Below are positions 1 through 64,000 of a stretch of 64,000 nt of DNA, one piece after another; position 1 is the first letter of the stretch, and every line of letters starts with the position of its first letter. A model generated the notes under the pieces. It was given only the letters and a program-made list of their open reading frames with translations, searched no databases and was not told where the DNA came from. Source of the DNA: Blattabacterium cuenoti (GTDB lineage: Bacteria; Bacteroidota; Bacteroidia; Flavobacteriales; Blattabacteriaceae). The DNA lies in assembly GCF_014251555.1 (NCBI RefSeq), contig NZ_CP059190.1:44701-108700 (forward strand), given 5' to 3'. Made by a program: the position numbers and the translations under genes.

Positions 1-217
1 ATATCGCTCCTCTCCCTACAAATATAAATATAAAGAAACAGCCCTAATCCCTATCAAAGAAAAAATTTCTTTGAAATTTTTTGCCTATAGTTTAAATATG
101 CCTTATCAAGATTTAATTCTTCTAAATCCACAATATCTTGTGGATCTTATTCCTCCTGGAAATAAGTTTTTTTTGAGATTACCAAAAAACAAAGTTTTCT
201 TTTTAAAAAAAAAATAG
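1..217 (+). CDS. 3' end of a membrane-bound lytic murein transglycosylase (MltD-like), partial
   Basis: The frame beginning at base 2 is open to a TAG at 215-217 and gives about 71 C-terminal residues. The tail contains SLNMPYQDLILLNP followed by DLIPPG and LRLPKN. This is how the linker and LysM-like end of flavobacterial MltD-type lytic transglycosylases looks: a helix, 'LNP', then 'IPP...LRLP'. These enzymes cleave peptidoglycan glycan strands in the periplasm. The catalytic domain lies outside the window, so the call rests only on this C-terminal pattern. The gene ends about 55 bases before recA on the same strand. Confidence 0.6.
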   Translation, partial: YRSSPYKYKYKETALIPIKEKISLKFFAYSLNMPYQDLILLNPQYLVDLIPPGNKFFLRLPKNKVFFLKKK

Positions 218-271
218 TGAAGCATATATTATATATGTGATAACTAAAGTTTCCTTAACATTTTCAAAATT

Positions 272-1267
272 ATGAACGAAAAAATTGAACAAAAAAGAAA
301 ATCCTTAGAACTTGTTCTAGAAAAAATGGATAAAATATATGGGAAAGGAACTGTTATGCGAATGGGAGATTCTCATATAGAAAATTTAGAAATTATTTCT
401 TCTGGATCTTTAAGCTTAGATATAGCTTTGGGAATAAAAGGATTTCCAAAAGGTCGCATTATTGAAATATTTGGACCAGAATCTTCAGGAAAAACTACTT
501 TAGCTTTACATGCAATAACTCAATCTCAAAAAAAAGGAGGTTTCGCTGGTTTTATTGATGCGGAACATGCTTTTGACTGTATTTATGCTCAAAAAATAGG
601 AGTTAACATCAAAGAGTTAATAATATCTCAACCAGATAATGGGGAACAAGCGCTTGAAATAGTAGATAATTTAATTAGATCTGGTGTTATTGATATGATC
701 GTGGTTGATTCTGTGGCAGCTTTAACTCCTAAAAGTGAAATAGAAGGAGAAATGGGTGATTCTAAAATAGGATTACAAGCTAGATTAATGTCTCAAGCTT
801 TGAGAAAGCTAACTTCTAGTATAGGTAAATCAAAAAGCATACTCATATTTATTAATCAATTAAGAGAAAAGATCGGGGTGTATGGAAATCCGGAAGTGAC
901 AACAGGCGGAAATGCTTTGAAATTTTATTCATCAATTCGATTAGACATTCGAAAAGGAAATCAAATCAAGAATGGAGAAAAAATATTAGGAAATAGGACA
1001 AAGGTAAAAGTAGTGAAAAATAAACTTTCTCCTCCTTTTAAAATTGCTGAATTTGATATTATGTACGGGGAAGGAATTTCAAAAATAGGGGAAATCCTGG
1101 ATTTAGGAGTTGATTTAGGAATTATTAAAAAAAATGCATCTTGGTTTAGTTATGGAGATATGAAATTAGGTCAAGGAAGAGATTCTGTAAAAGAATTTTT
1201 AAAAGAAAAGAAAAACATTATAAATGAAATACAAAAAAATATAATAAATCAATATATTCAAAAATAG
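272..1267 (+). CDS. recA: Recombinase RecA
   Basis: RecA polymerises on single-stranded DNA and drives homologous strand exchange and recombinational repair. The 331-residue protein shows Walker [10 protein letters not shown] (68-76), Walker B MIVVD (142-146), the AARL-like helix [13 protein letters not shown] before loop L2, and the L2 region with TTGGNALKF. It ends shortly after the core fold and lacks the acidic tail of E. coli RecA. An oddity: L2 reads KIGVYGNPE where E. coli and relatives I recall read KIGVMFGNPE, so one residue is missing and the key Phe aligns with Tyr204. ATG 272 is the natural start; no Shine-Dalgarno site is evident, as usual in Bacteroidota. The next gene starts 8 bases after the stop. 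Confidence 0.97.
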
Positions 1268-1275
1268 AAAGTGAT

Positions 1276-2049
1276 ATGAAAATTACTTTTTTAGGAACTG
1301 GAACTTCTCTAGGTGTTCCTATTATTGGATCTAAACATCCAGTGTGTTTATCTAAAAATCCAAAAGATAAAAGACTTAGAAGTTCGGTTTTAATTGAGAA
1401 AGATAAAAAATGTTTTTTAATCGATTGTGGTCCAGATTTTCGTTATCAAATGTTGCGAAACAATCATGAAAAATTGGATGCTATTTTTCTGACACATGAA
1501 CATCATGATCATATAGGAGGATTTGATGATATAAGACCGTTTTATTTTAATATGAATAAAACCATACCTGTTTATGGATTACGTAGAGTTTTAGAGAATT
1601 TAAAAAAAAGATTTTTTTATTTTTTTTCAAAAAATCATAAATCGAATACATCAAAAATATCCATACATGAGTTAGATAGTTATAAAGATTTCTTTTTTGT
1701 AGAATATTTTAAAATTTTTCCTTTATCCATATGGCATGGAGATCTTCCTATTTTAGGTTTTCGTATAGAAAATTTTGCGTACATTACAGACGCAAGCAGC
1801 ATTCCTCTTCAAACAATTCAACAGTTAAAAGGATTAGAGATTTTAGTTTTAAATGTTTTAAGAAAAGCACCTAAACATTCTTCTCAGTTTACGCTTTCCA
1901 AATCTCTGAATGCAATTCAAAAAATTCGTCCTAAAAAAACTTATCTTACTCACATTAGTCATATGCTTGGTTTTCACGAAGAAATCGATACACAATTACC
2001 AAAAAATGTTTACCTAGCTTATGATGGATTAATCATATATGAAACATAA
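1276..2049 (+). CDS. MBL-fold metal-dependent hydrolase (PhnP / RNase Z-like)
   Basis: This 257-residue protein has the metallo-beta-lactamase fold signature. It starts MKITFLGTGTSLGVP, has LIDCGPDFR near residue 50, the metal-binding motif THEHHDHIGG (73-82), a second His in WHGD near 155, YITDAS near 170, and a late His in THISHMLGFH. This layout matches the PhnP-like phosphodiesterase branch found across Flavobacteriia. The natural substrate is not known to me. It follows recA closely on the same strand and may be cotranscribed with it. Confidence 0.8.
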   Translation: MKITFLGTGTSLGVPIIGSKHPVCLSKNPKDKRLRSSVLIEKDKKCFLIDCGPDFRYQMLRNNHEKLDAIFLTHEHHDHIGGFDDIRPFYFNMNKTIPVYGLRRVLENLKKRFFYFFSKNHKSNTSKISIHELDSYKDFFFVEYFKIFPLSIWHGDLPILGFRIENFAYITDASSIPLQTIQQLKGLEILVLNVLRKAPKHSSQFTLSKSLNAIQKIRPKKTYLTHISHMLGFHEEIDTQLPKNVYLAYDGLIIYET

Positions 2050-2051
2050 AA

Positions 2052-2059
2052 TATTTTTG
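2052..2059 (+). promoter_or_regulatory. Candidate -7 element TAnnTTTG upstream of ccs
   Basis: TATTTTTG fits the Bacteroidota -7 consensus TAnnTTTG. It lies at the start of the 102-base gap before the cytochrome c synthase gene. The 16-base context atatttttgcatatta recurs exactly before ilvD (52545-52560). I see no good TTTG -33 element at the usual spacing, so the call is tentative. Confidence 0.4.
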
Positions 2060-2151
2060 CATATTAAGATTTGGATCTCATTTAAATACAATTTATTTAC
2101 TATTGATTTATTTCGAATAACTCGTTTTTATATTTATTAAATACAATTAAT

Positions 2152-5100
2152 ATGCAAACGTTAAAAAAAATTTTTTTTTCAACAAAAATAACTTCTTTTT
2201 TATTTTTATTGTTGGCTATATCTATGGCTATAGCTACTGTTCTGGAACAGAAATATTCTACTGATTTTGCCAAAATATTTGTTTATGAATCTACTTGGTT
2301 TGAAATTATAATGTTATTAATTACAATCAATTTGATAGGAAATATATGGAAATATAAATTATGGAATTATGAAAAATTCCCTCTTTTTATTTTTCATTTA
2401 TCATTTGTATTTCTCTTTATTGGAGGAATTTTTTCTAGGTATTATAGTTTTGAAGGAATCATGTCTATAAGAGAAGGAGAAATTAATAGAAAAATCATTT
2501 CTAGAAAAAATTACATAAAATTAAGAATTAGTCAAGAAAACTATACCAGATTCTATCATGATCCTTATATTCTTTCTTCTTATCATAAGAAATATAAAAG
2601 AAAATTTTTTTTTAAGGATAATCCTTTAAAAATAAAAATTATAGATTACATTCCATGTGCTAAAGTTATTTTTTCTAAAAAAGAACCAGAAGAAAAAATT
2701 ATAAAGATTATTTCAAACAATCAAAAAGGAAGAACGGAAAATTTTCTTAAAGATGGAAATATAACGAAAATCAATGGGGTAATATTTTCTTTAAATAAGA
2801 AAATACCTTTAGGGATACAAATTGTTGAAAAAAATAATAATCTGTTTTTAAATTCTTCTTTTTCAGGAGAATATATAAACATGATTAATAAAAAAAACCA
2901 TTCTTTACTCAAAAATACTTTTGATATTTTAAAAATAAAACATTTATATCGAATAAAAACAGATCATGGAATGATGCAGTGGGTTATTCCCGAAGGAATT
3001 ATGAAAGGAAAATTAGAGTATATCAAATCATGTGAAAAAGAAGAAAATAATAATTTATTAAGTGCTATTACGGCAGAAATATCTTTTCTAAATCAATCCA
3101 AATTAGTGACCTTTTTAGGAGGAAAAAATACAACAAAAATGAGTGATCCTTTATTATTTAAGGATTATCAAATATCCATTGGATATGGATCTATATTTTG
3201 GAATCTTCCTTTTTTATTGCGATTAAATAATTTTAAAATAGAAAATTATCCAGGGTCTGGATTCCCTTCATCTTTTATGAGTCATATCACGCTCATAGAC
3301 AAAAAAAAGAAAAAAAATTATTTGATTTACATGAACAATGTTCTCAATTATAAGGGATATAGGTTTTTTCAATCTGGATATGATCCAGATGGAAAAGGAA
3401 CTCATTTTTCTGTTAATAATGATTATTTAGGAACCTATTTTTCCTATGTAGGTTATTTTTTGATGAGTATAGGGATGTTTTTTACTTTATTTTGGAAAGG
3501 AACTAGATTTAATTATTTGAAAAATAAATTGAGAAATTTATATTCTAAAAATCATTCAATGTTATTTTTCACATTATTTCTATTGTTAGGAAATAATTAT
3601 GTTTCTTTTACTCAAACACATAATCAAGTACATGAATTTAAAAAAATTCCTTTAGAAAATGTTTCTGAAGCTATCCATATTCCTAAAAAACATAGTGAAA
3701 ATTTTGGACGTTTATTAGTACAAGATCATAAAGGAAGAATAAAACCTGTCAATACTATAGCTATTGAACTTCTTAGAAAAATACATAAAAGAAATTTTAT
3801 AGAAAATATAGATGCTAATCAATGGTTTATCTCCATACTTCAAGATAATATATTTTGGACAAAAATACCTTTTATTAAAGTAGATAAAAAAGGAGGATAT
3901 AAATTTTTAAATAAAGTAAAAGCAAATCCAGAATATTATGTTTCTCTGATAGATCTTTATATTTTAGATCCAAAAACATCAAAATTAAAGTTTGTCCTTC
4001 AAGAAGACTATGAAAAAGCTTTTTCTAAAAATCCTATGCAAAGAGACGAATATGATAAAGCGGTACTCAGTCTTAGTGAACGTGTAGGAATTATTCATGA
4101 GATTTTTCAAGGAAAATATATTCGAATTTTTCCTATCCCAAATGATAGGAATCATACTTGGTCTAGTTGGATGATATCAGATTCAAACAGATTAAATCCT
4201 TCAGGTTTTTCTATGTTTAATAATTACCTAAAATCTTTATTTGATGCTCAAAATGAAAAAAATTGGCGAATTGCAGATAATGAAATCAAAAAAATACGAC
4301 TCTATCAAATAAAACATGCTAAATCTATTTTGCCTTCGGAAAACAAAATATCCATAGAAATTATTTATAATAAACTCAATATATTTTATGTTTTATCTTT
4401 CTTATATGCTTTTTTGGGAATAATTATTATTCTTAATTCTTTTTTGATAATTTTTTTTCAAAAAAAATACATGTATTTTTTTTCTAAAGTATTTTTTTTC
4501 ATTTTATCTGTTCTATTTGTTTCAAATTTTTTAGGTTTAATTTTTAGATGGTATATTTCTGAACATGCTCCATGGACTAATGGATATGAATCTGCCATTT
4601 TTATTAGTTTTTGTTTAGTTGGAATAGGTTTTTTATTTTATAAAAATCAATTGGTTTCAGGAATGACAACCTTAATAGCATCTATTTTATTAATGATTGC
4701 ACATGGAAATACAATGGATCCAGAAATAACAAATTTGGTCCCAGTTTTAAAATCTCATTGGTTGATTATACATGTAGCAACAATAACAACCAGTTATGGT
4801 TTTTTTTTAACAGGATCCTTTTTAGGATTTTTTGTGTTACTCTTATATATATTAAAAGCATATTTTCATTATTATAGTAAAATAATTCAAATTCATATTG
4901 AAAAATTAACTATTATTAATGAAATGTGTCTTACCATAGGACTTTTTTTATTAACAATAGGAACTTTTTTAGGTTCAGTCTGGGCAAATAACAGTTGGGG
5001 ACGTTATTGGAGTTGGGATCCAAAAGAAACTTGGGCTCTGATTAGTATTATGATTTATGCTTTTGTATTGCATATTCGTTTGATTCCATGTATGAGAAGT

Positions 5101-5319
5101 ATATTTGCTTTTAATTTTTACAGCATATTGTCAATAAGTTCTATTATTATGACTTATTTTGGAGTCAATTATTACTTGTCTGGATTACATTCTTATGCTA
5201 AGGGAGATCCTGTTTCTGTTCCTTTTTGGATATATTATAGTTTATTAATTTTGTTCATTGTCACAGGTTTCGCTTATTATTCTGCAAAATATCATAACAT
5301 TACAAAAATAGATAAATAA
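2152..5319 (+). CDS. Fused cytochrome c biogenesis protein (ResB-CcsA, system II)
   Basis: At 1055 residues this is a natural fusion of the two system II haem-handling proteins. The N-terminal part (about 1-460) has ResB-type membrane helices and a long periplasmic domain. A middle periplasmic region follows, then a CcsA part (from about 740) with multiple helices and the haem-binding WWD-type segment NSWGRYWSWDPKETW near residue 950. The complex exports haem and attaches it to CXXCH motifs of exported apocytochromes, here most obviously ActA and ActE encoded about 22 kb away. ATG 2152 is the start. The next gene begins 3 bases after the stop. Confidence 0.9.
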   Translation: MQTLKKIFFSTKITSFLFLLLAISMAIATVLEQKYSTDFAKIFVYESTWFEIIMLLITINLIGNIWKYKLWNYEKFPLFIFHLSFVFLFIGGIFSRYYSFEGIMSIREGEINRKIISRKNYIKLRISQENYTRFYHDPYILSSYHKKYKRKFFFKDNPLKIKIIDYIPCAKVIFSKKEPEEKIIKIISNNQKGRTENFLKDGNITKINGVIFSLNKKIPLGIQIVEKNNNLFLNSSFSGEYINMINKKNHSLLKNTFDILKIKHLYRIKTDHGMMQWVIPEGIMKGKLEYIKSCEKEENNNLLSAITAEISFLNQSKLVTFLGGKNTTKMSDPLLFKDYQISIGYGSIFWNLPFLLRLNNFKIENYPGSGFPSSFMSHITLIDKKKKKNYLIYMNNVLNYKGYRFFQSGYDPDGKGTHFSVNNDYLGTYFSYVGYFLMSIGMFFTLFWKGTRFNYLKNKLRNLYSKNHSMLFFTLFLLLGNNYVSFTQTHNQVHEFKKIPLENVSEAIHIPKKHSENFGRLLVQDHKGRIKPVNTIAIELLRKIHKRNFIENIDANQWFISILQDNIFWTKIPFIKVDKKGGYKFLNKVKANPEYYVSLIDLYILDPKTSKLKFVLQEDYEKAFSKNPMQRDEYDKAVLSLSERVGIIHEIFQGKYIRIFPIPNDRNHTWSSWMISDSNRLNPSGFSMFNNYLKSLFDAQNEKNWRIADNEIKKIRLYQIKHAKSILPSENKISIEIIYNKLNIFYVLSFLYAFLGIIIILNSFLIIFFQKKYMYFFSKVFFFILSVLFVSNFLGLIFRWYISEHAPWTNGYESAIFISFCLVGIGFLFYKNQLVSGMTTLIASILLMIAHGNTMDPEITNLVPVLKSHWLIIHVATITTSYGFFLTGSFLGFFVLLLYILKAYFHYYSKIIQIHIEKLTIINEMCLTIGLFLLTIGTFLGSVWANNSWGRYWSWDPKETWALISIMIYAFVLHIRLIPCMRSIFAFNFYSILSISSIIMTYFGVNYYLSGLHSYAKGDPVSVPFWIYYSLLILFIVTGFAYYSAKYHNITKIDK

Positions 5320-5322
5320 ACA

Positions 5323-6126
5323 GTGAATTTTCATTCATCTTTTTTTAAGAAAGCAAAAAAGAAACATTTTAAAAAAAAAGAAAGCACTCTATTTAGAGAT
5401 GCATTTGGAAATTTACATTTTATAAAACGTTTTTTAATTTTCACTTTTGGTTGCATTTCTTATAATCGTTATAATGGATTTAATCAATTACAATTGAAAG
5501 GAACGGAATATCTTAAAGATCTACCTGACAAAAGAGTTTTATTTGTTTCAAATCATCAAACTTATTTTGCAGATGTTTTTGCTATGTTTCATGTATTTTG
5601 TAGTGTAAAAAATGGATTTATAAATAGCATTAAGAATCCTATTTATCTTTTGAATCCAAAAGTGAATCTCTACTATGTGGCGGCTAAAGAAACCATGGAT
5701 CAAGGTTTTTTAACAAAATTATTTACTTATTCTGGAGGAATTACTGTGAAAAGAACATGGAAAGAAGGAGATAAAAAAGTAAATCGTTCTGTGAATATAT
5801 CTGAGATAACTCGTATGGGAATAGCTCTTAATGATGGATGGTTAATTACTTTTCCACAAGGGACAACTCAGGCTTTTGCACCTGGACGAAGAGGGATTGT
5901 TCATGTGATCAGAAAATATAATCCTATTGTTGTTCCTATTGTAATTGATGGATTTCAAAAAGCTTATGATAAAAAAGGAATTCGAATTAAGAAAAAGGGA
6001 GTATTACAGAAAATGAAATTTAAAGAACCTATTCAATTAGATTTAAAAAAAGACTCCACTGAGAATATTATGGAAAAAATAATGGATGCTATAGAACAGT
6101 CGCCTAAATATTATAAGAAAAACTAA
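5323..6126 (+). CDS. 1-acyl-sn-glycerol-3-phosphate acyltransferase family protein
   Basis: A 267-residue PlsC-family acyltransferase, expected to acylate lysophosphatidic acid to phosphatidic acid at the inner membrane. The catalytic block is SNHQTYFAD (76-84), an NH followed by HX5D rather than textbook HX4D; I recall the same form in other flavobacteria. The substrate block FPQGTTQAFAPGRRG is at 177-191. The start is GTG at 5323, 3 bases after the ccs stop. No in-frame ATG lies before the catalytic block, so GTG is the best choice. It sits between ccs and alaS on the same strand. Confidence 0.82.
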   Translation: MNFHSSFFKKAKKKHFKKKESTLFRDAFGNLHFIKRFLIFTFGCISYNRYNGFNQLQLKGTEYLKDLPDKRVLFVSNHQTYFADVFAMFHVFCSVKNGFINSIKNPIYLLNPKVNLYYVAAKETMDQGFLTKLFTYSGGITVKRTWKEGDKKVNRSVNISEITRMGIALNDGWLITFPQGTTQAFAPGRRGIVHVIRKYNPIVVPIVIDGFQKAYDKKGIRIKKKGVLQKMKFKEPIQLDLKKDSTENIMEKIMDAIEQSPKYYKKN

Positions 6127-6146
6127 AAAAACAATAATGATGTATT

Positions 6147-8843
6147 ATGAAATACAAATTGATAAGAGATACTTTTCTTGATTTTTTTCAAAAAAAAAAA
6201 CATAAAATTATTTCTTCTTTTCCTATTCATTCAAAAAATGACCCTACTCTTTTTTTTATCAATGCGGGGATGAATCCTTTTAAAGATTATTTTTTAGGAC
6301 ATGTCAAACCTGATTATTCAAGAATAGTCAATATTCAAAAATGTCTTAGAGTAACTGGTAAGCACAATGATTTGAAAAATGTGGGATATGATAATTATCA
6401 TCACACCATGTTTGAAATGTTAGGAAATTGGTCTTTTGGAGATTATTCCAGAAAAGAAACAATAGAATGGGCTTGGGAGTTATTAGTTGAAGTCTATAAT
6501 ATACCAAAAAAAAACATTTACATATCTGTTTTTATTGGAGACGAAAAAGAAGGATTATCCATAGATCATGAAACTTTAAAGTATTGGCAAACTTTAATAA
6601 ACAAAGATCATATTATTTTTTTTGGAAAAAAAGAAAATTTTTGGGAAATGGGATTGACAGGGCCTTGTGGCCCTTGTTCAGAAATTCATATAGATTTACG
6701 CAATGAAAAAGAAAAACAAACCCTGCCTGGAAAATATCTCATTAACAAGAAACATCCAAAGGTGATAGAAATTTGGAATCTTGTTTTTATAGAGTTCTTA
6801 CGTAAATCAGATGGAACATTAGAAAAACTTCCGATAAAACATGTTGACACGGGGATGGGTTTGGAGAGATTATGTATGGTATTGCAAGGAAAATTTTCTA
6901 GCTATGAAACTGATATTTTCTTTCCAATTATTCAGAATATAAAAGAATCTTTGGGAAAAATTTATAAAGAAGATTTTAACCAAAAAGTATCCATACATAT
7001 AATAGCAGATCATTTGAGGGCCATTGTTTTCTCTATTTCAGATGGTCAATTGCCATCAAACAATGGAGCTGGTTATGTTATAAGACGAATTTTAAGAAGA
7101 GCCGTCATTTATGTTACCCGTTTTTTATATAAAAAGGAGCCTTTTATTTATCAATTTGTAGACTCTTTAGTGAAAGAAATGAAAAGTTCTTTTCCAGAAT
7201 TGAAAGAGAAAATGAAATACATAAAAAATGTGATTTATGAAGAAGAATTATCTTTTTTAAAAGTTATTGACAAAGGAAGTCATAAAATTCAATATATCAT
7301 AGAACAAACTAAAGAAAAAAATGAAAAAATTATTGATGGAAAAACCATTTTTCAATTATATGATACTTATGGTTTCCCTATACAGTTATCTAAAATTTTA
7401 GTTGAAAAAAATAATTTATCAATTGATGAAAATTTATTTTATAAAAAATTGTTAGAACAAAAAAATAGATCCAGAAAAGAAAATAATACAATAGAAAAAA
7501 CAGATTGGATAAAAGTACATCATCATCAATTTATTCACGAAAATGTAAATTTTGTAGGATATGATATGATAGAATGTGATATTTCAATTTTGAAATACAG
7601 AAAAATAGAAAACCAATTAGAGAAAACTCATCATTATGAGTTAGTCTTTTCAAAAACTCCTTTTTATCCTGAAGGAGGAGGCCAGTTGGGAGATACTGGA
7701 TTAATAAAAAGTAAAACGGATGAAATTTTTATTTTCAATACTAAAAAAGAAAATTCCATTATCATACATTCTTCTAAAAAATTGCCTTCAGATGTTTATT
7801 CTTCTTTTAGAGCTATAGTTGATAAAAATAGAAGATCAGAAATTGAAAAAAATCATACTTCTACTCATTTATTACATTTTTCTTTAAAACAAGTTTTAGG
7901 AAATCATATTCAACAAAAAGGTTCTTATGTAGGAGATGATTATTTACGATTTGATTTTTCTCATTATCAAAAAATAACTATTGAAGAATTGCATAAAATA
8001 GAAAATCTAGTCCAAGAATTAATTTTTTTTGATCTTCTTCTAAAAGAAGAAAGATTTACTTCCTTGCAAGAAGCTAAAAAAAACACTTCTTTTTATAAGA
8101 GTGAAATATTCGAAAATAAATACAAACAAAAAGTGCGAGTAATCACTTTTGGAAAGTCGTCTGAATTATGTATTGGGACCCATGTGAAACATACTGGATT
8201 AATTCAAATTTTTAAAATTATATCAGAATCTTCTGTATCATATGGAATACGAAGAATTAAGGCAATCACTTCAAAAAAAGCAATACAATACTTGAAATCA
8301 ATTCATGATCAATATCAATCTTTAAAAAAGATGATGAAATATCCGGAATCTCCTTTGAGGAATTTTATCATTTTACAAAATGAAAATAAAGAATTAAAGA
8401 AAGAAATATCAGAAATACGTTTGCATAAAATTAAAGCACTCAAAAAAGAATATTCTTCAAAAGCTATTCAACTATCTTCAATTAACTATATATGTGATAT
8501 TGATCCATTTCAAGAAAAAGATATGAATCTTATCAAGAAAATCGTTTTGGATTTAAGACATGAAATATCTAATTTATTCATGATTGTGGGATTTCTAAAA
8601 GAAAAAAAACCAGTTATTTTTATATCTATTTCAGATTCTGTCATTCAAAGCAAAAATATTCATGCTCATAAAATAATATGTAAAATGGCATCTTCTATAC
8701 ATGGACAATATTGGGGAAAGTCTTTTTTCGCTACAGCTATAGGAACTGAAAAAAGCGGATTGAGCTTGATTTTAAAAGATACAATAGCTATAAAAAATCA
8801 AATAAACTTTGATAGATATTTAAAATGTTTAAATTTGAAGTAA
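6147..8843 (+). CDS. alaS: Alanyl-tRNA synthetase
   Basis: Charges tRNA-Ala and edits mischarged product. The 898-residue protein has the class II core at the N-terminus (FINAGMNPFKDYFLG, RVTGKHNDL, FEMLGNWSFGDY). It has the editing-site HTSTH at about 570-574 and the second zinc-type motif CIGTHVKHTG at about 675, where CGGTH is usual; a C-terminal coiled region and C-Ala domain follow. A run of 11 A (6190-6200) lies in frame near the N-terminus. ATG 6147 is the start. sucA follows 10 bases after the stop. Confidence 0.96.
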   Translation: MKYKLIRDTFLDFFQKKKHKIISSFPIHSKNDPTLFFINAGMNPFKDYFLGHVKPDYSRIVNIQKCLRVTGKHNDLKNVGYDNYHHTMFEMLGNWSFGDYSRKETIEWAWELLVEVYNIPKKNIYISVFIGDEKEGLSIDHETLKYWQTLINKDHIIFFGKKENFWEMGLTGPCGPCSEIHIDLRNEKEKQTLPGKYLINKKHPKVIEIWNLVFIEFLRKSDGTLEKLPIKHVDTGMGLERLCMVLQGKFSSYETDIFFPIIQNIKESLGKIYKEDFNQKVSIHIIADHLRAIVFSISDGQLPSNNGAGYVIRRILRRAVIYVTRFLYKKEPFIYQFVDSLVKEMKSSFPELKEKMKYIKNVIYEEELSFLKVIDKGSHKIQYIIEQTKEKNEKIIDGKTIFQLYDTYGFPIQLSKILVEKNNLSIDENLFYKKLLEQKNRSRKENNTIEKTDWIKVHHHQFIHENVNFVGYDMIECDISILKYRKIENQLEKTHHYELVFSKTPFYPEGGGQLGDTGLIKSKTDEIFIFNTKKENSIIIHSSKKLPSDVYSSFRAIVDKNRRSEIEKNHTSTHLLHFSLKQVLGNHIQQKGSYVGDDYLRFDFSHYQKITIEELHKIENLVQELIFFDLLLKEERFTSLQEAKKNTSFYKSEIFENKYKQKVRVITFGKSSELCIGTHVKHTGLIQIFKIISESSVSYGIRRIKAITSKKAIQYLKSIHDQYQSLKKMMKYPESPLRNFIILQNENKELKKEISEIRLHKIKALKKEYSSKAIQLSSINYICDIDPFQEKDMNLIKKIVLDLRHEISNLFMIVGFLKEKKPVIFISISDSVIQSKNIHAHKIICKMASSIHGQYWGKSFFATAIGTEKSGLSLILKDTIAIKNQINFDRYLKCLNLK

Positions 8844-8853
8844 AAAATAGTAT

Positions 8854-11625
8854 ATGAGTGATAGATTTTCTTTTCTAAATACCATTCATTTTAAAGATTT
8901 AGAATTTCTATATAACAAGTATAAAAAAGATCCTAATTCAATAGAAAAAAGTTGGAGTGCTTTTTTTCATGGATTTGATTTTGGAGAAGAAAACTATAAA
9001 ACCGTTCGTCAATCAATCAATCAAGAAAATCAGAAAAAATTTTTCAATTTTAAGAATGATAACGGGATTGGGATTATCCACAAGGAATTTTTAGTATTGA
9101 ATTTGATTCATGCTTATAAAAAAAGAGGTCATTTTTTTACTCACACGAATCCTATACGAGAAAGAAGAAAATATTTTCCTTCTTTGGATTTAAAAAATTT
9201 CGGATTATCTGAAAAAGAACTTGACGTTTTTTTTGAAGCTGGAAAATTAATAGGTATTGGAAAGACTTCATTGAGAAATATAATCAATTATCTAAAAAAT
9301 ATTTATTGTGGTTCTATAGGAATAGAATACATGTATATTTCTGATTCCAAAAAAATTCAATGGATTGAAAAATGGTTTCAAAAAGAAAAACTGCAATTTT
9401 CTGCAGAAGAGAAAAAGTTTTTTTTGAGAAAATTAAATGAAGCAGTTGCATTTGAAAATTTTATTCACACCAAATTTGTAGGTCAAAAAAGGTTTTCTAT
9501 AGAAGGAAATGAATCAGCATTACCTGCATTAGAAGAGATCATTGAATATACATCAAGAAAATATTTAACAGAAGATTTTATAATTGGAATGTCACATAGG
9601 GGACGTTTAAATCTTCTTTCTAATTTTTTTCAAAAAAATTATTCTCAAATATTTAGTGAATTTCAAGGGAAAGAGTACAAAGAAAAAACCTTTTCTGGTG
9701 ATGTAAAATATCACCTAGGATTTTCTAAAGTTAGAAAAAATCGTCAAGGACGATGCATTAAAATGAATTTGGTTCCAAATCCTTCACATTTAGAATCTGT
9801 AGATGCCATTGTAGAAGGAATTGCACGTGCAAAAATAGATATTATTTATAATCAAAATAGTAATTCCGAAAAAATTATTCCTATTTTAATTCATGGAGAT
9901 GCAGCATTGTCAGGTCAGGGAATTGTATATGAAGTGATACAATTATCTAAATTAAAAGGATATAAAACTGGAGGAACAATTCATATTGTACTTAATAATC
10001 AAATAGGTTTTACCACAAATTATACTGAAGGACGTTCTAGTATTTATTGCACTGATGTAGCAAAAGTCGTACTTTCTCCAGTATTGCATGTTAATGCAGA
10101 TGATGTTGAATCTGTTATACGAGCAATTCATTTTGCTGTAGATTTTAGAATGGAATATCATGAAGATGTTTTTATAGATCTACTTGGATATAGAAAATAT
10201 GGACATAATGAGGGGGATGAACCTCGATTCACTCAACCTTCTTTATACAAAGCTATTTCAAAACATACAAATTCTTATAATCTGTATAAACAAAAATTAG
10301 AAAAAGAAGGAATCATTAATAATGATGATATAATCAATATGGAAAAAGAATATGAACAGATTCTGAATGGAGGATATAATGATGCAAGAAACATTAAATG
10401 GAATGTGTTGAATTCTTTTCTAGAAGAAGAATGGAAAAGTTTTCCTATAGTATCTAGTGATGAAGATATTTTTAAAAGAGTAGATACACAAATTCCAACG
10501 AAAAAAATTATAGATATATCCAATAAAATTTTTTCTCTTCCCAAAAAGAAAAAATTCTTTAAAAAAACGGAATCCATTTTTCAACAAAGATTAGAAATGA
10601 TTGGAAAAAAATTAGTGGATTGGAGTATGGCAGAATTACTGGCTTATGGAACACTTTTGGATGAAGGAGTTCATATTCGTTTATCAGGTGAAGATGTGGC
10701 AAGAGGAACATTCTCTCAGCGTCATTCTATTATAAAAACAGAAGAAGAAGAAGAAATTATTCTTCTAAATCAGATACGTATGGGACAAGGAAAAATGCAG
10801 GTATATAATTCTCCTCTTTCAGAATATGGGGTATTGGGTTTTGATTATGGATATGCTATGTATTCTCCTCATGTTTTAACTTTATGGGAAGCTCAATTTG
10901 GAGATTTTGGAAATGGAGGACAAATCATCATAGATCAATATATTTCCTCTGGAGAAAATAAATGGAAAATTAGCAATGGAATTGTATTATTACTTCCCCA
11001 TGGATATGAAGGACAAGGACCGGAACATTCCTCTGCACGTGTAGAACGTTATTTGCAACTTTGTGCCAATAACAATTTGTTTGTGGTGAATTGCACAACT
11101 CCAGCTAATTTCTATCATCTTTTAAGAAGACAAATGAAGTTAAAATATCGCAAACCTCTTATAGTTTTTACTCCTAAAAGTTTACTTAGAAATGCAAAAT
11201 GCCTGTCTACAATAGAAGATCTTTCTAAAGGAAAATTTCAAGAAATTTTGGATGATACTTCAGTGATAGATATTAATCAAATTACTAGATTAATTTTTTG
11301 TTCTGGAAAAATATATTATGAATTACTTAATAAAAAAGAAGCCCTGAAAGATGAAAAAACAGCATTGATTCGTATAGAACAAATCTATCCATTGAAAATG
11401 GAAAAAATTAAAGAATTACTTGCTAAATACAAAAATAAAAGAGAAGTTATTTGGGTACAGGAAGAACCAGAAAATATGGGATTGTGGAGTTTTATTTTAA
11501 GAAAATTAGAAAATATAATTTCATTTAATTTAATTGCTCCATCTGAGAGTTCTAGTCCATCTACAGGATCTTATCTAGATTTTTTGAAAATTCAAAATAA
11601 AATATTAAAAAAAGCTTTTTTTTGA
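8854..11625 (+). CDS. sucA: 2-oxoglutarate dehydrogenase E1 component
   Basis: Thiamine-diphosphate-dependent E1 of the 2-oxoglutarate dehydrogenase complex, which decarboxylates 2-oxoglutarate and passes the succinyl group to E2. The 923-residue protein has the short N-terminal region that docks E2 ([17 protein letters not shown]), then [11 protein letters not shown] (245 on), [10 protein letters not shown], and LNNQIGFTT for ThDP/Mg binding. The C-terminal transketolase-like half contains RGTFSQRHS and [17 protein letters not shown]. sucB follows 25 bases downstream, so the pair is probably cotranscribed. E3 is not in the window. Confidence 0.96.
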
Positions 11626-11650
11626 TTTTGTAATATTTAAAATTTTAATT

Positions 11651-12844
11651 ATGATAACAAAGGTCAAAGTCCCTTCGCCAGGAGAATCAATAACGGAAGT
11701 AGAGATTTCAACATGGTTTGTTAAAGATGGTGATTATGTTTCTAAAGGTCAAACAATAGCAGAAATAGATTCAGATAAGGCTACTTTAGAAATTTCTGCA
11801 GAAGAGAATGGGGTGATAAACTTAATGGTAAAAAAAGGAGAAAAAATACAAGTTGGAGATGTTTTATGCCTTATCGATACTTCTAAAGAATGCAAAAAAG
11901 AATTTCATCAAAATAAAAATGATGAAAAAGAGTTTCATTCCGTAAATGCGAAAATTCTTTCTCCAGCTTCAAAAAAAATTTTAAAAGAAAAGAATATTCC
12001 TATAGAATCTGTTCAAGGGACAGGTAAAGATGGAAGAATTACAAAAGCAGATTGTGTTTTTATTGAAAATCAAACTTTTTCATCGTCTGTAGAGAGATCT
12101 ATTACAATATATAGATCAAAAACAAGAACACTTCTTTCTTCTCTAAGAAGAAAGCTTGCTGAAAGATTAGTATCTATAAAAAATGAAACGGCTTCACTAA
12201 CTACATTCAATGAAGTTGATATGCAAGAAGTTTTTCTTATAAGAAAAAAATATAAAGAAATTTTTCAAGAAAGACATGGAGTACATTTAGGTTTCATGTC
12301 TTTTTTTACTCTTTCTTGTGTTAGAGCATTGAAAATGTATCCAGATGTTAATGCTATGATTAGTGGAGAAGAAAAAATAAATTTTGAATATTGTGACATT
12401 AGTATCGCTATATCTGGCCCTAAAGGGTTAATGGTTCCTGTCATACGAAATGCGGAACATTTATCATTTCGTGGAATAGAACAGGAAATCAATAAATTAT
12501 CAACACGCATTCAAAATGGAACAATATCCATAGATGAAATGACAGGAGGAACTTTTACCATTACTAATGGCGGAGTTTTTGGATCCATGTTATCTACTCC
12601 AATTATAAATCCACCACAAAGTGCCATATTGGGAATGCATAAAATTATGGAAAGACCTGTAGCGATTAATGGATCTGTTGAAATACGTCCTATTATGTAT
12701 TTAGCTTTATCTTACGATCATAGAATAATCGATGGACGGGAATCTGTTGGATTTTTAAAAGCTGTCAAAGAATCTATAGAAAATCCAATAAAATTTTTAA
12801 TGAGAGGAAGTGAAAAAAACATTCATAAAATATTAGAATTATAA
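11651..12844 (+). CDS. sucB: Dihydrolipoyl succinyltransferase, E2 of 2-oxoglutarate dehydrogenase
   Basis: E2 core enzyme of the 2-oxoglutarate dehydrogenase complex. The 397-residue protein has one N-terminal lipoyl domain with the lipoylated lysine in DSDKATLEI (Lys43) and a peripheral subunit-binding domain (about 103-140, ending [13 protein letters not shown]). The catalytic acyltransferase domain ends in the active-site motif [16 protein letters not shown] (about 355-370). Its position directly after sucA supports succinyl rather than acetyl specificity. Start ATG 11651. Confidence 0.95.
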
Positions 12845-12860
12845 AAAAAAATCAAATGGT

Positions 12861-13969
12861 ATGAAAAATATTTTTCTTGTTTTTTTTTCTCTTGTTATTT
12901 TGTTTTTTTCAGAAGGAATCAATAATCCGGTTATCACAAAAAAAAAAGAAGATCAAACATATAACTCTACAGCTTCCATTCATATAATTTTTATGTTGCC
13001 TTTGTTTTTTAATTTCGTCAAAGAAGAAAAAATAAATCAAGAAAGTAAAAGATTGAGTGTTAATGCTTTATATTTTTATCTTGGAGCTAAAAGTGCTATT
13101 GATTTTCTTTTATTTAAAAAAAAAAAATAACTTTTCAAGTTTTTGATACAAAAAATGAAAAAAAGAGGATAACAAATTTTATCCATTCATATAATTTATC
13201 CAATACTCATGCTATTATAGGTCCTTTTTTTCGTTCTTCTTTAGAAGAAATTGCTAAAAATAACAAAAATACGCCTATTATTTCTCCACTGACTGCTTCT
13301 GATTCTTTAAATGTTTATCCAAATGTTATTCAAGCCGAAACGAAAGATGTTTATCTTGTAGAGCCTATTTTAGAAGAAATAAAATTTATTTATCAAAAAA
13401 ATAAAATAAAAACTTTGTATTTGCTAGGTGAGAATCCATCTAAAAAAATGATAAGTTTTATAAGAAAAAAGCTATTGCAATGGAATATTCATTTTCAAAT
13501 TTATTATTTTAGAAATAATTTTGTTCATATCAGTCAACATCTTCCTTTTTTTGCTATTTTCTTAGGAGGAAATTCTTTCCTAGGAAAAGAGTTTATTGAT
13601 TTTATTAATAAAAATGAAAAAATAATCCCTTTTGGAGTAGGTTATCATAATATTTATTATAAAAATATTTCCTTATTCAGAAAATATAAATTTCTATTCA
13701 CAACAAAATATCATTTAAATAAAAACGATGAAAATAAAAGGGAAATGTTTTCTTTTATGAAAAGTAAATTTGTAAATCACTTAAATAAATACCAATTATT
13801 GGGATTTGATTTAACTTATGACATATTAGAAAAACTTTTTGAAAACAAAAATTTATTTAAAACAATAGACCAAAAATCTTTTTCAGGATTAGTCAGAAAA
13901 TATAAATATCATAAAATATCTGATAAAGGAGGATATATAAATAAGGGTTTGTGGGTTATACGTTTTTAA
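12861..13969 (+). pseudogene. Periplasmic-binding-like (PBP1-type) protein, split by a frameshift at an A12 tract
   Basis: Two adjoining frames make one protein. Frame one (ATG 12861) has a signal peptide (MKNIFLVFFSLVILFFSEG) and then the start of a type 1 periplasmic-binding fold (IHIIFMLPLFFNF, LYFYLGAKSAIDFL). It hits a stop at 13128-13130, just after a run of 12 A (13116-13127). The -1 frame is open from 13118 to the stop at 13967-13969 and continues the same fold (ITFQVFDTKN, AIIGPFFRSSLEEIA, TPIISPLTAS, NKGLWVIRF at the end). One extra A, or two fewer, restores about 370 residues. Flavobacterial relatives carry N-terminal LysM repeats, absent here. The gene is either dead or rescued by slippage. 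Confidence 0.78.
13116..13127 (+). other. A12 homopolymer at the frameshift point (possible slippage site)
   Basis: Twelve consecutive A residues join the two reading frames of the PBP1-like gene. Long A tracts are known in AT-rich endosymbionts to cause RNA polymerase slippage that can restore the frame in part of the transcripts. Whether that happens here cannot be read from the DNA. Confidence 0.6.
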
Positions 13970-14514
13970 TTTCTAATGTAAGGATTTTGTCTGTTTCCAA
14001 TATTCATTTTTTTCATTTGCATTTTTATAATTTGAATTTGATCATGTAACAATCCAGAAATATCCGTTTTTTTTGCTTCCAAGAGTAAAAGATCAGCTCT
14101 CTTTTTATCTCCTTTTGATAAAGAGGCTATTGCAAGGTTTAATTTTGCAATGGCTATGTTTTGTTTAAATTTAAGTCCAAAATCTAAAGCCTTCTGCATA
14201 TAATTTTCTGATTGAAGTATATTCTTTTCTGAATACAAAATTCCATTTAAGAAATAATAATAAGCTATTTGATTTTTAGTAAGTTGTAATTCAGGGTTTT
14301 TGACATATTCTAAATACTTTTTTAATCCCTTCATATCTTTTTTACGTATTTTTAAAAAAGCCAATAATAAAAATTCATTTCTAAAAATAAAAAAAATAGG
14401 AATCAAACTTAATAAAATTAGAATACTTCCATAAAAATAATTCTCCTTAAAAAGGAGAAAAATAGATCCCAAAAAAATTAATAAAAATAATATTACTTTC
14501 GAATATTTACTCAT
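13966..14514 (-). CDS. TPR-like membrane-anchored protein, unknown function
   Basis: A 182-residue protein with two adjacent N-terminal membrane helices (about 7-22 and 29-46, mostly Ile, Leu and Phe). A helical region with tetratricopeptide-like repeats follows (AYYYFLNGILYSEKNILQSEN, then ALDFGLKFKQNIAIAKLNLA). It probably faces the cytoplasm as a scaffold; I recognise no enzyme motif. It is convergent with the split PBP1-like gene and overlaps its last 4 bases. It lies 11 bases downstream of the esterase gene on the same strand, so it is likely the last gene of lolD-esterase-TPR. Confidence 0.6.
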   Translation of the reverse strand: MSKYSKVILFLLIFLGSIFLLFKENYFYGSILILLSLIPIFFIFRNEFLLLAFLKIRKKDMKGLKKYLEYVKNPELQLTKNQIAYYYFLNGILYSEKNILQSENYMQKALDFGLKFKQNIAIAKLNLAIASLSKGDKKRADLLLLEAKKTDISGLLHDQIQIIKMQMKKMNIGNRQNPYIRN

Positions 14515-14525
14515 GATTTAATTTT

Positions 14526-15197
14526 TTATTCAGAATAAATATGTTTTTCTTTAATCCAATTCATAAGATCTTGGTAATTTAAACTATTTAAAGTATGTCC
14601 AGATTCATATTCTTTGTAATGTAAAGAAAGTATTTTCTTTTTCTTAAGAAATTTTAATCCTCTTTTTGTCCAATTCAAAGGAATTACTGTATCATATTTT
14701 CCATGAGATATAAAAAATTCTAAATCAGTATAAAGATTTGTATTCATTTTTTCCGGCAAAAGACTTTTTTCCAAATATCCACTTAAAGCAATTACTTTTT
14801 TTATCTTATTAGGTTTTTTTAAGGCTAAAACATAACTCAAAATAGCACCTTGACTAAAACCACATAACCAAACTTGATTTTCTTTTAATTGATACTCTTG
14901 AATAGCTTCATCTATAAAAAAAGATATTTTTTCAATAGTTTTTTGAGCTTGCAAAATATTAATAAATTTTTTTTCATTAGAAAAATCAATATCATACCAA
15001 GAATATTTATCTATTCCAATGGAATAAATTCCTTGAATACTAATTATGAAAAAATTTTCAGGAAGATCTTTTTTGAGAAAAAAAAGATCTCTTTCATTGC
15101 TTCCATATCCGTGAATCATCAAAAAAAGAGCAGTTTCTTTTTCATTGTTCGGTTTTTTTATAATATGTTTAATAGAAAGTTGATTTTTTAAAAGCAT
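14526..15197 (-). CDS. Alpha/beta-hydrolase, phospholipase/carboxylesterase family
   Basis: A 223-residue alpha/beta-hydrolase with a complete triad pattern: MIHGYGSNERDL (oxyanion region), the nucleophile elbow GFSQGA near residue 114, an acid in HGKYDTVIP near 170, and His in SGHTL near 203. This matches the small YpfH/lysophospholipase-carboxylesterase family. The substrate is unknown, and no signal peptide is visible, so it is probably cytoplasmic. It starts 8 bases after the stop of the LolD-like gene. Confidence 0.75.
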   Translation of the reverse strand: MLLKNQLSIKHIIKKPNNEKETALFLMIHGYGSNERDLFFLKKDLPENFFIISIQGIYSIGIDKYSWYDIDFSNEKKFINILQAQKTIEKISFFIDEAIQEYQLKENQVWLCGFSQGAILSYVLALKKPNKIKKVIALSGYLEKSLLPEKMNTNLYTDLEFFISHGKYDTVIPLNWTKRGLKFLKKKKILSLHYKEYESGHTLNSLNYQDLMNWIKEKHIYSE

Positions 15198-15205
15198 AAA
15201 ATATT

Positions 15206-15883
15206 TTATTTTTTATTCATTTGATATACTATTCCATTTTCTATTTTTAGTTTTTCATCAGCCATATCTGCTAATTGCATATTGTGAGTGACAATTAAAA
15301 AAGTTTGTTTTAGTTTCTTTCTAAAGAAAAAAAAATTATGTAATTTTTCCGCATTTTTTTTATCTAAATTTCCAGAAGGTTCATCTGCAAAAATGATTTT
15401 AGGATTGTTAATTAAAGCTCTTGCTACAGCTAGTCTTTGTTTTTGTCCTCCAGATAGTTCTTCTGGTTTTGAATCTTCATATTTAGAAAGATTTAATTGA
15501 TTTAATAAATTTTTAGCCTTTTTTTTCACATCGTTTTTATTTTTCCTGTTTATAAAACCCGGCAAACAAATGTTTTCTAATGCAGTAAATTCAGGAAGAA
15601 GTTGAGGTGTTTGAAAAATAAAACCTATTGTTTGATTTCTTAAAATAGAAAGTTCTTTGTCTGAAAGAGATAAGACTTCTTTTCCATTGATTTTTAGGAC
15701 AGTTTTTATTTTTTTCTTTGGAGTAGGTTTTTCCAAAGTTCCTAATATATGTAAAAGTGTACTTTTTCCTGCGCCAGATTCCCCCAGAATACACACCATC
15801 TTCCCTTCTTTCACAAAAAGATTCACTCCTTTGATCACTTCGTCTTTTCCAAAAGACTTGTAAATATTTTCAGCCTGAATCAT
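15206..15883 (-). CDS. ABC transporter ATP-binding protein, LolD-like
   Basis: About 225 residues from ATG 15883 (MIQAENIYKSFGKDEVI). It has Walker A GESGAGKST, Q-loop FIFQTPQLLP, signature LSGGQKQRLA, Walker B IIFADEPSGNLD and the switch histidine in VTHN. The LolD/MacB family fits best, and LolD would power lipoprotein release from the inner membrane; the permease partner is not in the window. The frame extends 29 codons upstream, but that extension is largely a 21-base tandem repeat (encoding SFKFTE twice), so I reject it. It is divergent from sucC. Confidence 0.8.
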   Translation of the reverse strand: MIQAENIYKSFGKDEVIKGVNLFVKEGKMVCILGESGAGKSTLLHILGTLEKPTPKKKIKTVLKINGKEVLSLSDKELSILRNQTIGFIFQTPQLLPEFTALENICLPGFINRKNKNDVKKKAKNLLNQLNLSKYEDSKPEELSGGQKQRLAVARALINNPKIIFADEPSGNLDKKNAEKLHNFFFFRKKLKQTFLIVTHNMQLADMADEKLKIENGIVYQMNKK

Positions 15884-15890
15884 CTTTCCG

Positions 15891-15932
15891 TTTTCCGTAA
15901 ATTTAAAACTCTTTTCCGTAAATTTAAAACTC
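15891..15932. repeat. Two perfect 21-base tandem copies upstream of the LolD-like gene
   Basis: ttttccgtaaatttaaaact plus c occurs twice in a row (15891-15911 and 15912-15932), preceded by a fragment tttccg. It lies 8 bases upstream of the LolD-like start in the divergent region with sucC. Read on the minus strand, each copy contains TAAATTTA, one base from the TAnnTTTG -7 consensus, so the duplication may have doubled a promoter-like element. Confidence 0.9.
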
Positions 15933-16019
15933 TTAATAAACCAAATCAACAAGTTAAAGGAACATTTCAAAAATAAACGAATTTTAGTTTAAATTTACTT
16001 GTAAATAAAATTATTTTCA

Positions 16020-17219
16020 ATGAATTTACATGAATACCAAGGTCGAGAAATATTGAATTCTTTTTCAATTCAAGTTCCATATGGAATACTTGCTTCTTCT
16101 TCAGAAGAAGCTGTGGAAGCAGCAAAAATTATTTTTAAAAGAACTGGAAGAAAATCTTTGGTGATTAAAGCTCAAATCCATGCAGGTGGACGTGGAAAAG
16201 CTGGTGGTATTCAAATAGCGAAAACTTTAGATGAAGTTTATGAAAAATCGAAAAATATATTAGGAAAATTTTTAGTCACTCCACAAACTTCTAAAAAAGG
16301 AAAATTAGTTAGAAAAATATTATTATCTGAAGATATTTATTCTTACGAGTTTAATCCTCCTAGAGAATATTATCTATCTATATTACTTAATCGTGACATA
16401 GAAAAAAATATGATAATCTATTCCAAAGAAGGAGGAGTCAATATAGAAGATCTTTCAAAAAAAAAACCAGATAAAATATATACAGAAGAAATAGATCCAA
16501 TATTTGGATTACAATTATTTCAAACTAGAAAAATAGCTTTTAATCTGGGGATGAATAATGATTCCTTAAAAAATTTTAGTTCTTTTTTGATTTCTCTTTA
16601 TGAAGCTTATAAAACTTGCGATGCTTTACTATTAGAAATCAACCCTTTAATAAAAACATTTGATAACAAAATTATTCCTGTAGATATAAAAATTGTATTA
16701 GATGATAATGCTTTGTTTCGTCATAAGAAATATGCCATGATGTATGATCAAGAAGATCTTGATCTCATTGAAAAAGAAGCGAATGAAGCTAAGTTAAATT
16801 TTTTGAAATTGGAAGGAAACGTAGGATGTATGGTCAACGGAGCTGGATTAGCTATGGCAACTATGGATATGATTAAATTTTGTGGTGGAGAACCTGCTAA
16901 CTTTTTAGATATAGGAGGTTCTGCGGATAAAGAACGTGTAGAAAAAGCTTTTTATCTTATATTGAAAGATCAATCTGTTAAAACAATATTAATCAATATA
17001 TTTGGTGGAATAGTCCGTTGTGATACAGTAGCAAAAGGAATAATTAATTCATATTCTAAAATTAATCATGATATTAAAATTCCGGTGGTTGTTCGTTTAC
17101 AAGGTACAAATGAGGAAATTGCAAAAAAAATCCTTCAAAAGAGTTTATTGCCCATTTATTCGACAGATACATTGAAAGATGCTGCTGATAAAATTCAAGA
17201 AATTTTGCAGATAAGATAG
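16020..17219 (+). CDS. sucC: Succinyl-CoA synthetase beta subunit (ADP-forming)
   Basis: Beta subunit of succinyl-CoA synthetase, the substrate-level phosphorylation step after 2-oxoglutarate dehydrogenase. The 399-residue protein starts MNLHEYQGREIL. It has the ATP-grasp region (VIKAQIHAGGRGKAGG, LLLEINPL) and the C-terminal ligase-CoA domain with the GNVGCMVNGAGLAMATMD and NIFGGIVRCD loops. sucD is not adjacent. The stop at 17217-17219 directly abuts the ATG of dnaX, so translation is probably coupled. Confidence 0.96.
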   Translation: MNLHEYQGREILNSFSIQVPYGILASSSEEAVEAAKIIFKRTGRKSLVIKAQIHAGGRGKAGGIQIAKTLDEVYEKSKNILGKFLVTPQTSKKGKLVRKILLSEDIYSYEFNPPREYYLSILLNRDIEKNMIIYSKEGGVNIEDLSKKKPDKIYTEEIDPIFGLQLFQTRKIAFNLGMNNDSLKNFSSFLISLYEAYKTCDALLLEINPLIKTFDNKIIPVDIKIVLDDNALFRHKKYAMMYDQEDLDLIEKEANEAKLNFLKLEGNVGCMVNGAGLAMATMDMIKFCGGEPANFLDIGGSADKERVEKAFYLILKDQSVKTILINIFGGIVRCDTVAKGIINSYSKINHDIKIPVVVRLQGTNEEIAKKILQKSLLPIYSTDTLKDAADKIQEILQIR

Positions 17220-18719
17220 ATGCTTATGAATAAAGTTTTTTCTAATAAAATTGTATTAACCGATAAATATAAACCATTAAAATGGAATGATTTAGTGGGA
17301 CAAGATAATATTTCTAGAACTTTAAAAAAGGCAATACAAGAAAATCGTTTATCTAAAGTTTTATTTTTTTTTGGACCAAAAGGAGTAGGAAAAAATGCAT
17401 GTGCACATATTTTAGCGAATGAATTGAATTCTTTTTCAGAATTCAAAGATTTTTCTTTAAATACATTTGAGATTAATGGTTTTTTTCACAATTCCTTGGA
17501 GGATATTTATAAAATTATTCATAAATCTCGCTCTTTCCCTAAAAAAGGGAAGTACAATATTCTTATTATTAAGGAAATACATAAATTTTCTAAAGATTTT
17601 TTTGATTTTTTCTTAAAATTTATAGAAGAAAAAAATACGCATATATTATTCATTTTTTTCGGAATAGAAGAAAAAATAGTTCCGGAATTTATTCTGTCAC
17701 GTTGTCAAATTTTTGAATTTAAAAGTCTTTCTGTAAAAGACATTTTTTTTCATTTAAAAATGATTGCGGAAAAAGAAAATATAGAAGTAGAAAATGAAGC
17801 TTTATTGATTATTTCTAAGCATGTAGAAGGATCTCTTAGCAAAGCGATTCATTTATTTGATAGATTCATATCCAATGGAATAAAAATATCCAAATGTTAT
17901 ATAATGAATAAATTGGGAATAATTGATGTCAAGTTTTATTTTGAAATAGTAGATTCTCTTTTAGATAAAAATGTTTATAAAACATTAACTCTGTTAAATC
18001 AAATTTTACAAAAAAAAATTGACTCTCATAATTTGGTAGTTGGATTAACCAAACATTTCAGAAATTTATTTTTTTCTAAAAATAATGAAACAATTTCCAT
18101 TTTGAAATTTAAAAAGGAAATCATACAATCTTATATCGAACAATCAAAAAAAATATCTTTCTTTTTTTTAATTCATGCTTTGAGCATTTTTCATCGTTTG
18201 GAAAAAGAATACAGATTAAACAATCAAAATTTCAGATTGTCAATAGAAATACATTTAATTCAATTAGCACATTTTTTTTTCATTCATAAAAAAAATCATG
18301 AAAACTTTCTAAAAAAGAGTAAAGAATTTTCCTCTTATAAAGAGAATGAAAAAATTAATTTCTTACAAAAAAATTGGATCAAATTTGTACAAAAATTTTC
18401 AGAAAAGATAAATCCTATTTATTTAGATTTTTTGAAAAATGAAATACAATTTAAAATTATAAAAAATAAAATATTTTTTATGATTCCTTGTAAATTGGAA
18501 AATAGAGATTTTTTATTCATTCAAACCAATTTTGAAAAATATTTCAAGAAAAAATTAAATAATCCACATTTGGAATTTAAAGTAATAAAAAAAGAATCAA
18601 AAGAATATCCAATAGAAAAGTACAATTTCTTGTCTCAAAAAAATAAATTAGTAAAAACATTAATAGAACGATTAAATTTAAGAATATCTTCTTCACAAGA
18701 AGAAAAAAATCTTTTATAA
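17220..18719 (+). CDS. dnaX: DNA polymerase III gamma/tau-like clamp-loader subunit with degenerate ATPase motifs
   Basis: The 499-residue protein begins like bacteroidete DnaX (KYKPLKWNDLVGQDNI) and keeps the arginine-finger SRC (160-162) in ILSRCQIFEFKSL. Walker A reads GPKGVGKN (52-59), so the Mg/phosphate-binding Thr/Ser is Asn59. Walker B reads ILIIKEIH, with Lys118 where Asp is expected (IIDEVH). The ELDAASNN segment of the family is FEINGFFHN, and zinc cysteines are absent, which may be normal in flavobacteria. Functional DnaX must bind and hydrolyse ATP, so this copy looks delta-prime-like. Start ATG 17220 abuts sucC; ATG 17226 is an alternative. Confidence 0.82.
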   Translation: MLMNKVFSNKIVLTDKYKPLKWNDLVGQDNISRTLKKAIQENRLSKVLFFFGPKGVGKNACAHILANELNSFSEFKDFSLNTFEINGFFHNSLEDIYKIIHKSRSFPKKGKYNILIIKEIHKFSKDFFDFFLKFIEEKNTHILFIFFGIEEKIVPEFILSRCQIFEFKSLSVKDIFFHLKMIAEKENIEVENEALLIISKHVEGSLSKAIHLFDRFISNGIKISKCYIMNKLGIIDVKFYFEIVDSLLDKNVYKTLTLLNQILQKKIDSHNLVVGLTKHFRNLFFSKNNETISILKFKKEIIQSYIEQSKKISFFFLIHALSIFHRLEKEYRLNNQNFRLSIEIHLIQLAHFFFIHKKNHENFLKKSKEFSSYKENEKINFLQKNWIKFVQKFSEKINPIYLDFLKNEIQFKIIKNKIFFMIPCKLENRDFLFIQTNFEKYFKKKLNNPHLEFKVIKKESKEYPIEKYNFLSQKNKLVKTLIERLNLRISSSQEEKNLL

Positions 18720-18822
18720 TTAATTAACAAACTTTATGTTAAAATTTTTAGAAAAAAATTTCTATTCATTTTCTAAGAAAATCGATAATATGAATACTAA
18801 ACACTTTTAATGATTTTAATTT

Positions 18823-20940
18823 ATGATTCATCATTACTCGTCAAACAGTAGAAAAAAAATTTTTTTATCTTCTGCTTATTCAGATGAAGACATTGAAAAT
18901 GATAGTTCTACTTCATCTCCTTACGGATCTGGAGGAAGTGGAACAGGTTCCGGTTATTATGGAGGAGCTTCAATCAGAAGCAAAACTCCTGTTTTGGATA
19001 ATTTTGGGAGAGATTTGAATGCTATAGCAATAAAAGGAAAATTAGATCCTGTAGTAGGGAGAGACAAAGAAGTAGAACGAGTTTCTCAAATATTGAGTAG
19101 AAGGAAAAAAAATAATCCTTTACTCATAGGAGAACCTGGAGTAGGAAAGTCTGCCATAGCTGAAGGATTATCATTACGTATTGTGCAAAAAAAAGTTTCT
19201 AGAGTCCTATACAATAAAAGAGTAGTTGTTTTGGATTTAGCCAGCTTAGTTGCTGGAACTAAATATAGAGGTCAATTTGAAGAAAGAATTAAGGCAATTA
19301 TAAATGAATCAGAAAAAAATGCAGATTTAATCCTTTTTATAGATGAAATTCACACTATAATTGGTGCAGGAGGAACCACTGGATCATTAGATGCGTCTAA
19401 CATATTTAAACCTGCTTTAGCAAGAGGAGATATTCAATGTATTGGTGCTACTACGTTAAACGAATATAGACAATATATAGAAAAAGATGGAGCTTTAGAG
19501 CGAAGATTTCAAAAAATTATAGTGCAACCTTCTTCTGAAGAAGAGACTATAGAAATTTTAAAAAAAATAAAAGGAAAATATGAAAGTCATCACAATGTAC
19601 TTTATACAGAAGAAGCTATAAAAGCTTGCGTAAATCTTACTGTACGATACATAGTCGATCGTTATTTGCCAGACAAAGCAATTGATGCTTTAGATGAAGC
19701 AGGATCTCGCGTTTATATCAAAAATATAAAAGTGCCACAAGAAATAGTTTTTCTAGAAAAAGAATTGGAAAATATTCGTGAAGAAAAATCCAAAGTAGTC
19801 AAAAGCCAAAAATACGAAGAAGCTGCACGTTTGCGTGATACGGAAAAACGTATAGAAAAACAATTAATAAAAGCTCAAAAAGAGTGGGAAGAATCTTCTA
19901 AGGAAAATAAAGAAATCGTATCCGAAGAAAATGTTGAAGAAGTGGTATCTATGATGAGTGGAGTTCCAGTCAACAGAATAGCTCAAGCTGAAATGAATAA
20001 GTTAAATAAAATGATAGATATATTAAAAGAAAAAATAGTAGGGCAAGATGAAGCAGTAGAAAAAATAGTGAAATCAGTTCAAAGAAACCGAACTGGATTA
20101 AAAGATCCTAATTCACCAATAGGTTCTTTTATGTTTTTAGGACAAACAGGTGTTGGAAAAACTTATTTAGCAAAAATTTTTACAAGAGAACTATTTGATT
20201 CAGAAGAATCATTAATACGTCTAGACATGAGTGAATATATGGAAAAATTCTCTATTTCTAGGTTAATAGGAGCTCCTCCAGGTTATGTTGGTTATGAAGA
20301 GGGAGGACAATTAACAGAAATTATACGTCGTAGACCTTATTCTGTCATATTATTAGATGAAATAGAAAAAGCACATCATGAAGTCTTTAATATTTTGTTG
20401 CAAATCTTAGATTACGGATGTGTAACAGATAGTATTGGAAGAAAAATTAATTTTAAAAATACCGTAATTATTTTTACGTCAAATACAGGGACACAACAAT
20501 TAAAAGAATTTGGTCAAGGAATAGGATTCCATACTCAAGCAAGACAATCAAATAATTATATTAAAAATGTGTTAGAAAAAGCTTTAAAAAGAACTTTTTC
20601 TCCAGAATTTTTAAATAGAATAGATGATGTTATCATCTTTAATTCTCTAACACAAAAAGATATATCAAAAATCACTCATATAGAATTAGAAAAAATAATA
20701 CTTCATGTATCTAATCTAGGGTATAAATTAATTTTTCTTCCTGAAGTAGAAGATTTTATTAAAAATAAAGGATTTGATCATGAATATGGAGCTCGTCCTT
20801 TAAAAAGAGTAATAGAAAAATTTATTAAAAATCCTATATCAGAATGTATAATTAGTGAAAAGTTAAAAAAAGGAAATCAAATCTTATTAAAGATGAATGA
20901 AAAAAACAACGATGTGAAAGTTTCTATTCAAAGAATATGA
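18823..20940 (+). CDS. clpC: ATP-dependent Clp protease ATPase subunit ClpC, lacking the N-domain
   Basis: HSP100 unfoldase that feeds substrates to ClpP. The 705-residue protein has D1 Walker A GEPGVGKSA (103-111), a UVR-like coiled middle segment (KYEEAARLRDTEKRIEKQL, about 330-350), D2 Walker A GQTGVGKTY (about 440) and the ClpP-binding loop GIGF (about 566). Flavobacterial ClpC is normally around 850 residues with a Clp_N adaptor-binding domain in front. Here only about 50 low-complexity residues (Ser/Gly rich) precede the KTPVLDNFGRDL linker. Only 103 bases separate it from dnaX, so the domain is not hidden upstream. nth overlaps the stop. Confidence 0.92.
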   Translation: MIHHYSSNSRKKIFLSSAYSDEDIENDSSTSSPYGSGGSGTGSGYYGGASIRSKTPVLDNFGRDLNAIAIKGKLDPVVGRDKEVERVSQILSRRKKNNPLLIGEPGVGKSAIAEGLSLRIVQKKVSRVLYNKRVVVLDLASLVAGTKYRGQFEERIKAIINESEKNADLILFIDEIHTIIGAGGTTGSLDASNIFKPALARGDIQCIGATTLNEYRQYIEKDGALERRFQKIIVQPSSEEETIEILKKIKGKYESHHNVLYTEEAIKACVNLTVRYIVDRYLPDKAIDALDEAGSRVYIKNIKVPQEIVFLEKELENIREEKSKVVKSQKYEEAARLRDTEKRIEKQLIKAQKEWEESSKENKEIVSEENVEEVVSMMSGVPVNRIAQAEMNKLNKMIDILKEKIVGQDEAVEKIVKSVQRNRTGLKDPNSPIGSFMFLGQTGVGKTYLAKIFTRELFDSEESLIRLDMSEYMEKFSISRLIGAPPGYVGYEEGGQLTEIIRRRPYSVILLDEIEKAHHEVFNILLQILDYGCVTDSIGRKINFKNTVIIFTSNTGTQQLKEFGQGIGFHTQARQSNNYIKNVLEKALKRTFSPEFLNRIDDVIIFNSLTQKDISKITHIELEKIILHVSNLGYKLIFLPEVEDFIKNKGFDHEYGARPLKRVIEKFIKNPISECIISEKLKKGNQILLKMNEKNNDVKVSIQRI

Positions 20941-21572
20941 ATTTTATGATTAAAAAAATAAAAATAATTGAAAAAATATTGGATTTTTTATATCCAAATC
21001 CAATTAGCACTTTATATTATATCAATGAATATACTCTCCTCATTGCTGTTATTCTTACTGCAAAAAGTAAGGAAAAAAAAGTAAATGAAGTAACAAAATA
21101 TTTATTTAAAAAGATTCAAAATCCTAAAGATGTGATTCATCTTTCTATTGGAAAAATAAAAAACTATATAAAAAATATAGGACTTTATAATAAGAAATCT
21201 AAGAATATTTATGATTTATCTACTATTTTGATAAATAAATACAATAGTATTATTCCTAAAAACATTTCAGAATTAAAGTCTTTACCAGGAGTAGGACATA
21301 AAACAGCATCTGTTTTTTTATCTCATGTATCAGACATTCCTGTATTTCCTGTAGACACTCATATCCACAGAATGATGTATCGTTGGAAATTAAGTGATGG
21401 AAAAAGTGTTAAAAAAACGGAAAAAGATGCTAGACATATTTTCAATAAAATAAATTGGAGAAAGTTACATCTTCAAATTATTTCTTATGCCAAAGAATAT
21501 TCACCTTCCCAAAAGTGGAATGTCAAGAAGGACATAATTTATCAAGAATTATTAAGAAACAATTTGTTATAA
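20937..21572 (+). CDS. nth: Endonuclease III (Nth) without iron-sulfur cluster ligands
   Basis: DNA glycosylase/AP lyase for oxidised pyrimidines. The 211-residue protein keeps the helix-hairpin-helix LPGVGHKTA (116-124) with catalytic Lys122, and the catalytic Asp140 in VDTHIHRM. The C-terminal 4Fe-4S loop (four Cys in the family) is replaced by AKEYSPSQKWNVKKDIIY (185-202) with no cysteine. The SAQxTD segment, including the DNA-inserting Gln, reads TAKSKEKK (41-48). The ATG overlaps the clpC stop as ATGA; ATG 20946 is an alternative start. Frames around the C-terminus do not supply the missing cysteines. Confidence 0.88.
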   Translation: MNFMIKKIKIIEKILDFLYPNPISTLYYINEYTLLIAVILTAKSKEKKVNEVTKYLFKKIQNPKDVIHLSIGKIKNYIKNIGLYNKKSKNIYDLSTILINKYNSIIPKNISELKSLPGVGHKTASVFLSHVSDIPVFPVDTHIHRMMYRWKLSDGKSVKKTEKDARHIFNKINWRKLHLQIISYAKEYSPSQKWNVKKDIIYQELLRNNLL

Positions 21573-21579
21573 TTTTAGA

Positions 21580-21930
21580 TCAGAAAGGTAAATCATCAAA
21601 ATCATCAGAGGATAAAGATGGAGATATAGCAGCAGAAGTTTTTTTTGAATAACCTGTAGAGGAATCTTCTATTTTCCATCCTTGGATAGAATTAAAATAT
21701 TTAATCACTCCTTCAGGATTAGTCCATTCTCTTCCACGAATATTGATAAAAACTTTTATTTTATTTTTTGGTCTTACATTTTCTAATAAATCTACTTTAT
21801 CTTGAATAAATTCAATTAATATATTTTGAGGATATGCCTCTTCAGTAGTGATAACAATTTCTCTTTTTCTAAATCCACTGTCAAATTTCTGAGTTTCAAA
21901 CATCTTTTTAACTTTTCCTATAATTTCCAT
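21580..21930 (-). CDS. DUF3127 protein with an SSB-like acidic tail
   Basis: A 116-residue protein matching the bacteroidete DUF3127 family: MEIIGKVKKMFETQKF at the start, GFRKREIVITTEEAYPQ, EFIQDKVDLL, NIRGREWTNPEG and KYFNSIQGWKIE. The fold is OB-like. The C-terminus is acidic and ends DDFDDLPF, very similar to the protein-interaction tip of bacterial SSB (DDDIPF). This suggests a single-strand DNA or repair-protein interaction role, but that is inference. It converges on nth with an 8-base gap and lies downstream of the SPFH gene. Confidence 0.8.
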   Translation of the reverse strand: MEIIGKVKKMFETQKFDSGFRKREIVITTEEAYPQNILIEFIQDKVDLLENVRPKNKIKVFINIRGREWTNPEGVIKYFNSIQGWKIEDSSTGYSKKTSAAISPSLSSDDFDDLPF

Positions 21931-21936
21931 GAAATT

Positions 21937-22878
21937 TTATGATTTATTTTTTTTGCTATTGATTTTCTTTTTAAGTGTTTCTCCAATTTGATTAGAAATA
22001 TTAAATGAAGTAATCATATTATTTAACATTTCACTAGCTGCTCCTGGTGAATTAGGCAATAAAATTAAATTGGTATTACTTCCTTCTCCCATAGACTGAA
22101 GAGTATCATAATGTTGTGTGACCACAATCAAAGCAGATGCTTCTTGTGAATTGATTCCTGCATTATTCAATACTTCAACGGACTCCAATATCCCTCTAGC
22201 TATCTCTCTACGTTGATCGGCTGTTCCTTTTCCCTGTAATTTTTTGCTTTCAGCTTCTGCCTTAGCTTTAGCAACAATTTTAATTCTTTCAGCTTCTGCT
22301 TTATACTCAGCCGCTACTTTTTCTCTTTCTGCTGTATTGATACGATTCATAGCTTGTTTCACTTGTTCATCTGGGTCAAGATCTGTAACTAACGCTTTAA
22401 TGATGGAATATCCATAATCTAACATGGATCCTTCTAATTCTCCTTTTACTGCAAGAGCAATGTTATCTTTTCTCTCAAAAACATCATCCAAACGCATTTT
22501 TGGTACCTCTGCTCTAACAACATCAAAAATGTAAGAAGTAATTTGAGCATGAGAATTATCTAATTTATAAAAAGCTTCGTATACTTTTTCTTTAATCACT
22601 TTAAATTGAACTGATATTTTGACTTTTACAAAAACATTATCTTTAGTTTTTGTGTCTACTAAAATATCTAGTTGTTGAATTTTTAAAGTGAGTTTTCCTA
22701 CTATATGATCCAAAATAGGAATTTTAAAATTTAATCCAGCATAACGGACACTATGAAATTTTCCCATTCTTTCAATAATGGATGCCGTTTCTTGATTAAC
22801 AATGAAGATGAAACTGGAAAAAAGAGATAGAATTAAAAGAGTTAATATTCCATAAAATAGTAAACTAAAAATACTCAT
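21937..22878 (-). CDS. SPFH/stomatin-prohibitin family membrane protein
   Basis: A 313-residue protein with one N-terminal membrane helix (SLLFYGILTLLILSLFSSFIF). A band-7/SPFH domain follows (VNQETASIIERMGKFHSV, VFVKVKISVQFKV, LDDVFERKDNIALAVKGEL), then a long Ala/Glu-rich coiled coil (AEREKVAAEYKAEAERIKI). It is most like bacterial paraslipin/QmcA or HflC. These proteins form large rings at membranes and modulate proteases. It sits between the DUF3127 and DUF59 genes. Confidence 0.85.
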   Translation of the reverse strand: MSIFSLLFYGILTLLILSLFSSFIFIVNQETASIIERMGKFHSVRYAGLNFKIPILDHIVGKLTLKIQQLDILVDTKTKDNVFVKVKISVQFKVIKEKVYEAFYKLDNSHAQITSYIFDVVRAEVPKMRLDDVFERKDNIALAVKGELEGSMLDYGYSIIKALVTDLDPDEQVKQAMNRINTAEREKVAAEYKAEAERIKIVAKAKAEAESKKLQGKGTADQRREIARGILESVEVLNNAGINSQEASALIVVTQHYDTLQSMGEGSNTNLILLPNSPGAASEMLNNMITSFNISNQIGETLKKKINSKKNKS

Positions 22879-22892
22879 AATTAAAAAATTTT

Positions 22893-23207
22893 TTATAATA
22901 AACCTAGTTCTAAACGAGCTTCCTCACTCATAAATTCTCTACTCCAAGGAGGATCAAATGTTAAAACTACATCTACATTTTTTATTTCTTTTAAAGACTC
23001 TATTTTGTTTTTTACTTCTATAGGTAAACTCTCTGCTACTGGACAATTTGGCGAAGTTAAAGTCATTACAATTTTAACCTCTTTTTCATCATTAACTTGA
23101 ATGTCATAAATAAGACCTAGTTCATAAATATCTACTGAAATTTCCGGATCATATATACTTTTCAACACGAAAACAATACGATCTTCCAAAGAATGATCTT
23201 TACTCAT
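22893..23207 (-). CDS. DUF59/MIP18-family protein (SufT-like iron-sulfur assembly factor)
   Basis: A 104-residue protein with the MIP18 fold pattern: LKSIYDPEISVDIYELGLIYD, then VKIVMTLTSPNCPVAESLP with the conserved Cys, and DVVLTFDPPWSREFMSEEARLELGLL at the end. This family helps deliver iron-sulfur clusters, usually alongside Suf proteins. suf genes are not in the window. Its ATG overlaps the stop of the upstream M16 peptidase by 4 bases, so translation is likely coupled. Confidence 0.82.
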   Translation of the reverse strand: MSKDHSLEDRIVFVLKSIYDPEISVDIYELGLIYDIQVNDEKEVKIVMTLTSPNCPVAESLPIEVKNKIESLKEIKNVDVVLTFDPPWSREFMSEEARLELGLL

Positions 23208-24658
23208 TTTTCATTTTTTTTTAATAAAGATCCAAATTGATCAAAATAACGAATAGGATAACCTAACTTCTTTAGACTGGGTAAAATATCATTAGCATTT
23301 CCAACAATTATAATTCTACTATTCTTAATAGGAAAGAATTTTTTACATGATTGATGGATATCATCTGTAGTAACTGATTGTATTTTTTTTAAGTAATTTC
23401 TATAAAATCCACTTGGAAGATTATTTATTAATTCGCAGATAAAAAGATCACTAATTCTGTTTGGATCTTCTAAATCAAGAATAAATTGGCCATTTATTTC
23501 TTTTTTCTTAATATTTAATTCTTCATAAGGAACTTTATACTTTTTTATTTTTACAATTTCTTTTAAAATATCTTTGATTGCTTCTTCTGTCACTTCATTT
23601 CTCACCTGAGTATAAACTGAAAAATAACCTATACTTCTATCAGATTTTAAAACAGAATATGCTCCATATGTATAAGCTTTTTTCTCTCTAAGATTTAAAA
23701 ACAAACGACTTTGAGCTCCTCCACCTAAAATTCCGTTTGCTAATACAGAAGAAAAATATAAAGGATCATTTTTCTTAAAACAAACAGGTGCACCAAAACA
23801 AATAGTAGATTGTGTGAGAGTTGGAAGATCCACTATATCAATTTCAGTTTCAGAAGGAACTGAATATTTTTCTTTAGAGAATTCATCCAAATATGATTTT
23901 TTCTTCCATTTGGAAAAATAAAGATTACATAATTTTTCTGCTTCTTTTTTTGAAATATCTCCTATAAAAGAAAGATAAGATATATTTGGAATATAATATT
24001 TTTCGTATAATTTTTTTAAATCATCAAGAGTTATATTTTTAATGGTGTCATAAGTTTCATACTCTCCATAAGGATGATCTTTTCCAAAGTATAAAACATT
24101 TTTAACACGTTGTAAAATAGAATTAGGATCTTTTTCTGAAAGATGAAGATCTATAATTCTTTGTTTTATTATTTTTTCTAATTCTTTGGAATTATCAAAT
24201 TTACTATTCATTAAAATATCATTCACGATAAAAACGGATTTATTCAAATACTTTTTTAAAGTAGAAATAGATATTTCAAAAAAAGAAGTGTATAAATTAG
24301 AACCCATATAATCAATCATTTCATCTAATTCTTCCTTGGAATAATTCTTTGTCCCAGAACGAAGCATTTGACCAAAAACTTTTTTTATTCCAGCTTTATC
24401 TTTTTCCAAAAAAGGTTTACAGTCAAATTCTAAACCAACTCTAACCAAAGGAAGTTTATGATTTTCTACAACCAAAACTTTCAATCCATTTTCCATTTGG
24501 AAAAATTCAGGTTGTTCAATATTGATAGTAGTTTTTCTTTTTAAAGATTTAGGGGGAATATTACGATTAACAGTATGAGCAAACATAATTGTTGTATAAA
24601 AAAAAATTGTTGCAATAAGAATAATTTTTTTTAAAAATTTATTTGTTATCTGGAACAT
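23204..24658 (-). CDS. M16 family zinc-peptidase-like protein, non-catalytic partner subunit
   Basis: A 484-residue M16 protein with an N-terminal hydrophobic export signal (about 11-27). The first M16 domain lacks the inverted zinc motif: the helix reads KAGIKKVFGQML where HxxEH is expected. The C-terminal domain keeps LNLREKKAYTYGAYS, the substrate-binding R/Y segment. Bacteroidota often encode two M16 proteins side by side, one with HxxEH and one without, acting as a heterodimer. It overlaps the catalytic partner upstream by 20 bases and the DUF59 gene downstream by 4. Confidence 0.88.
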   Translation of the reverse strand: MFQITNKFLKKIILIATIFFYTTIMFAHTVNRNIPPKSLKRKTTINIEQPEFFQMENGLKVLVVENHKLPLVRVGLEFDCKPFLEKDKAGIKKVFGQMLRSGTKNYSKEELDEMIDYMGSNLYTSFFEISISTLKKYLNKSVFIVNDILMNSKFDNSKELEKIIKQRIIDLHLSEKDPNSILQRVKNVLYFGKDHPYGEYETYDTIKNITLDDLKKLYEKYYIPNISYLSFIGDISKKEAEKLCNLYFSKWKKKSYLDEFSKEKYSVPSETEIDIVDLPTLTQSTICFGAPVCFKKNDPLYFSSVLANGILGGGAQSRLFLNLREKKAYTYGAYSVLKSDRSIGYFSVYTQVRNEVTEEAIKDILKEIVKIKKYKVPYEELNIKKKEINGQFILDLEDPNRISDLFICELINNLPSGFYRNYLKKIQSVTTDDIHQSCKKFFPIKNSRIIIVGNANDILPSLKKLGYPIRYFDQFGSLLKKNEK

Positions 24659-25976
24659 TGTATAAACGAACTCTATTGTTTTTATTTAAATATTTGTTAG
24701 CTACTTTTTTTATATCTTCTACAGTTATTTTACGGTATTTATCTATATCGGTATTAATTAAATTCGCATTGTGATAATATAAATAATAATGAGATAAATT
24801 TGCAGCGATCCCGCACATAGAATAATTATCGTATAAAAATTTTTTTTCAAAAAAATTTATCTGTTTTTTTAATTCATGTTCCGTGATTCCTTTTTCTTTT
24901 AGTAGATCAACTTCTTCATCTATGATTTTCGTTAATTGATCTAAATTAATTCCAGGATTAATAAGTCCATAAATAATAAAAATTCCATAATCTTCCATTG
25001 TGTCTAAAAAAGAACCTGCATAAGAAGCCATTTGTTTCGAATTGACAATATTTTTAATGATACGTGAACTTTCTCCATAAGATAATATGTGATCTATCAT
25101 TTTTAACACATAAGAGTCTTCATTTGTTATTTTTGGAACTCTATACGATAAAAACACTCCGGGTACTTTAGTATTTTTATCCACATATCTATAAAATATT
25201 TCTTCCTTAATAGGTTCTTCTTCTATTTTTTTCATTCTGAAATCTATTTTTCCTTTTGGAATGGTAGAAAAATATTTTTTGATTAGTTTCCTTGCTTCAT
25301 TCATATCAAAATCACCCGCTACAACTAGAACAGCATTATTTGGAACATAATATGTTTTATAAAATTTCTTATAATCATTTTCTGTAGCTGCATCCAAATC
25401 TTTTTCAAATCCAATAATGGGATATCTATATGGGTGTTTTTTAAACAATAAAGAAGGAATCACTTCCGAAACAGCTGTTACATATGCCTGATTTTCCACA
25501 CGCATCTTTTTTTCTTCTTTTACTACTTCTCTTTGTATATTAATGCTTTCTTCATCTACTTTAGCATGAAGCATTCTCTCCGATTCTAACCATAAAGCCA
25601 ATGGTAGACGATCAGATGGTAAAACTTCATAGTAACAAGTTTCATCATGATTTGTATAAGCATTATTTTTTCCACCATTGGATGCTATATACTTAAAAAA
25701 TTCTCCTTTTTTAATATTTTTGGATCCTTCGAACATAAGGTGTTCGAAAAAATGAGCAAAACCAGATTTCCCGGGAGTTTCATTTTTGCTTCCTACATGA
25801 TATAAAACAGAAATAGAAACTAAAGGATTTGTATTGTCTTGATGCAAGATAACATGCAATCCATTCGACAATTTCTCTTCTAAAAATTTGATCTTATACA
25901 ATTCCTTGTACTCTTTGGAGTTTAAATGATTAAACATCGTTGCTAACATTAAGAAAAAAAAATAAATCCTATACAT
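24639..25976 (-). CDS. M16 family zinc peptidase, catalytic subunit
   Basis: About 445 residues from ATG 25976 (MYRIYFFFLMLATMF, a short export signal). The M16 zinc motif HFFEHLMFEGS is near residue 80 and the downstream Glu lies in NAYTNHDETCYYEVLP. This is the classic pitrilysin/processing-peptidase layout. A periplasmic peptide-degrading role is likely. A TTG start four codons upstream is possible but would overlap a candidate -7 element. It is paired with the non-catalytic M16 gene in an overlapping operon and is divergent from the act operon. Confidence 0.88.
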   Translation of the reverse strand: MYRIYFFFLMLATMFNHLNSKEYKELYKIKFLEEKLSNGLHVILHQDNTNPLVSISVLYHVGSKNETPGKSGFAHFFEHLMFEGSKNIKKGEFFKYIASNGGKNNAYTNHDETCYYEVLPSDRLPLALWLESERMLHAKVDEESINIQREVVKEEKKMRVENQAYVTAVSEVIPSLLFKKHPYRYPIIGFEKDLDAATENDYKKFYKTYYVPNNAVLVVAGDFDMNEARKLIKKYFSTIPKGKIDFRMKKIEEEPIKEEIFYRYVDKNTKVPGVFLSYRVPKITNEDSYVLKMIDHILSYGESSRIIKNIVNSKQMASYAGSFLDTMEDYGIFIIYGLINPGINLDQLTKIIDEEVDLLKEKGITEHELKKQINFFEKKFLYDNYSMCGIAANLSHYYLYYHNANLINTDIDKYRKITVEDIKKVANKYLNKNNRVRLYNVPDNK

Positions 25977-25985
25977 GAAAAAAAA

Positions 25986-25993
25986 CAAAGTTA
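25986..25993 (-). promoter_or_regulatory. Candidate -7 element for the M16 operon
   Basis: On the minus strand this reads TAACTTTG, an exact TAnnTTTG match, 9 bases before ATG 25976. Transcription from it would start almost at the ATG, giving a nearly leaderless mRNA. No well-spaced TTTG -33 element is seen. Confidence 0.35.
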
Positions 25994-26050
25994 AAGATTA
26001 ACAAAAGAAATTTACGAATTTTTTTTTCAAAAAATGGGATTTTTTTCTTT

Positions 26051-26058
26051 TATTTTTG
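26051..26058 (+). promoter_or_regulatory. Candidate -7 element for the act operon
   Basis: TATTTTTG is an exact TAnnTTTG match, 15 bases before ATG 26074 and 33 before ATG 26092. It lies back to back with the minus-strand element for the M16 genes. The -33 element is not clear. Confidence 0.4.
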
Positions 26059-26091
26059 TTGAATGAAACAATTATGAATTTGTTTATTTAT

Positions 26092-27375
26092 ATGAAAAAA
26101 ATTTTATTCTCTATTTTCATTTTGTCTTTTTCTTTATTAAGAGCTGAAAATATACAAGGAAATGCTGAAGAAGGGGTAGAACTTTTTAAGAAAAATTGCA
26201 CAGCATGTCATTCTATGGATTTGAAAAAAAAGATGATAGGTCCAGCTCTAGCTAACGTAACCGAAAAGAGAAGCCGTGAATGGTTACATAAATGGATTAT
26301 AAATAATAAATCTCTGAGAGAAAGTGGAGATAAAGATGCTATAGCTATTTACAAAGAATATGGAAACTTAGAGATGAATTTATTTACTCAATTATCTGAA
26401 AAACAAGTAGATGATATTTTATCTTTTATTCAAAATCCAATAAAAAAAAAAGAGAAAATAGAAAGTCATGAAATAAACCGTGAAAGTGAAATAGGAGAAA
26501 AACAATTTTTAACTAAACTGATTGTTTTCTGTTTTAGCATTCTATCTCTAATATTACTTTGGATTTTATACAGAATTCAACTTCTAACTAAATTATTAAG
26601 TGAAACAAAAGATCCCATTTTTGATAGGAAAGATTTTCTAATAAATATTTTATACAAGAAAATTTTGGGTAAAAAAAAGATAAGATGGAGATTTCTATCT
26701 TGTTTTGTAGGTTTTTTATTTTTGTTAGGAATATATGAAACTTGGAATTTTTTAATGAAAATAGATGTTAACAAAGGGTACAAACCTGAACAACCGATCT
26801 ACTTTTCTCATAAAATTCACTCTGAAATTAATGGAATTGATTGTCAGTATTGTCATTCTTCCGCAAAATATGGAAAAGTGGCAGGTATACCTTCATCAAA
26901 TGTCTGCATGAATTGTCATATCACTATTGATGAATATGAAGGAGATTATTTAGAAAAAGGAAAAAATAGAGATGAATACAATCAGGAAATACAAAAAATA
27001 TATCATTCTGTAGGATGGAATCCGGAAACTAGGGAATATTCTAAAAAAACTTATCCGATTCAATGGATTCGCATACATAATATGCCAGATTTTGTTTATT
27101 TTGATCATTCTCAACATGTTATAAATGGAGAAAAGATGATTAAAAAATTTAAGAAAGTCAATTTAGTTTGTAATGCTTGTCATGGAGATGTCCAAAAAAT
27201 GGATCAAGTAGAAATGTCTAATGATTTTACTATGGAATGGTGTATTTCTTGTCATAGAAATATAGAAATAGATATCAACAATCAATATTATAAAAAGTAT
27301 TTTTCGAATAAAAAAGAAAGAAAAATAACTGTAGATATGGTTGGTGGAACAGAATGTGCTAAATGTCATTATTAA
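26092..27375 (+). CDS. actA: Alternative complex III subunit ActA, multihaem cytochrome c with N-terminal monohaem domain
   Basis: About 427 residues from ATG 26092, which gives a clean signal peptide (MKKILFSIFILSFSLLRA); ATG 26074 is also possible. An N-terminal cytochrome c domain binds one haem (CTACH). A membrane helix region follows, then a periplasmic pentahaem part with CQYCH, CMNCH, CNACH, CISCH and CAKCH, the last at the very C-terminus. Six haem sites in all fits bacteroidete ActA, with a monohaem domain fused to the five-haem subunit. The complex oxidises menaquinol and reduces cytochrome c or an oxidase. First gene of act. Confidence 0.92.
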   Translation: MKKILFSIFILSFSLLRAENIQGNAEEGVELFKKNCTACHSMDLKKKMIGPALANVTEKRSREWLHKWIINNKSLRESGDKDAIAIYKEYGNLEMNLFTQLSEKQVDDILSFIQNPIKKKEKIESHEINRESEIGEKQFLTKLIVFCFSILSLILLWILYRIQLLTKLLSETKDPIFDRKDFLINILYKKILGKKKIRWRFLSCFVGFLFLLGIYETWNFLMKIDVNKGYKPEQPIYFSHKIHSEINGIDCQYCHSSAKYGKVAGIPSSNVCMNCHITIDEYEGDYLEKGKNRDEYNQEIQKIYHSVGWNPETREYSKKTYPIQWIRIHNMPDFVYFDHSQHVINGEKMIKKFKKVNLVCNACHGDVQKMDQVEMSNDFTMEWCISCHRNIEIDINNQYYKKYFSNKKERKITVDMVGGTECAKCHY

Positions 27376-27383
27376 TTAATATT

Positions 27384-30347
27384 ATGAAATTAAAAAATAA
27401 AAAAGTAGTTGAAAATTATAATCCAATTAAAGATCTTTTTAAAGAAAAAACTTCTAGACGTGATTTTTTTAAATGGATAGGTTTTAGCACAGCTTCAGTT
27501 ACTTTAGCTGCTTGCAAAGGACCAGTCATTCAATCTATACCTTATGTTGTTAAGCCAGATTCTATAACTCCTGGAATTCCCAATTATTACGCTTCCACTA
27601 TGATTGATTCTTTTGATATAGGAAGTGTTTTGGTGAAAACAAGAGAAGGTCGTCCTATAAAAATAGAACCTAATTCAACTTCAAAATACTTCAATACTAC
27701 TTCAGCTAGAATCCAGTCTTCTTTATTGTCTCTTTATGATGAAGAAAGATTAAAACATCCTTTTTTAAAAGGAAAAAAAAGTTCTTGGGTTAAAATAGAT
27801 AATTATATTATTCAACATTTGGAAAATATATCTAAAACAAAAAAAGATATAGTCTTTCTTTCTTCTTCTTTTCCAAGTTTTTCCACAAAAAAATTAATTC
27901 GAAACTTTAAAAAAATCTATCCTAATACTAAGTGGATTATTTATGATGCTATTTCGTATTCCAAAGTATTAGATGCATCAGAAGAAATATTTGGAGTTCG
28001 TGCTTTCCCCTTTTTTGATTTAGAAAAATCTGAATTGATCGTTTCGTTTGATGCTGATTTATTAGGAGATTGGAGTCCAGAAAATATGGGGCCATCTTAT
28101 GTTTCAAATAGGATCCCTAGAAAATCAATGATGCAGCATATTCAAATAGAAAGTAACATGACTCTTTCTGGAGCGAATGCAGACATTAGAATAGAAAAAA
28201 AACCTTCTGACATCAAAAATATGTTATTTGAAATTTATCAAAAAGTTTTTTTTGAAAAAGAACCTAAAAATCAACAGGCAAAAGAAATAGCAATTTTAAT
28301 TGAACAAGCAGGGTCCAGAAGTGTAATTCTTGCAGATGGAGATCATGAATCTTATGAACTTTCTTTTTTAATTAATAAAAAAATTAAGAGTAATGCATTG
28401 CAAAATGATCAATATATCTTATCAAAAGAAAGCAATGATCAAGAATTAAATAAGTTTATAGAAAATTTAGAAAAGGGAAACATTGGATGTTTATTTATTC
28501 ACAATACTAATCCTATTTATAGTTTTCCATTGTCTATTTCCAAAAAAATAAAAAAATTCATAAGAAAAATTCCCTTAACTGTATCATTTTCTATGAATCA
28601 AGATGATACTAATGAAATCATGGATATATTAGCTCCTACACCTCATTGGCTTGAATCTTGGGGTGATATGAATCCTGTTACTAATATTTTCACGCTAATT
28701 CAACCTACTATTCAACATATTTTTGATACAAGACAATTACAAGATTCCTTAATTATTTGGGGGAAAATGAGATATAAAAATTATTATGATTTTTTGAAAA
28801 AAACTTGGGAAGAAAATATTATTCCTGAATCTAATGTTTCATCTTTTAATGAAGCATTGTTTCATGGAGTTGTGAAAAAGAAAAATAAAAAATCTATTAA
28901 AAGTTTTGTAGTAAATGAAAAAAAAATACAAAAATATGGTCAAAAATTAATTAATTATGAAAAAGAAATAAAAGAACATTTTGAGTTAAGATTATATACA
29001 AAAACAAGTATGGGAGATGGATATCAATATAATAATCCTTGGCTACAAGAATTTCCGGATCCCATCACACGTACTACTTGGGATAACTATTTAACCATGT
29101 CATATTTTGATGCAAACAGAATGAAATTAAAAAATTGGAATGTAGGAGATGGATCTTTAAATGGAAATTGTGTAGACTTAATTAAAAATAATGAAATATT
29201 CATTCAGGATGTTCCTGTTTTGATTCAACCTGGACAAGCTATAGGATCCATAGGTCTAGCTTTTGGTTATGGTCAAAAAAATGGGAAATTATCCAAGTTA
29301 TGCAATGGGAAAAACGCTTACAGGATTTATGAAAATTTTTCTATTATACAAGAAAATATACAAATAAAAAAAGCAGATAAAATACATAAATTTGCTTGTG
29401 TTCAATTGCAAAATACAACAGTAGGTAGAAATTTAGTGAAAGAAACAGATTTAGAGACCTTTTTAAGATATCCTAAAGAAATTTGGAATGAAGAAGAAAA
29501 AATTTCTACTCATAAAGGTTTACTTTCTCCAAAAGAAATTTCTATTTGGAATCAAAATAAAAATAGAGAAGAAAATAAAAAAAATGGACATCATTTTAAT
29601 TTATCTGTGGATTTAAATGCTTGTATTGGATGCGGAGCATGCATTATTGCATGTCATTCAGAAAATAATGTTCCTGTTGTTGGAAAAGAAGAAATAAGAA
29701 AATCTAGAGATATGCATTGGGTTCGTGTGGATAGATACTATTTCAATAAGAAAGAAAATCATGATCAGGAATCATTAAATAATCCAAAAGTTTCTTTTCA
29801 GCCTATCATGTGTCAACACTGTGACTATGCTCCTTGTGAAACGGTTTGTCCTGTGGGAGCAACTGTTCACGGAAAACAAGGGCAAAATATGATGGCTTAT
29901 AATCGTTGTGTAGGAACTCGTTATTGTGCAAATAACTGTCCTTACAAAGTAAGGCGTTTTAATTGGTTTAATTACGCTAACAATCAAAAATTTGATTTTA
30001 ATATGAATAACACTTTAGGAAAAATGGTTTTAAATCCGGATGTAGTCGTTAGAACTAGAGGTGTTATGGAAAAATGTTCTTTGTGTATACAAAGAACACA
30101 ATATGTTATAGGAATGGCAAAAAAAGAAAAGAGAAAAATAAAAGACAAAGAATTTGAAACAGCTTGCAGTATTTCTTGTCCTACAAAAGCCATTACTTTT
30201 GGAGATATTAATGATCAAAATAGTCTCATTTCCAAAAAAATAAAAAATCCAAGATCTTATAAACTTCTTGATTTTATAGGAATACGACCTAATGTATCTT
30301 ATCAAGTGAAAATAAGAAATGATAAAAAAACAGTAAAAATGAAATAG
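27384..30347 (+). CDS. actB: Alternative complex III subunit ActB, molybdopterin-oxidoreductase-like iron-sulfur protein
   Basis: About 987 residues from ATG 27384. A twin-arginine export motif lies near the N-terminus (TSRRDFFKWIGFSTAS), followed by a large molybdopterin-oxidoreductase-like domain that in ActB carries no molybdenum. The C-terminal ferredoxin domain has four cysteine groups: CIGCGACIIACH; CQHCDYAPCETVCP; CVGTRYCANNCP; and CSLC with CSISCP. This matches the cluster set that links ActB to the ActA haems. An ATG at 27363 is in frame but lies inside the end of actA. actC starts 7 bases after the stop. Confidence 0.94.
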   Translation: MKLKNKKVVENYNPIKDLFKEKTSRRDFFKWIGFSTASVTLAACKGPVIQSIPYVVKPDSITPGIPNYYASTMIDSFDIGSVLVKTREGRPIKIEPNSTSKYFNTTSARIQSSLLSLYDEERLKHPFLKGKKSSWVKIDNYIIQHLENISKTKKDIVFLSSSFPSFSTKKLIRNFKKIYPNTKWIIYDAISYSKVLDASEEIFGVRAFPFFDLEKSELIVSFDADLLGDWSPENMGPSYVSNRIPRKSMMQHIQIESNMTLSGANADIRIEKKPSDIKNMLFEIYQKVFFEKEPKNQQAKEIAILIEQAGSRSVILADGDHESYELSFLINKKIKSNALQNDQYILSKESNDQELNKFIENLEKGNIGCLFIHNTNPIYSFPLSISKKIKKFIRKIPLTVSFSMNQDDTNEIMDILAPTPHWLESWGDMNPVTNIFTLIQPTIQHIFDTRQLQDSLIIWGKMRYKNYYDFLKKTWEENIIPESNVSSFNEALFHGVVKKKNKKSIKSFVVNEKKIQKYGQKLINYEKEIKEHFELRLYTKTSMGDGYQYNNPWLQEFPDPITRTTWDNYLTMSYFDANRMKLKNWNVGDGSLNGNCVDLIKNNEIFIQDVPVLIQPGQAIGSIGLAFGYGQKNGKLSKLCNGKNAYRIYENFSIIQENIQIKKADKIHKFACVQLQNTTVGRNLVKETDLETFLRYPKEIWNEEEKISTHKGLLSPKEISIWNQNKNREENKKNGHHFNLSVDLNACIGCGACIIACHSENNVPVVGKEEIRKSRDMHWVRVDRYYFNKKENHDQESLNNPKVSFQPIMCQHCDYAPCETVCPVGATVHGKQGQNMMAYNRCVGTRYCANNCPYKVRRFNWFNYANNQKFDFNMNNTLGKMVLNPDVVVRTRGVMEKCSLCIQRTQYVIGMAKKEKRKIKDKEFETACSISCPTKAITFGDINDQNSLISKKIKNPRSYKLLDFIGIRPNVSYQVKIRNDKKTVKMK

Positions 30348-30354
30348 AAAAATT

Positions 30355-31734
30355 ATGTCAAATCACTATGAATCTCCTGTTAGAAAACCGTTAATTTTAG
30401 GAAGAAAAACATTCAAAAATATTACTGATGACATATTAAAACCTATAGAAAACAAAGCTGGAAATCTATGGTGGATTGCTTTATTAATTTCTATTTTAGC
30501 TTTTTTATGGGGATTAGCATGTATTTTTTACACAATAGGAACGGGAATTGGAGTATGGGGCTTAAATAGAACAATAAATTGGGCTTGGGATATTACTAAT
30601 TTTGTATGGTGGGTTGGAATTGGTCATGCTGGAACTTTAATTTCTGCTGTTTTGTTATTATTTCGTCAAAAATGGCGTTTATCTATCAATCGTTCAGCGG
30701 AAGCAATGACTATTTTTGCAGTTATTCAAGCTGGCTTATTTCCCATTATTCACATGGGAAGACCATGGAATGCTCATTGGGTTTTGCCAATTCCTAATCA
30801 ATTTGGAACTTTGTGGCCTAACTTTAATTCCCCTTTATTGTGGGATGTATTTGCAATTAGTACTTATTTTTCTGTTTCTGCTGTCTTTTGGTTTATGGGA
30901 TTAATACCTGATTTTGCTATGATACGAGATAGGGTTTCAGATCCTTTTCAAAAAAAGATTTATAGCATTCTTAGTTTTGGATGGGGAGGAACATCAAAAG
31001 ATTGGCAAAGATTCGAAGAAATCTCCTTAATTTTAGCTGGTTTATGTACTCCATTAGTTTTTTCTGTTCATACGATAGTTTCATTTGATTTTTCAACTTC
31101 TGTCATAAAAGGTTGGCATAGTACCATATTCCCACCCTATTTTGTGGCAGGAGCTATATTTTCTGGATTTGCTATGGTACAAACTTTGCTAGGTGTAGCA
31201 AGAAAAGTTCTTTCTTTAGAAAGTTATATCACTAGAAATCATATCGAATATATGAATATGATTATTTTGTTAACAGGAGGAATCGTTTTATTGGCTTATA
31301 TTTCAGAATTTTTTCTTTCATGGTATTCAGGAAATTCCTTTGAGAAATTTATTTATTTTTCTCAAGAAGCAGCTAAAGGTCCATTTTGGTGGGCTTTTTG
31401 GGCCTTGATTATTTGTAATGTTATTATTCCTCAATTTTTATGGATCAAATCTATACGGAGAAGTTTTTTTTGGTCTTATGTTATAGCTATAATTATAAAT
31501 ATTGGAATGTGGTTTGAAAGATTTGACATTATTGTTTTAAATCTTAGTCATGATTATCTTCCTTCTTCTTGGACCGGTTTTATTCCATCATTTGTAGATG
31601 TTGGGATATTTATAGGAACTATTGGCTTATTTTTTGTTCTTTATTTATTATATATACGTGTGTTTCCGGTAATCTCACAATCAGAATTAAAAACAATATT
31701 AAAATCTGACAACAAAAAACAAGAAAATGAATAA
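30355..31734 (+). CDS. actC: Alternative complex III subunit ActC, NrfD-type quinol-oxidising membrane protein
   Basis: A 459-residue polytopic NrfD/PsrC-family protein with about ten membrane helices. It has the characteristic segments NFVWWVGIGHAGTLISA, FPIIHMGRPW and GLCTPLVFSVHTIVSFDF. In the known complex III structures ActC holds a menaquinol site near the periplasmic side next to ActB. It is followed by actD with an 8-base overlap (31727-31734), which supports coupled translation. Confidence 0.94.
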   Translation: MSNHYESPVRKPLILGRKTFKNITDDILKPIENKAGNLWWIALLISILAFLWGLACIFYTIGTGIGVWGLNRTINWAWDITNFVWWVGIGHAGTLISAVLLLFRQKWRLSINRSAEAMTIFAVIQAGLFPIIHMGRPWNAHWVLPIPNQFGTLWPNFNSPLLWDVFAISTYFSVSAVFWFMGLIPDFAMIRDRVSDPFQKKIYSILSFGWGGTSKDWQRFEEISLILAGLCTPLVFSVHTIVSFDFSTSVIKGWHSTIFPPYFVAGAIFSGFAMVQTLLGVARKVLSLESYITRNHIEYMNMIILLTGGIVLLAYISEFFLSWYSGNSFEKFIYFSQEAAKGPFWWAFWALIICNVIIPQFLWIKSIRRSFFWSYVIAIIINIGMWFERFDIIVLNLSHDYLPSSWTGFIPSFVDVGIFIGTIGLFFVLYLLYIRVFPVISQSELKTILKSDNKKQENE

Positions 31735-32251
31735 ATATGTACATGCATTATATGATAATGATTACACATTAATAAGTAGTATTAAAGTTGTTCAAAATCA
31801 TGGGTTTAGTATACGTGAAGTTTATTCACCTTTTCCAATTCACAATTTGGACAAGGTTCTAAAATTAAAAAAAACTAATTTGTCTTTTTTATCTTTCATA
31901 TATGGATTGTCCGGATTTTGTTTAGCAAGCATATTAACTTGGTATGCCATGATATTAGATTGGCCTCAAAATATTGGAGGAAAACCCTCTTTTTCTTGGA
32001 TCAGAAACGTCCCTTCTTTCATTCCTGTAATATTCGAATTATCTATTTTCTTTTCTGCACATCTTATGTGTATTACTTATCTGATTCAATGTAGGTTGTT
32101 TCCAGGATCATTCCCTAAAAATCCAGATTCAAGAACCACTGATAACATGTTTTTAATGGAAATTTATACGAAAGAAAATACTAAAAAATTAGTGAATTTG
32201 TTGAAAGAAAATGGAGCCATGGAAGTCGTTATAAAAGAGAAAATGAACTAA
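31727..32251 (+). CDS. actD: Alternative complex III subunit ActD (DUF3341)
   Basis: A 174-residue protein starting MNKYVHALYDNDYTLISSI, a cytoplasmic DUF3341 domain, followed by two membrane helices (about 58-80 and 100-125). A short tail follows, ending in a domain that looks like the usual ActD C-terminus. ActD is a structural subunit without cofactors. Order and overlap with actC are as in other Bacteroidota. Confidence 0.9.
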   Translation: MNKYVHALYDNDYTLISSIKVVQNHGFSIREVYSPFPIHNLDKVLKLKKTNLSFLSFIYGLSGFCLASILTWYAMILDWPQNIGGKPSFSWIRNVPSFIPVIFELSIFFSAHLMCITYLIQCRLFPGSFPKNPDSRTTDNMFLMEIYTKENTKKLVNLLKENGAMEVVIKEKMN

Positions 32252-32281
32252 CTAAAAGTACTCAAAGTAAAAGTAATTAAT

Positions 32282-32893
32282 TTGATTATGAACAAATATT
32301 TTTATGAAATTATTATCATTTTAAATGTTCTGTTGTTATTAGAATCTTGTTGGTTAGATAAAACAAAGACAAATACAGTATATATGCCAGATATGTATTA
32401 TTCAGATGCATATGAACCTTATTCAGATCCTTATTTCAATTATAAAAAAATTAAGAAAATTCAAATTCCTCTATTTTTAAATGGAAAAACTTCTTCTCTT
32501 TTTCCAGTGAAAGGAACTATTCAGAGAACTGATTTTTATGACTTTATTTCTGATGAAATAGAAAATAAAGGATTTGATTATTCTAAAAAAATAATTACAT
32601 ATCCCTTTCCTGAAAATATAGGAACAAAAGAAGATGTTCTGAAAAAAGGGAAAAAATTATATCAAATTAATTGTTCTATATGTCACGGAGATGATGGAGA
32701 TGGACAAGGTCAATTAGTAAAAAATGAAAAAATTTTAGGGATCCCTAATTATAAAGATAGGGATATCACTATTGGGAGTGTTTATTATGTAATTACATAT
32801 GGTAAAAATAATATGAATTCTTATGCTTCTCAATTAAATGAAATTGACAGATGGAAAATAGCGGAATATGTCATGTATCTAAAAAACAAATAA
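32282..32893 (+). CDS. actE: Alternative complex III subunit ActE, monohaem cytochrome c lipoprotein
   Basis: A 203-residue protein with a lipoprotein signal (NVLLLLESC, lipobox Cys near residue 22), a Pro/Tyr-rich linker (DMYYSDAYEPYSDPYFNY), and a C-terminal class I cytochrome c domain with CSICHGDDGDGQGQL (about 131-145). The axial Met is probably in the NNMNSYASQL segment. It accepts electrons from ActA. ATG 32288 (MNKYF) is an alternative start. Confidence 0.92.
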   Translation: MIMNKYFYEIIIILNVLLLLESCWLDKTKTNTVYMPDMYYSDAYEPYSDPYFNYKKIKKIQIPLFLNGKTSSLFPVKGTIQRTDFYDFISDEIENKGFDYSKKIITYPFPENIGTKEDVLKKGKKLYQINCSICHGDDGDGQGQLVKNEKILGIPNYKDRDITIGSVYYVITYGKNNMNSYASQLNEIDRWKIAEYVMYLKNK

Positions 32894-32895
32894 AC

Positions 32896-34128
32896 ATGTA
32901 TCAATTTTCTAAAATCAATAAAAAAATTATTATTATTATAATGATTATAGGTTTTATTTTCATTTTTTTGGATAAAATTCTTTTAGAAAAAAAGAAAAAC
33001 TTTTTTAGTTTCAACAAAGAAATAAAATATGAAGAAAAAAAGAATAAACCTTGGACAGGTTTATATATTTCTATTTTCTATTTTACTTCTATATCTTTGG
33101 GATCTCTATTCTTTTTAGGAATACAAAATGTTTCAAAATCAGGATGGTCTGTTATTCTTCATCCTATTATGGAGAAAATAGCTTCTTTCATTCCATATGG
33201 ATTTTTTATGATTTTTATCATTTTATTGTTAAATGCAATGAATTTCATTCATATGTTTCATTGGATGGATTCTGATTTATACGATCCAAATTCTGCAAAA
33301 TATGATCAAATTATTGCAAGTAAAAAATTTTTTTTAAATATTCCATTTTTTTTAATAAGAACCATTATCTATGGATTAGGATGCAGTTTTTTTTATTCAA
33401 AGATCAAAAAAATATCTTACACGTTAGATTTAACACATTCTTTGAATGATTATAAAAAATTAGATCTTATATCTGTTATTTTTATTATATTTTTTTCTAT
33501 TATTTCCATATTTATGGCATGGGATTGGATTATGTCTTTAAATCCACATTGGATTAGCACTTTATTTGGGTGGTATGTTCTGAGCAGTTATATAGTAACA
33601 GGTATAGGATCTATTACGATAATAGCTATTTATCTGAATAAAAAAGGATGTTTCCCTTTATTCAAAAAAAGTCACTTACACGACTTAAGCAAATATTTAT
33701 TTTCTAGTAGTTTATTATGGACTTATCTTTGGTTTTCACAATTTTTGCTTTATTGGTACGGAAATATTCCAGAAGAAATTTGCTATTTCTTAAAAAGAGA
33801 AGAAATGTATAATTCAATTCATTTTTGGATGCTTATCCCCAATTTTATAATTCCTTTTTTTGGATTAATAAGTAGTCAAAATAAAACTAATCCTAAAATA
33901 GTGTTCACAGTTTCTTTAATTCTACTAATTGGACATTACATAGATATATACAATTTAATAGCACCAGATGTTAGTAGAGGAGGGATGAAATTTGGAATAT
34001 CTGAAATAGGTTCTTTATTATTAATAGGTGGTTTTTTCAGTTATATTTTGTTTTCAAATTTAAAAGAACTCAATTCTGCCAAAGGCAATCCTTTTTTCCA
34101 TGAAAGCAAAAACTACAAATCACCATAA
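32896..34128 (+). CDS. actF: Alternative complex III subunit ActF, membrane protein
   Basis: About 410 residues from ATG 32896 (MYQFSKINKK), 2 bases after the actE stop. The frame extends upstream into actE, but that part is not ActF-like. It is an NrfD-related multi-helix subunit paired with ActC, with segments such as NAMNFIHMFHWMD, MAWDWIMSLNPHWISTLFG and HFWMLIPNFIIPFFGL. In other flavobacteria cytochrome oxidase genes often follow actF. Here the next gene is hemD on the opposite strand, overlapping the actF end by 16 bases. Confidence 0.92.
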   Translation: MYQFSKINKKIIIIIMIIGFIFIFLDKILLEKKKNFFSFNKEIKYEEKKNKPWTGLYISIFYFTSISLGSLFFLGIQNVSKSGWSVILHPIMEKIASFIPYGFFMIFIILLLNAMNFIHMFHWMDSDLYDPNSAKYDQIIASKKFFLNIPFFLIRTIIYGLGCSFFYSKIKKISYTLDLTHSLNDYKKLDLISVIFIIFFSIISIFMAWDWIMSLNPHWISTLFGWYVLSSYIVTGIGSITIIAIYLNKKGCFPLFKKSHLHDLSKYLFSSSLLWTYLWFSQFLLYWYGNIPEEICYFLKREEMYNSIHFWMLIPNFIIPFFGLISSQNKTNPKIVFTVSLILLIGHYIDIYNLIAPDVSRGGMKFGISEIGSLLLIGGFFSYILFSNLKELNSAKGNPFFHESKNYKSP

Positions 34129-34784
34129 AAATTTTTTACAAGAGAAAAAATTTCTTTTAAAGAAGGATTTTTGGGGATCCATATTTTTTTACGTAAAAAA
34201 TTTGAAATGAATTTAGCCGTGGTTTTTCCTATAGCAAAAATTTCGGTTTTTGTATTATGTTGTATTTTATTTTTTGAGAAAAAAGATTGGACTCCAGAAG
34301 GACTAAAAAAAATAATTCCATGATAATCGGATAAATTTTTTATTTTACGAGGAGTTAGAAATGTTTGATAAACTTCATATCGATTGATATTTTTTTCTTT
34401 GAAAAAATTGAAGTATCTATTTAAAATATTTTTATTTCCACAAAACCAATCATAATATTGATTAGATTTTGTTTTTATAATTTCTTCTATTATATCTTGT
34501 ACATAATTTCTTTTCAAAAAAAAACAATAAGGAAAGTGTTTTTTAAGAAAATAAAATGTTTTGTCTCCCACTACATATATCTTTTTTTGAAAAGAAGAAC
34601 ATTCAAAATTGTATAAAAAACCTTTTACCCCATTATAACTAGTAAATATTAACTGATTGTTTAAAATAGGTTTTTTATACAATTTTGAATACTTTATTGA
34701 CAAAAAATCATAAGATTGAATCAAAAAATATTTTTTTGAAAAAATAGAAAAATCCACAGATTTAGTCATAAGAATATTAATCAT
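34113..34784 (-). CDS. hemD: Uroporphyrinogen-III synthase
   Basis: Cyclises hydroxymethylbilane to uroporphyrinogen III in haem synthesis. The 223-residue protein shows the two-domain HemD pattern, with LIFTSYNGVKGF near residue 47, VVGDKTFYFLKKHFP near 72, IIFFSPSGVQSFF near 160 and IFAIGKTTAKFI near 183. HemD sequences diverge widely, but these motifs and the nearby hemC support it. The last 16 bases overlap the convergent actF end. Last gene of a hemC-trkH-trkA-hemD series. Confidence 0.85.
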   Translation of the reverse strand: MINILMTKSVDFSIFSKKYFLIQSYDFLSIKYSKLYKKPILNNQLIFTSYNGVKGFLYNFECSSFQKKIYVVGDKTFYFLKKHFPYCFFLKRNYVQDIIEEIIKTKSNQYYDWFCGNKNILNRYFNFFKEKNINRYEVYQTFLTPRKIKNLSDYHGIIFFSPSGVQSFFSKNKIQHNTKTEIFAIGKTTAKFISNFLRKKIWIPKNPSLKEIFSLVKNFYGDL

Positions 34785-34791
34785 TGCTTAA

Positions 34792-35481
34792 CTATTTTTT
34801 ATCTTTCAAAAAATTCATTATAGATTTGTTAGAACCAAAGAGAGTTAATATATCCCCTTTTTGTAAAATAGTATCTCCTGTAACTAATCCAATAACTTTT
34901 CTTGTTGAGTTTCCTTTGGAAGACATAGGATTTCTTATGTCTCGTATTACGGTAATTAAAGAAACAGAATATTTTTGCGTTAGTTTTAAACTTTTAACAG
35001 ATTGTCCATTAAAAGAAGATGGAGAAAAAACTTCTGCTATAGAGTGTTTATTATCCACTCTAAAATAATCTAAAGCATAATTAAAAGATATTTGTTTAGT
35101 TAATCTAAAAGCTGCATCCTGTTCCGGATGCACAACATCACTAATTCCCATAGCTTCTAATATTGTATCATGTATTCTTGATAAAGATCTACTAACTATT
35201 CTAAGATTTTTATATTTTTTTTTAAGTATAGCCGTAGTTACTATTGATGATCCTTCGTTTTCTCCAATAGCTACAATTCCTAAATCTGCTTGTTGAATAG
35301 GTAATACTTTATAAGCTGCTTCATTATTAGCATCCATACATACTACATTTGCTATATGATCCTTTAATAAATCTACCTTTTCCATTTTCTGATCTATGCC
35401 AAAGACTTCATGTCCATTATCTGTTAAATTGAGAGCCAAAGATCTTCCAAAATTTCCTAATCCAATAATTATAATCTTCAT
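34792..35481 (-). CDS. trkA: Trk potassium uptake protein TrkA
   Basis: About 229 residues from ATG 35481. A Rossmann RCK_N domain begins MKIIIIGLGNFGRSLA, with the acidic residue of the NAD-binding strand in VFGIDQ. A C-terminal RCK_C domain follows (GQSVKSLKLTQKYSVSLITV, ending GDILTLFGS). It is a single RCK unit rather than the doubled E. coli form. TrkA gates the TrkH channel in response to nucleotides. A TTG six codons upstream also opens the frame. It lies directly downstream of trkH. Confidence 0.9.
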   Translation of the reverse strand: MKIIIIGLGNFGRSLALNLTDNGHEVFGIDQKMEKVDLLKDHIANVVCMDANNEAAYKVLPIQQADLGIVAIGENEGSSIVTTAILKKKYKNLRIVSRSLSRIHDTILEAMGISDVVHPEQDAAFRLTKQISFNYALDYFRVDNKHSIAEVFSPSSFNGQSVKSLKLTQKYSVSLITVIRDIRNPMSSKGNSTRKVIGLVTGDTILQKGDILTLFGSNKSIMNFLKDKK

Positions 35482-35495
35482 ATTTTGTTTATTAA

Positions 35496-37238
35496 TCAAT
35501 TAATAAGAATATTTCCTTGTGGATACCTATAATAATAATGATAACTAATTTTATTTTTTTTTAATAATCCAATCATCACATTGAATACTCCTATTCTTCC
35601 TAATAACATTAAACATATTAAAACTAATTTACTTCCATTTGATAAATTAGAAGTAATTCCTAAAGATAAACCTGCTGTAGAAAAAGCAGAAAAAACTTCA
35701 AAAGAAATAGATAAAATATCTTCTTTAGGATCTAAAAAAATAAGAATTAAAATACTTATGTATATTACAATTAATGATAACATAATAATTGAAAAAGCTA
35801 AACGAATAGATTCTGAAGAAATTTCTTTTCTTTGTATCTCTAATCTATTTTTTCCTCTAGATAAAGAAATAATATTCATTAAAGCCAATGCAAAGGTGCT
35901 TGTCTTAATTCCACCACCAGTAGAAGCTGGAGAAGCTCCTATCCACATTAAGAAAATAGTGAAAAAAATAGTAACTGGCGCTAAACTACTCATGTTTATA
36001 ACATGAAATCCAGCAGTTCTAGATGTTGCAGAAGAAAAAAATGAAGCGATCCATTTTCCAGAAAAAGAAGAATGTTCTGAAAGAGAAAAATGATATTCAC
36101 TAATATAGTAAAAAATAGTTCCAAAAAAAAGTAAAAAAAGAGTTGTTATTACAACAATTTGTGTATTTAAAGTCACTACATGTGCAGGATAATGAAAATA
36201 TTCATCTTTAAAAATTCTATAAAAACATTTTTTTATAGTTAACCATATATATGTAAAAAAATTAAATAAAATATTGAAACCTATTCCCCCCAATATCAAT
36301 AAACAAGCTATGATTAATTGCAATAAATAATTAAATCTTACAGATTGTGAATATAGTCCTTGACTCATAGTAGAGAAACCACTATTACAAAAAGCAGATA
36401 CAGAATGAAAAATAGAGAAAAATAGAGGATTATCAGATGTGTTTTTGTCCTTTATTGAAAAATAAATTAATAAAGTTCCTATCGATTCTACTGTTAGAGT
36501 AAACAGAACTACTTTTACTGCTAAACTAAGAACGTTACTTGTGGTTTTTGTATTTAAAAAATTACTAACAAAAATGGCTTCTTTAAAAGAAAATCCATCT
36601 CTAAAAAAATAACTAAAAAAAGAAGTTATGGTTAAAATTCCTAATCCTCCCAGTTCAACTAAAATAAGTATAATCACTTTTCCTAAATAAGTAAAATCTT
36701 TTGCTGTGTCTAATACAACTAATCCTGTAACGCATACTGCGCTGGTAGAAGTAAATAAAGCATCTATAAATGATATTTTTTTGACTGTAGATGCTGGAAG
36801 CATTAACAAAAAAGACCCTAATAAAGATAAAAAAACAAAACTTATAATAAATATAAAAGCAGGATTATGTATTTTTACGTATACTATTCGCATAAAATAA
36901 GTAATACGAATAAGTATATATAAAATCAAACTAATCAGTAAAGATATTTTTATATCATCTGTAATTTTTCCTTTATTGTATAGGAATACTTTTACAAAAG
37001 AAAAAATAAGAAAGATTATTAATATAAAAAAAGATAAAAAGACCATGGATTTATAATCTTTTTTTGAATTTTGATCAAAAAGAACAAAAAGGTGTAAAAT
37101 ACTTATAGTTAATACTATTCCTATAATAATTTCTGCATTAAAAAATCGGAAAGTTTTCCATCCTAAAGAAAAAATTATATAAAGAAATATTATTGGAGTA
37201 GCAATTTCTAAAAGATTTCGGAATCTAATTTGAATCAT
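35496..37238 (-). CDS. trkH: Trk/Ktr potassium transporter membrane subunit TrkH
   Basis: A 580-residue polytopic protein of the superfamily of K+ transporters, with four pore loops: SAVCVTGLVV, SAFCNSGFSTM, SATSRTAGFHV and SAFSTAGLSLG. Each carries the selectivity Gly. SPASTGGGIKTSTFAL is the usual intramembrane loop. About five extra N-terminal helices precede the core, as in bacteroidete TrkH. It pairs with trkA downstream. hemC lies 5 bases upstream. Confidence 0.93.
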   Translation of the reverse strand: MIQIRFRNLLEIATPIIFLYIIFSLGWKTFRFFNAEIIIGIVLTISILHLFVLFDQNSKKDYKSMVFLSFFILIIFLIFSFVKVFLYNKGKITDDIKISLLISLILYILIRITYFMRIVYVKIHNPAFIFIISFVFLSLLGSFLLMLPASTVKKISFIDALFTSTSAVCVTGLVVLDTAKDFTYLGKVIILILVELGGLGILTITSFFSYFFRDGFSFKEAIFVSNFLNTKTTSNVLSLAVKVVLFTLTVESIGTLLIYFSIKDKNTSDNPLFFSIFHSVSAFCNSGFSTMSQGLYSQSVRFNYLLQLIIACLLILGGIGFNILFNFFTYIWLTIKKCFYRIFKDEYFHYPAHVVTLNTQIVVITTLFLLFFGTIFYYISEYHFSLSEHSSFSGKWIASFFSSATSRTAGFHVINMSSLAPVTIFFTIFLMWIGASPASTGGGIKTSTFALALMNIISLSRGKNRLEIQRKEISSESIRLAFSIIMLSLIVIYISILILIFLDPKEDILSISFEVFSAFSTAGLSLGITSNLSNGSKLVLICLMLLGRIGVFNVMIGLLKKNKISYHYYYRYPQGNILIN

Positions 37239-37243
37239 GATTT

Positions 37244-38173
37244 TTATGAAATATTTTTTTTGATTTCTTCTAATATTTCTCTTCCTCCTTCTTTTAAAAT
37301 TTCTTCAGCACACTGAAATCCAATCATATCATAATTAGTGCCTATCTTCGTTTTTTTAATTTTATGCATTCCATCTAAACTGAGCAATATTCCAGTAAAA
37401 TAAATAATTTGATTTTTGACAATGGCATGAGCTCCTATAGGACTTATGCATCCACCTCCTAAAGTTTTTAAAAATTGACGTTCTATATTTGCAGATAATC
37501 TAGTTTCTTGATCATCTAATTTTTTAATTAGACAATTAATATTGTCATTTTTTTCAAGAGTAGATACAACAATAACCCCTTGTCCTGGAGAAGGAATCAT
37601 CCAATCTAAAACTTTACAATTAAAAGATTTAAAATTATTTAATATCCCTAGGCGATCTAAACCTACTTTAGCAAAAATAGAACCTTTCCAAGGATTTTTT
37701 TGTAATTTTTTTAATCTAGTATTTATATTTCCCCTTAAATCAATCAGGCTATGATGTGGATAACGATTTTTCCAAAAAGCACCTCTTCTAATACTTCCAG
37801 TAGCTATTAGTGCATGAATTTTTGGATTGTATAAAAAATCATTTGACCCTTTATATACTAGTGAATCAAAAAAACTTCCTCTTTTTAAATAAGCAGATAA
37901 TATAATCCCTTTTGGTAAGTTGATAGGAACATCCTTTAAAGAGTGAATAGCTATATCAATTTTCCCTGAAAGCATAAACTGAGTCAGTTTTCTTGTAAAA
38001 ACTCCCACATTTTTTAATGTATGAATAGGAACATTTTGAATTAAATCTCCTTCAGATTTTATTTGAAATAAGTGAGAAAAATAACCTTCTTTCTTAAGTA
38101 ATTTTTGAACTTTTCTTGCTTGAAAAACAGCTAAAGGACTGTTTCGTGTGCCAACTCTAATGATTTTTTTCAA
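37244..38173 (-). CDS. hemC: Porphobilinogen deaminase (hydroxymethylbilane synthase)
   Basis: Polymerises four porphobilinogens into hydroxymethylbilane. The 309-residue protein starts with IRVGTRNSPLAVFQARKV. It has IDIAIHSLKDVP with the catalytic Asp, the substrate-binding GSIRRGAFW and LRGNINTRLKK, and the dipyrromethane-carrying Cys in LGGGCISPIGAHA. With hemD three genes downstream it supplies haem for the cytochromes encoded nearby. Confidence 0.95.
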   Translation of the reverse strand: MKKIIRVGTRNSPLAVFQARKVQKLLKKEGYFSHLFQIKSEGDLIQNVPIHTLKNVGVFTRKLTQFMLSGKIDIAIHSLKDVPINLPKGIILSAYLKRGSFFDSLVYKGSNDFLYNPKIHALIATGSIRRGAFWKNRYPHHSLIDLRGNINTRLKKLQKNPWKGSIFAKVGLDRLGILNNFKSFNCKVLDWMIPSPGQGVIVVSTLEKNDNINCLIKKLDDQETRLSANIERQFLKTLGGGCISPIGAHAIVKNQIIYFTGILLSLDGMHKIKKTKIGTNYDMIGFQCAEEILKEGGREILEEIKKNIS

Positions 38174-38221
38174 AAAATTATGGATTTAAATCATTGTTAT
38201 ACCATATAAAATTTAACAACT

Positions 38222-38857
38222 TTATAAATAAAAAGGGATAAATTTTTCAATATCATCGAATTCACTACCACAAAATTTAATGTAAGAAATGAAAGACATG
38301 TCGATAGCAGAAGGATAAACTTTAGTAAAAAATCTATTATTATAAAATAATTTTTGATCTATCAAATCAATATCCCCTATGAAATATACTTTTTCATTTT
38401 TAGTTAAGCATGTAAAAAAATCATCATGAATTTTTTTTCTAAAAATAGAACTTAATCTTTTTTTTGATTTATTGAATAATGAAGTATAAAATAAATCAGA
38501 TTTAGCATGTATCATTGGAATCAAAAATCCACTTTTTATATTTATTTTTTGACTCATAACAGTTAAAGTATCTACAGACAATAAAGGAATTCCTAGTGAA
38601 CTGCATAAACCTTTAGCTGCCGATACTCCGATTCTTAAAGAAGTATACGATCCTGGTCCTTTACTGACACAAACGGATTTCAAATCTTTAAGACGGATTT
38701 TAGAAATTTCTGTAGCATATCGTATAAATGTATGTAATTTCTCTGAATGAGAATATTGTTCAAAACACTCTTCGACAGAAATTATACATATTCCATTTTC
38801 AGCAATACTTACCGAACAATTTTTAGTAGAAGTTTCTAAATTTAGAATTAAAGACAT
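38222..38857 (-). CDS. tsaB: tRNA threonylcarbamoyladenosine biosynthesis protein TsaB
   Basis: Partner of TsaD/TsaE in making t6A37 on ANN-decoding tRNAs. The 211-residue protein opens with LILNLETSTKNCSVSI and has the SKGPGSYTSLRIGVSAAKGL motif typical of TsaB (about 67-86). It is truncated in the second half compared with E. coli but otherwise normal. It is divergent from nadE with a 31-base gap and sits upstream of hemC with about 48 bases between. Confidence 0.88.
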   Translation of the reverse strand: MSLILNLETSTKNCSVSIAENGICIISVEECFEQYSHSEKLHTFIRYATEISKIRLKDLKSVCVSKGPGSYTSLRIGVSAAKGLCSSLGIPLLSVDTLTVMSQKINIKSGFLIPMIHAKSDLFYTSLFNKSKKRLSSIFRKKIHDDFFTCLTKNEKVYFIGDIDLIDQKLFYNNRFFTKVYPSAIDMSFISYIKFCGSEFDDIEKFIPFYL

Positions 38858-38888
38858 ATAAATTTTAAAATTTTATTTTCTAAAAATT

Positions 38889-39677
38889 ATGAAAACAAAT
38901 ATGAAAACAAAAAAGATAATCAAATATATTGTATCCTGGTTAAAAGAATATGTTCATAAATCTAAATCAAATGGTTTGATAATTGGAATATCTGGAGGAA
39001 TAGATTCTTCTGTCACTTCTTTTTTAGCATCTATGACAAAATTTCCTACCATGATACTAGAAATGCCTATTTTAGAAAAAAAGAAAAATTTGTTATCAGC
39101 AAAACATGCAAAATTTTTGACTAACAAATTTTCAAACGTTTATTATCTAAAAAAAGATTTATCAATTTTATTCACTTCTTTTTGTCATATTATTAATAAA
39201 AAAATTAAAAGATCTTCTTTGGCATTAGCTAATGTTCAATCTCGTCTTCGAATGTTGACTTTATACTATTACGCTAACATGAAAAATTATCTTGTTATTG
39301 GAACTGGAAACAAGGTAGAAGATTTTGGTGTAGGTTTTTTTACTAAATATGGAGATGGAGGAGTAGATTTACATCCCATAGCCGATTTAACTAAAAGTGA
39401 AATTCGTTTGATTGCTAGTGAATTAAATATTGATAATGAAATACAAAAAGCAAAACCAACAGATGGACTTTGGGAAGATCAACGATCGGATGAAGAGCAA
39501 TTAGGAGCTACTTATGAGGAGTTGGAATGGGCTATGGAAATGATTAAAAAAAAAGATTATAATTTTTTGAAAGAAAAAGAACACGAAATTTTGAAAAAAT
39601 ATCAAATCTTAAATCAAAAGAATAAGCACAAAATGATACTTATTCCTGTTTGCAAAATTCCTTCTTTTCTGAAATAA
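38889..39677 (+). CDS. nadE: NH3-dependent NAD+ synthetase
   Basis: Amidates nicotinate adenine dinucleotide to NAD+. The 262-residue protein has the PP-loop GISGGIDSSV (about 33-42), LANVQSRLRMLTLYYYAN, VIGTGNKVEDFGVGFFTKYGDGG and KAKPTDGLWEDQRSDE, all typical of the ammonia-using form. There is no glutaminase domain. It has a Met-rich start (MKTNMKTKK), and ATG 38901 is also possible. Confidence 0.93.
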   Translation: MKTNMKTKKIIKYIVSWLKEYVHKSKSNGLIIGISGGIDSSVTSFLASMTKFPTMILEMPILEKKKNLLSAKHAKFLTNKFSNVYYLKKDLSILFTSFCHIINKKIKRSSLALANVQSRLRMLTLYYYANMKNYLVIGTGNKVEDFGVGFFTKYGDGGVDLHPIADLTKSEIRLIASELNIDNEIQKAKPTDGLWEDQRSDEEQLGATYEELEWAMEMIKKKDYNFLKEKEHEILKKYQILNQKNKHKMILIPVCKIPSFLK

Positions 39678-39724
39678 ATAAAAATCAAAAAACATGTGAA
39701 TGCAACCATACAAAATCCTTTTTG

Positions 39725-39732
39725 TAACTTTG
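39725..39732 (+). promoter_or_regulatory. Candidate -7 element for folE
   Basis: TAACTTTG is an exact TAnnTTTG match, 29 bases before the ATG at 39762, in the nadE-folE gap. No clear -33 element is seen. Confidence 0.35.
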
Positions 39733-39761
39733 TCCACTTATCTACGGATTAAGTTCATTTT

Positions 39762-40439
39762 ATGATGGAAGAAAAACAGAAAAAAATTTTAAAAAAAAAA
39801 AACATTAATTATATTTTGAATTATTCAATCAATCATGAAAGGTCTTCACAAAAACAGGCTTTTTTGATGAGTGATGAAGAAAAAATTGAAAAAATAGAAA
39901 AACATTTTTTTCAGATTATGAAAATATTAGGTTTAGATATGACTGACGATAGTTTACGACGCACTCCCAAACGTGTAGCAAAAATGTTTATTCAAGAAAT
40001 ATTTAGCGGTCTTAATCCAAAAAATACTCCTAAGCCTTCTATTTTTGAAAATAAATATAAGTATAATCAAATGTTGATCGAAAAAAATATAACAGTTTAT
40101 TCCACTTGTGAACATCATTTTCTTCCTATTGTAGGAAAAGCTCATGTTGGTTATATTTCTAATGGAAAGGTAGTCGGCCTTTCTAAAATTAATAGAATTG
40201 TGAATTTTTATGCAAAAAGACCACAAGTTCAAGAACGTTTAACCATCCAAATTGTTGAATCTTTAAAAAAAATGTTAGAGACCCAAGATGTAGCATGTGT
40301 GATAGAAGCAAAACACTTATGTGTTAATTCTCGTGGAATTAGAGATATAGATAGTAGGACTGTAACAACCGAACTAGTAGGATCTTTTAAAAACAATTCA
40401 GAAATTCGAAGAGAATTTTTACATCACATTGGAATTTAG
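39762..40439 (+). CDS. folE: GTP cyclohydrolase I
   Basis: Converts GTP to dihydroneopterin triphosphate, the first step of folate synthesis. The 225-residue protein has the zinc and catalytic motifs STCEHHFLPIVGKAHVGYI, KINRIVNFYAKRPQVQERL and IEAKHLCVNSRGI. The first 35 residues are Lys/Asn rich and contain an in-frame run of 12 A (39791-39802). ATG 39867 (MSDEEKIEKIEKHF) would give about 190 residues, closer to the core family length, and could be the true start. cysS follows 2 bases after the stop. Confidence 0.94.
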   Translation: MMEEKQKKILKKKNINYILNYSINHERSSQKQAFLMSDEEKIEKIEKHFFQIMKILGLDMTDDSLRRTPKRVAKMFIQEIFSGLNPKNTPKPSIFENKYKYNQMLIEKNITVYSTCEHHFLPIVGKAHVGYISNGKVVGLSKINRIVNFYAKRPQVQERLTIQIVESLKKMLETQDVACVIEAKHLCVNSRGIRDIDSRTVTTELVGSFKNNSEIRREFLHHIGI

Positions 40440-40441
40440 AA

Positions 40442-41917
40442 ATGGATATGGAAAATCATATGCAAAAGAATTTAAAAATATATAATTCTTTAACAGGTAA
40501 AAAAGAATTATTTAAACCTATTCATGAAAAACATGTAGGAATTTATGTTTGTGGTCCTACAGTTTATAATCACTTGCATTTGGGAAATTGTCGTACATTC
40601 ATATCATTTGATATTGTTTTTCGTTACTTAAAACATTTAGGTTATAAAGTTCGTTATGTTAGAAATATTACTGATGTTGGACATTTAGAAAATGAAGAAA
40701 ATGATTTAGAAGATAAAATTTCTAAAAGATCTCGCTTGGAAGGACTTGAACCTATGGAAATAGTTCAAAAATATACTCTTTCTTTTCATAATTTATTAAG
40801 CATTTTAAATGTTCAGTCTCCAAGCATAGAACCTACAGCAACGGGTCATATCATAGAACAAATAGATATGATTAAAGAATTAATTAAAAAAAATTTAGCA
40901 TATGAAATAAATGGTTCTGTTTATTTCAATTTAAAAGAATATAAAAAGTTATATTTTTACGGAATTCTTAGCAAGAACAAAATCGATAAACTTTTTAATC
41001 AAAAATTAAATTTTTCAGAAGAAAAACGTAATCCACAAGATTTTTCTCTTTGGAAAAGAGCTCATACTAGTCATATTATGAGTTGGAATTCTCCATGGGG
41101 AAAAGGATTTCCTGGTTGGCATATAGAATGTACTGCTATGAGCACAAAATATTTGGGAGAAATTTTTGATATTCATGGAGGTGGTATAGATCTAAAATTT
41201 CCTCATCACGAATGTGAATTAGCACAAGCTATAGGTGTTTATAACAAAAAATATCTTGCACACTATTGGATGCATACTAATCTGTTAACTTTAAATGGAA
41301 AAAAAATGAGTAAATCCACAGGAAATTTTTTAGAATTAAAAGATATCATTCACTCCCACAATAAATTTTGTCAAAAACCTTTTTTTCCTAGTATTATCAG
41401 ATTTTTCATTTTGCAATCTCATTATAGAAGCGTTATGAATTTTTCAAATCAAGGACTCATGAATGCAGAAAAAGGATATGATAGAATCATGAAAGCTGTC
41501 AAAATATTAAAAGATTTCCATCCGAAAACATTAACAAAAAATCATCACATTTTTGATGTGTTTCATTGGATTCAATGTTGTTATAAAGCTATCAATGACG
41601 ATTTTAATATTCCTCTATTGATTTCTCACTTATTTAAAGCTACTCAGGTTATTAATTTTTTGAATGATATAGAAAAAACCCATGTCAATTTATTGAAAAA
41701 ATATATGATTTATTTTGTTTTTGATATTCTTGGTCTTCAAGAAAAAGAACAAAAAGCAGAAAAAAATCCTTCTGAAGAAAAATTGAAAATACTTATCGAA
41801 AGATTAATCAAATTTCGAACAGAAGCAAGAAAACAAAAAAATTGGATCTTATCAGATAGGATTCGCAAAGAACTATCCCAGATAGGAATTCCATTTCATG
41901 ACGAAAAATTATTTTAA
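40442..41917 (+). CDS. cysS: Cysteinyl-tRNA synthetase
   Basis: Class I synthetase for Cys. The 491-residue protein has the zinc-site Cys and HIGH-like motif in CGPTVYNHLHLGNCRT (about 32-47), further zinc ligands in HIECTAMS and HHECELAQ, and the KMSKS loop in GKKMSKSTGN. A C-terminal helical DALR domain follows. Its last 9 bases overlap the convergent trans-sulfuration gene. Start ATG 40442; ATG 40448 is also possible. Confidence 0.96.
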   Translation: MDMENHMQKNLKIYNSLTGKKELFKPIHEKHVGIYVCGPTVYNHLHLGNCRTFISFDIVFRYLKHLGYKVRYVRNITDVGHLENEENDLEDKISKRSRLEGLEPMEIVQKYTLSFHNLLSILNVQSPSIEPTATGHIIEQIDMIKELIKKNLAYEINGSVYFNLKEYKKLYFYGILSKNKIDKLFNQKLNFSEEKRNPQDFSLWKRAHTSHIMSWNSPWGKGFPGWHIECTAMSTKYLGEIFDIHGGGIDLKFPHHECELAQAIGVYNKKYLAHYWMHTNLLTLNGKKMSKSTGNFLELKDIIHSHNKFCQKPFFPSIIRFFILQSHYRSVMNFSNQGLMNAEKGYDRIMKAVKILKDFHPKTLTKNHHIFDVFHWIQCCYKAINDDFNIPLLISHLFKATQVINFLNDIEKTHVNLLKKYMIYFVFDILGLQEKEQKAEKNPSEEKLKILIERLIKFRTEARKQKNWILSDRIRKELSQIGIPFHDEKLF

Positions 41918-43054
41918 GGCTTGATCTATATCTTCTATAAGATCTTCTACGTTTTCTATTCCAAGAGATAAACGAATGAGAGAATCCTGTATTCCAGCAT
42001 TTATTCTAACTTCCAAAGGAGTAGATTTGTGAGTCATAGTGGATGGATGACAAATTAAACTTTTTGTTCCTCCTAAGCTTTCTGCTAGTTTAAACAGTTT
42101 AGTCGATGTCACAATTTTCTTTGCTGATTCTATTGTATCATTTTGAAGACTAAAAGAAACAATTCCTCCAAAATATCGTTGTTGTTTTACTGCTATTAAA
42201 TGATTTTTGTGATGTGATAATCCAGGATAATAAACCTTATCAACGTAGGAACCTTTTTTAGTTTCTAAAAAAGAAGCAACTTGAAATGCATTTTTAGATT
42301 GTTTTTGAACACGTAAATACAAAGTTTGACAACCTCTTATTGTTAACCAACAATCAATAGGAGATAAAACTCCTCCAGTAGCATTTTGAATGTATTTCAA
42401 TTTTTCATATAAATCTGGATCTTTTACTGTAATTAATCCAGCTAATACATCTGAATGTCCTGCCAAATACTTTGTAGCACTATGAATGATTATATCTGCA
42501 CCTAACTTGAGAGGATTTTGAATAGCAGGAGAAGCAAAAGTATTATCTACTACAATCAATACTTTTGGATTTTTCTTTTTTGATTTTTTACTAATATATT
42601 CTATATCAGATATTTTCAAGGTAGGGTTTGTAGGGGTTTCCAACCAAACCAATTTCGTATTATTAGAAATAACTGATATAGTTTTTTCTGCATTAGTTGT
42701 ATCTACAAACTTAGTATTAAGTCCTAATTTTTTATACAAATTCAATAAACGAAAAGTACCTCCATAAATATCATCTACAGCTACTATTTCATCTCCATAT
42801 TTTAATAATTTTAAAACAGCATCGACAGATGCTAATCCTGAAGAAAACGCTAAACTCGCATAACCAGATTCTAAATCAGTGATTAAACGTTCCAGAATCT
42901 TTCTTGTAGGATTATTTGTTCTTGTGTAATCAAATCCTTTATGAACTCCAGGAGATTCTTGTACATAAGTTGATGTTTGATATATTGGTGTAGAAATAGC
43001 ACCTGTAAGAGGATCTGATAAAATGTTTTGAATGAGCTTTGTTTCTTCCTTCAT
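41909..43054 (-). CDS. Trans-sulfuration PLP enzyme (cystathionine gamma-synthase / beta-lyase family)
   Basis: A 381-residue Cys/Met metabolism PLP enzyme. It has the substrate-binding YTRTNNPTRKILE near residue 44, SGLASVDAVLKLLKYGDEI, the PLP-contacting VVDNTFASP, and the Schiff-base lysine in HSATKYLAGHSDVLAG (about 190-205). The C-terminal SLGGTKSLICHPSTMTH is also standard. Sequence alone does not separate gamma-synthase (metB), beta-lyase (metC) and gamma-lyase. The context next to cysS fits sulfur amino acid metabolism. Confidence 0.85.
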   Translation of the reverse strand: MKEETKLIQNILSDPLTGAISTPIYQTSTYVQESPGVHKGFDYTRTNNPTRKILERLITDLESGYASLAFSSGLASVDAVLKLLKYGDEIVAVDDIYGGTFRLLNLYKKLGLNTKFVDTTNAEKTISVISNNTKLVWLETPTNPTLKISDIEYISKKSKKKNPKVLIVVDNTFASPAIQNPLKLGADIIIHSATKYLAGHSDVLAGLITVKDPDLYEKLKYIQNATGGVLSPIDCWLTIRGCQTLYLRVQKQSKNAFQVASFLETKKGSYVDKVYYPGLSHHKNHLIAVKQQRYFGGIVSFSLQNDTIESAKKIVTSTKLFKLAESLGGTKSLICHPSTMTHKSTPLEVRINAGIQDSLIRLSLGIENVEDLIEDIDQALK

Positions 43055-43093
43055 TGTAAGTAAATAAATAAAATTTCATAACAATATTGTATG

Positions 43094-43101
43094 CAAATGT
43101 A
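43094..43101 (-). promoter_or_regulatory. Candidate -7 element for the trans-sulfuration gene
   Basis: On the minus strand this reads TACATTTG, an exact TAnnTTTG match, about 40 bases upstream of the ATG at 43054. The nearest TTTG upstream is spaced 26 bases, longer than usual. Confidence 0.35.
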
Positions 43102-43173
43102 CTCAAAAAATGAAAATACAATTTTTTCAAAAAATTATTTTGAAAAAAACAATACTTTCTTTTGGAAAAAATC

Positions 43174-43181
43174 TAAATTTG
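43174..43181 (+). promoter_or_regulatory. Candidate -7 element for the atp operon
   Basis: TAAATTTG is an exact TAnnTTTG match, 25 bases before the atpB ATG. A TTTG lies 9 bases upstream and another 31 bases upstream; neither is at the canonical spacing. Confidence 0.4.
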
Positions 43182-43206
43182 TTTCCTGTTTTTTTATTCT
43201 TAACAA

Positions 43207-44268
43207 ATGATTTCAAAAAATTTGTTATTCTTGTTTTTGTCTTTTCTTTTTCTTTTGTATTCTAATACTGAAATTCAAAATGACAAACATCAGGACAGTA
43301 AAAATAAAATGGACATAGCTAATACAATTTTTGAGCATGTCAGTGATTCTCATGAATGGCACATTGCTGGTTCTCACAATAATGGCGGAATTGTTTTATT
43401 CCTGCCTGTCATTTTGTGGAATCATGGATTAGAAATTTTTTCTTCATCTAAATTATCATGTGAAAAAGTGTTTAAAGGAAAATATGGATATTATAAAATG
43501 TTTCAGGGTAAAATATATAATACTAATTCAATTGGAAGATTTCATTTCGATTCAAAAGGAATTCCAATTAATGATAAACCTTGGGATTTTTCTATTACAA
43601 AAAATGTGGTTGCTCTTTTAATTTCTTTTTTTCTGTTATGTTATCTCTTTATGCGAATGAAACAGAATTATAAAAATTATCAAATTAAATGGAGTTTAGG
43701 TATTTTTTTAGAATTTTTGATTTTGTTTATACGTGATGAAATAGTGATTCCTAATATTGGAGAAAAAAAATACAAAACTTATCTACCTTTTTTGTTAACA
43801 TCTTTTTTCTTTATATTATTTAATAATTTGATGGGTCTTATTCCAGGATTTCCAAACGTTACTGGAAACATAAATATTACATTTGTTTTGGCTATAAGTA
43901 CATTTATCATTACCAATATAAATGCAAGCAAAAGTTATTGGAAACATACTTTTTGGATGCCCGGAGTTCCAATAGGAATTCGATTTTTATTAGCTCCTAT
44001 AGAGTTTATTGGAATTTTCATTAGACCATTAACTTTGTGTATTCGTTTGTTTGCTAATATAACTGCTGGACATATAATTATTTTAAGTTTTATTTGTCTT
44101 ATTTTTATTTTTAAAAATTTTTTCATAGCCGGTTTTTCCATAATTTTCGGTTTTTTCATTTCTATGTTAGAAATTATGGTAGCCTTTTTGCAAGCTTTTA
44201 TTTTTACTACTTTATCTTCTTTGCTTATAGGAATGGCTGTCAAAAATTATGAAAGTGAAACGCATTAA
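43207..44268 (+). CDS. atpB: ATP synthase F0 subunit a
   Basis: Proton-channel subunit of the F-type ATP synthase. The 353-residue protein carries the long N-terminal extension seen in Bacteroidota, with a signal-like start and periplasmic segments SDSHEWHIAG and FLPVILWNHGLEIFSSSK. The conserved channel region LMGLIPGFPNVTGNIN and the essential Arg in IRPLTLCIRLFANITAGHI follow. First gene of atpBEFHAG. atpD and atpC are absent, as expected for the phylum, where they map elsewhere. Confidence 0.94.
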   Translation: MISKNLLFLFLSFLFLLYSNTEIQNDKHQDSKNKMDIANTIFEHVSDSHEWHIAGSHNNGGIVLFLPVILWNHGLEIFSSSKLSCEKVFKGKYGYYKMFQGKIYNTNSIGRFHFDSKGIPINDKPWDFSITKNVVALLISFFLLCYLFMRMKQNYKNYQIKWSLGIFLEFLILFIRDEIVIPNIGEKKYKTYLPFLLTSFFFILFNNLMGLIPGFPNVTGNINITFVLAISTFIITNINASKSYWKHTFWMPGVPIGIRFLLAPIEFIGIFIRPLTLCIRLFANITAGHIIILSFICLIFIFKNFFIAGFSIIFGFFISMLEIMVAFLQAFIFTTLSSLLIGMAVKNYESETH

Positions 44269-44280
44269 AATATTAATCAT

Positions 44281-44508
44281 ATGGATATAGATTTAACTTA
44301 CTCTGGATTAGCAGCTTTAGGATCGGGGCTTGCAGTAGTTGGAGCAGGACTGGGAATTGGAAAAATAGGTAGTTCTGCAATGGATGCTATTGCTAGACAA
44401 CCTGAAGCTTCAGGAAAAATACAGAATGCAATGATTATTGCAGCTGCACTGATTGAAGGAGCAGCCCTTTTTGGAATAGTTACTACATTGTTAGCCGTAT
44501 TTAAATAA
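44281..44508 (+). CDS. atpE: ATP synthase F0 subunit c
   Basis: A 75-residue hairpin of two membrane helices forming the rotor ring. The glycine-rich first helix (GSGLAVVGAGLGIGKIG), the polar loop ARQPEASGKIQ and the proton-carrying Glu in ALIEGAALFG are all present. The residues around the Glu look like a proton rather than a sodium type. It lies 12 bases after atpB and 12 before atpF. Confidence 0.96.
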   Translation: MDIDLTYSGLAALGSGLAVVGAGLGIGKIGSSAMDAIARQPEASGKIQNAMIIAAALIEGAALFGIVTTLLAVFK

Positions 44509-44520
44509 TTTTTTTTAAAG

Positions 44521-45012
44521 ATGGATCTGGTTACACCTTCTGTTGGATTGATTGTTTGGCATACTATAATATTTGTAATCCTCATATTGTTCCTTTCTAA
44601 ATTTGCTTGGAAGCCGATCATGAATTTTATTGATCAAAGAGAAGAAAAAATTAGAATGTCTATTGAAAAGGCGGATCAAGTGAAAAATGAATTGAAAGAT
44701 ATAGAAAATCAGAAAGAAAAAATATTAAAAGAAACTCGTGTGAAAAGAGATATGATTTTGAAAGAGGCTATTCAAATTAGAGAAAAAATCAAACTAAAAG
44801 CAAAAGAAGAAAGTTTGATAGAAAAGAAAAAGATTCTAGAAGAATCAAAAAAAAGTATTCAAATAGAAAGAGAAGCTGCTATTTATAAATTAAAAAATCA
44901 AATAGGAGACATTTCTATCCAAATAGCTGAAAAAATATTAATAAAAGAGCTAAATCAAACAAACCAACAAGATAAGTTGATTAAAGAATTAACAGATAAA
45001 TTATTATATTGA
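44521..45012 (+). CDS. atpF: ATP synthase F0 subunit b
   Basis: A 163-residue peripheral stalk subunit: one N-terminal membrane helix (LIVWHTIIFVILILFLSKFAW), then FIDQREEKIRMSIEKADQ and a long charged coiled coil. It ends with the delta-binding AEKILIKELNQTNQQDKLI. The overlap with the upstream end of the atpH frame suggests coupling. Confidence 0.94.
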   Translation: MDLVTPSVGLIVWHTIIFVILILFLSKFAWKPIMNFIDQREEKIRMSIEKADQVKNELKDIENQKEKILKETRVKRDMILKEAIQIREKIKLKAKEESLIEKKKILEESKKSIQIEREAAIYKLKNQIGDISIQIAEKILIKELNQTNQQDKLIKELTDKLLY

Positions 45013-45023
45013 TTGATATCAAA

Positions 45024-45566
45024 ATGTTTTCAAGCAAAATAATTAAACATTACGCTAGAGTTTTTTTTGAATTTTCTAATAAAAATGATTTTTTTTATCA
45101 TAAAGTCAAAAAGGTATTTTCTTTATTGTATCAAAATGTGGATTTAAGTAAGATTCTTTCTACCCCATTATTAAGTTCTAAAAAAAAAATAATAATTTTC
45201 AAAAAAATTCTTTATCCTTTTGATATTTTCCTTTTTCAATTTGTAAAACTTTTAATCATACGAAAAAGAGAATCTCTTTTAAGAGAAATTTTTTTAGAAT
45301 ATCAAGAAATATATAAAAAAGAAAAAAAAGGACTTATAAAATGTATTGTTATTTCCGCATTTCCTTTAAGTATAGATATGCAAAAAATAATTACACATAA
45401 AATTAAAATGAGTCCTAAGTATCAGAAAAAAAAAATTCACATAATTAATAAAGCTGATCCATCTATCATTGGAGGTTTTTTGTTTCGTATAGGATACGAA
45501 GAATGGAATTTTAGCGTTAAAGAGCATTTATTTTGTATTAAAAAATATTTAAAAATTCTTAAATAA
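45024..45566 (+). CDS. atpH: ATP synthase F1 subunit delta
   Basis: About 180 residues from ATG 45024 ([18 protein letters not shown]); a TTG five codons upstream overlaps the atpF stop. OSCP/delta family features are the N-terminal helical bundle ([21 protein letters not shown]) and the C-terminal [23 protein letters not shown]. It joins the stalk to the F1 head. Divergent, as is usual for this subunit, but its position is diagnostic. Confidence 0.92.
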
Positions 45567-45579
45567 AGATTTTATTTTC

Positions 45580-47160
45580 ATGTCAGATTTAAAATATTCT
45601 GAAATATCATCGATTCTTAAAGAACAATTATCAAATTTTCAATTTGAATCAAAATTATCTGAATCTGGTATTATTATTCAAGTAGGAGATGGAGTAGCTA
45701 GATCTTTTGGTCTCAATTCCGCTTTTTATGGAGAATTAGTAGAATTTCAGACCGGAATTAAAGGCATAGTTTTGAATCTTGAAGAAGATCACGTGAGTAT
45801 TGTTCTGCTTAGTCCATCAAAAAATATCAAAGAAGGAGATTTAGTTAAAAGAACAGGAAAGATTTTTTCTATAAAAGTCGGTGAAGGCATGTTAGGTCGT
45901 GTTATAGATACATTAGGAAATCCTATTGACGGAAAAGGACCTATAGGAGGAAAATTATTTGACATGCCTTTAGAAAGAAAAGCTCCAGGGGTCATTTACA
46001 GAGAGCCTGTCAAAGAACCCCTTCAAACTGGTATTAAATTTATAGATTCTATGATTCCCATAGGAAGAGGACAAAGAGAATTGATTATTGGAGACCGACA
46101 AACTGGAAAAACAACCATAGCTATTGATGCTATTATCAATCAGAAAAAATTTTATGAGAAAAATCAGACAGTTTATTGTATTTACGTAGCTGTTAGTCAA
46201 AAAGGATCTACAATAGCAAGAATTTACAATATATTGCAAGAAAAGGGAGCTATGCCTTACACAGTAATAGTTGCAGCTAAATCTTCTGATCCAGCTCCCA
46301 TGCAAGTTTTTGCTCCTTTTTCAGGAACTGCTATCGGAGAATATTTTCGTGATACTGGTCGTTCTTCTTTGGTTATATATGATGATCTATCAAAGCAAGC
46401 TGTCTCTTATAGAGAAATTTCTTTGTTATTACGACGTCCTCCTGGTCGAGAAGCATATCCGGGAGATGTTTTTTATTTACATTCTCGTCTTTTAGAACGT
46501 TCAGCTAAAATCATAAAAGATCAGAAAATGGCTGAAAAAATGAATGACATTCCAGAGTCTATTAAAAAAGAGATCAAAGGAGGAGGATCTTTAACTGCTT
46601 TACCTATTATTGAAACTCAATCTGGGGATATATCTTCTTATATTCCGACTAATGTAATTTCCATAACAGATGGACAAATTTTTTTAGAAAAAGATTTATT
46701 TCATTCTGGAATTCGTCCCGCAATTAATGAAAGTATATCAGTCTCTCGTGTAGGAGGATCTGCTCAAATTCAATCTATGAGAAAAATATCTGGAACTTTA
46801 AAATTAGATCAAGCTCAATTTAGAGAATTGGAATCTTTTTCAAAATTTGGTTCTGAATTAGATCCATCTACTATGGAAATTCTAAAAAAAGGAAAAATCA
46901 ACATAGAAATATTAAAACAATCTCCTCATTCTCCATATGATATAGCAGATCAAATAGCCATTATTTATGTTGGAACCAAAAATATATTAAAAAATATTCC
47001 TATTCATAAAATTTCAGATTTTGAAAAAGAATATCTTTTTTATTTGAAAGAAAAACATGAAGATTTATTAAATTCATTAAGAAATGGAATGCTTGATGAT
47101 CAAATATCTGGAATTTTGGAAAAAATAGCTTTGGAATTAAGCAATAAATATGTATGCTAA
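45580..47160 (+). CDS. atpA: ATP synthase F1 subunit alpha
   Basis: Non-catalytic nucleotide-binding subunit of F1. The 526-residue protein has the beta-barrel start ([17 protein letters not shown]), Walker [12 protein letters not shown] (about 170-180), the [13 protein letters not shown]alker B region, and the signature [19 protein letters not shown] with the arginine finger. The C-terminal helical domain is complete. Confidence 0.97.
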
Positions 47161-47169
47161 ATTTTTTTT

Positions 47170-48060
47170 ATGTCTAATCCAAAAGAGATCAAAAGAAGAA
47201 TATTATCTATAGAATCAGTTATTAAAACTACGGAGGCTATGAAAATGATCTCTATCGTAAAATTACGAAAAACCAAAGGTTTACTGACGCATATCAAAAC
47301 TTATTTTGATCATATAGAATTACTTCTTTCAGATTTTTTGTTAACGGAAAAAAAGGAAAATTTTGAAAAAAATAAATATTTTTTAGAAGAAGGAAAAAAT
47401 AAATTATTTATTGTATTCACTTCTAATCGTGGATTATGCGGTTCTTTTAACTCCCTAATTTTTGAAAAAATTAATTCTTTTTTTCAAAAAAAAAGTTATT
47501 CACATAATGAATGCATGTTTTTTTCTATTGGTAAAAAAGGATTCGATTTTTTAGTAAAAAAATATAACATGTATGACAAAAATAACAATTGGATTGATTG
47601 TGGGGATGATTTAACTAAAACGAATGAAAAAATCCAACTTTTAACAAAAAAATTAATTTCAAACTTTATTCAAAAAAGATTTTCTTCTATTTATTTGATA
47701 TATAATAATCTTCTAAAAAAATCATTATTTCAAGAAATAGTTGTAGAAAAATTTCTTCCAATGTCTGTGGATTTGAAAAAAAAGAAAATAGGAATTGATT
47801 CTATTTTAGAACCTTCCCAAAAAGAAATATTTAATTATTTAATTCCAAAATTCCTACATGCAAAACTATTAAAAATTTTTTTGAAATCTTCTGCTTCAGA
47901 ACATACAGCACGTATGATATCTATGCATCAAGCTACAGAAAACGCATCTGACATCAAAAATGATCTAGTATTAAATTATAATAAAGAAAGACAAACTACA
48001 ATTACTAAAGAAATACTTGAAATCATCAGTGGGTTAGAATCTTTAAATGAAAAAAGATAA
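47170..48060 (+). CDS. atpG: ATP synthase F1 subunit gamma
   Basis: Central rotor shaft, 296 residues. The N-terminal helix KEIKRRILSIESVIKTTEAMKM, the Rossmann-like centre FTSNRGLCGSFNS, and the long C-terminal helix with ASEHTARMISMHQATENASD are all as in the family. Last gene of the cluster; a 96-base gap with a candidate -7 element leads to trpS. Confidence 0.96.
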   Translation: MSNPKEIKRRILSIESVIKTTEAMKMISIVKLRKTKGLLTHIKTYFDHIELLLSDFLLTEKKENFEKNKYFLEEGKNKLFIVFTSNRGLCGSFNSLIFEKINSFFQKKSYSHNECMFFSIGKKGFDFLVKKYNMYDKNNNWIDCGDDLTKTNEKIQLLTKKLISNFIQKRFSSIYLIYNNLLKKSLFQEIVVEKFLPMSVDLKKKKIGIDSILEPSQKEIFNYLIPKFLHAKLLKIFLKSSASEHTARMISMHQATENASDIKNDLVLNYNKERQTTITKEILEIISGLESLNEKR

Positions 48061-48122
48061 TCAAGTTTTCGATTGAAAAGTCAATAAATCACTCATTTCA
48101 ATTAGTTTAGTTGATTAAATTA

Positions 48123-48130
48123 TACATTTG
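48123..48130 (+). promoter_or_regulatory. Candidate -7 element for trpS
   Basis: TACATTTG is an exact TAnnTTTG match, 26 bases before the ATG at 48157. The -33 element is not clear. Confidence 0.4.
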
Positions 48131-48156
48131 TTTACAACAAACAACTATGGAAAAAA

Positions 48157-49146
48157 ATGTTAACAGGAATTAGAAGTACAGGAACTCCTCATTTAGGAAA
48201 TATTTTAGGTGTTATAATTCCATCTGTAGACATTGCTAATAGAAATGAAAAAGATTCTTCATTTATATTTATAGCAGATTTACATTCTCTGATTCAAGTA
48301 AATAATATAAAAACAATAAGAAATAATACTTATCAAATTGCGGCAGCATGGTTAGCTTTTGGATTGAATACGGAAAATTGTCTTTTTTATAGACAATCTG
48401 ATGTTTCTGAAGTAACTGAGTTAGCTTGGTATTTCAGTTGTTTTTTTCCTTATCAAAGACTGACATTAGCTCATTCATTTAAAAATGAAATAACAAGAAT
48501 AGATAAAGGAAAAATTAGTATGGGATTATTTTCTTATCCTATTTTAATGGCTGCTGATATTCTGCTTTATAACGCTAAAATTGTTCCCGTAGGAAAAGAT
48601 CAATTACAACATATAGAAATAGCTAGACGTATAGCTACTTCTTTTAATAAAAGAATAGGTAAAAAATTATTTGTATTGCCTCATGCTCTTTTGCAAAAAA
48701 AAACTATGTCTGTACCTGGAACGGATGGAGACAAAATGAGTAAATCTAAAAAAAATTGGATTAATATTTTTTCTTCAGATGAAATTTTGAAAAAACAAAT
48801 TATGAGCATTCGTACGGATAGTAAGTCTCTGGAAGAAAAGAAAAATCCGGAAACAGATTATGTAATGTCCTTATACAAATTAATAGCTCCTTTAGACAAA
48901 ATAGATAAAATGAAAGAGAAATATCTAAAAGGAGGATATGGATATGCTGAGGCCAAAATAGCGTTATATGATCTTATAATTCATAAGTTTTCAACAGAAA
49001 GAAAAAAGTTTTTTTCTTTCATGAAAAACAAATCTTTATTAGATCATATTCTTTCTTTGGGTGCTAAAAAAGCGAAAAAGATAGCTAATAATAGGTTGAA
49101 TGATATCAGAAAATGTTTAAAATTCAACCCTATAAAATTGATTTAA
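48157..49146 (+). CDS. trpS: Tryptophanyl-tRNA synthetase
   Basis: Class I synthetase for Trp. The 329-residue protein starts MLTGIRSTGTPHLGN, with the HIGH-like motif at 11-14. It has FLFYRQSDVSEVTELAW-type core residues, PVGKDQLQHIE and the KMSKS loop in GDKMSKSKKNW. Family members usually begin two or three residues earlier (as in MARILTG). An ATG at 48147 followed by seven A would give MEK in front only if one A were lost, so I keep the in-frame ATG 48157. Confidence 0.94.
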   Translation: MLTGIRSTGTPHLGNILGVIIPSVDIANRNEKDSSFIFIADLHSLIQVNNIKTIRNNTYQIAAAWLAFGLNTENCLFYRQSDVSEVTELAWYFSCFFPYQRLTLAHSFKNEITRIDKGKISMGLFSYPILMAADILLYNAKIVPVGKDQLQHIEIARRIATSFNKRIGKKLFVLPHALLQKKTMSVPGTDGDKMSKSKKNWINIFSSDEILKKQIMSIRTDSKSLEEKKNPETDYVMSLYKLIAPLDKIDKMKEKYLKGGYGYAEAKIALYDLIIHKFSTERKKFFSFMKNKSLLDHILSLGAKKAKKIANNRLNDIRKCLKFNPIKLI

Positions 49147-49153
49147 TTAAAAA

Positions 49154-49168
49154 ATGTCATAATGACAT
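49154..49168. promoter_or_regulatory. Perfect 7-base inverted repeat upstream of grpE
   Basis: atgtcat a atgacat is a perfect palindrome around one central base. It begins 8 bases after the trpS stop and lies about 90 bases before grpE. It has no following T tract, so an operator is at least as likely as a terminator. Confidence 0.45.
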
Positions 49169-49179
49169 AATTAAAATTT

Positions 49180-49195
49180 TGGCAAATCTTTTGCT
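49180..49195 (+). promoter_or_regulatory. Possible sigma-54-type -24/-12 element upstream of grpE
   Basis: TGGCAAATCTTTTGCT has the GG and GC dinucleotides separated by exactly 10 bases with TGGCA and TTGC around them, as in the sigma-54 consensus. It would start transcription around 49206, 50 bases before grpE. One match in AT-rich DNA may be chance, and I cannot see whether the genome has rpoN. Confidence 0.3.
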
Positions 49196-49224
49196 TTTAG
49201 TCCATAGAATTATGTTGAAAATAT

Positions 49225-49266
49225 TTTTATATTATGGATATTAACCTTTTATATTATGGATATTAA
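49225..49266 (+). repeat. 22-base tandem duplication over the grpE start codon
   Basis: ttttatattatggatattaa occurs at 49225-49244 and again at 49247-49266, period 22. Each copy carries an ATG: 49234 and 49256. The upstream ATG opens a ten-codon frame (MDINLLYYGY) that ends at 49264-49266, overlapping the real grpE start in another frame. Confidence 0.9.
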
Positions 49267-49804
49267 TCAAAAAAACACTGAAAAACAGTCAGGTTCATCT
49301 AACGAAGTCTGTAATGTAGGATCTTGTCAAGAAGAGAAAAAGGATCCATTAAAGAAAGAAATAGAGGTTCTTCAGGAAGAATTAGAAAAAGAAAAAAACA
49401 AGTTTTTACGTCTCTTTGCAGAATTCGAAAATTATAAAAAACGTATTCAAAAAGAAAGATTTGATATTTTTAGAGTTGTTCATGAACAAATTTTGATAGA
49501 TTTAATTCCGATTTTAGATGATTTTGAACGAGGACTTAAAGAGTTGAAAAAATCTAAAGATGAACTTATCGTTAAAGGAATTTCTTTAATACAAGAAAAA
49601 CTTATTAAAATTTTAAAAGAAAAAGGATTAAATAAAATGAAAATAAAAAAAGGAGATGATTTTAATACAGATTTACACGAGGCTATTTCACAAATTCCGG
49701 CTGTTACAGAAGGGTTTAAAGGAAAAATCATAGAAATTATAGAAGCTGGATATATTCTGAAGGAAAAAGTCATACGACATGCTAAAGTCATAACCGGAAA
49801 ATAA
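49256..49804 (+). CDS. grpE: GrpE nucleotide exchange factor
   Basis: Releases ADP from DnaK. The 182-residue protein has a disordered polar N-terminus, a long coiled coil (LQEELEKEKNKFLRLFAEFENYKKR) and the C-terminal beta domain with NTDLHEAISQIPA and GYILKEKVIRHAKVITGK. The ATG is the second copy of a 22-base tandem duplication. dnaJ begins 12 bases downstream. dnaK is not in the window. Confidence 0.95.
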   Translation: MDINQKNTEKQSGSSNEVCNVGSCQEEKKDPLKKEIEVLQEELEKEKNKFLRLFAEFENYKKRIQKERFDIFRVVHEQILIDLIPILDDFERGLKELKKSKDELIVKGISLIQEKLIKILKEKGLNKMKIKKGDDFNTDLHEAISQIPAVTEGFKGKIIEIIEAGYILKEKVIRHAKVITGK

Positions 49805-49816
49805 ATTTTTATCTTC

Positions 49817-50935
49817 ATGGTGAAAAAAGATTATTACGAAGTATTAGGAGTTTCTAGAAACGCCTCTTCAGAAGAAATTAAAAAAGCTTATCGAAAATTA
49901 GCAATAAAATATCATCCAGATAAGAATTTAGATGATAAAAAAAAAGCAGAAGAAAAATTTAAAGAGGCAGCCGAAGCTTACGAGATTTTAAGTAATTCAG
50001 AAAAAAGACAACGTTATGATAAATTCGGACATTCTGGGGTAAAAGGAAGCGGTTCTGATTCAGGAATGAATATGGAAGATATTTTTGCAAATTTTGGAGA
50101 CATTTTCGCTGATGCATTTGGAGAAGGTTTTTCTAGTTTTGGATTTGGAAGATCAAATCGGCATAAAACTATTAAAGGAAGTGATTTGAGAATAAGAGTA
50201 AAACTTTCATTAGAAGAAATAGCTAATGGAGTGGAAAAAAAAGTTAAAGTAAGAAGGCTGAAAGTTGCTAAAGGAATCAAATTCAAAAATTGTTCATCTT
50301 GCAATGGAACTGGTCAAATTATACGAGTGACCAATACTATTTTAGGAAGAATGCAAACGACTTCTCAATGTTATACATGTTCTGGAACTGGAAAAAATGT
50401 TGATAATATCCCTTATGGAGCGAATAAACATGGATTAATTAAAGAAGAAGAATTAGTGAATATTAAAATTCCCGCAGGACTTACAGAAGGAATTCAACTT
50501 AAAGTTTCTGAAAAAGGGAATGAGGCTCCATTTGGAGGAATTCCTGGAGATTTAATTGTGTTAATTGAAGAAATTCCTCATCTTCAATTGAAGAGAGAGG
50601 GAAGTAATCTTCATTATGATTTATATATCTCTTTCCCAGATGCAATATTGGGAGCTTCAAAAGAAGTTCCGACTATTAATGGAAAAGCAAGAATTAAAAT
50701 AGATCCAGGTACACAATCAGGAAAAACTCTTAGACTAAAAAACAAAGGATTACCTAATATTGAAGGATATGGACATGGAAGTCTTTTGATTCATGTTAAT
50801 GTTTGGACTCCAAAGAAAATTAATGAGGAACAAAAAAAATTTTTCGAAAAAATGAGAAAAAATGAAAATTTTCTTCCTCATCCTGATAACTCAGAAAAGT
50901 CGTTTTTTGATCGTGTAAGAGAAATGTTTTCTTAA
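49817..50935 (+). CDS. dnaJ: Chaperone DnaJ
   Basis: Co-chaperone of DnaK. The 372-residue protein has a J-domain with the HPD motif (YHPDKN, about 33-38) and a Gly/Phe region. Its zinc region has only two CXXCXGXG motifs (CSSCNGTG and CYTCSGTG) instead of four, followed by the C-terminal substrate-binding domain. I recall the same two-motif form in other flavobacterial DnaJ proteins, so it is probably clade-typical rather than symbiont decay. It forms an operon with grpE. Confidence 0.95.
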
Positions 50936-51159
50936 AAAAATTTTTTCTATCTATATTCTGATGTTTTATCTTTATAAGATAAAAACGTTTGTTAACGTTG
51001 TTGTAAAAAGTTGTAAAAAAGAATATCAATTCAAGAAAACCATTTCAAAGAAATGGAACTCTCTTCGCAATGCCAAGATAAGGAAGGTTTTTCTCATAAT
51101 TAGTGTACACGTTTTTTTTCAGAACGAATTTACCGTAAATCGATAACAATAATATCATA
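50936..51159. other. Non-coding gap between dnaJ and mnmA with several inverted repeats
   Basis: The 224-base gap holds a perfect 9-bp AU stem (50964-50972 with 50976-50984, 3-base loop), an AACGTT pair with a 4-base spacer (50984-50999), two copies of ttgtaaaaa (51001-51009 and 51011-51019), and a 7-bp hairpin ccatttc-aaa-gaaatgg (51040-51056). A 61-codon open frame here has no recognisable features and is probably chance. The first hairpin may end the grpE-dnaJ transcript. The rest could be a small RNA or the mnmA leader. Confidence 0.4.
50964..50984 (+). terminator. Hairpin after dnaJ, possible terminator
   Basis: A perfect 9-bp stem with a 3-base loop starts 28 bases after the dnaJ stop. 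It is AT-rich and not followed by a T run, so it is a weak candidate for factor-independent termination. Confidence 0.3.
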
Positions 51160-52344
51160 ATGCAAAAAGTGGTAGTTGGACTTTCAGGAGGTGTTGATTC
51201 AAGTGTTGCTGCATTAATTCTTAAAAAGAAAGGTTATGAAGTTATTGGTTTATTTATGGATAATTGGGAAGAGGAAGATTCGGTTTTCAATAAATGTACT
51301 ACTTGGAAGGAAGATAGAATTGATGCTATGTTAGTGTCCCAACAATTAAATATTCCTTTTCAAGTAATTGAAATGAAAAAGGAATACAAAAAATATGTCA
51401 TTAATTACATGTTTAATGAGTATAAATCAGGGAAGACTCCTAATCCAGATATCTTGTGTAACAAAGAAATTAAGTTCAATATTTTCTTAAAAAAGGCTAT
51501 TGATTTAGGAGCAGATTTTATTGCTACAGGTCATTATGTGAATAAAGAAAAAATTATAAAAAATAAAAAAATAATTTATCGTCTTTTAATAGGAAAAGAT
51601 CTTAATAAAGATCAATCGTATTTTTTATGTCAATTAACACAATATCAATTGAAAAAATCACTATTTCCATTAGGTTTATTGACGAAAAATCAAGTTCGAA
51701 AAATTGCCAAAATAAATGGATTACGCAATGCTCATAAAAAAGAATCACAAGGTCTTTGTTTTGTAGGCAAAATTAAATTACCCAGATTTTTACAAAAAAA
51801 AATTGTTCCAAAAAAAGGAGAAGTAGTTTACATTAATTCTAATGCTTTAGTTTATCAAGAAAAAAAATTTTTTTCTTCTAAGGAAGAAGAGTTATTTTTT
51901 TCATCTAGAAAAAAAAAGTATAAAAAATCAGATGGAAAAATAATTGGATACCATCAAGGTGCTCATTATTTTACTAAGGGACAACGTAAAGGAATAGCTG
52001 TAGGAGGTTACAAAGAGGCTCTTTTTGTTCTTGAAACCGATGTAAAAGAAAATATTGTTTATACTGGAATGGGGAAAAAACATCCCGGTTTATATAGAAA
52101 GTCTTTGTTTGTTCAGGAAGAAAACATTCATTGGATCAGACAGGATCTTAGTCTTAGCGAAGGAGAAAAAATGGATGTTTTTTGTAGAATTCGTTATAGA
52201 CAACCATTGCAAAAATCAAAATTATACAAAATAAAAAAAGGAATGTTCATTGAATTTGAAACAATGCAATGTGCTATAACAGAAGGACAGTTTGCGGCTT
52301 GGTATATCGGAAAAGAATTAGTAGGATCAGGAGTTATTTATTAA
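51160..52344 (+). CDS. mnmA: tRNA-specific 2-thiouridylase MnmA
   Basis: Makes the 2-thio group of wobble U34 in tRNA Lys, Glu and Gln. The 394-residue protein has the PP-loop GLSGGVDSSVAAL (about 7-19), the first catalytic Cys in PNPDILCNKEIKF, the second in ESQGLCFVGKI, and the C-terminal beta-barrels with KGQRKGIAVGG and QCAITEGQFAAWY. Start ATG 51160. Non-coding stretches flank it on both sides. Confidence 0.94.
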   Translation: MQKVVVGLSGGVDSSVAALILKKKGYEVIGLFMDNWEEEDSVFNKCTTWKEDRIDAMLVSQQLNIPFQVIEMKKEYKKYVINYMFNEYKSGKTPNPDILCNKEIKFNIFLKKAIDLGADFIATGHYVNKEKIIKNKKIIYRLLIGKDLNKDQSYFLCQLTQYQLKKSLFPLGLLTKNQVRKIAKINGLRNAHKKESQGLCFVGKIKLPRFLQKKIVPKKGEVVYINSNALVYQEKKFFSSKEEELFFSSRKKKYKKSDGKIIGYHQGAHYFTKGQRKGIAVGGYKEALFVLETDVKENIVYTGMGKKHPGLYRKSLFVQEENIHWIRQDLSLSEGEKMDVFCRIRYRQPLQKSKLYKIKKGMFIEFETMQCAITEGQFAAWYIGKELVGSGVIY

Positions 52345-52545
52345 ATAATATTATTTTATATTTTACAAATGTAAAATTTTATTTTTTTCAAAAAAAACCA
52401 TTTTTTTTTTATTATTAATAATAATACGTTGCAGAGAGATTTTTTGATTATAAACTTTACAATATATTCATAAATCAATCAAAAAAATGATAATATTATA
52501 AAAATAAATCACTAAAAATTGCTTTTATATAATCTATATTTTTCA

Positions 52546-52553
52546 TATTTTTG
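52546..52553 (+). promoter_or_regulatory. Candidate -7 element for the ilv cluster
   Basis: TATTTTTG is an exact TAnnTTTG match inside the 16-base string atatttttgcatatta, which also lies before ccs at 2051-2066. It would give an mRNA leader of about 105 bases that includes the terminator-like hairpin. An ATTG at 52518-52521 is the nearest -33 candidate, at a slightly long spacing. Confidence 0.45.
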
Positions 52554-52623
52554 CATATTATATAATTCATTTTTTGGATAGTTTTTATAAAAAATCTATT
52601 CAGATTAAGTGTTATTTTTTTAT

Positions 52624-52647
52624 CCCTACTAACCGGTAGGGGTTTTT
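52624..52647 (+). terminator. Terminator-like hairpin in the ilvD leader (candidate attenuator)
   Basis: ccctac-taaccg-gtaggg forms a 6-bp GC-rich stem (52624-52629 with 52636-52641) followed by g and five T (52643-52647), then 17 bases to the ilvD ATG. In such AT-rich DNA this stands out. It lies about 280 bases after mnmA, so it is either a distant mnmA terminator or an attenuator of the branched-chain operon. Confidence 0.6.
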
Positions 52648-52664
52648 GATTTATAAAACATCTC

Positions 52665-54350
52665 ATGGAAAAAAGAATTAACGATTTTAGCAAAAAGATA
52701 ACAAAAGAGCCTAATTTACCAGCAGCACATGCTATGTTGTATGCTACAGGAATGAAAGAATCCGATTTTTGTAAAGCTCAGATAGGAATAGTTAGCAATT
52801 GGTACGAGGGAAATCCTTGCAATATGCATTTGGATAAATTAGCAAAAAAAATAAAATCATCGGTTATAACTAAAGATTTAGTAGGATTTCAATTTACTAC
52901 TATTGGAGTGAGTGATGGAATTACTATGGGGACTTCAGGAATGAGATACTCTTTACCTTCTAGAGAATTAATAGCGGATAGCATAGAAACAGTAGTTGAT
53001 TCACACCATTATGATGGAATAATTGCTATTCCCGGATGCGATAAAAATATGCCGGGAGTTATGATTGCTTTACTTAGATTGAATCGTCCATCTATCATAG
53101 TGTATGGAGGAAGTATTTCTTCAGGTTATTATAATGGTCAAAAATTAGATATAGTTTCTTCTTTTGAAGCTCTAGGAAAAAAAAATACTTGCAAAATTTC
53201 AGAAACAGAGTACAAAAATATTGTCAAAAATTCTTGTCCAGGGCCAGGAGCTTGTGGAGGGATGTATACTGCAAATACCATGGCTTCTGCTTTAGAAGCT
53301 ATGGGAATGATGCTTCCTTATTCTTCTTCATCTCCTTCAACAAGTGAAAATAAACAAATAGAGTGTGAAGAAGTTTCTACATACATTCAAAAACTTCTGG
53401 AAAGAAGGATCAAACCGAAAGATATAGTCACAAAGTCTTCTATAGAAAATGGAGTAAAATTAGCTATGTGTTTAGGAGGTTCTACCAATTTGGTGTTACA
53501 CTTTTTAGCTATTGCCAAATCTGCAAATATTGATTTTTCTTTAAAAGATTTTCAAAGGATAAGCAATCAAGTTCCTCTTATTGGAAATTTAAAACCAAGT
53601 GGAATTTTCTTAATGGAGGATATTCATATGTATATAGGAGGCATCCCTGTTATTATAAAATATTTATTAAATGAAGGAATATTATCAGGAGATTGTCTAA
53701 CAGTTACTGGAAGAACATTATCTGAAAATATGAAAAATGTTCCTAATATAACTTTTAATCAAAAAATTATTCATTCTTTAGATAAACCTATTAAAAAAAA
53801 CGGACATATCAGAATTTTATATGGGAATCTTTCTCCAGAAGGAGCCATAGCTAAAATAACTGGAAAGGAAGGAACTATTTTTCGTGGGAAAGCTAATGTT
53901 TTTAATTCAGAAGAAGAAGCCAATCAAGCAATTTTAAATAATCAAGTTTTTCCTGGAATTGTAATTGTCATCAGATATGTAGGTCCGAAAGGAGGTCCTG
54001 GAATGCCAGAAATGTTAAAACCAACGTCTTATATTATGGGATCAGGACTAGGAAAAAAAGTAGCTCTTATTACAGATGGAAGATTTTCAGGAGGATCACA
54101 CGGTTTTGTAGTAGGACATATTACTCCAGAAGCACAATCTGGAGGCTTAATAGCTTTGGTTCAAAATGGAGATTTTATTAAAATAGATTCGGAAAATAAT
54201 ACCATTACTCTTGAAGTGGAAAATGATGAAATACAAAGAAGAAAAAAATCATGGATCCCTCCTTCATTGAAAGTCAAAAAAGGATACTTATACAAGTATA
54301 CAAAAATAGTATCTCCAGCTTCTGAAGGGTGCATTACAGATCAATTTTAA
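52665..54350 (+). CDS. ilvD: Dihydroxy-acid dehydratase
   Basis: Third step of valine and isoleucine synthesis. The 561-residue iron-sulfur enzyme has cluster cysteines in EGNPCNMH, PGCDKNMPG and CPGPGACGGMYTANTM, and the C-terminal GRFSGGSHGFVVGHITPEA with the catalytic Ser. Full length. First gene of ilvD-ilvB-ilvN-ilvC-ilvA, preceded by the terminator-like hairpin. ilvB starts 4 bases after the stop. Confidence 0.97.
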   Translation: MEKRINDFSKKITKEPNLPAAHAMLYATGMKESDFCKAQIGIVSNWYEGNPCNMHLDKLAKKIKSSVITKDLVGFQFTTIGVSDGITMGTSGMRYSLPSRELIADSIETVVDSHHYDGIIAIPGCDKNMPGVMIALLRLNRPSIIVYGGSISSGYYNGQKLDIVSSFEALGKKNTCKISETEYKNIVKNSCPGPGACGGMYTANTMASALEAMGMMLPYSSSSPSTSENKQIECEEVSTYIQKLLERRIKPKDIVTKSSIENGVKLAMCLGGSTNLVLHFLAIAKSANIDFSLKDFQRISNQVPLIGNLKPSGIFLMEDIHMYIGGIPVIIKYLLNEGILSGDCLTVTGRTLSENMKNVPNITFNQKIIHSLDKPIKKNGHIRILYGNLSPEGAIAKITGKEGTIFRGKANVFNSEEEANQAILNNQVFPGIVIVIRYVGPKGGPGMPEMLKPTSYIMGSGLGKKVALITDGRFSGGSHGFVVGHITPEAQSGGLIALVQNGDFIKIDSENNTITLEVENDEIQRRKKSWIPPSLKVKKGYLYKYTKIVSPASEGCITDQF

Positions 54351-54354
54351 TTGT

Positions 54355-56049
54355 ATGGAAAAAAAGTTATTCTCCGGTTCAGAAATAGTAATAAAAGCAC
54401 TCTTACATGAAGAGGTAGAATACATATTCGGTTATCCAGGTGGAGCGATTATGCCTATTTATGATTCTTTACACGACTATTTAAATTTAGTTTCGCATAT
54501 TTTGATGCGTCACGAACAAGGATCTATTCATGCAGCACAAGGATATGCTAGAGCAACTGGAAAAATAGGTGTATGTTTCACTACTTCAGGTCCAGGAGCT
54601 ACTAATTTGATTACTGGATTAGCAGATGCCTTGATAGATAGTACTCCTCTTGTTTGTATTACTGGACAAGTATCTTCTCATTTATTGGGAACCGATGCGT
54701 TTCAAGAAACAAATATTATAGATATTTCTATTCCTGTAACTAAATGGAATACTCAAGTATTAAAAGCTCAAGATATTTGTCAATCAATTCAAAAAGGATT
54801 TTTTATAGCTAAAAAAGGAAGACCAGGACCTGTATTGATAGATATCACTAAAGATGCTCAATTTCAAAAAGCTGAATTTCATTATCAACGTTGTAAATAC
54901 ATAAAAAATTTTCATCCATATCCTTGTATAGAGGAAAAAAGAATAATAGAAGCTGCGAATTTAATCAACACAGCTAAAAGACCTTTGATTCTTGTAGGTC
55001 AAGGAGTCATTTTAGCTGAAGCAGAAGAAGAATTTAAAAAATTTGTTGAAAAAACAGGAATTCCAGTAGCTAGTACTTTATTAGGATTAGGGGCTTTGGA
55101 TAGTGATCACCATCTATATGTAGGAATGTTAGGTATGCATGGAAATTATGCTCCAAATATTTTAACCAATCAATGTGATATTCTTATTGCAATAGGGATG
55201 CGTTTTGATGATCGTGTCACAGGAGATGTCAAAAAATATGCAAAACAAGCTAAAATCATTCATTTAGAAATTGATTCTTCAGAAGTTAATAAGAATATAT
55301 TATGTCATATTCCGATTTTAGGAGATTGCAAATCTTCTTTAAAAAAATTAATGAACTATGTGAATGGATCGACTCATGAAGAATGGATCGAAAAGTTTTG
55401 TAGTCTAAAAGAAAAAGAAAAAAATGTAGTCATACAAGGTGATCTTAACCCAAAAAAAAAAGGAATGACTATGGGTGAGGTAATTAAGTGGATTAATCAA
55501 TATAAACAAAAAAATGCTATTCTTGTAACTGATGTAGGACAACATCAAATGATAGCTTCAAGATATTTCAATTTTACCTACAAAAAAAGTCAAATAACTT
55601 CTGGAGGATTGGGGACAATGGGTTTTGCTTTACCTGCTTCAATAGGAGCTAAATTAGGAGCGAAAAATAGACAAGTTATTTGTATTGTAGGAGACGGAGG
55701 GATTCAAATGACAATACAAGAGATGGGGGCCATTTTACAAAATGATATTCCTGTAAAAATTATATTGCTGAATAATAATTTTTTGGGAATGGTACGTCAA
55801 TGGCAACAACTTTTTTTTGATAAACGTTATTCGTGTACAGAATTAATTAATCCAGATTTCATAAAGTTAGCTAATGCTTATAAAATAAAAGCAAAAAAAG
55901 TAGGCAAAAGAGAAGAATTAAAAGAATCTATAAAAAAAGCATTGAATAATGAAAAAGCTTTTTTGTTAGAAGTTGTAATAGAAAGAGAAGACAATGTTTT
56001 TCCTATGATTCCTGCAGGAGCAGCTGTAGATGAAATTCGTTTAACATAA
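54355..56049 (+). CDS. ilvB: Acetolactate synthase large (catalytic) subunit
   Basis: ThDP enzyme that makes acetolactate or acetohydroxybutyrate. The 564-residue protein has YIFGYPGGAIMPIYD, the catalytic Glu in MRHEQGSIHAAQGYARATG (about 47-65), FAD-binding central domain segments, and the ThDP motif from GDGGIQMTIQEMG to LLNNNFLGMVRQWQ. A run of 10 A lies in frame near 55450. Complete. Confidence 0.96.
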   Translation: MEKKLFSGSEIVIKALLHEEVEYIFGYPGGAIMPIYDSLHDYLNLVSHILMRHEQGSIHAAQGYARATGKIGVCFTTSGPGATNLITGLADALIDSTPLVCITGQVSSHLLGTDAFQETNIIDISIPVTKWNTQVLKAQDICQSIQKGFFIAKKGRPGPVLIDITKDAQFQKAEFHYQRCKYIKNFHPYPCIEEKRIIEAANLINTAKRPLILVGQGVILAEAEEEFKKFVEKTGIPVASTLLGLGALDSDHHLYVGMLGMHGNYAPNILTNQCDILIAIGMRFDDRVTGDVKKYAKQAKIIHLEIDSSEVNKNILCHIPILGDCKSSLKKLMNYVNGSTHEEWIEKFCSLKEKEKNVVIQGDLNPKKKGMTMGEVIKWINQYKQKNAILVTDVGQHQMIASRYFNFTYKKSQITSGGLGTMGFALPASIGAKLGAKNRQVICIVGDGGIQMTIQEMGAILQNDIPVKIILLNNNFLGMVRQWQQLFFDKRYSCTELINPDFIKLANAYKIKAKKVGKREELKESIKKALNNEKAFLLEVVIEREDNVFPMIPAGAAVDEIRLT

Positions 56050-56069
56050 TTAAAAAATATTTATATACT

Positions 56070-56372
56070 ATGAAGCATCAATTCAGAGTAATAATTTTAG
56101 GAGAAAGAGAAACAAGATTATTGAGTAGAATCCTTATTTTATTGAATAGAAGAAATTTGAAAACTAATCATATCAACGTATCTAGTAATGAAACTATTGG
56201 AAATGTTCAATATGTTCTAGATTTAGAATGTCAAGAAGAACAGTTGATTAAAGTTAAAAAATTAATTGAAAAATTAATTGGGATCATTCATGTTTATTCT
56301 TCTAGAATAGAAGAAAAAAATTCTAGAAAAAATTCATGGAAAAAAATAGATTTACCGCTAGCAACATATTAA
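56070..56372 (+). CDS. ilvN: Acetolactate synthase small subunit, ACT domain only, valine-site residues replaced
   Basis: Regulatory subunit that normally activates IlvB and imposes valine feedback. At 100 residues it holds one ACT domain (about 4-80) and lacks the C-terminal domain of flavobacterial homologues near 170 residues. Aligned without gaps to E. coli IlvH (offset 2), the valine-binding residues Asn11, Gly14 and Asn29 correspond to Arg13, Arg16 and Lys31. Mutating those E. coli positions gives valine resistance. The subunit therefore looks unable to bind valine, although it may still activate the enzyme. Position between ilvB and ilvC confirms identity. Confidence 0.88.
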   Translation: MKHQFRVIILGERETRLLSRILILLNRRNLKTNHINVSSNETIGNVQYVLDLECQEEQLIKVKKLIEKLIGIIHVYSSRIEEKNSRKNSWKKIDLPLATY

Positions 56373-56386
56373 ATTAAATAAAAATC

Positions 56387-57439
56387 ATGAAAATTAAATT
56401 TGGATCTGTAGAAGAAACTATTGTAACAAGAGAAGAATTTCCATTATCAAAAGCTAGAGAAATATTAAAAAAAGAAACTATTTCTATACTAGGATATGGT
56501 GTTCAAGGTCCTGGACAATCTCTCAATTTGAAAGACAATGGATTTCAAGTTATTGTAGGACAAAGAAAAAATTCTATTTCTTGGGAAAAAGCACTAAAAG
56601 ATGGATGGATAGAAGGAAAAGATCTTTTTTCTTTAGAAGAAGCTTCTGAAAAAGGGACTATACTCATGTATCTATTATCAGATGCAGGTCAAATCTCTTT
56701 TTGGCCAACTCTTTCTAGATATCTCACTAAAGGAAAATCTTTATATTTTTCGCATGGATTTGGATTAACTTTTTGTGAAAAAACAAAAATATATCCATCT
56801 AAAGATATAGATATTTTTTTAGTAGCTCCTAAAGGATCAGGAACTAGTTTAAGAAGACTTTTTTTACAAGGAAAAGGAATTAATTCTAGTTATGCTATTT
56901 ATCAAGATTTTAGTGGTAAAAGTTTAGAAAAAGCTTTATCCATTGGGATAGGAATAGGATCTGGATATTTGTTTGAAACCAGTTTTAAAAATGAAGTATA
57001 CTCTGATTTAGTGGGAGAAAGAGGGACTTTAATGGGAGCTATACAAGGAATTTTTTCTGCACAATATCAAATGTTAAGAGAAAAAGGTCATTCCCCTTCA
57101 GAATCTTTTAACGAAACTGTAGAAGAACTAACTCAAAGTCTAATGCCATTAGTAGCGGAAAAAGGAATGGATTGGATGTATGATAATTGTTCTACAACGG
57201 CACAAAGAGGAGCTTTAGATTGGTGGAAAAAATTTAGAGATGTTACATACCCAATATTTAAAGAACTATATCATGAAGTTTCTTCTGGAAATGAGGCTGA
57301 AAGAATTATTAAAGCTAATAGTGATATAGATTACAGAATAAAGTTAAAAAAAGAGTTGCAAGATCTTAAAAAAAGTGAATTATGGGAAGTAGGATCAATT
57401 ATTCGTGATCTTAGACCAGAGAATAAACATAAAAAATAG
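56387..57439 (+). CDS. ilvC: Ketol-acid reductoisomerase, class I length
   Basis: Isomerises and reduces acetolactate using NAD(P)H. The 350-residue protein has the Rossmann start ILGYGVQGPGQSLNLKDNG with the cofactor loop VGQRK, then FLVAPKGSGTSLRR. The Mg-binding acidic helices lie in SDLVGERGTLMGAIQG and the following C-terminal knotted domain. It is the short form, not the about 490-residue enterobacterial class II form. Confidence 0.94.
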   Translation: MKIKFGSVEETIVTREEFPLSKAREILKKETISILGYGVQGPGQSLNLKDNGFQVIVGQRKNSISWEKALKDGWIEGKDLFSLEEASEKGTILMYLLSDAGQISFWPTLSRYLTKGKSLYFSHGFGLTFCEKTKIYPSKDIDIFLVAPKGSGTSLRRLFLQGKGINSSYAIYQDFSGKSLEKALSIGIGIGSGYLFETSFKNEVYSDLVGERGTLMGAIQGIFSAQYQMLREKGHSPSESFNETVEELTQSLMPLVAEKGMDWMYDNCSTTAQRGALDWWKKFRDVTYPIFKELYHEVSSGNEAERIIKANSDIDYRIKLKKELQDLKKSELWEVGSIIRDLRPENKHKK

Positions 57440-57504
57440 TTGGTTTTTTAAATTAACTAATCAAAAATTACACTTTTTATTATTTTTAAAGGATTTTTAA
57501 AAGA

Positions 57505-58770
57505 TTGAAAAATAGATTAAAAGGTTACTTTCCTTCTTATAAAGAAGTAATCAGAGCTAAAAATGTATTAAAAGATATCATTTATGAAACTCCGTTACAG
57601 AGAAATTCTCTTTTATCAGAAAAATATAAAGCTAATGTTTTTTTAAAAAGAGAAGATTTACAAATTATACGTTCATATAAAATTAGAGGAGCCTATAACA
57701 AAATAAAAAGTCTCTCTCACACAGAGTTAAAAAAAGGAATAATGTGCGCTAGTGCAGGAAATCATGCACAAGGTGTAGCCTATTCTTGTCATATATTAAA
57801 GATACCAGGAAAAATTTATATGCCTAGTACTACCCCCAAACAAAAAATAGAAAGAGTAAAAATGTTTGGAAAAGAATATATTGAGATTATTTTGATTGGA
57901 GATACTTTTGATGCGGTTAGTTATGAAGCGATGAAGGATTGCAAAAAGAATGCAAAAATTTTTATTCATCCTTTTGATGATATTAAAATTATTGAAGGAC
58001 AAGCTACTGTGGGATTAGAGATTTTACAACAATCCATTTCAAATATAGATTATGTTTTTATTCCTATTGGAGGAGGAGGTTTAGCTTCTGGTGTAGGAAG
58101 TCATTTTAAAGAATTTAGTCCAAAAACTAAAATTATAGGAGTAGAACCTCAAGGAGCTCCATCTATGAGTTTTTCTTTAAAAAAAGGAAAAGTCGTAGAG
58201 TTAGAAACAATAGATAGATTTATTGATGGAGCATCAGTAAAAAAAGTAGGAGAATTAAATTTTAATATATGTAATCAAATATTATATGATATCAAAACAG
58301 TTCCAGAAGGAAAAGTTTGTACAACTATTCTAGATTTATATAATTTAGAAGCCATTGTCGCAGAACCAGCTGGAGCTCTTTCAATAGCAGCTTTAGATTT
58401 TTATTCTGAAAAAATCAAAGGAAAAACTATTGTTTGTATTTTAAGTGGGGGGAATAATGATATTACTAGAACGGAAGAAATACGAGAAAGATCTCTTTTG
58501 TATGAAGAGAGAAAGCATTATTTTATAGTTAAATTTCCACAAAGAGCTGGAGCTTTAAAAGAATTTGTTAATAATATTTTAGGCCCAAAAGACGATATTG
58601 CCTATTTCGAATATTCCAAAAAAACTTCCAAAGAAGAAGGACCTGCTGTAATAGGAATAGAATTATCTGATAAAAATGAGTTTTCAGCATTATTAGGAAG
58701 AATGAAAAGGTATAAAGTTCATTTTCAATATTTAAATCAGAATCCTGATTTATTTCGTGTTCTGATATAA
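57505..58770 (+). CDS. ilvA: Threonine dehydratase (biosynthetic, with regulatory domain)
   Basis: PLP enzyme that makes 2-oxobutyrate for isoleucine. The 421-residue protein has the Schiff-base lysine in RSYKIRGAYNK, SAGNHAQGVAYSC, the PLP phosphate loop IPIGGGGLASG, and one ACT-like C-terminal domain (about 335-421, FPQRAGALKEFV). The regulatory domain is kept, in contrast to the reduced IlvN. The only start in frame is TTG 57505; a stop lies 18 bases upstream and no ATG precedes the core. Confidence 0.93.
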   Translation: MKNRLKGYFPSYKEVIRAKNVLKDIIYETPLQRNSLLSEKYKANVFLKREDLQIIRSYKIRGAYNKIKSLSHTELKKGIMCASAGNHAQGVAYSCHILKIPGKIYMPSTTPKQKIERVKMFGKEYIEIILIGDTFDAVSYEAMKDCKKNAKIFIHPFDDIKIIEGQATVGLEILQQSISNIDYVFIPIGGGGLASGVGSHFKEFSPKTKIIGVEPQGAPSMSFSLKKGKVVELETIDRFIDGASVKKVGELNFNICNQILYDIKTVPEGKVCTTILDLYNLEAIVAEPAGALSIAALDFYSEKIKGKTIVCILSGGNNDITRTEEIRERSLLYEERKHYFIVKFPQRAGALKEFVNNILGPKDDIAYFEYSKKTSKEEGPAVIGIELSDKNEFSALLGRMKRYKVHFQYLNQNPDLFRVLI

Positions 58771-58778
58771 ATTAATTG

Positions 58779-58868
58779 TACCCACGACTGGATTTGAACC
58801 AGCACATCCTAATTTAATTGGATACCACCCCCTCAAAGTGGCGTGTCTACCATTTTCACCACGTGGGC
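58779..58868 (-). tRNA. tRNA-Leu (anticodon GAG)
   Basis: On the minus strand the acceptor GCCCACG (58868-58862) pairs with CGTGGGT (58786-58780), with discriminator A at 58779. The anticodon stem CCACT/GGTGG encloses the loop TTGAGGG, so the anticodon is GAG (58834-58832) and reads CUC/CUU. A long variable arm (ATCC...GGAT) and a standard T arm (GGTTCAAATCC) mark a class II tRNA. CCA is not encoded. Confidence 0.95.
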
Positions 58869-58968
58869 TGAAAACAAGGTTAGGAAAATAAAGAACAAGA
58901 AAAAATTGTTTCTTTACATTCCAAATATATAATAAATTATTGGAATTTTATCAAAAAAAAATATGATC

Positions 58969-58976
58969 TATCTTTG
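58969..58976 (+). promoter_or_regulatory. Candidate -7 element for dapB
   Basis: TATCTTTG is an exact TAnnTTTG match. It ends 1 base before ATG 58978 and 28 before ATG 59005. If used, transcription starts after the first ATG, which favours 59005 as the translation start. Confidence 0.4.
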
Positions 58977-59004
58977 AATGAATTTTAAAAAAATAAATAA
59001 TTCT

Positions 59005-59709
59005 ATGAATATAGCAATAATAGGGTATGGAAAAATGGGAAAAGCTATAGAAAAAATAGCAAAGATTAGAAATCATAAAATTTCATTGTGTTATGATGAA
59101 ACTCCTTCTCCATTTTTATTGAAAGATTCAGATGTAGCAATAGAGTTTAGTCAACCTGATTCTGCTTTTAATAATGTAAAAATTTGCATAGAAAATAATG
59201 TTCCCACAGTATGTGGAACTACAGGGTGGATGGAAAAATTTGAACTTATTAAAAAAATATGTCTAGAAAAAAATGGCTCTTTCTTGTATTCTTCCAATTT
59301 TAGTATTGGAATGAATATTTTTTTTGAAATTAATAAAAAATTATCAAAACTGTTATCTCCATTTTCTGAAAATTATGAAGTAAAAATTGAGGAAATTCAT
59401 CATAAAGAAAAAATAGATAGACCTAGTGGAACTGCTATATCCTTGGCAAAGGATATCATTAAGAACAGGATGAAAAAAACATGGGTTTTAGATGAAAAAA
59501 AAACAAAAAATCAAATTTTAATTTTTTCAAAAAGACTCGAAAACGTAGCAGGAACACATGTTGTGAAATATGAATCTCAAATAGAAGATATCAAAATACA
59601 ACACAACGCTCATAGCAGAGAAGGGTTTGCTATTGGAGCTGTCATTGCCGCAGAATGGATTAAAAACAAAAATGGTATTTTTTCTATGAAAGAAGTATTA
59701 GAAATATAA
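59005..59709 (+). CDS. dapB: 4-hydroxy-tetrahydrodipicolinate reductase
   Basis: Diaminopimelate and lysine pathway enzyme. From ATG 59005 it has about 234 residues and starts directly with the dinucleotide-binding MNIAIIGYGKMGKAIEK, as relatives do. VCGTTGW, SSNFSIGMNIFFEI and the catalytic EIHHKEKIDRPSGTA are present. The frame extends 9 codons up to ATG 58978, but a candidate -7 element ends just before that codon. lepB follows 15 bases after the stop. Lysine supply to the host and peptidoglycan precursors are the likely uses. Confidence 0.93.
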   Translation: MNIAIIGYGKMGKAIEKIAKIRNHKISLCYDETPSPFLLKDSDVAIEFSQPDSAFNNVKICIENNVPTVCGTTGWMEKFELIKKICLEKNGSFLYSSNFSIGMNIFFEINKKLSKLLSPFSENYEVKIEEIHHKEKIDRPSGTAISLAKDIIKNRMKKTWVLDEKKTKNQILIFSKRLENVAGTHVVKYESQIEDIKIQHNAHSREGFAIGAVIAAEWIKNKNGIFSMKEVLEI

Positions 59710-59724
59710 AAATATTTTTATTTT

Positions 59725-61107
59725 ATGCACCAATATTTTGTTTTTAGTGGTGTTTTTTTGTTTTTTGAATATCTTATTCATATTTTAGGAACATGGAGAT
59801 TTTATCAAAAATCCGGAATTAACTCCTGGAAAATTTTTATTCCTATATATAATATTTTCATTCTTTTAAAAACTTACAATCGATCTAGATGGTATCTATT
59901 TCTCTTATTAACTCCATTAACAAGTATTATTTTGCTTTTTATTTTGTGGATGGATTTGATTCGTTTTTTTGGAAGAGGAAGAAAAAAAGACATTCTTTTA
60001 CTCTTTTTTTCTGCCGGTTTATATATTTTTTACATCAATTTTTTTGAAAAAATTCAAAAAATAGAAAAAATAAAAAAAAAAGAAGATCACACAGGAATAT
60101 TATTGGCTATCATTTTTTCTTTTATCACACATACTTATATAATTCAACCTTTTGTAATCCCTACTTCTTCTATGGAAAGGACCTTATTAGTAGGAGATTT
60201 CATACTAGTCAGTAAAATTCATTATGGGTTACGAATGCCAATGTCTCCTATTTCCATTCCTTTTACACATAATAACATTATTGGAAATGTAAAATCTTAT
60301 ATATCTATTTTACAATGGCCTTATTTTCGTTTCCATTCCGTACAATCTATACAAAGAAATGATATAGTTGTCTTTAATTTTCCTAAAGATTCTAATCATC
60401 AAGTTATAGATAGAAAAGATCATTATATTAAACGTTGTATAGGTTTGCCAGGTGATTTAATTTCTATTAAAAAAGGAGTTTTATTTGTCAATCATAGAAA
60501 AGAAAATTTTTTTCCAGAAAAGCAACAAGCTTATTTGATTAAAACGGAAAACGTTCCTTTAAATATAGAATATCTTAAAAATGAAATGGATATTGAAGAT
60601 ATTGAATTGATTGAAGAAAAAAATGATGAATATTTTTATCAAATTATGTTAACCAAAAAAAAAGCAATTCAAATAAAGAATTTGTTTGACAATGTAGTTT
60701 TTATAAAAAAGAATATTTTTCCAACTTACTTTCAAGAAGATTATATATTTCATTCTGGTTGGAATAGAGATTTTTTTGGTCCATTACATATTCCTAAAAA
60801 AGGAGAATTAATTAAATTAAATTTAAAAAATCTTCATATTTATAATGAAATTATTACTTATGAAAAAGGAAAAATAATCAATGATCCTTCAGAAAAGTAC
60901 TATAAAATAAAAAATAATTACTATTTCATGATGGGAGACAATAGACACAATTCATATGACTCTCGTTATTGGGGTTTTGTTCCAGAAGATCATGTAGTAG
61001 GAAAACCCATATTGATATGGATGAGTATCGATTGGGATAGAAAAAATCCTTTTAATTTTTTCAGTTGGAAATTACGTTGGAATCGTATTATGAAAACAAT
61101 AAACTGA
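59725..61107 (+). CDS. lepB: Signal peptidase I
   Basis: Cleaves signal peptides at the periplasmic face. The 460-residue protein is the long bacteroidete form: several N-terminal helices, catalytic Ser in PTSSMERTLLVGDFILVSK (about 150), catalytic Lys in HYIKRCIGLPGD (about 236), a large inserted domain, and the C-terminal box MGDNRHNSYDSRYWGFVP. Convergent with the rhomboid gene with a 7-base gap. Confidence 0.93.
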   Translation: MHQYFVFSGVFLFFEYLIHILGTWRFYQKSGINSWKIFIPIYNIFILLKTYNRSRWYLFLLLTPLTSIILLFILWMDLIRFFGRGRKKDILLLFFSAGLYIFYINFFEKIQKIEKIKKKEDHTGILLAIIFSFITHTYIIQPFVIPTSSMERTLLVGDFILVSKIHYGLRMPMSPISIPFTHNNIIGNVKSYISILQWPYFRFHSVQSIQRNDIVVFNFPKDSNHQVIDRKDHYIKRCIGLPGDLISIKKGVLFVNHRKENFFPEKQQAYLIKTENVPLNIEYLKNEMDIEDIELIEEKNDEYFYQIMLTKKKAIQIKNLFDNVVFIKKNIFPTYFQEDYIFHSGWNRDFFGPLHIPKKGELIKLNLKNLHIYNEIITYEKGKIINDPSEKYYKIKNNYYFMMGDNRHNSYDSRYWGFVPEDHVVGKPILIWMSIDWDRKNPFNFFSWKLRWNRIMKTIN

Positions 61108-61114
61108 CTTAGTT

Positions 61115-61807
61115 TTAAACATTAAATTTTAAAAAAAAACTTCCTATAAAATAACCAGATAAAATCCCCCCAATATGGGCAAAATGAGCGACTCCAGGTG
61201 CTAAATTGAAAATGGATGAGGTCAAACTTCCAAAAATAAAAATTATAAGAGCTTTTCTAACTGCAATTGGAAAAGGAAAAGGAAGGATAAAAATTTTATG
61301 TTCTGGAAAAAATTTAGCAAAAGCTCCCACTATTCCACTTACGGCACCAGAAGCTCCCATCATAGGAGAATACATGGAACTATAAAGATTAATTTTTTGT
61401 TCTTCATTTAGATAATCCAATGTTCTTCTGGCTAGTGAAAAGTCTAAGGTTTGAACAAAATAATACATTACGCTAGTATTGAAAATTATTTGGAAAAATG
61501 CGGCAAAAATTCCTGATAAAAAATATATTATTAGGAATTTTTTGATTCCTAATAAAGTTTCTATTTGCCCTCCAAACATAAACAAAGCTAACATATTGAA
61601 AATTATATGTAAAAATAGACGTTTGGAATGTATAAACATATGAGTTAAAATTTGATATAATTCAAATCGTTCATCCAAAGGATGATACAAAGAAAGTATA
61701 TCTTCTATTTTATATTGTGAAAAAACAAAAACAGCTGTATATACAAGAATATTAATACTAATTAAATGTTTTACAGCATCTGACTTGAAATTCGTATAAA
61801 AATTCAC
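61115..61807 (-). CDS. Rhomboid family intramembrane serine protease
   Basis: A 230-residue protein with about six membrane helices. Rhomboid features are an HxxxN-like helix (HIIFNMLALFMFGG), the catalytic Ser in MGASGAVSGIVGAF (about 150) and the catalytic His in VAHFAHIGGILSGYFIG near the C-terminus. Substrates are unknown. It starts 3 bases after mutL ends, so the two are probably cotranscribed. Confidence 0.9.
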   Translation of the reverse strand: MNFYTNFKSDAVKHLISINILVYTAVFVFSQYKIEDILSLYHPLDERFELYQILTHMFIHSKRLFLHIIFNMLALFMFGGQIETLLGIKKFLIIYFLSGIFAAFFQIIFNTSVMYYFVQTLDFSLARRTLDYLNEEQKINLYSSMYSPMMGASGAVSGIVGAFAKFFPEHKIFILPFPFPIAVRKALIIFIFGSLTSSIFNLAPGVAHFAHIGGILSGYFIGSFFLKFNV

Positions 61808-61810
61808 TTT

Positions 61811-63532
61811 TTAAAAAAAATTTTTTCTTAAAACAAAAAATATAAGATCTCCTGAATCCGTATAATTTGGATTATGGCAAGAAAATAAATCTCTAATTAA
61901 ACATTCCATTTTATCAGGGTATAACTCTGTTCCGTATTTGATAGATGCGGATTTAGATATTGATTGAATAAGTATTTTTTTGTTCTTTTTTTCTCCTTTA
62001 ATGAAATTATATTTTAAAATATTTTGAAAGATTTCAATCAAAATATTTTGATGTATATTTTCAGGAATAGAATACAAATAAGCTGACTCATTACAGAAAT
62101 ATAAATGAAATCCAAAATTAATCAAATCATCTTTTATATTTTTTAAAGAAATGAATTCTTTTTTCAAAAGTCTTACTTTTATAGGAAAAAGAAACTGTTG
62201 ACTTATTAAGTTTTTTTTTCTTAAAAAAAATTCAAATAAGATGTTCTGATGAGCTCTGTGTTGATCTACTAATATGATATATTCATTATTCAATGCAAAA
62301 ATTATGTATTTTCTATTAATCTGAAGAGTTTTTATTCTTTTTTCATTAGAAATATAACTAGATAATTGATTTGTTAAATGAACATTTCTGTTAAAAATAG
62401 AAAAATCATTTAATCGTAACCAATTTTCTAATTGAATTACTTTTTCTTTATAAGAAAGTTCTTCAAAATAAAAATCATTCAAAAAAGAGTCTTTAGAATT
62501 GCCATATAACAGAACATCAGAATTTTTCAATTTTTTGTTTTTAACTTCATATTGACAAAACAAAATATTTTTGATTTCCTGTTGAATCATACAACCAATA
62601 ACCTCTTCTTCCTCTAATTTAACTTCTTTTTTTGCAGGGTGTATATTCCAATTTATTAAACTTGAATCTATATGAATAAAAATAAAATAAGAAACTGTTT
62701 TCAAATTTTTCAAAAAACCATCATAAGCATGAATAATTTTTTTGTGCAAAAGTAAATGTGTAACACAACGTTGATTAACCAATATAAACTGGTTCCCTTT
62801 TTTTATAGAAGGATCTGGAACACTCACAAATCCTTCGACTATCATTCTGTTTTTTTTTATTAAAATAGGTGTTAATATTTTATTTTTGTTTTTAAAAATT
62901 TCTTTAATTCTTTCTCTTAAAGAAACTTCTTGAAAAGAAAAAACAATTTTGTCATTATGATAAAAACGATAAATAATATTTCTATGTGCTAAAACTATTT
63001 TATAAAATTCATGAACAATATGTTTAAATTCTATTCGTGAAGATTTTAAAAATTGCCTTCTAGCAGGAAGTTTATAGAAAATATTTTTGACCGAAATCCT
63101 TGTTCCTTTAAGCATATTTATAGGAATTTCTTCTTTTATTTTCCCTTCTTCTACAAAAAGGTGAATTCCCACTACATCCTCTTTATTTTTAGTTTGTATT
63201 TCTAATTGAGAAATAAGAGCAATGGAAGCCAAGGCTTCTCCTCTAAATCCTTTTGTGCTAATTTGAAAAATATCATCAGCTTTTTTTATTTTTGAAGTAG
63301 CATATCTCTGAATACTCATTTTTGCATCATTTATACTCATTCCGTCTCCATCATCTATTAACTGAATTAACGTTTTTCCTGAATCTTTTATAAAAATATC
63401 GATCATTTTTGCATTTGCATCTATTGCATTTTCTAAAAGTTCTCTTAAAACAGAAGAAGGACGTTGTATAACTTCTCCTGCAGCTATTTGACTGATCACA
63501 TTTACAGGCAAAAATTGAATAATATCTTTCAT
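61811..63532 (-). CDS. mutL: DNA mismatch repair protein MutL
   Basis: Mismatch-repair GHKL ATPase, 573 residues. The N-terminal ATPase motifs are LLENAIDANAKMIDI, DDGDGM and TKGFRGEALASI, and the linker has NWNIHPAKKEVKL. The C-terminal dimerisation domain contains VDQHRAHQNILFEF, which is not a full DQHA(X)2E(X)4E endonuclease motif; I believe this is usual in Bacteroidota. The ATG overlaps the stop of ribH upstream by 4 bases. Confidence 0.94.
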   Translation of the reverse strand: MKDIIQFLPVNVISQIAAGEVIQRPSSVLRELLENAIDANAKMIDIFIKDSGKTLIQLIDDGDGMSINDAKMSIQRYATSKIKKADDIFQISTKGFRGEALASIALISQLEIQTKNKEDVVGIHLFVEEGKIKEEIPINMLKGTRISVKNIFYKLPARRQFLKSSRIEFKHIVHEFYKIVLAHRNIIYRFYHNDKIVFSFQEVSLRERIKEIFKNKNKILTPILIKKNRMIVEGFVSVPDPSIKKGNQFILVNQRCVTHLLLHKKIIHAYDGFLKNLKTVSYFIFIHIDSSLINWNIHPAKKEVKLEEEEVIGCMIQQEIKNILFCQYEVKNKKLKNSDVLLYGNSKDSFLNDFYFEELSYKEKVIQLENWLRLNDFSIFNRNVHLTNQLSSYISNEKRIKTLQINRKYIIFALNNEYIILVDQHRAHQNILFEFFLRKKNLISQQFLFPIKVRLLKKEFISLKNIKDDLINFGFHLYFCNESAYLYSIPENIHQNILIEIFQNILKYNFIKGEKKNKKILIQSISKSASIKYGTELYPDKMECLIRDLFSCHNPNYTDSGDLIFFVLRKNFF

Positions 63533-64000
63533 TTGATAGATTTTCTAAATAAAGACATATATATAGCTGTTTTAGCACATTCAATTCCCTTATTCCCATT
63601 TATTCCACCTGATCGGTCTAAAGATTGTTGTTGATTTCTATCAGTAAGAACACCAAATATAACAGGAACATCATATTTTATATTAATATCTTTAATTCCT
63701 TGCGAAATAGCTAGACATAGATATTCGAAATGATAAGTTTCTCCTTGTATCAGAGACCCAATTGTAATGATTGAATCAAAATTGTAGCACTGTGCTATTT
63801 TTTTAGCAGAATAGATTAATTCATAACTTCCAGGAACTTCCCAAGTTTGTATTTTTTCTTTCGAAATTCCTGATTGAATTAAAGTTTCATAAGCTCCTTT
63901 ATATAATCTGCTAGTAATTTCTTTATTCCATAGAGAAACAATAATTGCAAATTTTAAATTTGCATCTTTTATTTTTTTTTTATCTAATGAATAAATAGGA
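63529..64000 (-). CDS. ribH: 6,7-dimethyl-8-ribityllumazine synthase, 5' end beyond the window
   Basis: Reading leftward from 63999 gives about 156 residues of lumazine synthase: FAIIVSLWNKEIT, TWEVPGSYELIYSAKKIA, the active-site GSLIQGETYHFEYL with its His, PVIFGVLTDRNQQQSLDR, and a C-terminus NGNKGIECAKTAIYMSLFRKSIK. This is the penultimate step of riboflavin synthesis. The TGA overlaps the mutL ATG, so translation is probably coupled. The start codon is outside the window. Confidence 0.93.
   Translation of the reverse strand, partial: PIYSLDKKKIKDANLKFAIIVSLWNKEITSRLYKGAYETLIQSGISKEKIQTWEVPGSYELIYSAKKIAQCYNFDSIITIGSLIQGETYHFEYLCLAISQGIKDINIKYDVPVIFGVLTDRNQQQSLDRSGGINGNKGIECAKTAIYMSLFRKSIK

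What the first reader, a model, noticed from the sequence alone, without database searches (positions are those of the whole stretch)
56106..56162. IlvN has basic residues at all three valine-binding positions
With an ungapped alignment to E. coli IlvH, Asn11, Gly14 and Asn29 become Arg13, Arg16 and Lys31, and the C-terminal regulatory domain is gone. Changes at these positions in E. coli cause valine resistance. The pattern predicts acetolactate synthase freed from end-product inhibition, which suits an organism that overproduces branched-chain amino acids for its host.
Basis: partly seen in the sequence, partly recalled or inferred. Interest (0 to 1): 0.72.

Follow-up and report, generated by a model that had tools for sequence, protein, structure and literature searches.

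The report
Cockroach symbiont enzyme without valine brake
In the cockroach symbiont Blattabacterium, the small helper protein of the enzyme that starts branched-chain amino acid synthesis carries bulky charged residues where its relatives bind valine, so the enzyme would likely keep running when valine is plentiful, as expected of a bacterium thought to feed these nutrients to its host.

Summary
The residues are as described. IlvN (56070-56372, 100 aa) has Arg13, Arg16 and Lys31 at E. coli IlvH positions Asn11, Gly14 and Asn29; sequence, profile and structural alignments agree. Two corrections. (1) 'Basic at all three' is not the genus rule: in 44 Blattabacterium genomes with ilvN, position 14 is Arg in 41 and position 29 Lys in 41, but position 11 is basic in only 24, one clade. 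(2) The missing C-terminal domain is not diagnostic: valine-sensitive E. coli IlvN and five genomes of another flavobacterial family lack it too, although truncation lowers sensitivity in Corynebacterium. In 117 IlvN sequences of other Bacteroidota, Gly14 is kept in 116 and Asn29 in 110. Gly14 is also replaced by Arg in Walczuchella and a Geopemphigus-aphid symbiont, and by Val in 37 of 54 Karelsulcia-like sequences. Arg16 and Lys31 are among the slower sites, so they look kept rather than drifting. Best reading: an activator-only small subunit, predicted to have lost valine inhibition, working like IlvM of E. coli AHAS II but descended from flavobacterial IlvN. It is untested by assay; one open-access full-text search found no paper naming both Blattabacterium and ilvN.

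The parts
56070..56372 (+). ilvN: ACT-domain-only small subunit of acetolactate (acetohydroxyacid) synthase, 100 aa
   Evidence: TIGR00119 22.6 bits, below cut-off 56.9; predicted ACT fold, mean pLDDT 82.6; profile match to flavobacterial IlvN, 98.3%
56106..56108 (+). Arg13 (AGA), IlvH Asn11; Lys or Arg in 24 of 44 genomes, one clade
56115..56117 (+). Arg16 (AGA), IlvH Gly14; Arg in 41 of 44 genomes
56160..56162 (+). Lys31 (AAA), IlvH Asn29; Lys in 41 of 44 genomes
56280..56282 (+). Gly71 (GGG), IlvH Asp69 column: Asp/Glu in 116 of 117 others, in 0 of 44 Blattabacterium (Gly in 43)
54355..56049 (+). ilvB: catalytic subunit, 564 aa, over its family cut-off (TIGR00118 702.6 bits, cut-off 538.35)
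52665..54350 (+). ilvD (dihydroxyacid dehydratase), same gene row
   Evidence: ORF; name recalled from sequence and gene order, no family search run on it
56387..57439 (+). ilvC (ketol-acid reductoisomerase), same gene row
   Evidence: ORF; name recalled from sequence and gene order, no family search run on it
57505..58770 (+). ilvA (threonine ammonia-lyase) that keeps a recognisable regulatory domain
   Evidence: PF00585 71.1 bits, cut-off 27; TIGR02079 672.4 bits, cut-off 440.55

Best explanation
The gene at 56070-56372 encodes an ACT-domain-only small subunit of acetolactate synthase whose three valine-site residues are replaced (Asn to Arg, Gly to Arg, Asn to Lys), so it likely still activates IlvB but is predicted no longer to let valine shut the enzyme off. 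Shown: the replacements, their near-fixation at positions 14 and 29 in the genus, ilvB over its family cut-off beside it, and retention of the other helix-1 core residues. Inferred: Arg16 in the beta1-alpha1 loop and Lys31 at the start of beta2 would fill or recharge the dimer-interface pocket where valine sits in E. coli small subunits; the subunit would persist because the catalytic subunit needs it for full activity. Inferred: carbon then flows on to valine, leucine and isoleucine regardless of valine level, which would serve export to the host.
For: Register from sequence, profile and structure. Gly14 116/117 and Asn29 110/117 in other Bacteroidota against 2/44 and 0/44 here. The solved AHAS small subunits whose alignments one search prints (Arabidopsis repeats 1 and 2, Thermotoga, Nitrosomonas), and E. 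coli IlvH and IlvN, all keep Gly14 and Asn29. IlvM has F/E/H at the three positions; AHAS II is valine-insensitive while AHAS I, a single-ACT enzyme, is fully inhibited (PMC5727371, passages and section 3.3). The same section says changing the conserved glycine makes AHAS III insensitive (its alignment number G36; that this is G14 is my reading). Changes starting at G14 have the greatest effect (PMC13158618, section 3.3). Asn11 and Asn29 are related to valine binding (PMC11893703, passage). ilvN is found beside ilvB in all 44 genus genomes that have ilvB, of 49 searched. Arg16 and Lys31 rank 18th and 16th slowest of 100 sites. Gly14 is Val in 37 of 54 Karelsulcia-like and Arg in 14 of 17 other symbiont-like sequences. 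ilvN dN/dS in 13 close pairs is 0.08-0.96, all below 1.
Against: No biochemical test. Two Blattabacterium genomes (G039, G010) and 17 of 54 Karelsulcia-like sequences keep Gly14. Two hydrophobic positions that PMC11893703 also ties to valine binding stay: Leu16 in 43 of 44 and Val35 in 36 of 44. ilvN dN/dS exceeds that of ilvB in 10 of 12 pairs; ilvN is frameshifted in G009 and near its start in G016, and not found in G066, which keeps ilvB, ilvC and ilvD: relaxed constraint fits too. C. glutamicum has Asp at position 11 and is valine-inhibited, so position 11 alone says little. Ten of 41 other conserved positions also changed class. That this IlvN activates this IlvB is inferred from other species.
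Confidence: 0.7

Rival explanations
1. The small subunit is simply decaying: AT-rich drift and weak selection in a small asexual population eroded the valine site, with no selection for overproduction, and the gene is on its way out. The enzyme would be valine-insensitive by neglect, perhaps less active.
For: Gly GGA to Arg AGA and Asn AAT to Lys AAA are single changes, the first AT-ward (codons). ilvN dN/dS exceeds that of ilvB in 10 of 12 pairs. Frameshifted in G009 and near the start in G016, altered tail in G017, G002, G016; not found in G066.
Against: Arg16 and Lys31 are the same residue in 41 of 44 genomes each and slow, not scattered; position 13 is mixed by contrast (rank 90 of 100 by share, but only mid-range, 44th, by rate). 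The other helix-1 core residues stay. The fixed Asp/Glu to Gly at site 71 runs against AT bias (direction inferred from codons).
Confidence: 0.2
2. Feedback persists through a changed ligand: the basic pocket binds an anionic metabolite (for example a 2-keto acid or a phosphate compound) or another amino acid instead of valine.
For: Positive residues at 14 and 29 are kept over wide divergence in the genus, as a ligand site would be; fold and pocket position look intact in the model.
Against: No partner known; related symbiont-like sequences put Val, Ile or Gly at 14 and Asp, Thr, Ile, Ser, Leu, Phe and others at 29, so no single new specificity is shared.
Confidence: 0.08
3. Misalignment: the three basic residues do not lie at the valine site.
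For: Identity to IlvH is only 19%.
Against: The same register from MAFFT, hhalign and a structural alignment with a constant offset of 2 over 78 residues; the structure is a prediction.
Confidence: 0.02

Closest known systems
Flavobacterial IlvN (AHAS III-like small subunit, TIGR00119)
   Same: Place beside ilvB, ACT domain, profile match 98.3%
   Different: No C-terminal domain; Gly14 and Asn29 (and here Asn11) replaced
IlvM, small subunit of E. coli AHAS II (valine-insensitive per PMC5727371)
   Same: Short, ACT only, none of the three valine-site residues (F/E/H)
   Different: Not a close relative: profile probability 4.1%; different residues
IlvN, small subunit of E. coli AHAS I
   Same: 96 aa, single ACT domain; best Foldseek hit is its valine-bound form 5ypp
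   Different: Keeps N/G/N and is fully valine-inhibited (PMC5727371), so shortness alone is not release
Engineered feedback-resistant IlvN of C. glutamicum (G20D/I21D/I22F; C-terminal truncation by 53 aa)
   Same: Change at the matching glycine, and a lost C-terminal part that kept 90.8% activity with 0.590 g/L valine (PMC8709942 passages; G20/G14 match per PMC13158618)
   Different: Laboratory mutants; acidic or aromatic residues
Buchnera prephenate dehydratase with altered allosteric site
   Same: Nutritional symbiont whose feedback site may be weakened by point mutations (Jimenez 2000 as cited in PMC5054487, passage)
   Different: Other enzyme, pathway and bacterial phylum

Membership tests
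AHAS small subunit IlvN/IlvH (TIGR00119) | Curated model score | tested here: not met
   22.6 bits against cut-off 56.9, E 8.1e-05; the 158-position model spans both domains and this protein matches positions 7-77 only
AHAS small subunit IlvN/IlvH (TIGR00119) | Directly beside ilvB in an ilv gene row | tested here: met
   ilvD-ilvB-ilvN-ilvC-ilvA order seen in flavobacterial loci such as L144
AHAS small subunit IlvN/IlvH (TIGR00119) | Profile-level homology to flavobacterial IlvN and E. coli IlvH | tested here: met
   98.3% and 85.6%
AHAS small subunit IlvN/IlvH (TIGR00119) | ACT fold like solved AHAS small subunits | tested here: met
AHAS small subunit IlvN/IlvH (TIGR00119) | C-terminal domain of the long form | tested here: not met
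   100 aa only; AHAS I and II small subunits lack it too (PMC5727371)
AHAS small subunit IlvN/IlvH (TIGR00119) | Valine-site residues N11, G14, N29 | tested here: not met
   R/R/K
AHAS small subunit IlvN/IlvH (TIGR00119) | Activates its catalytic subunit | not testable with these tools
   needs an assay
IlvM (AHAS II small subunit) | Sequence relation to E. coli IlvM above that to IlvH | tested here: not met
   4.1% against 85.6%
IlvM (AHAS II small subunit) | Valine insensitivity | not testable with these tools
   predicted only

The most novel reading that the evidence does not exclude
Across a whole lineage of insect nutritional symbionts (Blattabacterium, Walczuchella, Karelsulcia, the Geopemphigus symbiont) the valine sensor of acetolactate synthase has been converted, by repeated loss of one glycine, into a permanently-on activator; in Blattabacterium the conserved Arg16 and Lys31 act as a built-in ligand that locks the subunit in its activating state.
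Probability: 0.2. Interest if true: 0.75.

Novelty: new variant of a known kind. Interest (0 to 1): 0.5.

Why it matters
How nutritional symbionts overproduce amino acids that normally shut down their own synthesis is an old question. A single glycine, kept in 116 of 117 IlvN of other Bacteroidota but lost in 42 of 44 Blattabacterium and, to various residues, in related symbionts, gives a simple, assayable candidate: one enzyme, one inhibitor, one residue to test.

Tried and rejected
Rejected as proof: that C-terminal loss shows deregulation. The AHAS I small subunit is as short and is valine-sensitive (PMC5727371); five genomes of another flavobacterial family (G092, G099, G133, G141, G160) have a 93-aa IlvN with D/G/S at the three sites. 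Against this rejection: in C. glutamicum a 53-aa truncation does lower valine sensitivity (PMC8709942). Rejected: that LeuA lost its regulatory domain as a symbiont trait. LeuA here lacks PF08502, but no PF08502 match was found in the free-living-sized genomes G117, G092, G149 either. Rejected: the weak Pfam TcdB_N match (20.8 bits, cut-off 27) as chance. A sequence search of the PDB with the single protein gave only one weak unrelated hit.

Unresolved: whether Arg14 arose once. The IlvB tree puts Karelsulcia (long branch) inside Blattabacterium beside G039/G010 and does not resolve the family, so one gain with reversals and several gains fit alike. The Fisher test on pocket positions (3 of 3 lost against 10 of 41 elsewhere, p 0.022; wider pocket 4 of 5 against 9 of 39, p 0.022) is post hoc and columns are not independent: weak support only. 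G051 and G052 keep ilvB, ilvC, ilvD and gave no ilvN match, but their contigs end within about 160 bases of ilvB, so absence is not shown.

Papers: PMC2768785 and PMC3287516 (main text searched for terms) hold none of valine, ilv, branched, feedback; PMC2780778 is not held. 'Blattabacterium + ilvN' gave 0 papers; 'Blattabacterium + acetolactate synthase' 1, not about regulation; 'Blattabacterium + feedback' 30, of which 20 were listed, and I saw passages of two. Broader searches for symbiont feedback were seen as listings only, apart from papers named here; PMC7470985 (Bacteroides) says nothing on ilvN.

The 41 were found with TIGR00119, which favours typical IlvN. My scripts call them free-living by kinship, not by checked lifestyle. 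G015's hit was dropped as spurious (25% identity, elsewhere in the genome, no ilvB, ilvC or ilvD). G009 and G016 were left out of the rate estimate. One search listed 120 of 130 proteins and cannot return proteins outside 0.55-1.75 times the query length; P0065 (truncated) was left out, and its groups were sorted by name and likeness, most rows outside Blattabacterium and Karelsulcia being unnamed.

Full report
What is there. Genes ilvD, ilvB, ilvN, ilvC, ilvA follow on the plus strand at 52665-58770. IlvN is 100 aa, single copy, and so diverged that it falls below the curated cut-offs of Pfam ACT_5 (17.5 of 27 bits) and TIGR00119 (22.6 of 56.9). Profile comparison ties it to flavobacterial IlvN (98.3%) and E. 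coli IlvH (85.6%), not IlvM (4.1%). [quoted passage not shown] the best Foldseek hit is 'IlvN.Val', 5ypp, and IlvH 2f1f_B aligns over 78 residues at a constant offset of 2, though other ACT-like proteins score as well. Residues 13 and 16 thus sit in or at the end of the loop before helix 1 (17-27) and residue 31 at the start of strand 2 (31-40).

The three positions. In the 44 Blattabacterium genomes that hold ilvN beside ilvB, of 49 searched, position 11 (IlvH numbering) is K20 N16 R4 D4, position 14 R41 G2 K1, position 29 K41 R1 Q1 D1; in 117 sequences of other Bacteroidota they are N109, G116 and N110, and in the 76 reached through ilvB N76, G76, N75. On the IlvB tree the 24 genomes with a basic residue at position 11 form one clade (support 90/86, below the starred level), the window's four-genome subclade having Arg. 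Arg16 and Lys31 rank 18th and 16th slowest of 100 sites in 42 genomes, residue 13 44th.

Elsewhere in the family. Gly14 is Arg in 14 of 17 other symbiont-like sequences (named among them: Walczuchella, Geopemphigus symbiont, 'Flavobacteriales bacterium Tduv'; most unnamed), Val in 37 and Gly in 17 of 54 Karelsulcia-like ones. The 119 sequences counted there are 74-109 aa (the search cannot list much longer proteins), and the 48 loci read directly are 74-113 aa apart from the broken G009 piece: no C-terminal domain in any. Five Blattabacterium genomes (G001, G015, G041, G043, G047) gave no ilvB, ilvN or ilvC, with an ilvD remnant in one, G047.

Why release from valine is the likely consequence. 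Literature seen: AHAS I and III small subunits keep a conserved glycine, AHAS II does not; changing it in AHAS III removes valine sensitivity; AHAS I, with one ACT domain, is fully valine-inhibited (PMC5727371, section 3.3 and passages; I take its 'G36' as G14). The residues starting at G14 have the greatest effect, and the subunit cannot simply be removed because it affects the catalytic subunit (PMC13158618, section 3.3). In that paper the triple change at and after the glycine kept only 25% of basal activity, and the glycine-only variant could not be obtained, so glycine loss can cost activity. Asn11 and Asn29 are related to valine binding, but C. glutamicum has Asp at position 11 (PMC11893703, passage). 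In one search, E. coli IlvN has N/G/N, IlvM F/E/H. Solved small subunits from Arabidopsis, Thermotoga and Nitrosomonas keep Gly14 and Asn29 (alignments). Hence Arg at 14 with Lys at 29 is predicted to abolish valine binding. Leu16 and Val35, also tied to valine binding, are kept in 43 and 36 of 44, so the pocket is altered rather than erased. It remains a prediction.

Drift or purpose. ilvN is under purifying selection in 13 close pairs (dN/dS 0.08-0.96) but weaker than ilvB (0.08-0.24 in 12 pairs; higher in ilvN in 10 of 12). Glu10, Arg18 and Lys66, conserved in other Bacteroidota, are kept in 39-41 of 44, while Gly14 and Asn29 are kept in 2 and 0; ten other conserved positions changed class too. 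A-run frameshifts break ilvN in G009 and near its start in G016. I read this as a retained activator freed of its sensor role, with loss as the end point in some lineages; drift cannot be excluded as the cause of the first step.

Novelty. Relaxed feedback in a nutritional symbiont has a precedent in Buchnera prephenate dehydratase, while Buchnera TrpE keeps its site (PMC5054487, passages). I found no printed report for IlvN in Blattabacterium in the searches named; most subscription journals are not covered.

Noticed in passing
L111 (G066), ilvB then ilvC: A reduced symbiont genome keeps ilvB, ilvC, ilvD with no ilvN found; its IlvB branch is very long (1.53). Catalytic subunit perhaps working alone.
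   Followed up: partly
L152 (G083:C23:497371-497832): A second IlvN in a genome with a normal IlvN has Arg14, Asp11, Gln29 and follows what looks like an alcohol dehydrogenase gene rather than ilvB.
   Followed up: no
L143-L147: Five genomes of another flavobacterial family have a 93-aa IlvN without C-terminal domain and with D/G/S at the three sites.
   Followed up: partly
window 56280-56282: Asp/Glu of IlvH position 69, near-invariant in other Bacteroidota (116 of 117), is Gly in 43 of 44 Blattabacterium; role unknown.
   Followed up: no
L101 (G009), L083 (G016), L078 (G017), L084 (G002): Frameshifts in A-runs break ilvN in G009 and near its start in G016; three related genomes (G017, G002, G016) share a frame-shifted C-terminal tail.
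   Followed up: partly
P0008: In strain Bge one source names this gene only as hypothetical protein BLBBGE_555.
   Followed up: no
G000:C1:586424-587563: LeuA gives no match to the LeuA_dimer regulatory domain, as in several other flavobacteria, so this loss may be older than the symbiosis.
   Followed up: partly
L104 (G010): ilvB is broken by stops and ilvD matches in two pieces, while ilvN and ilvC are open: a pathway in decay.
   Followed up: partly
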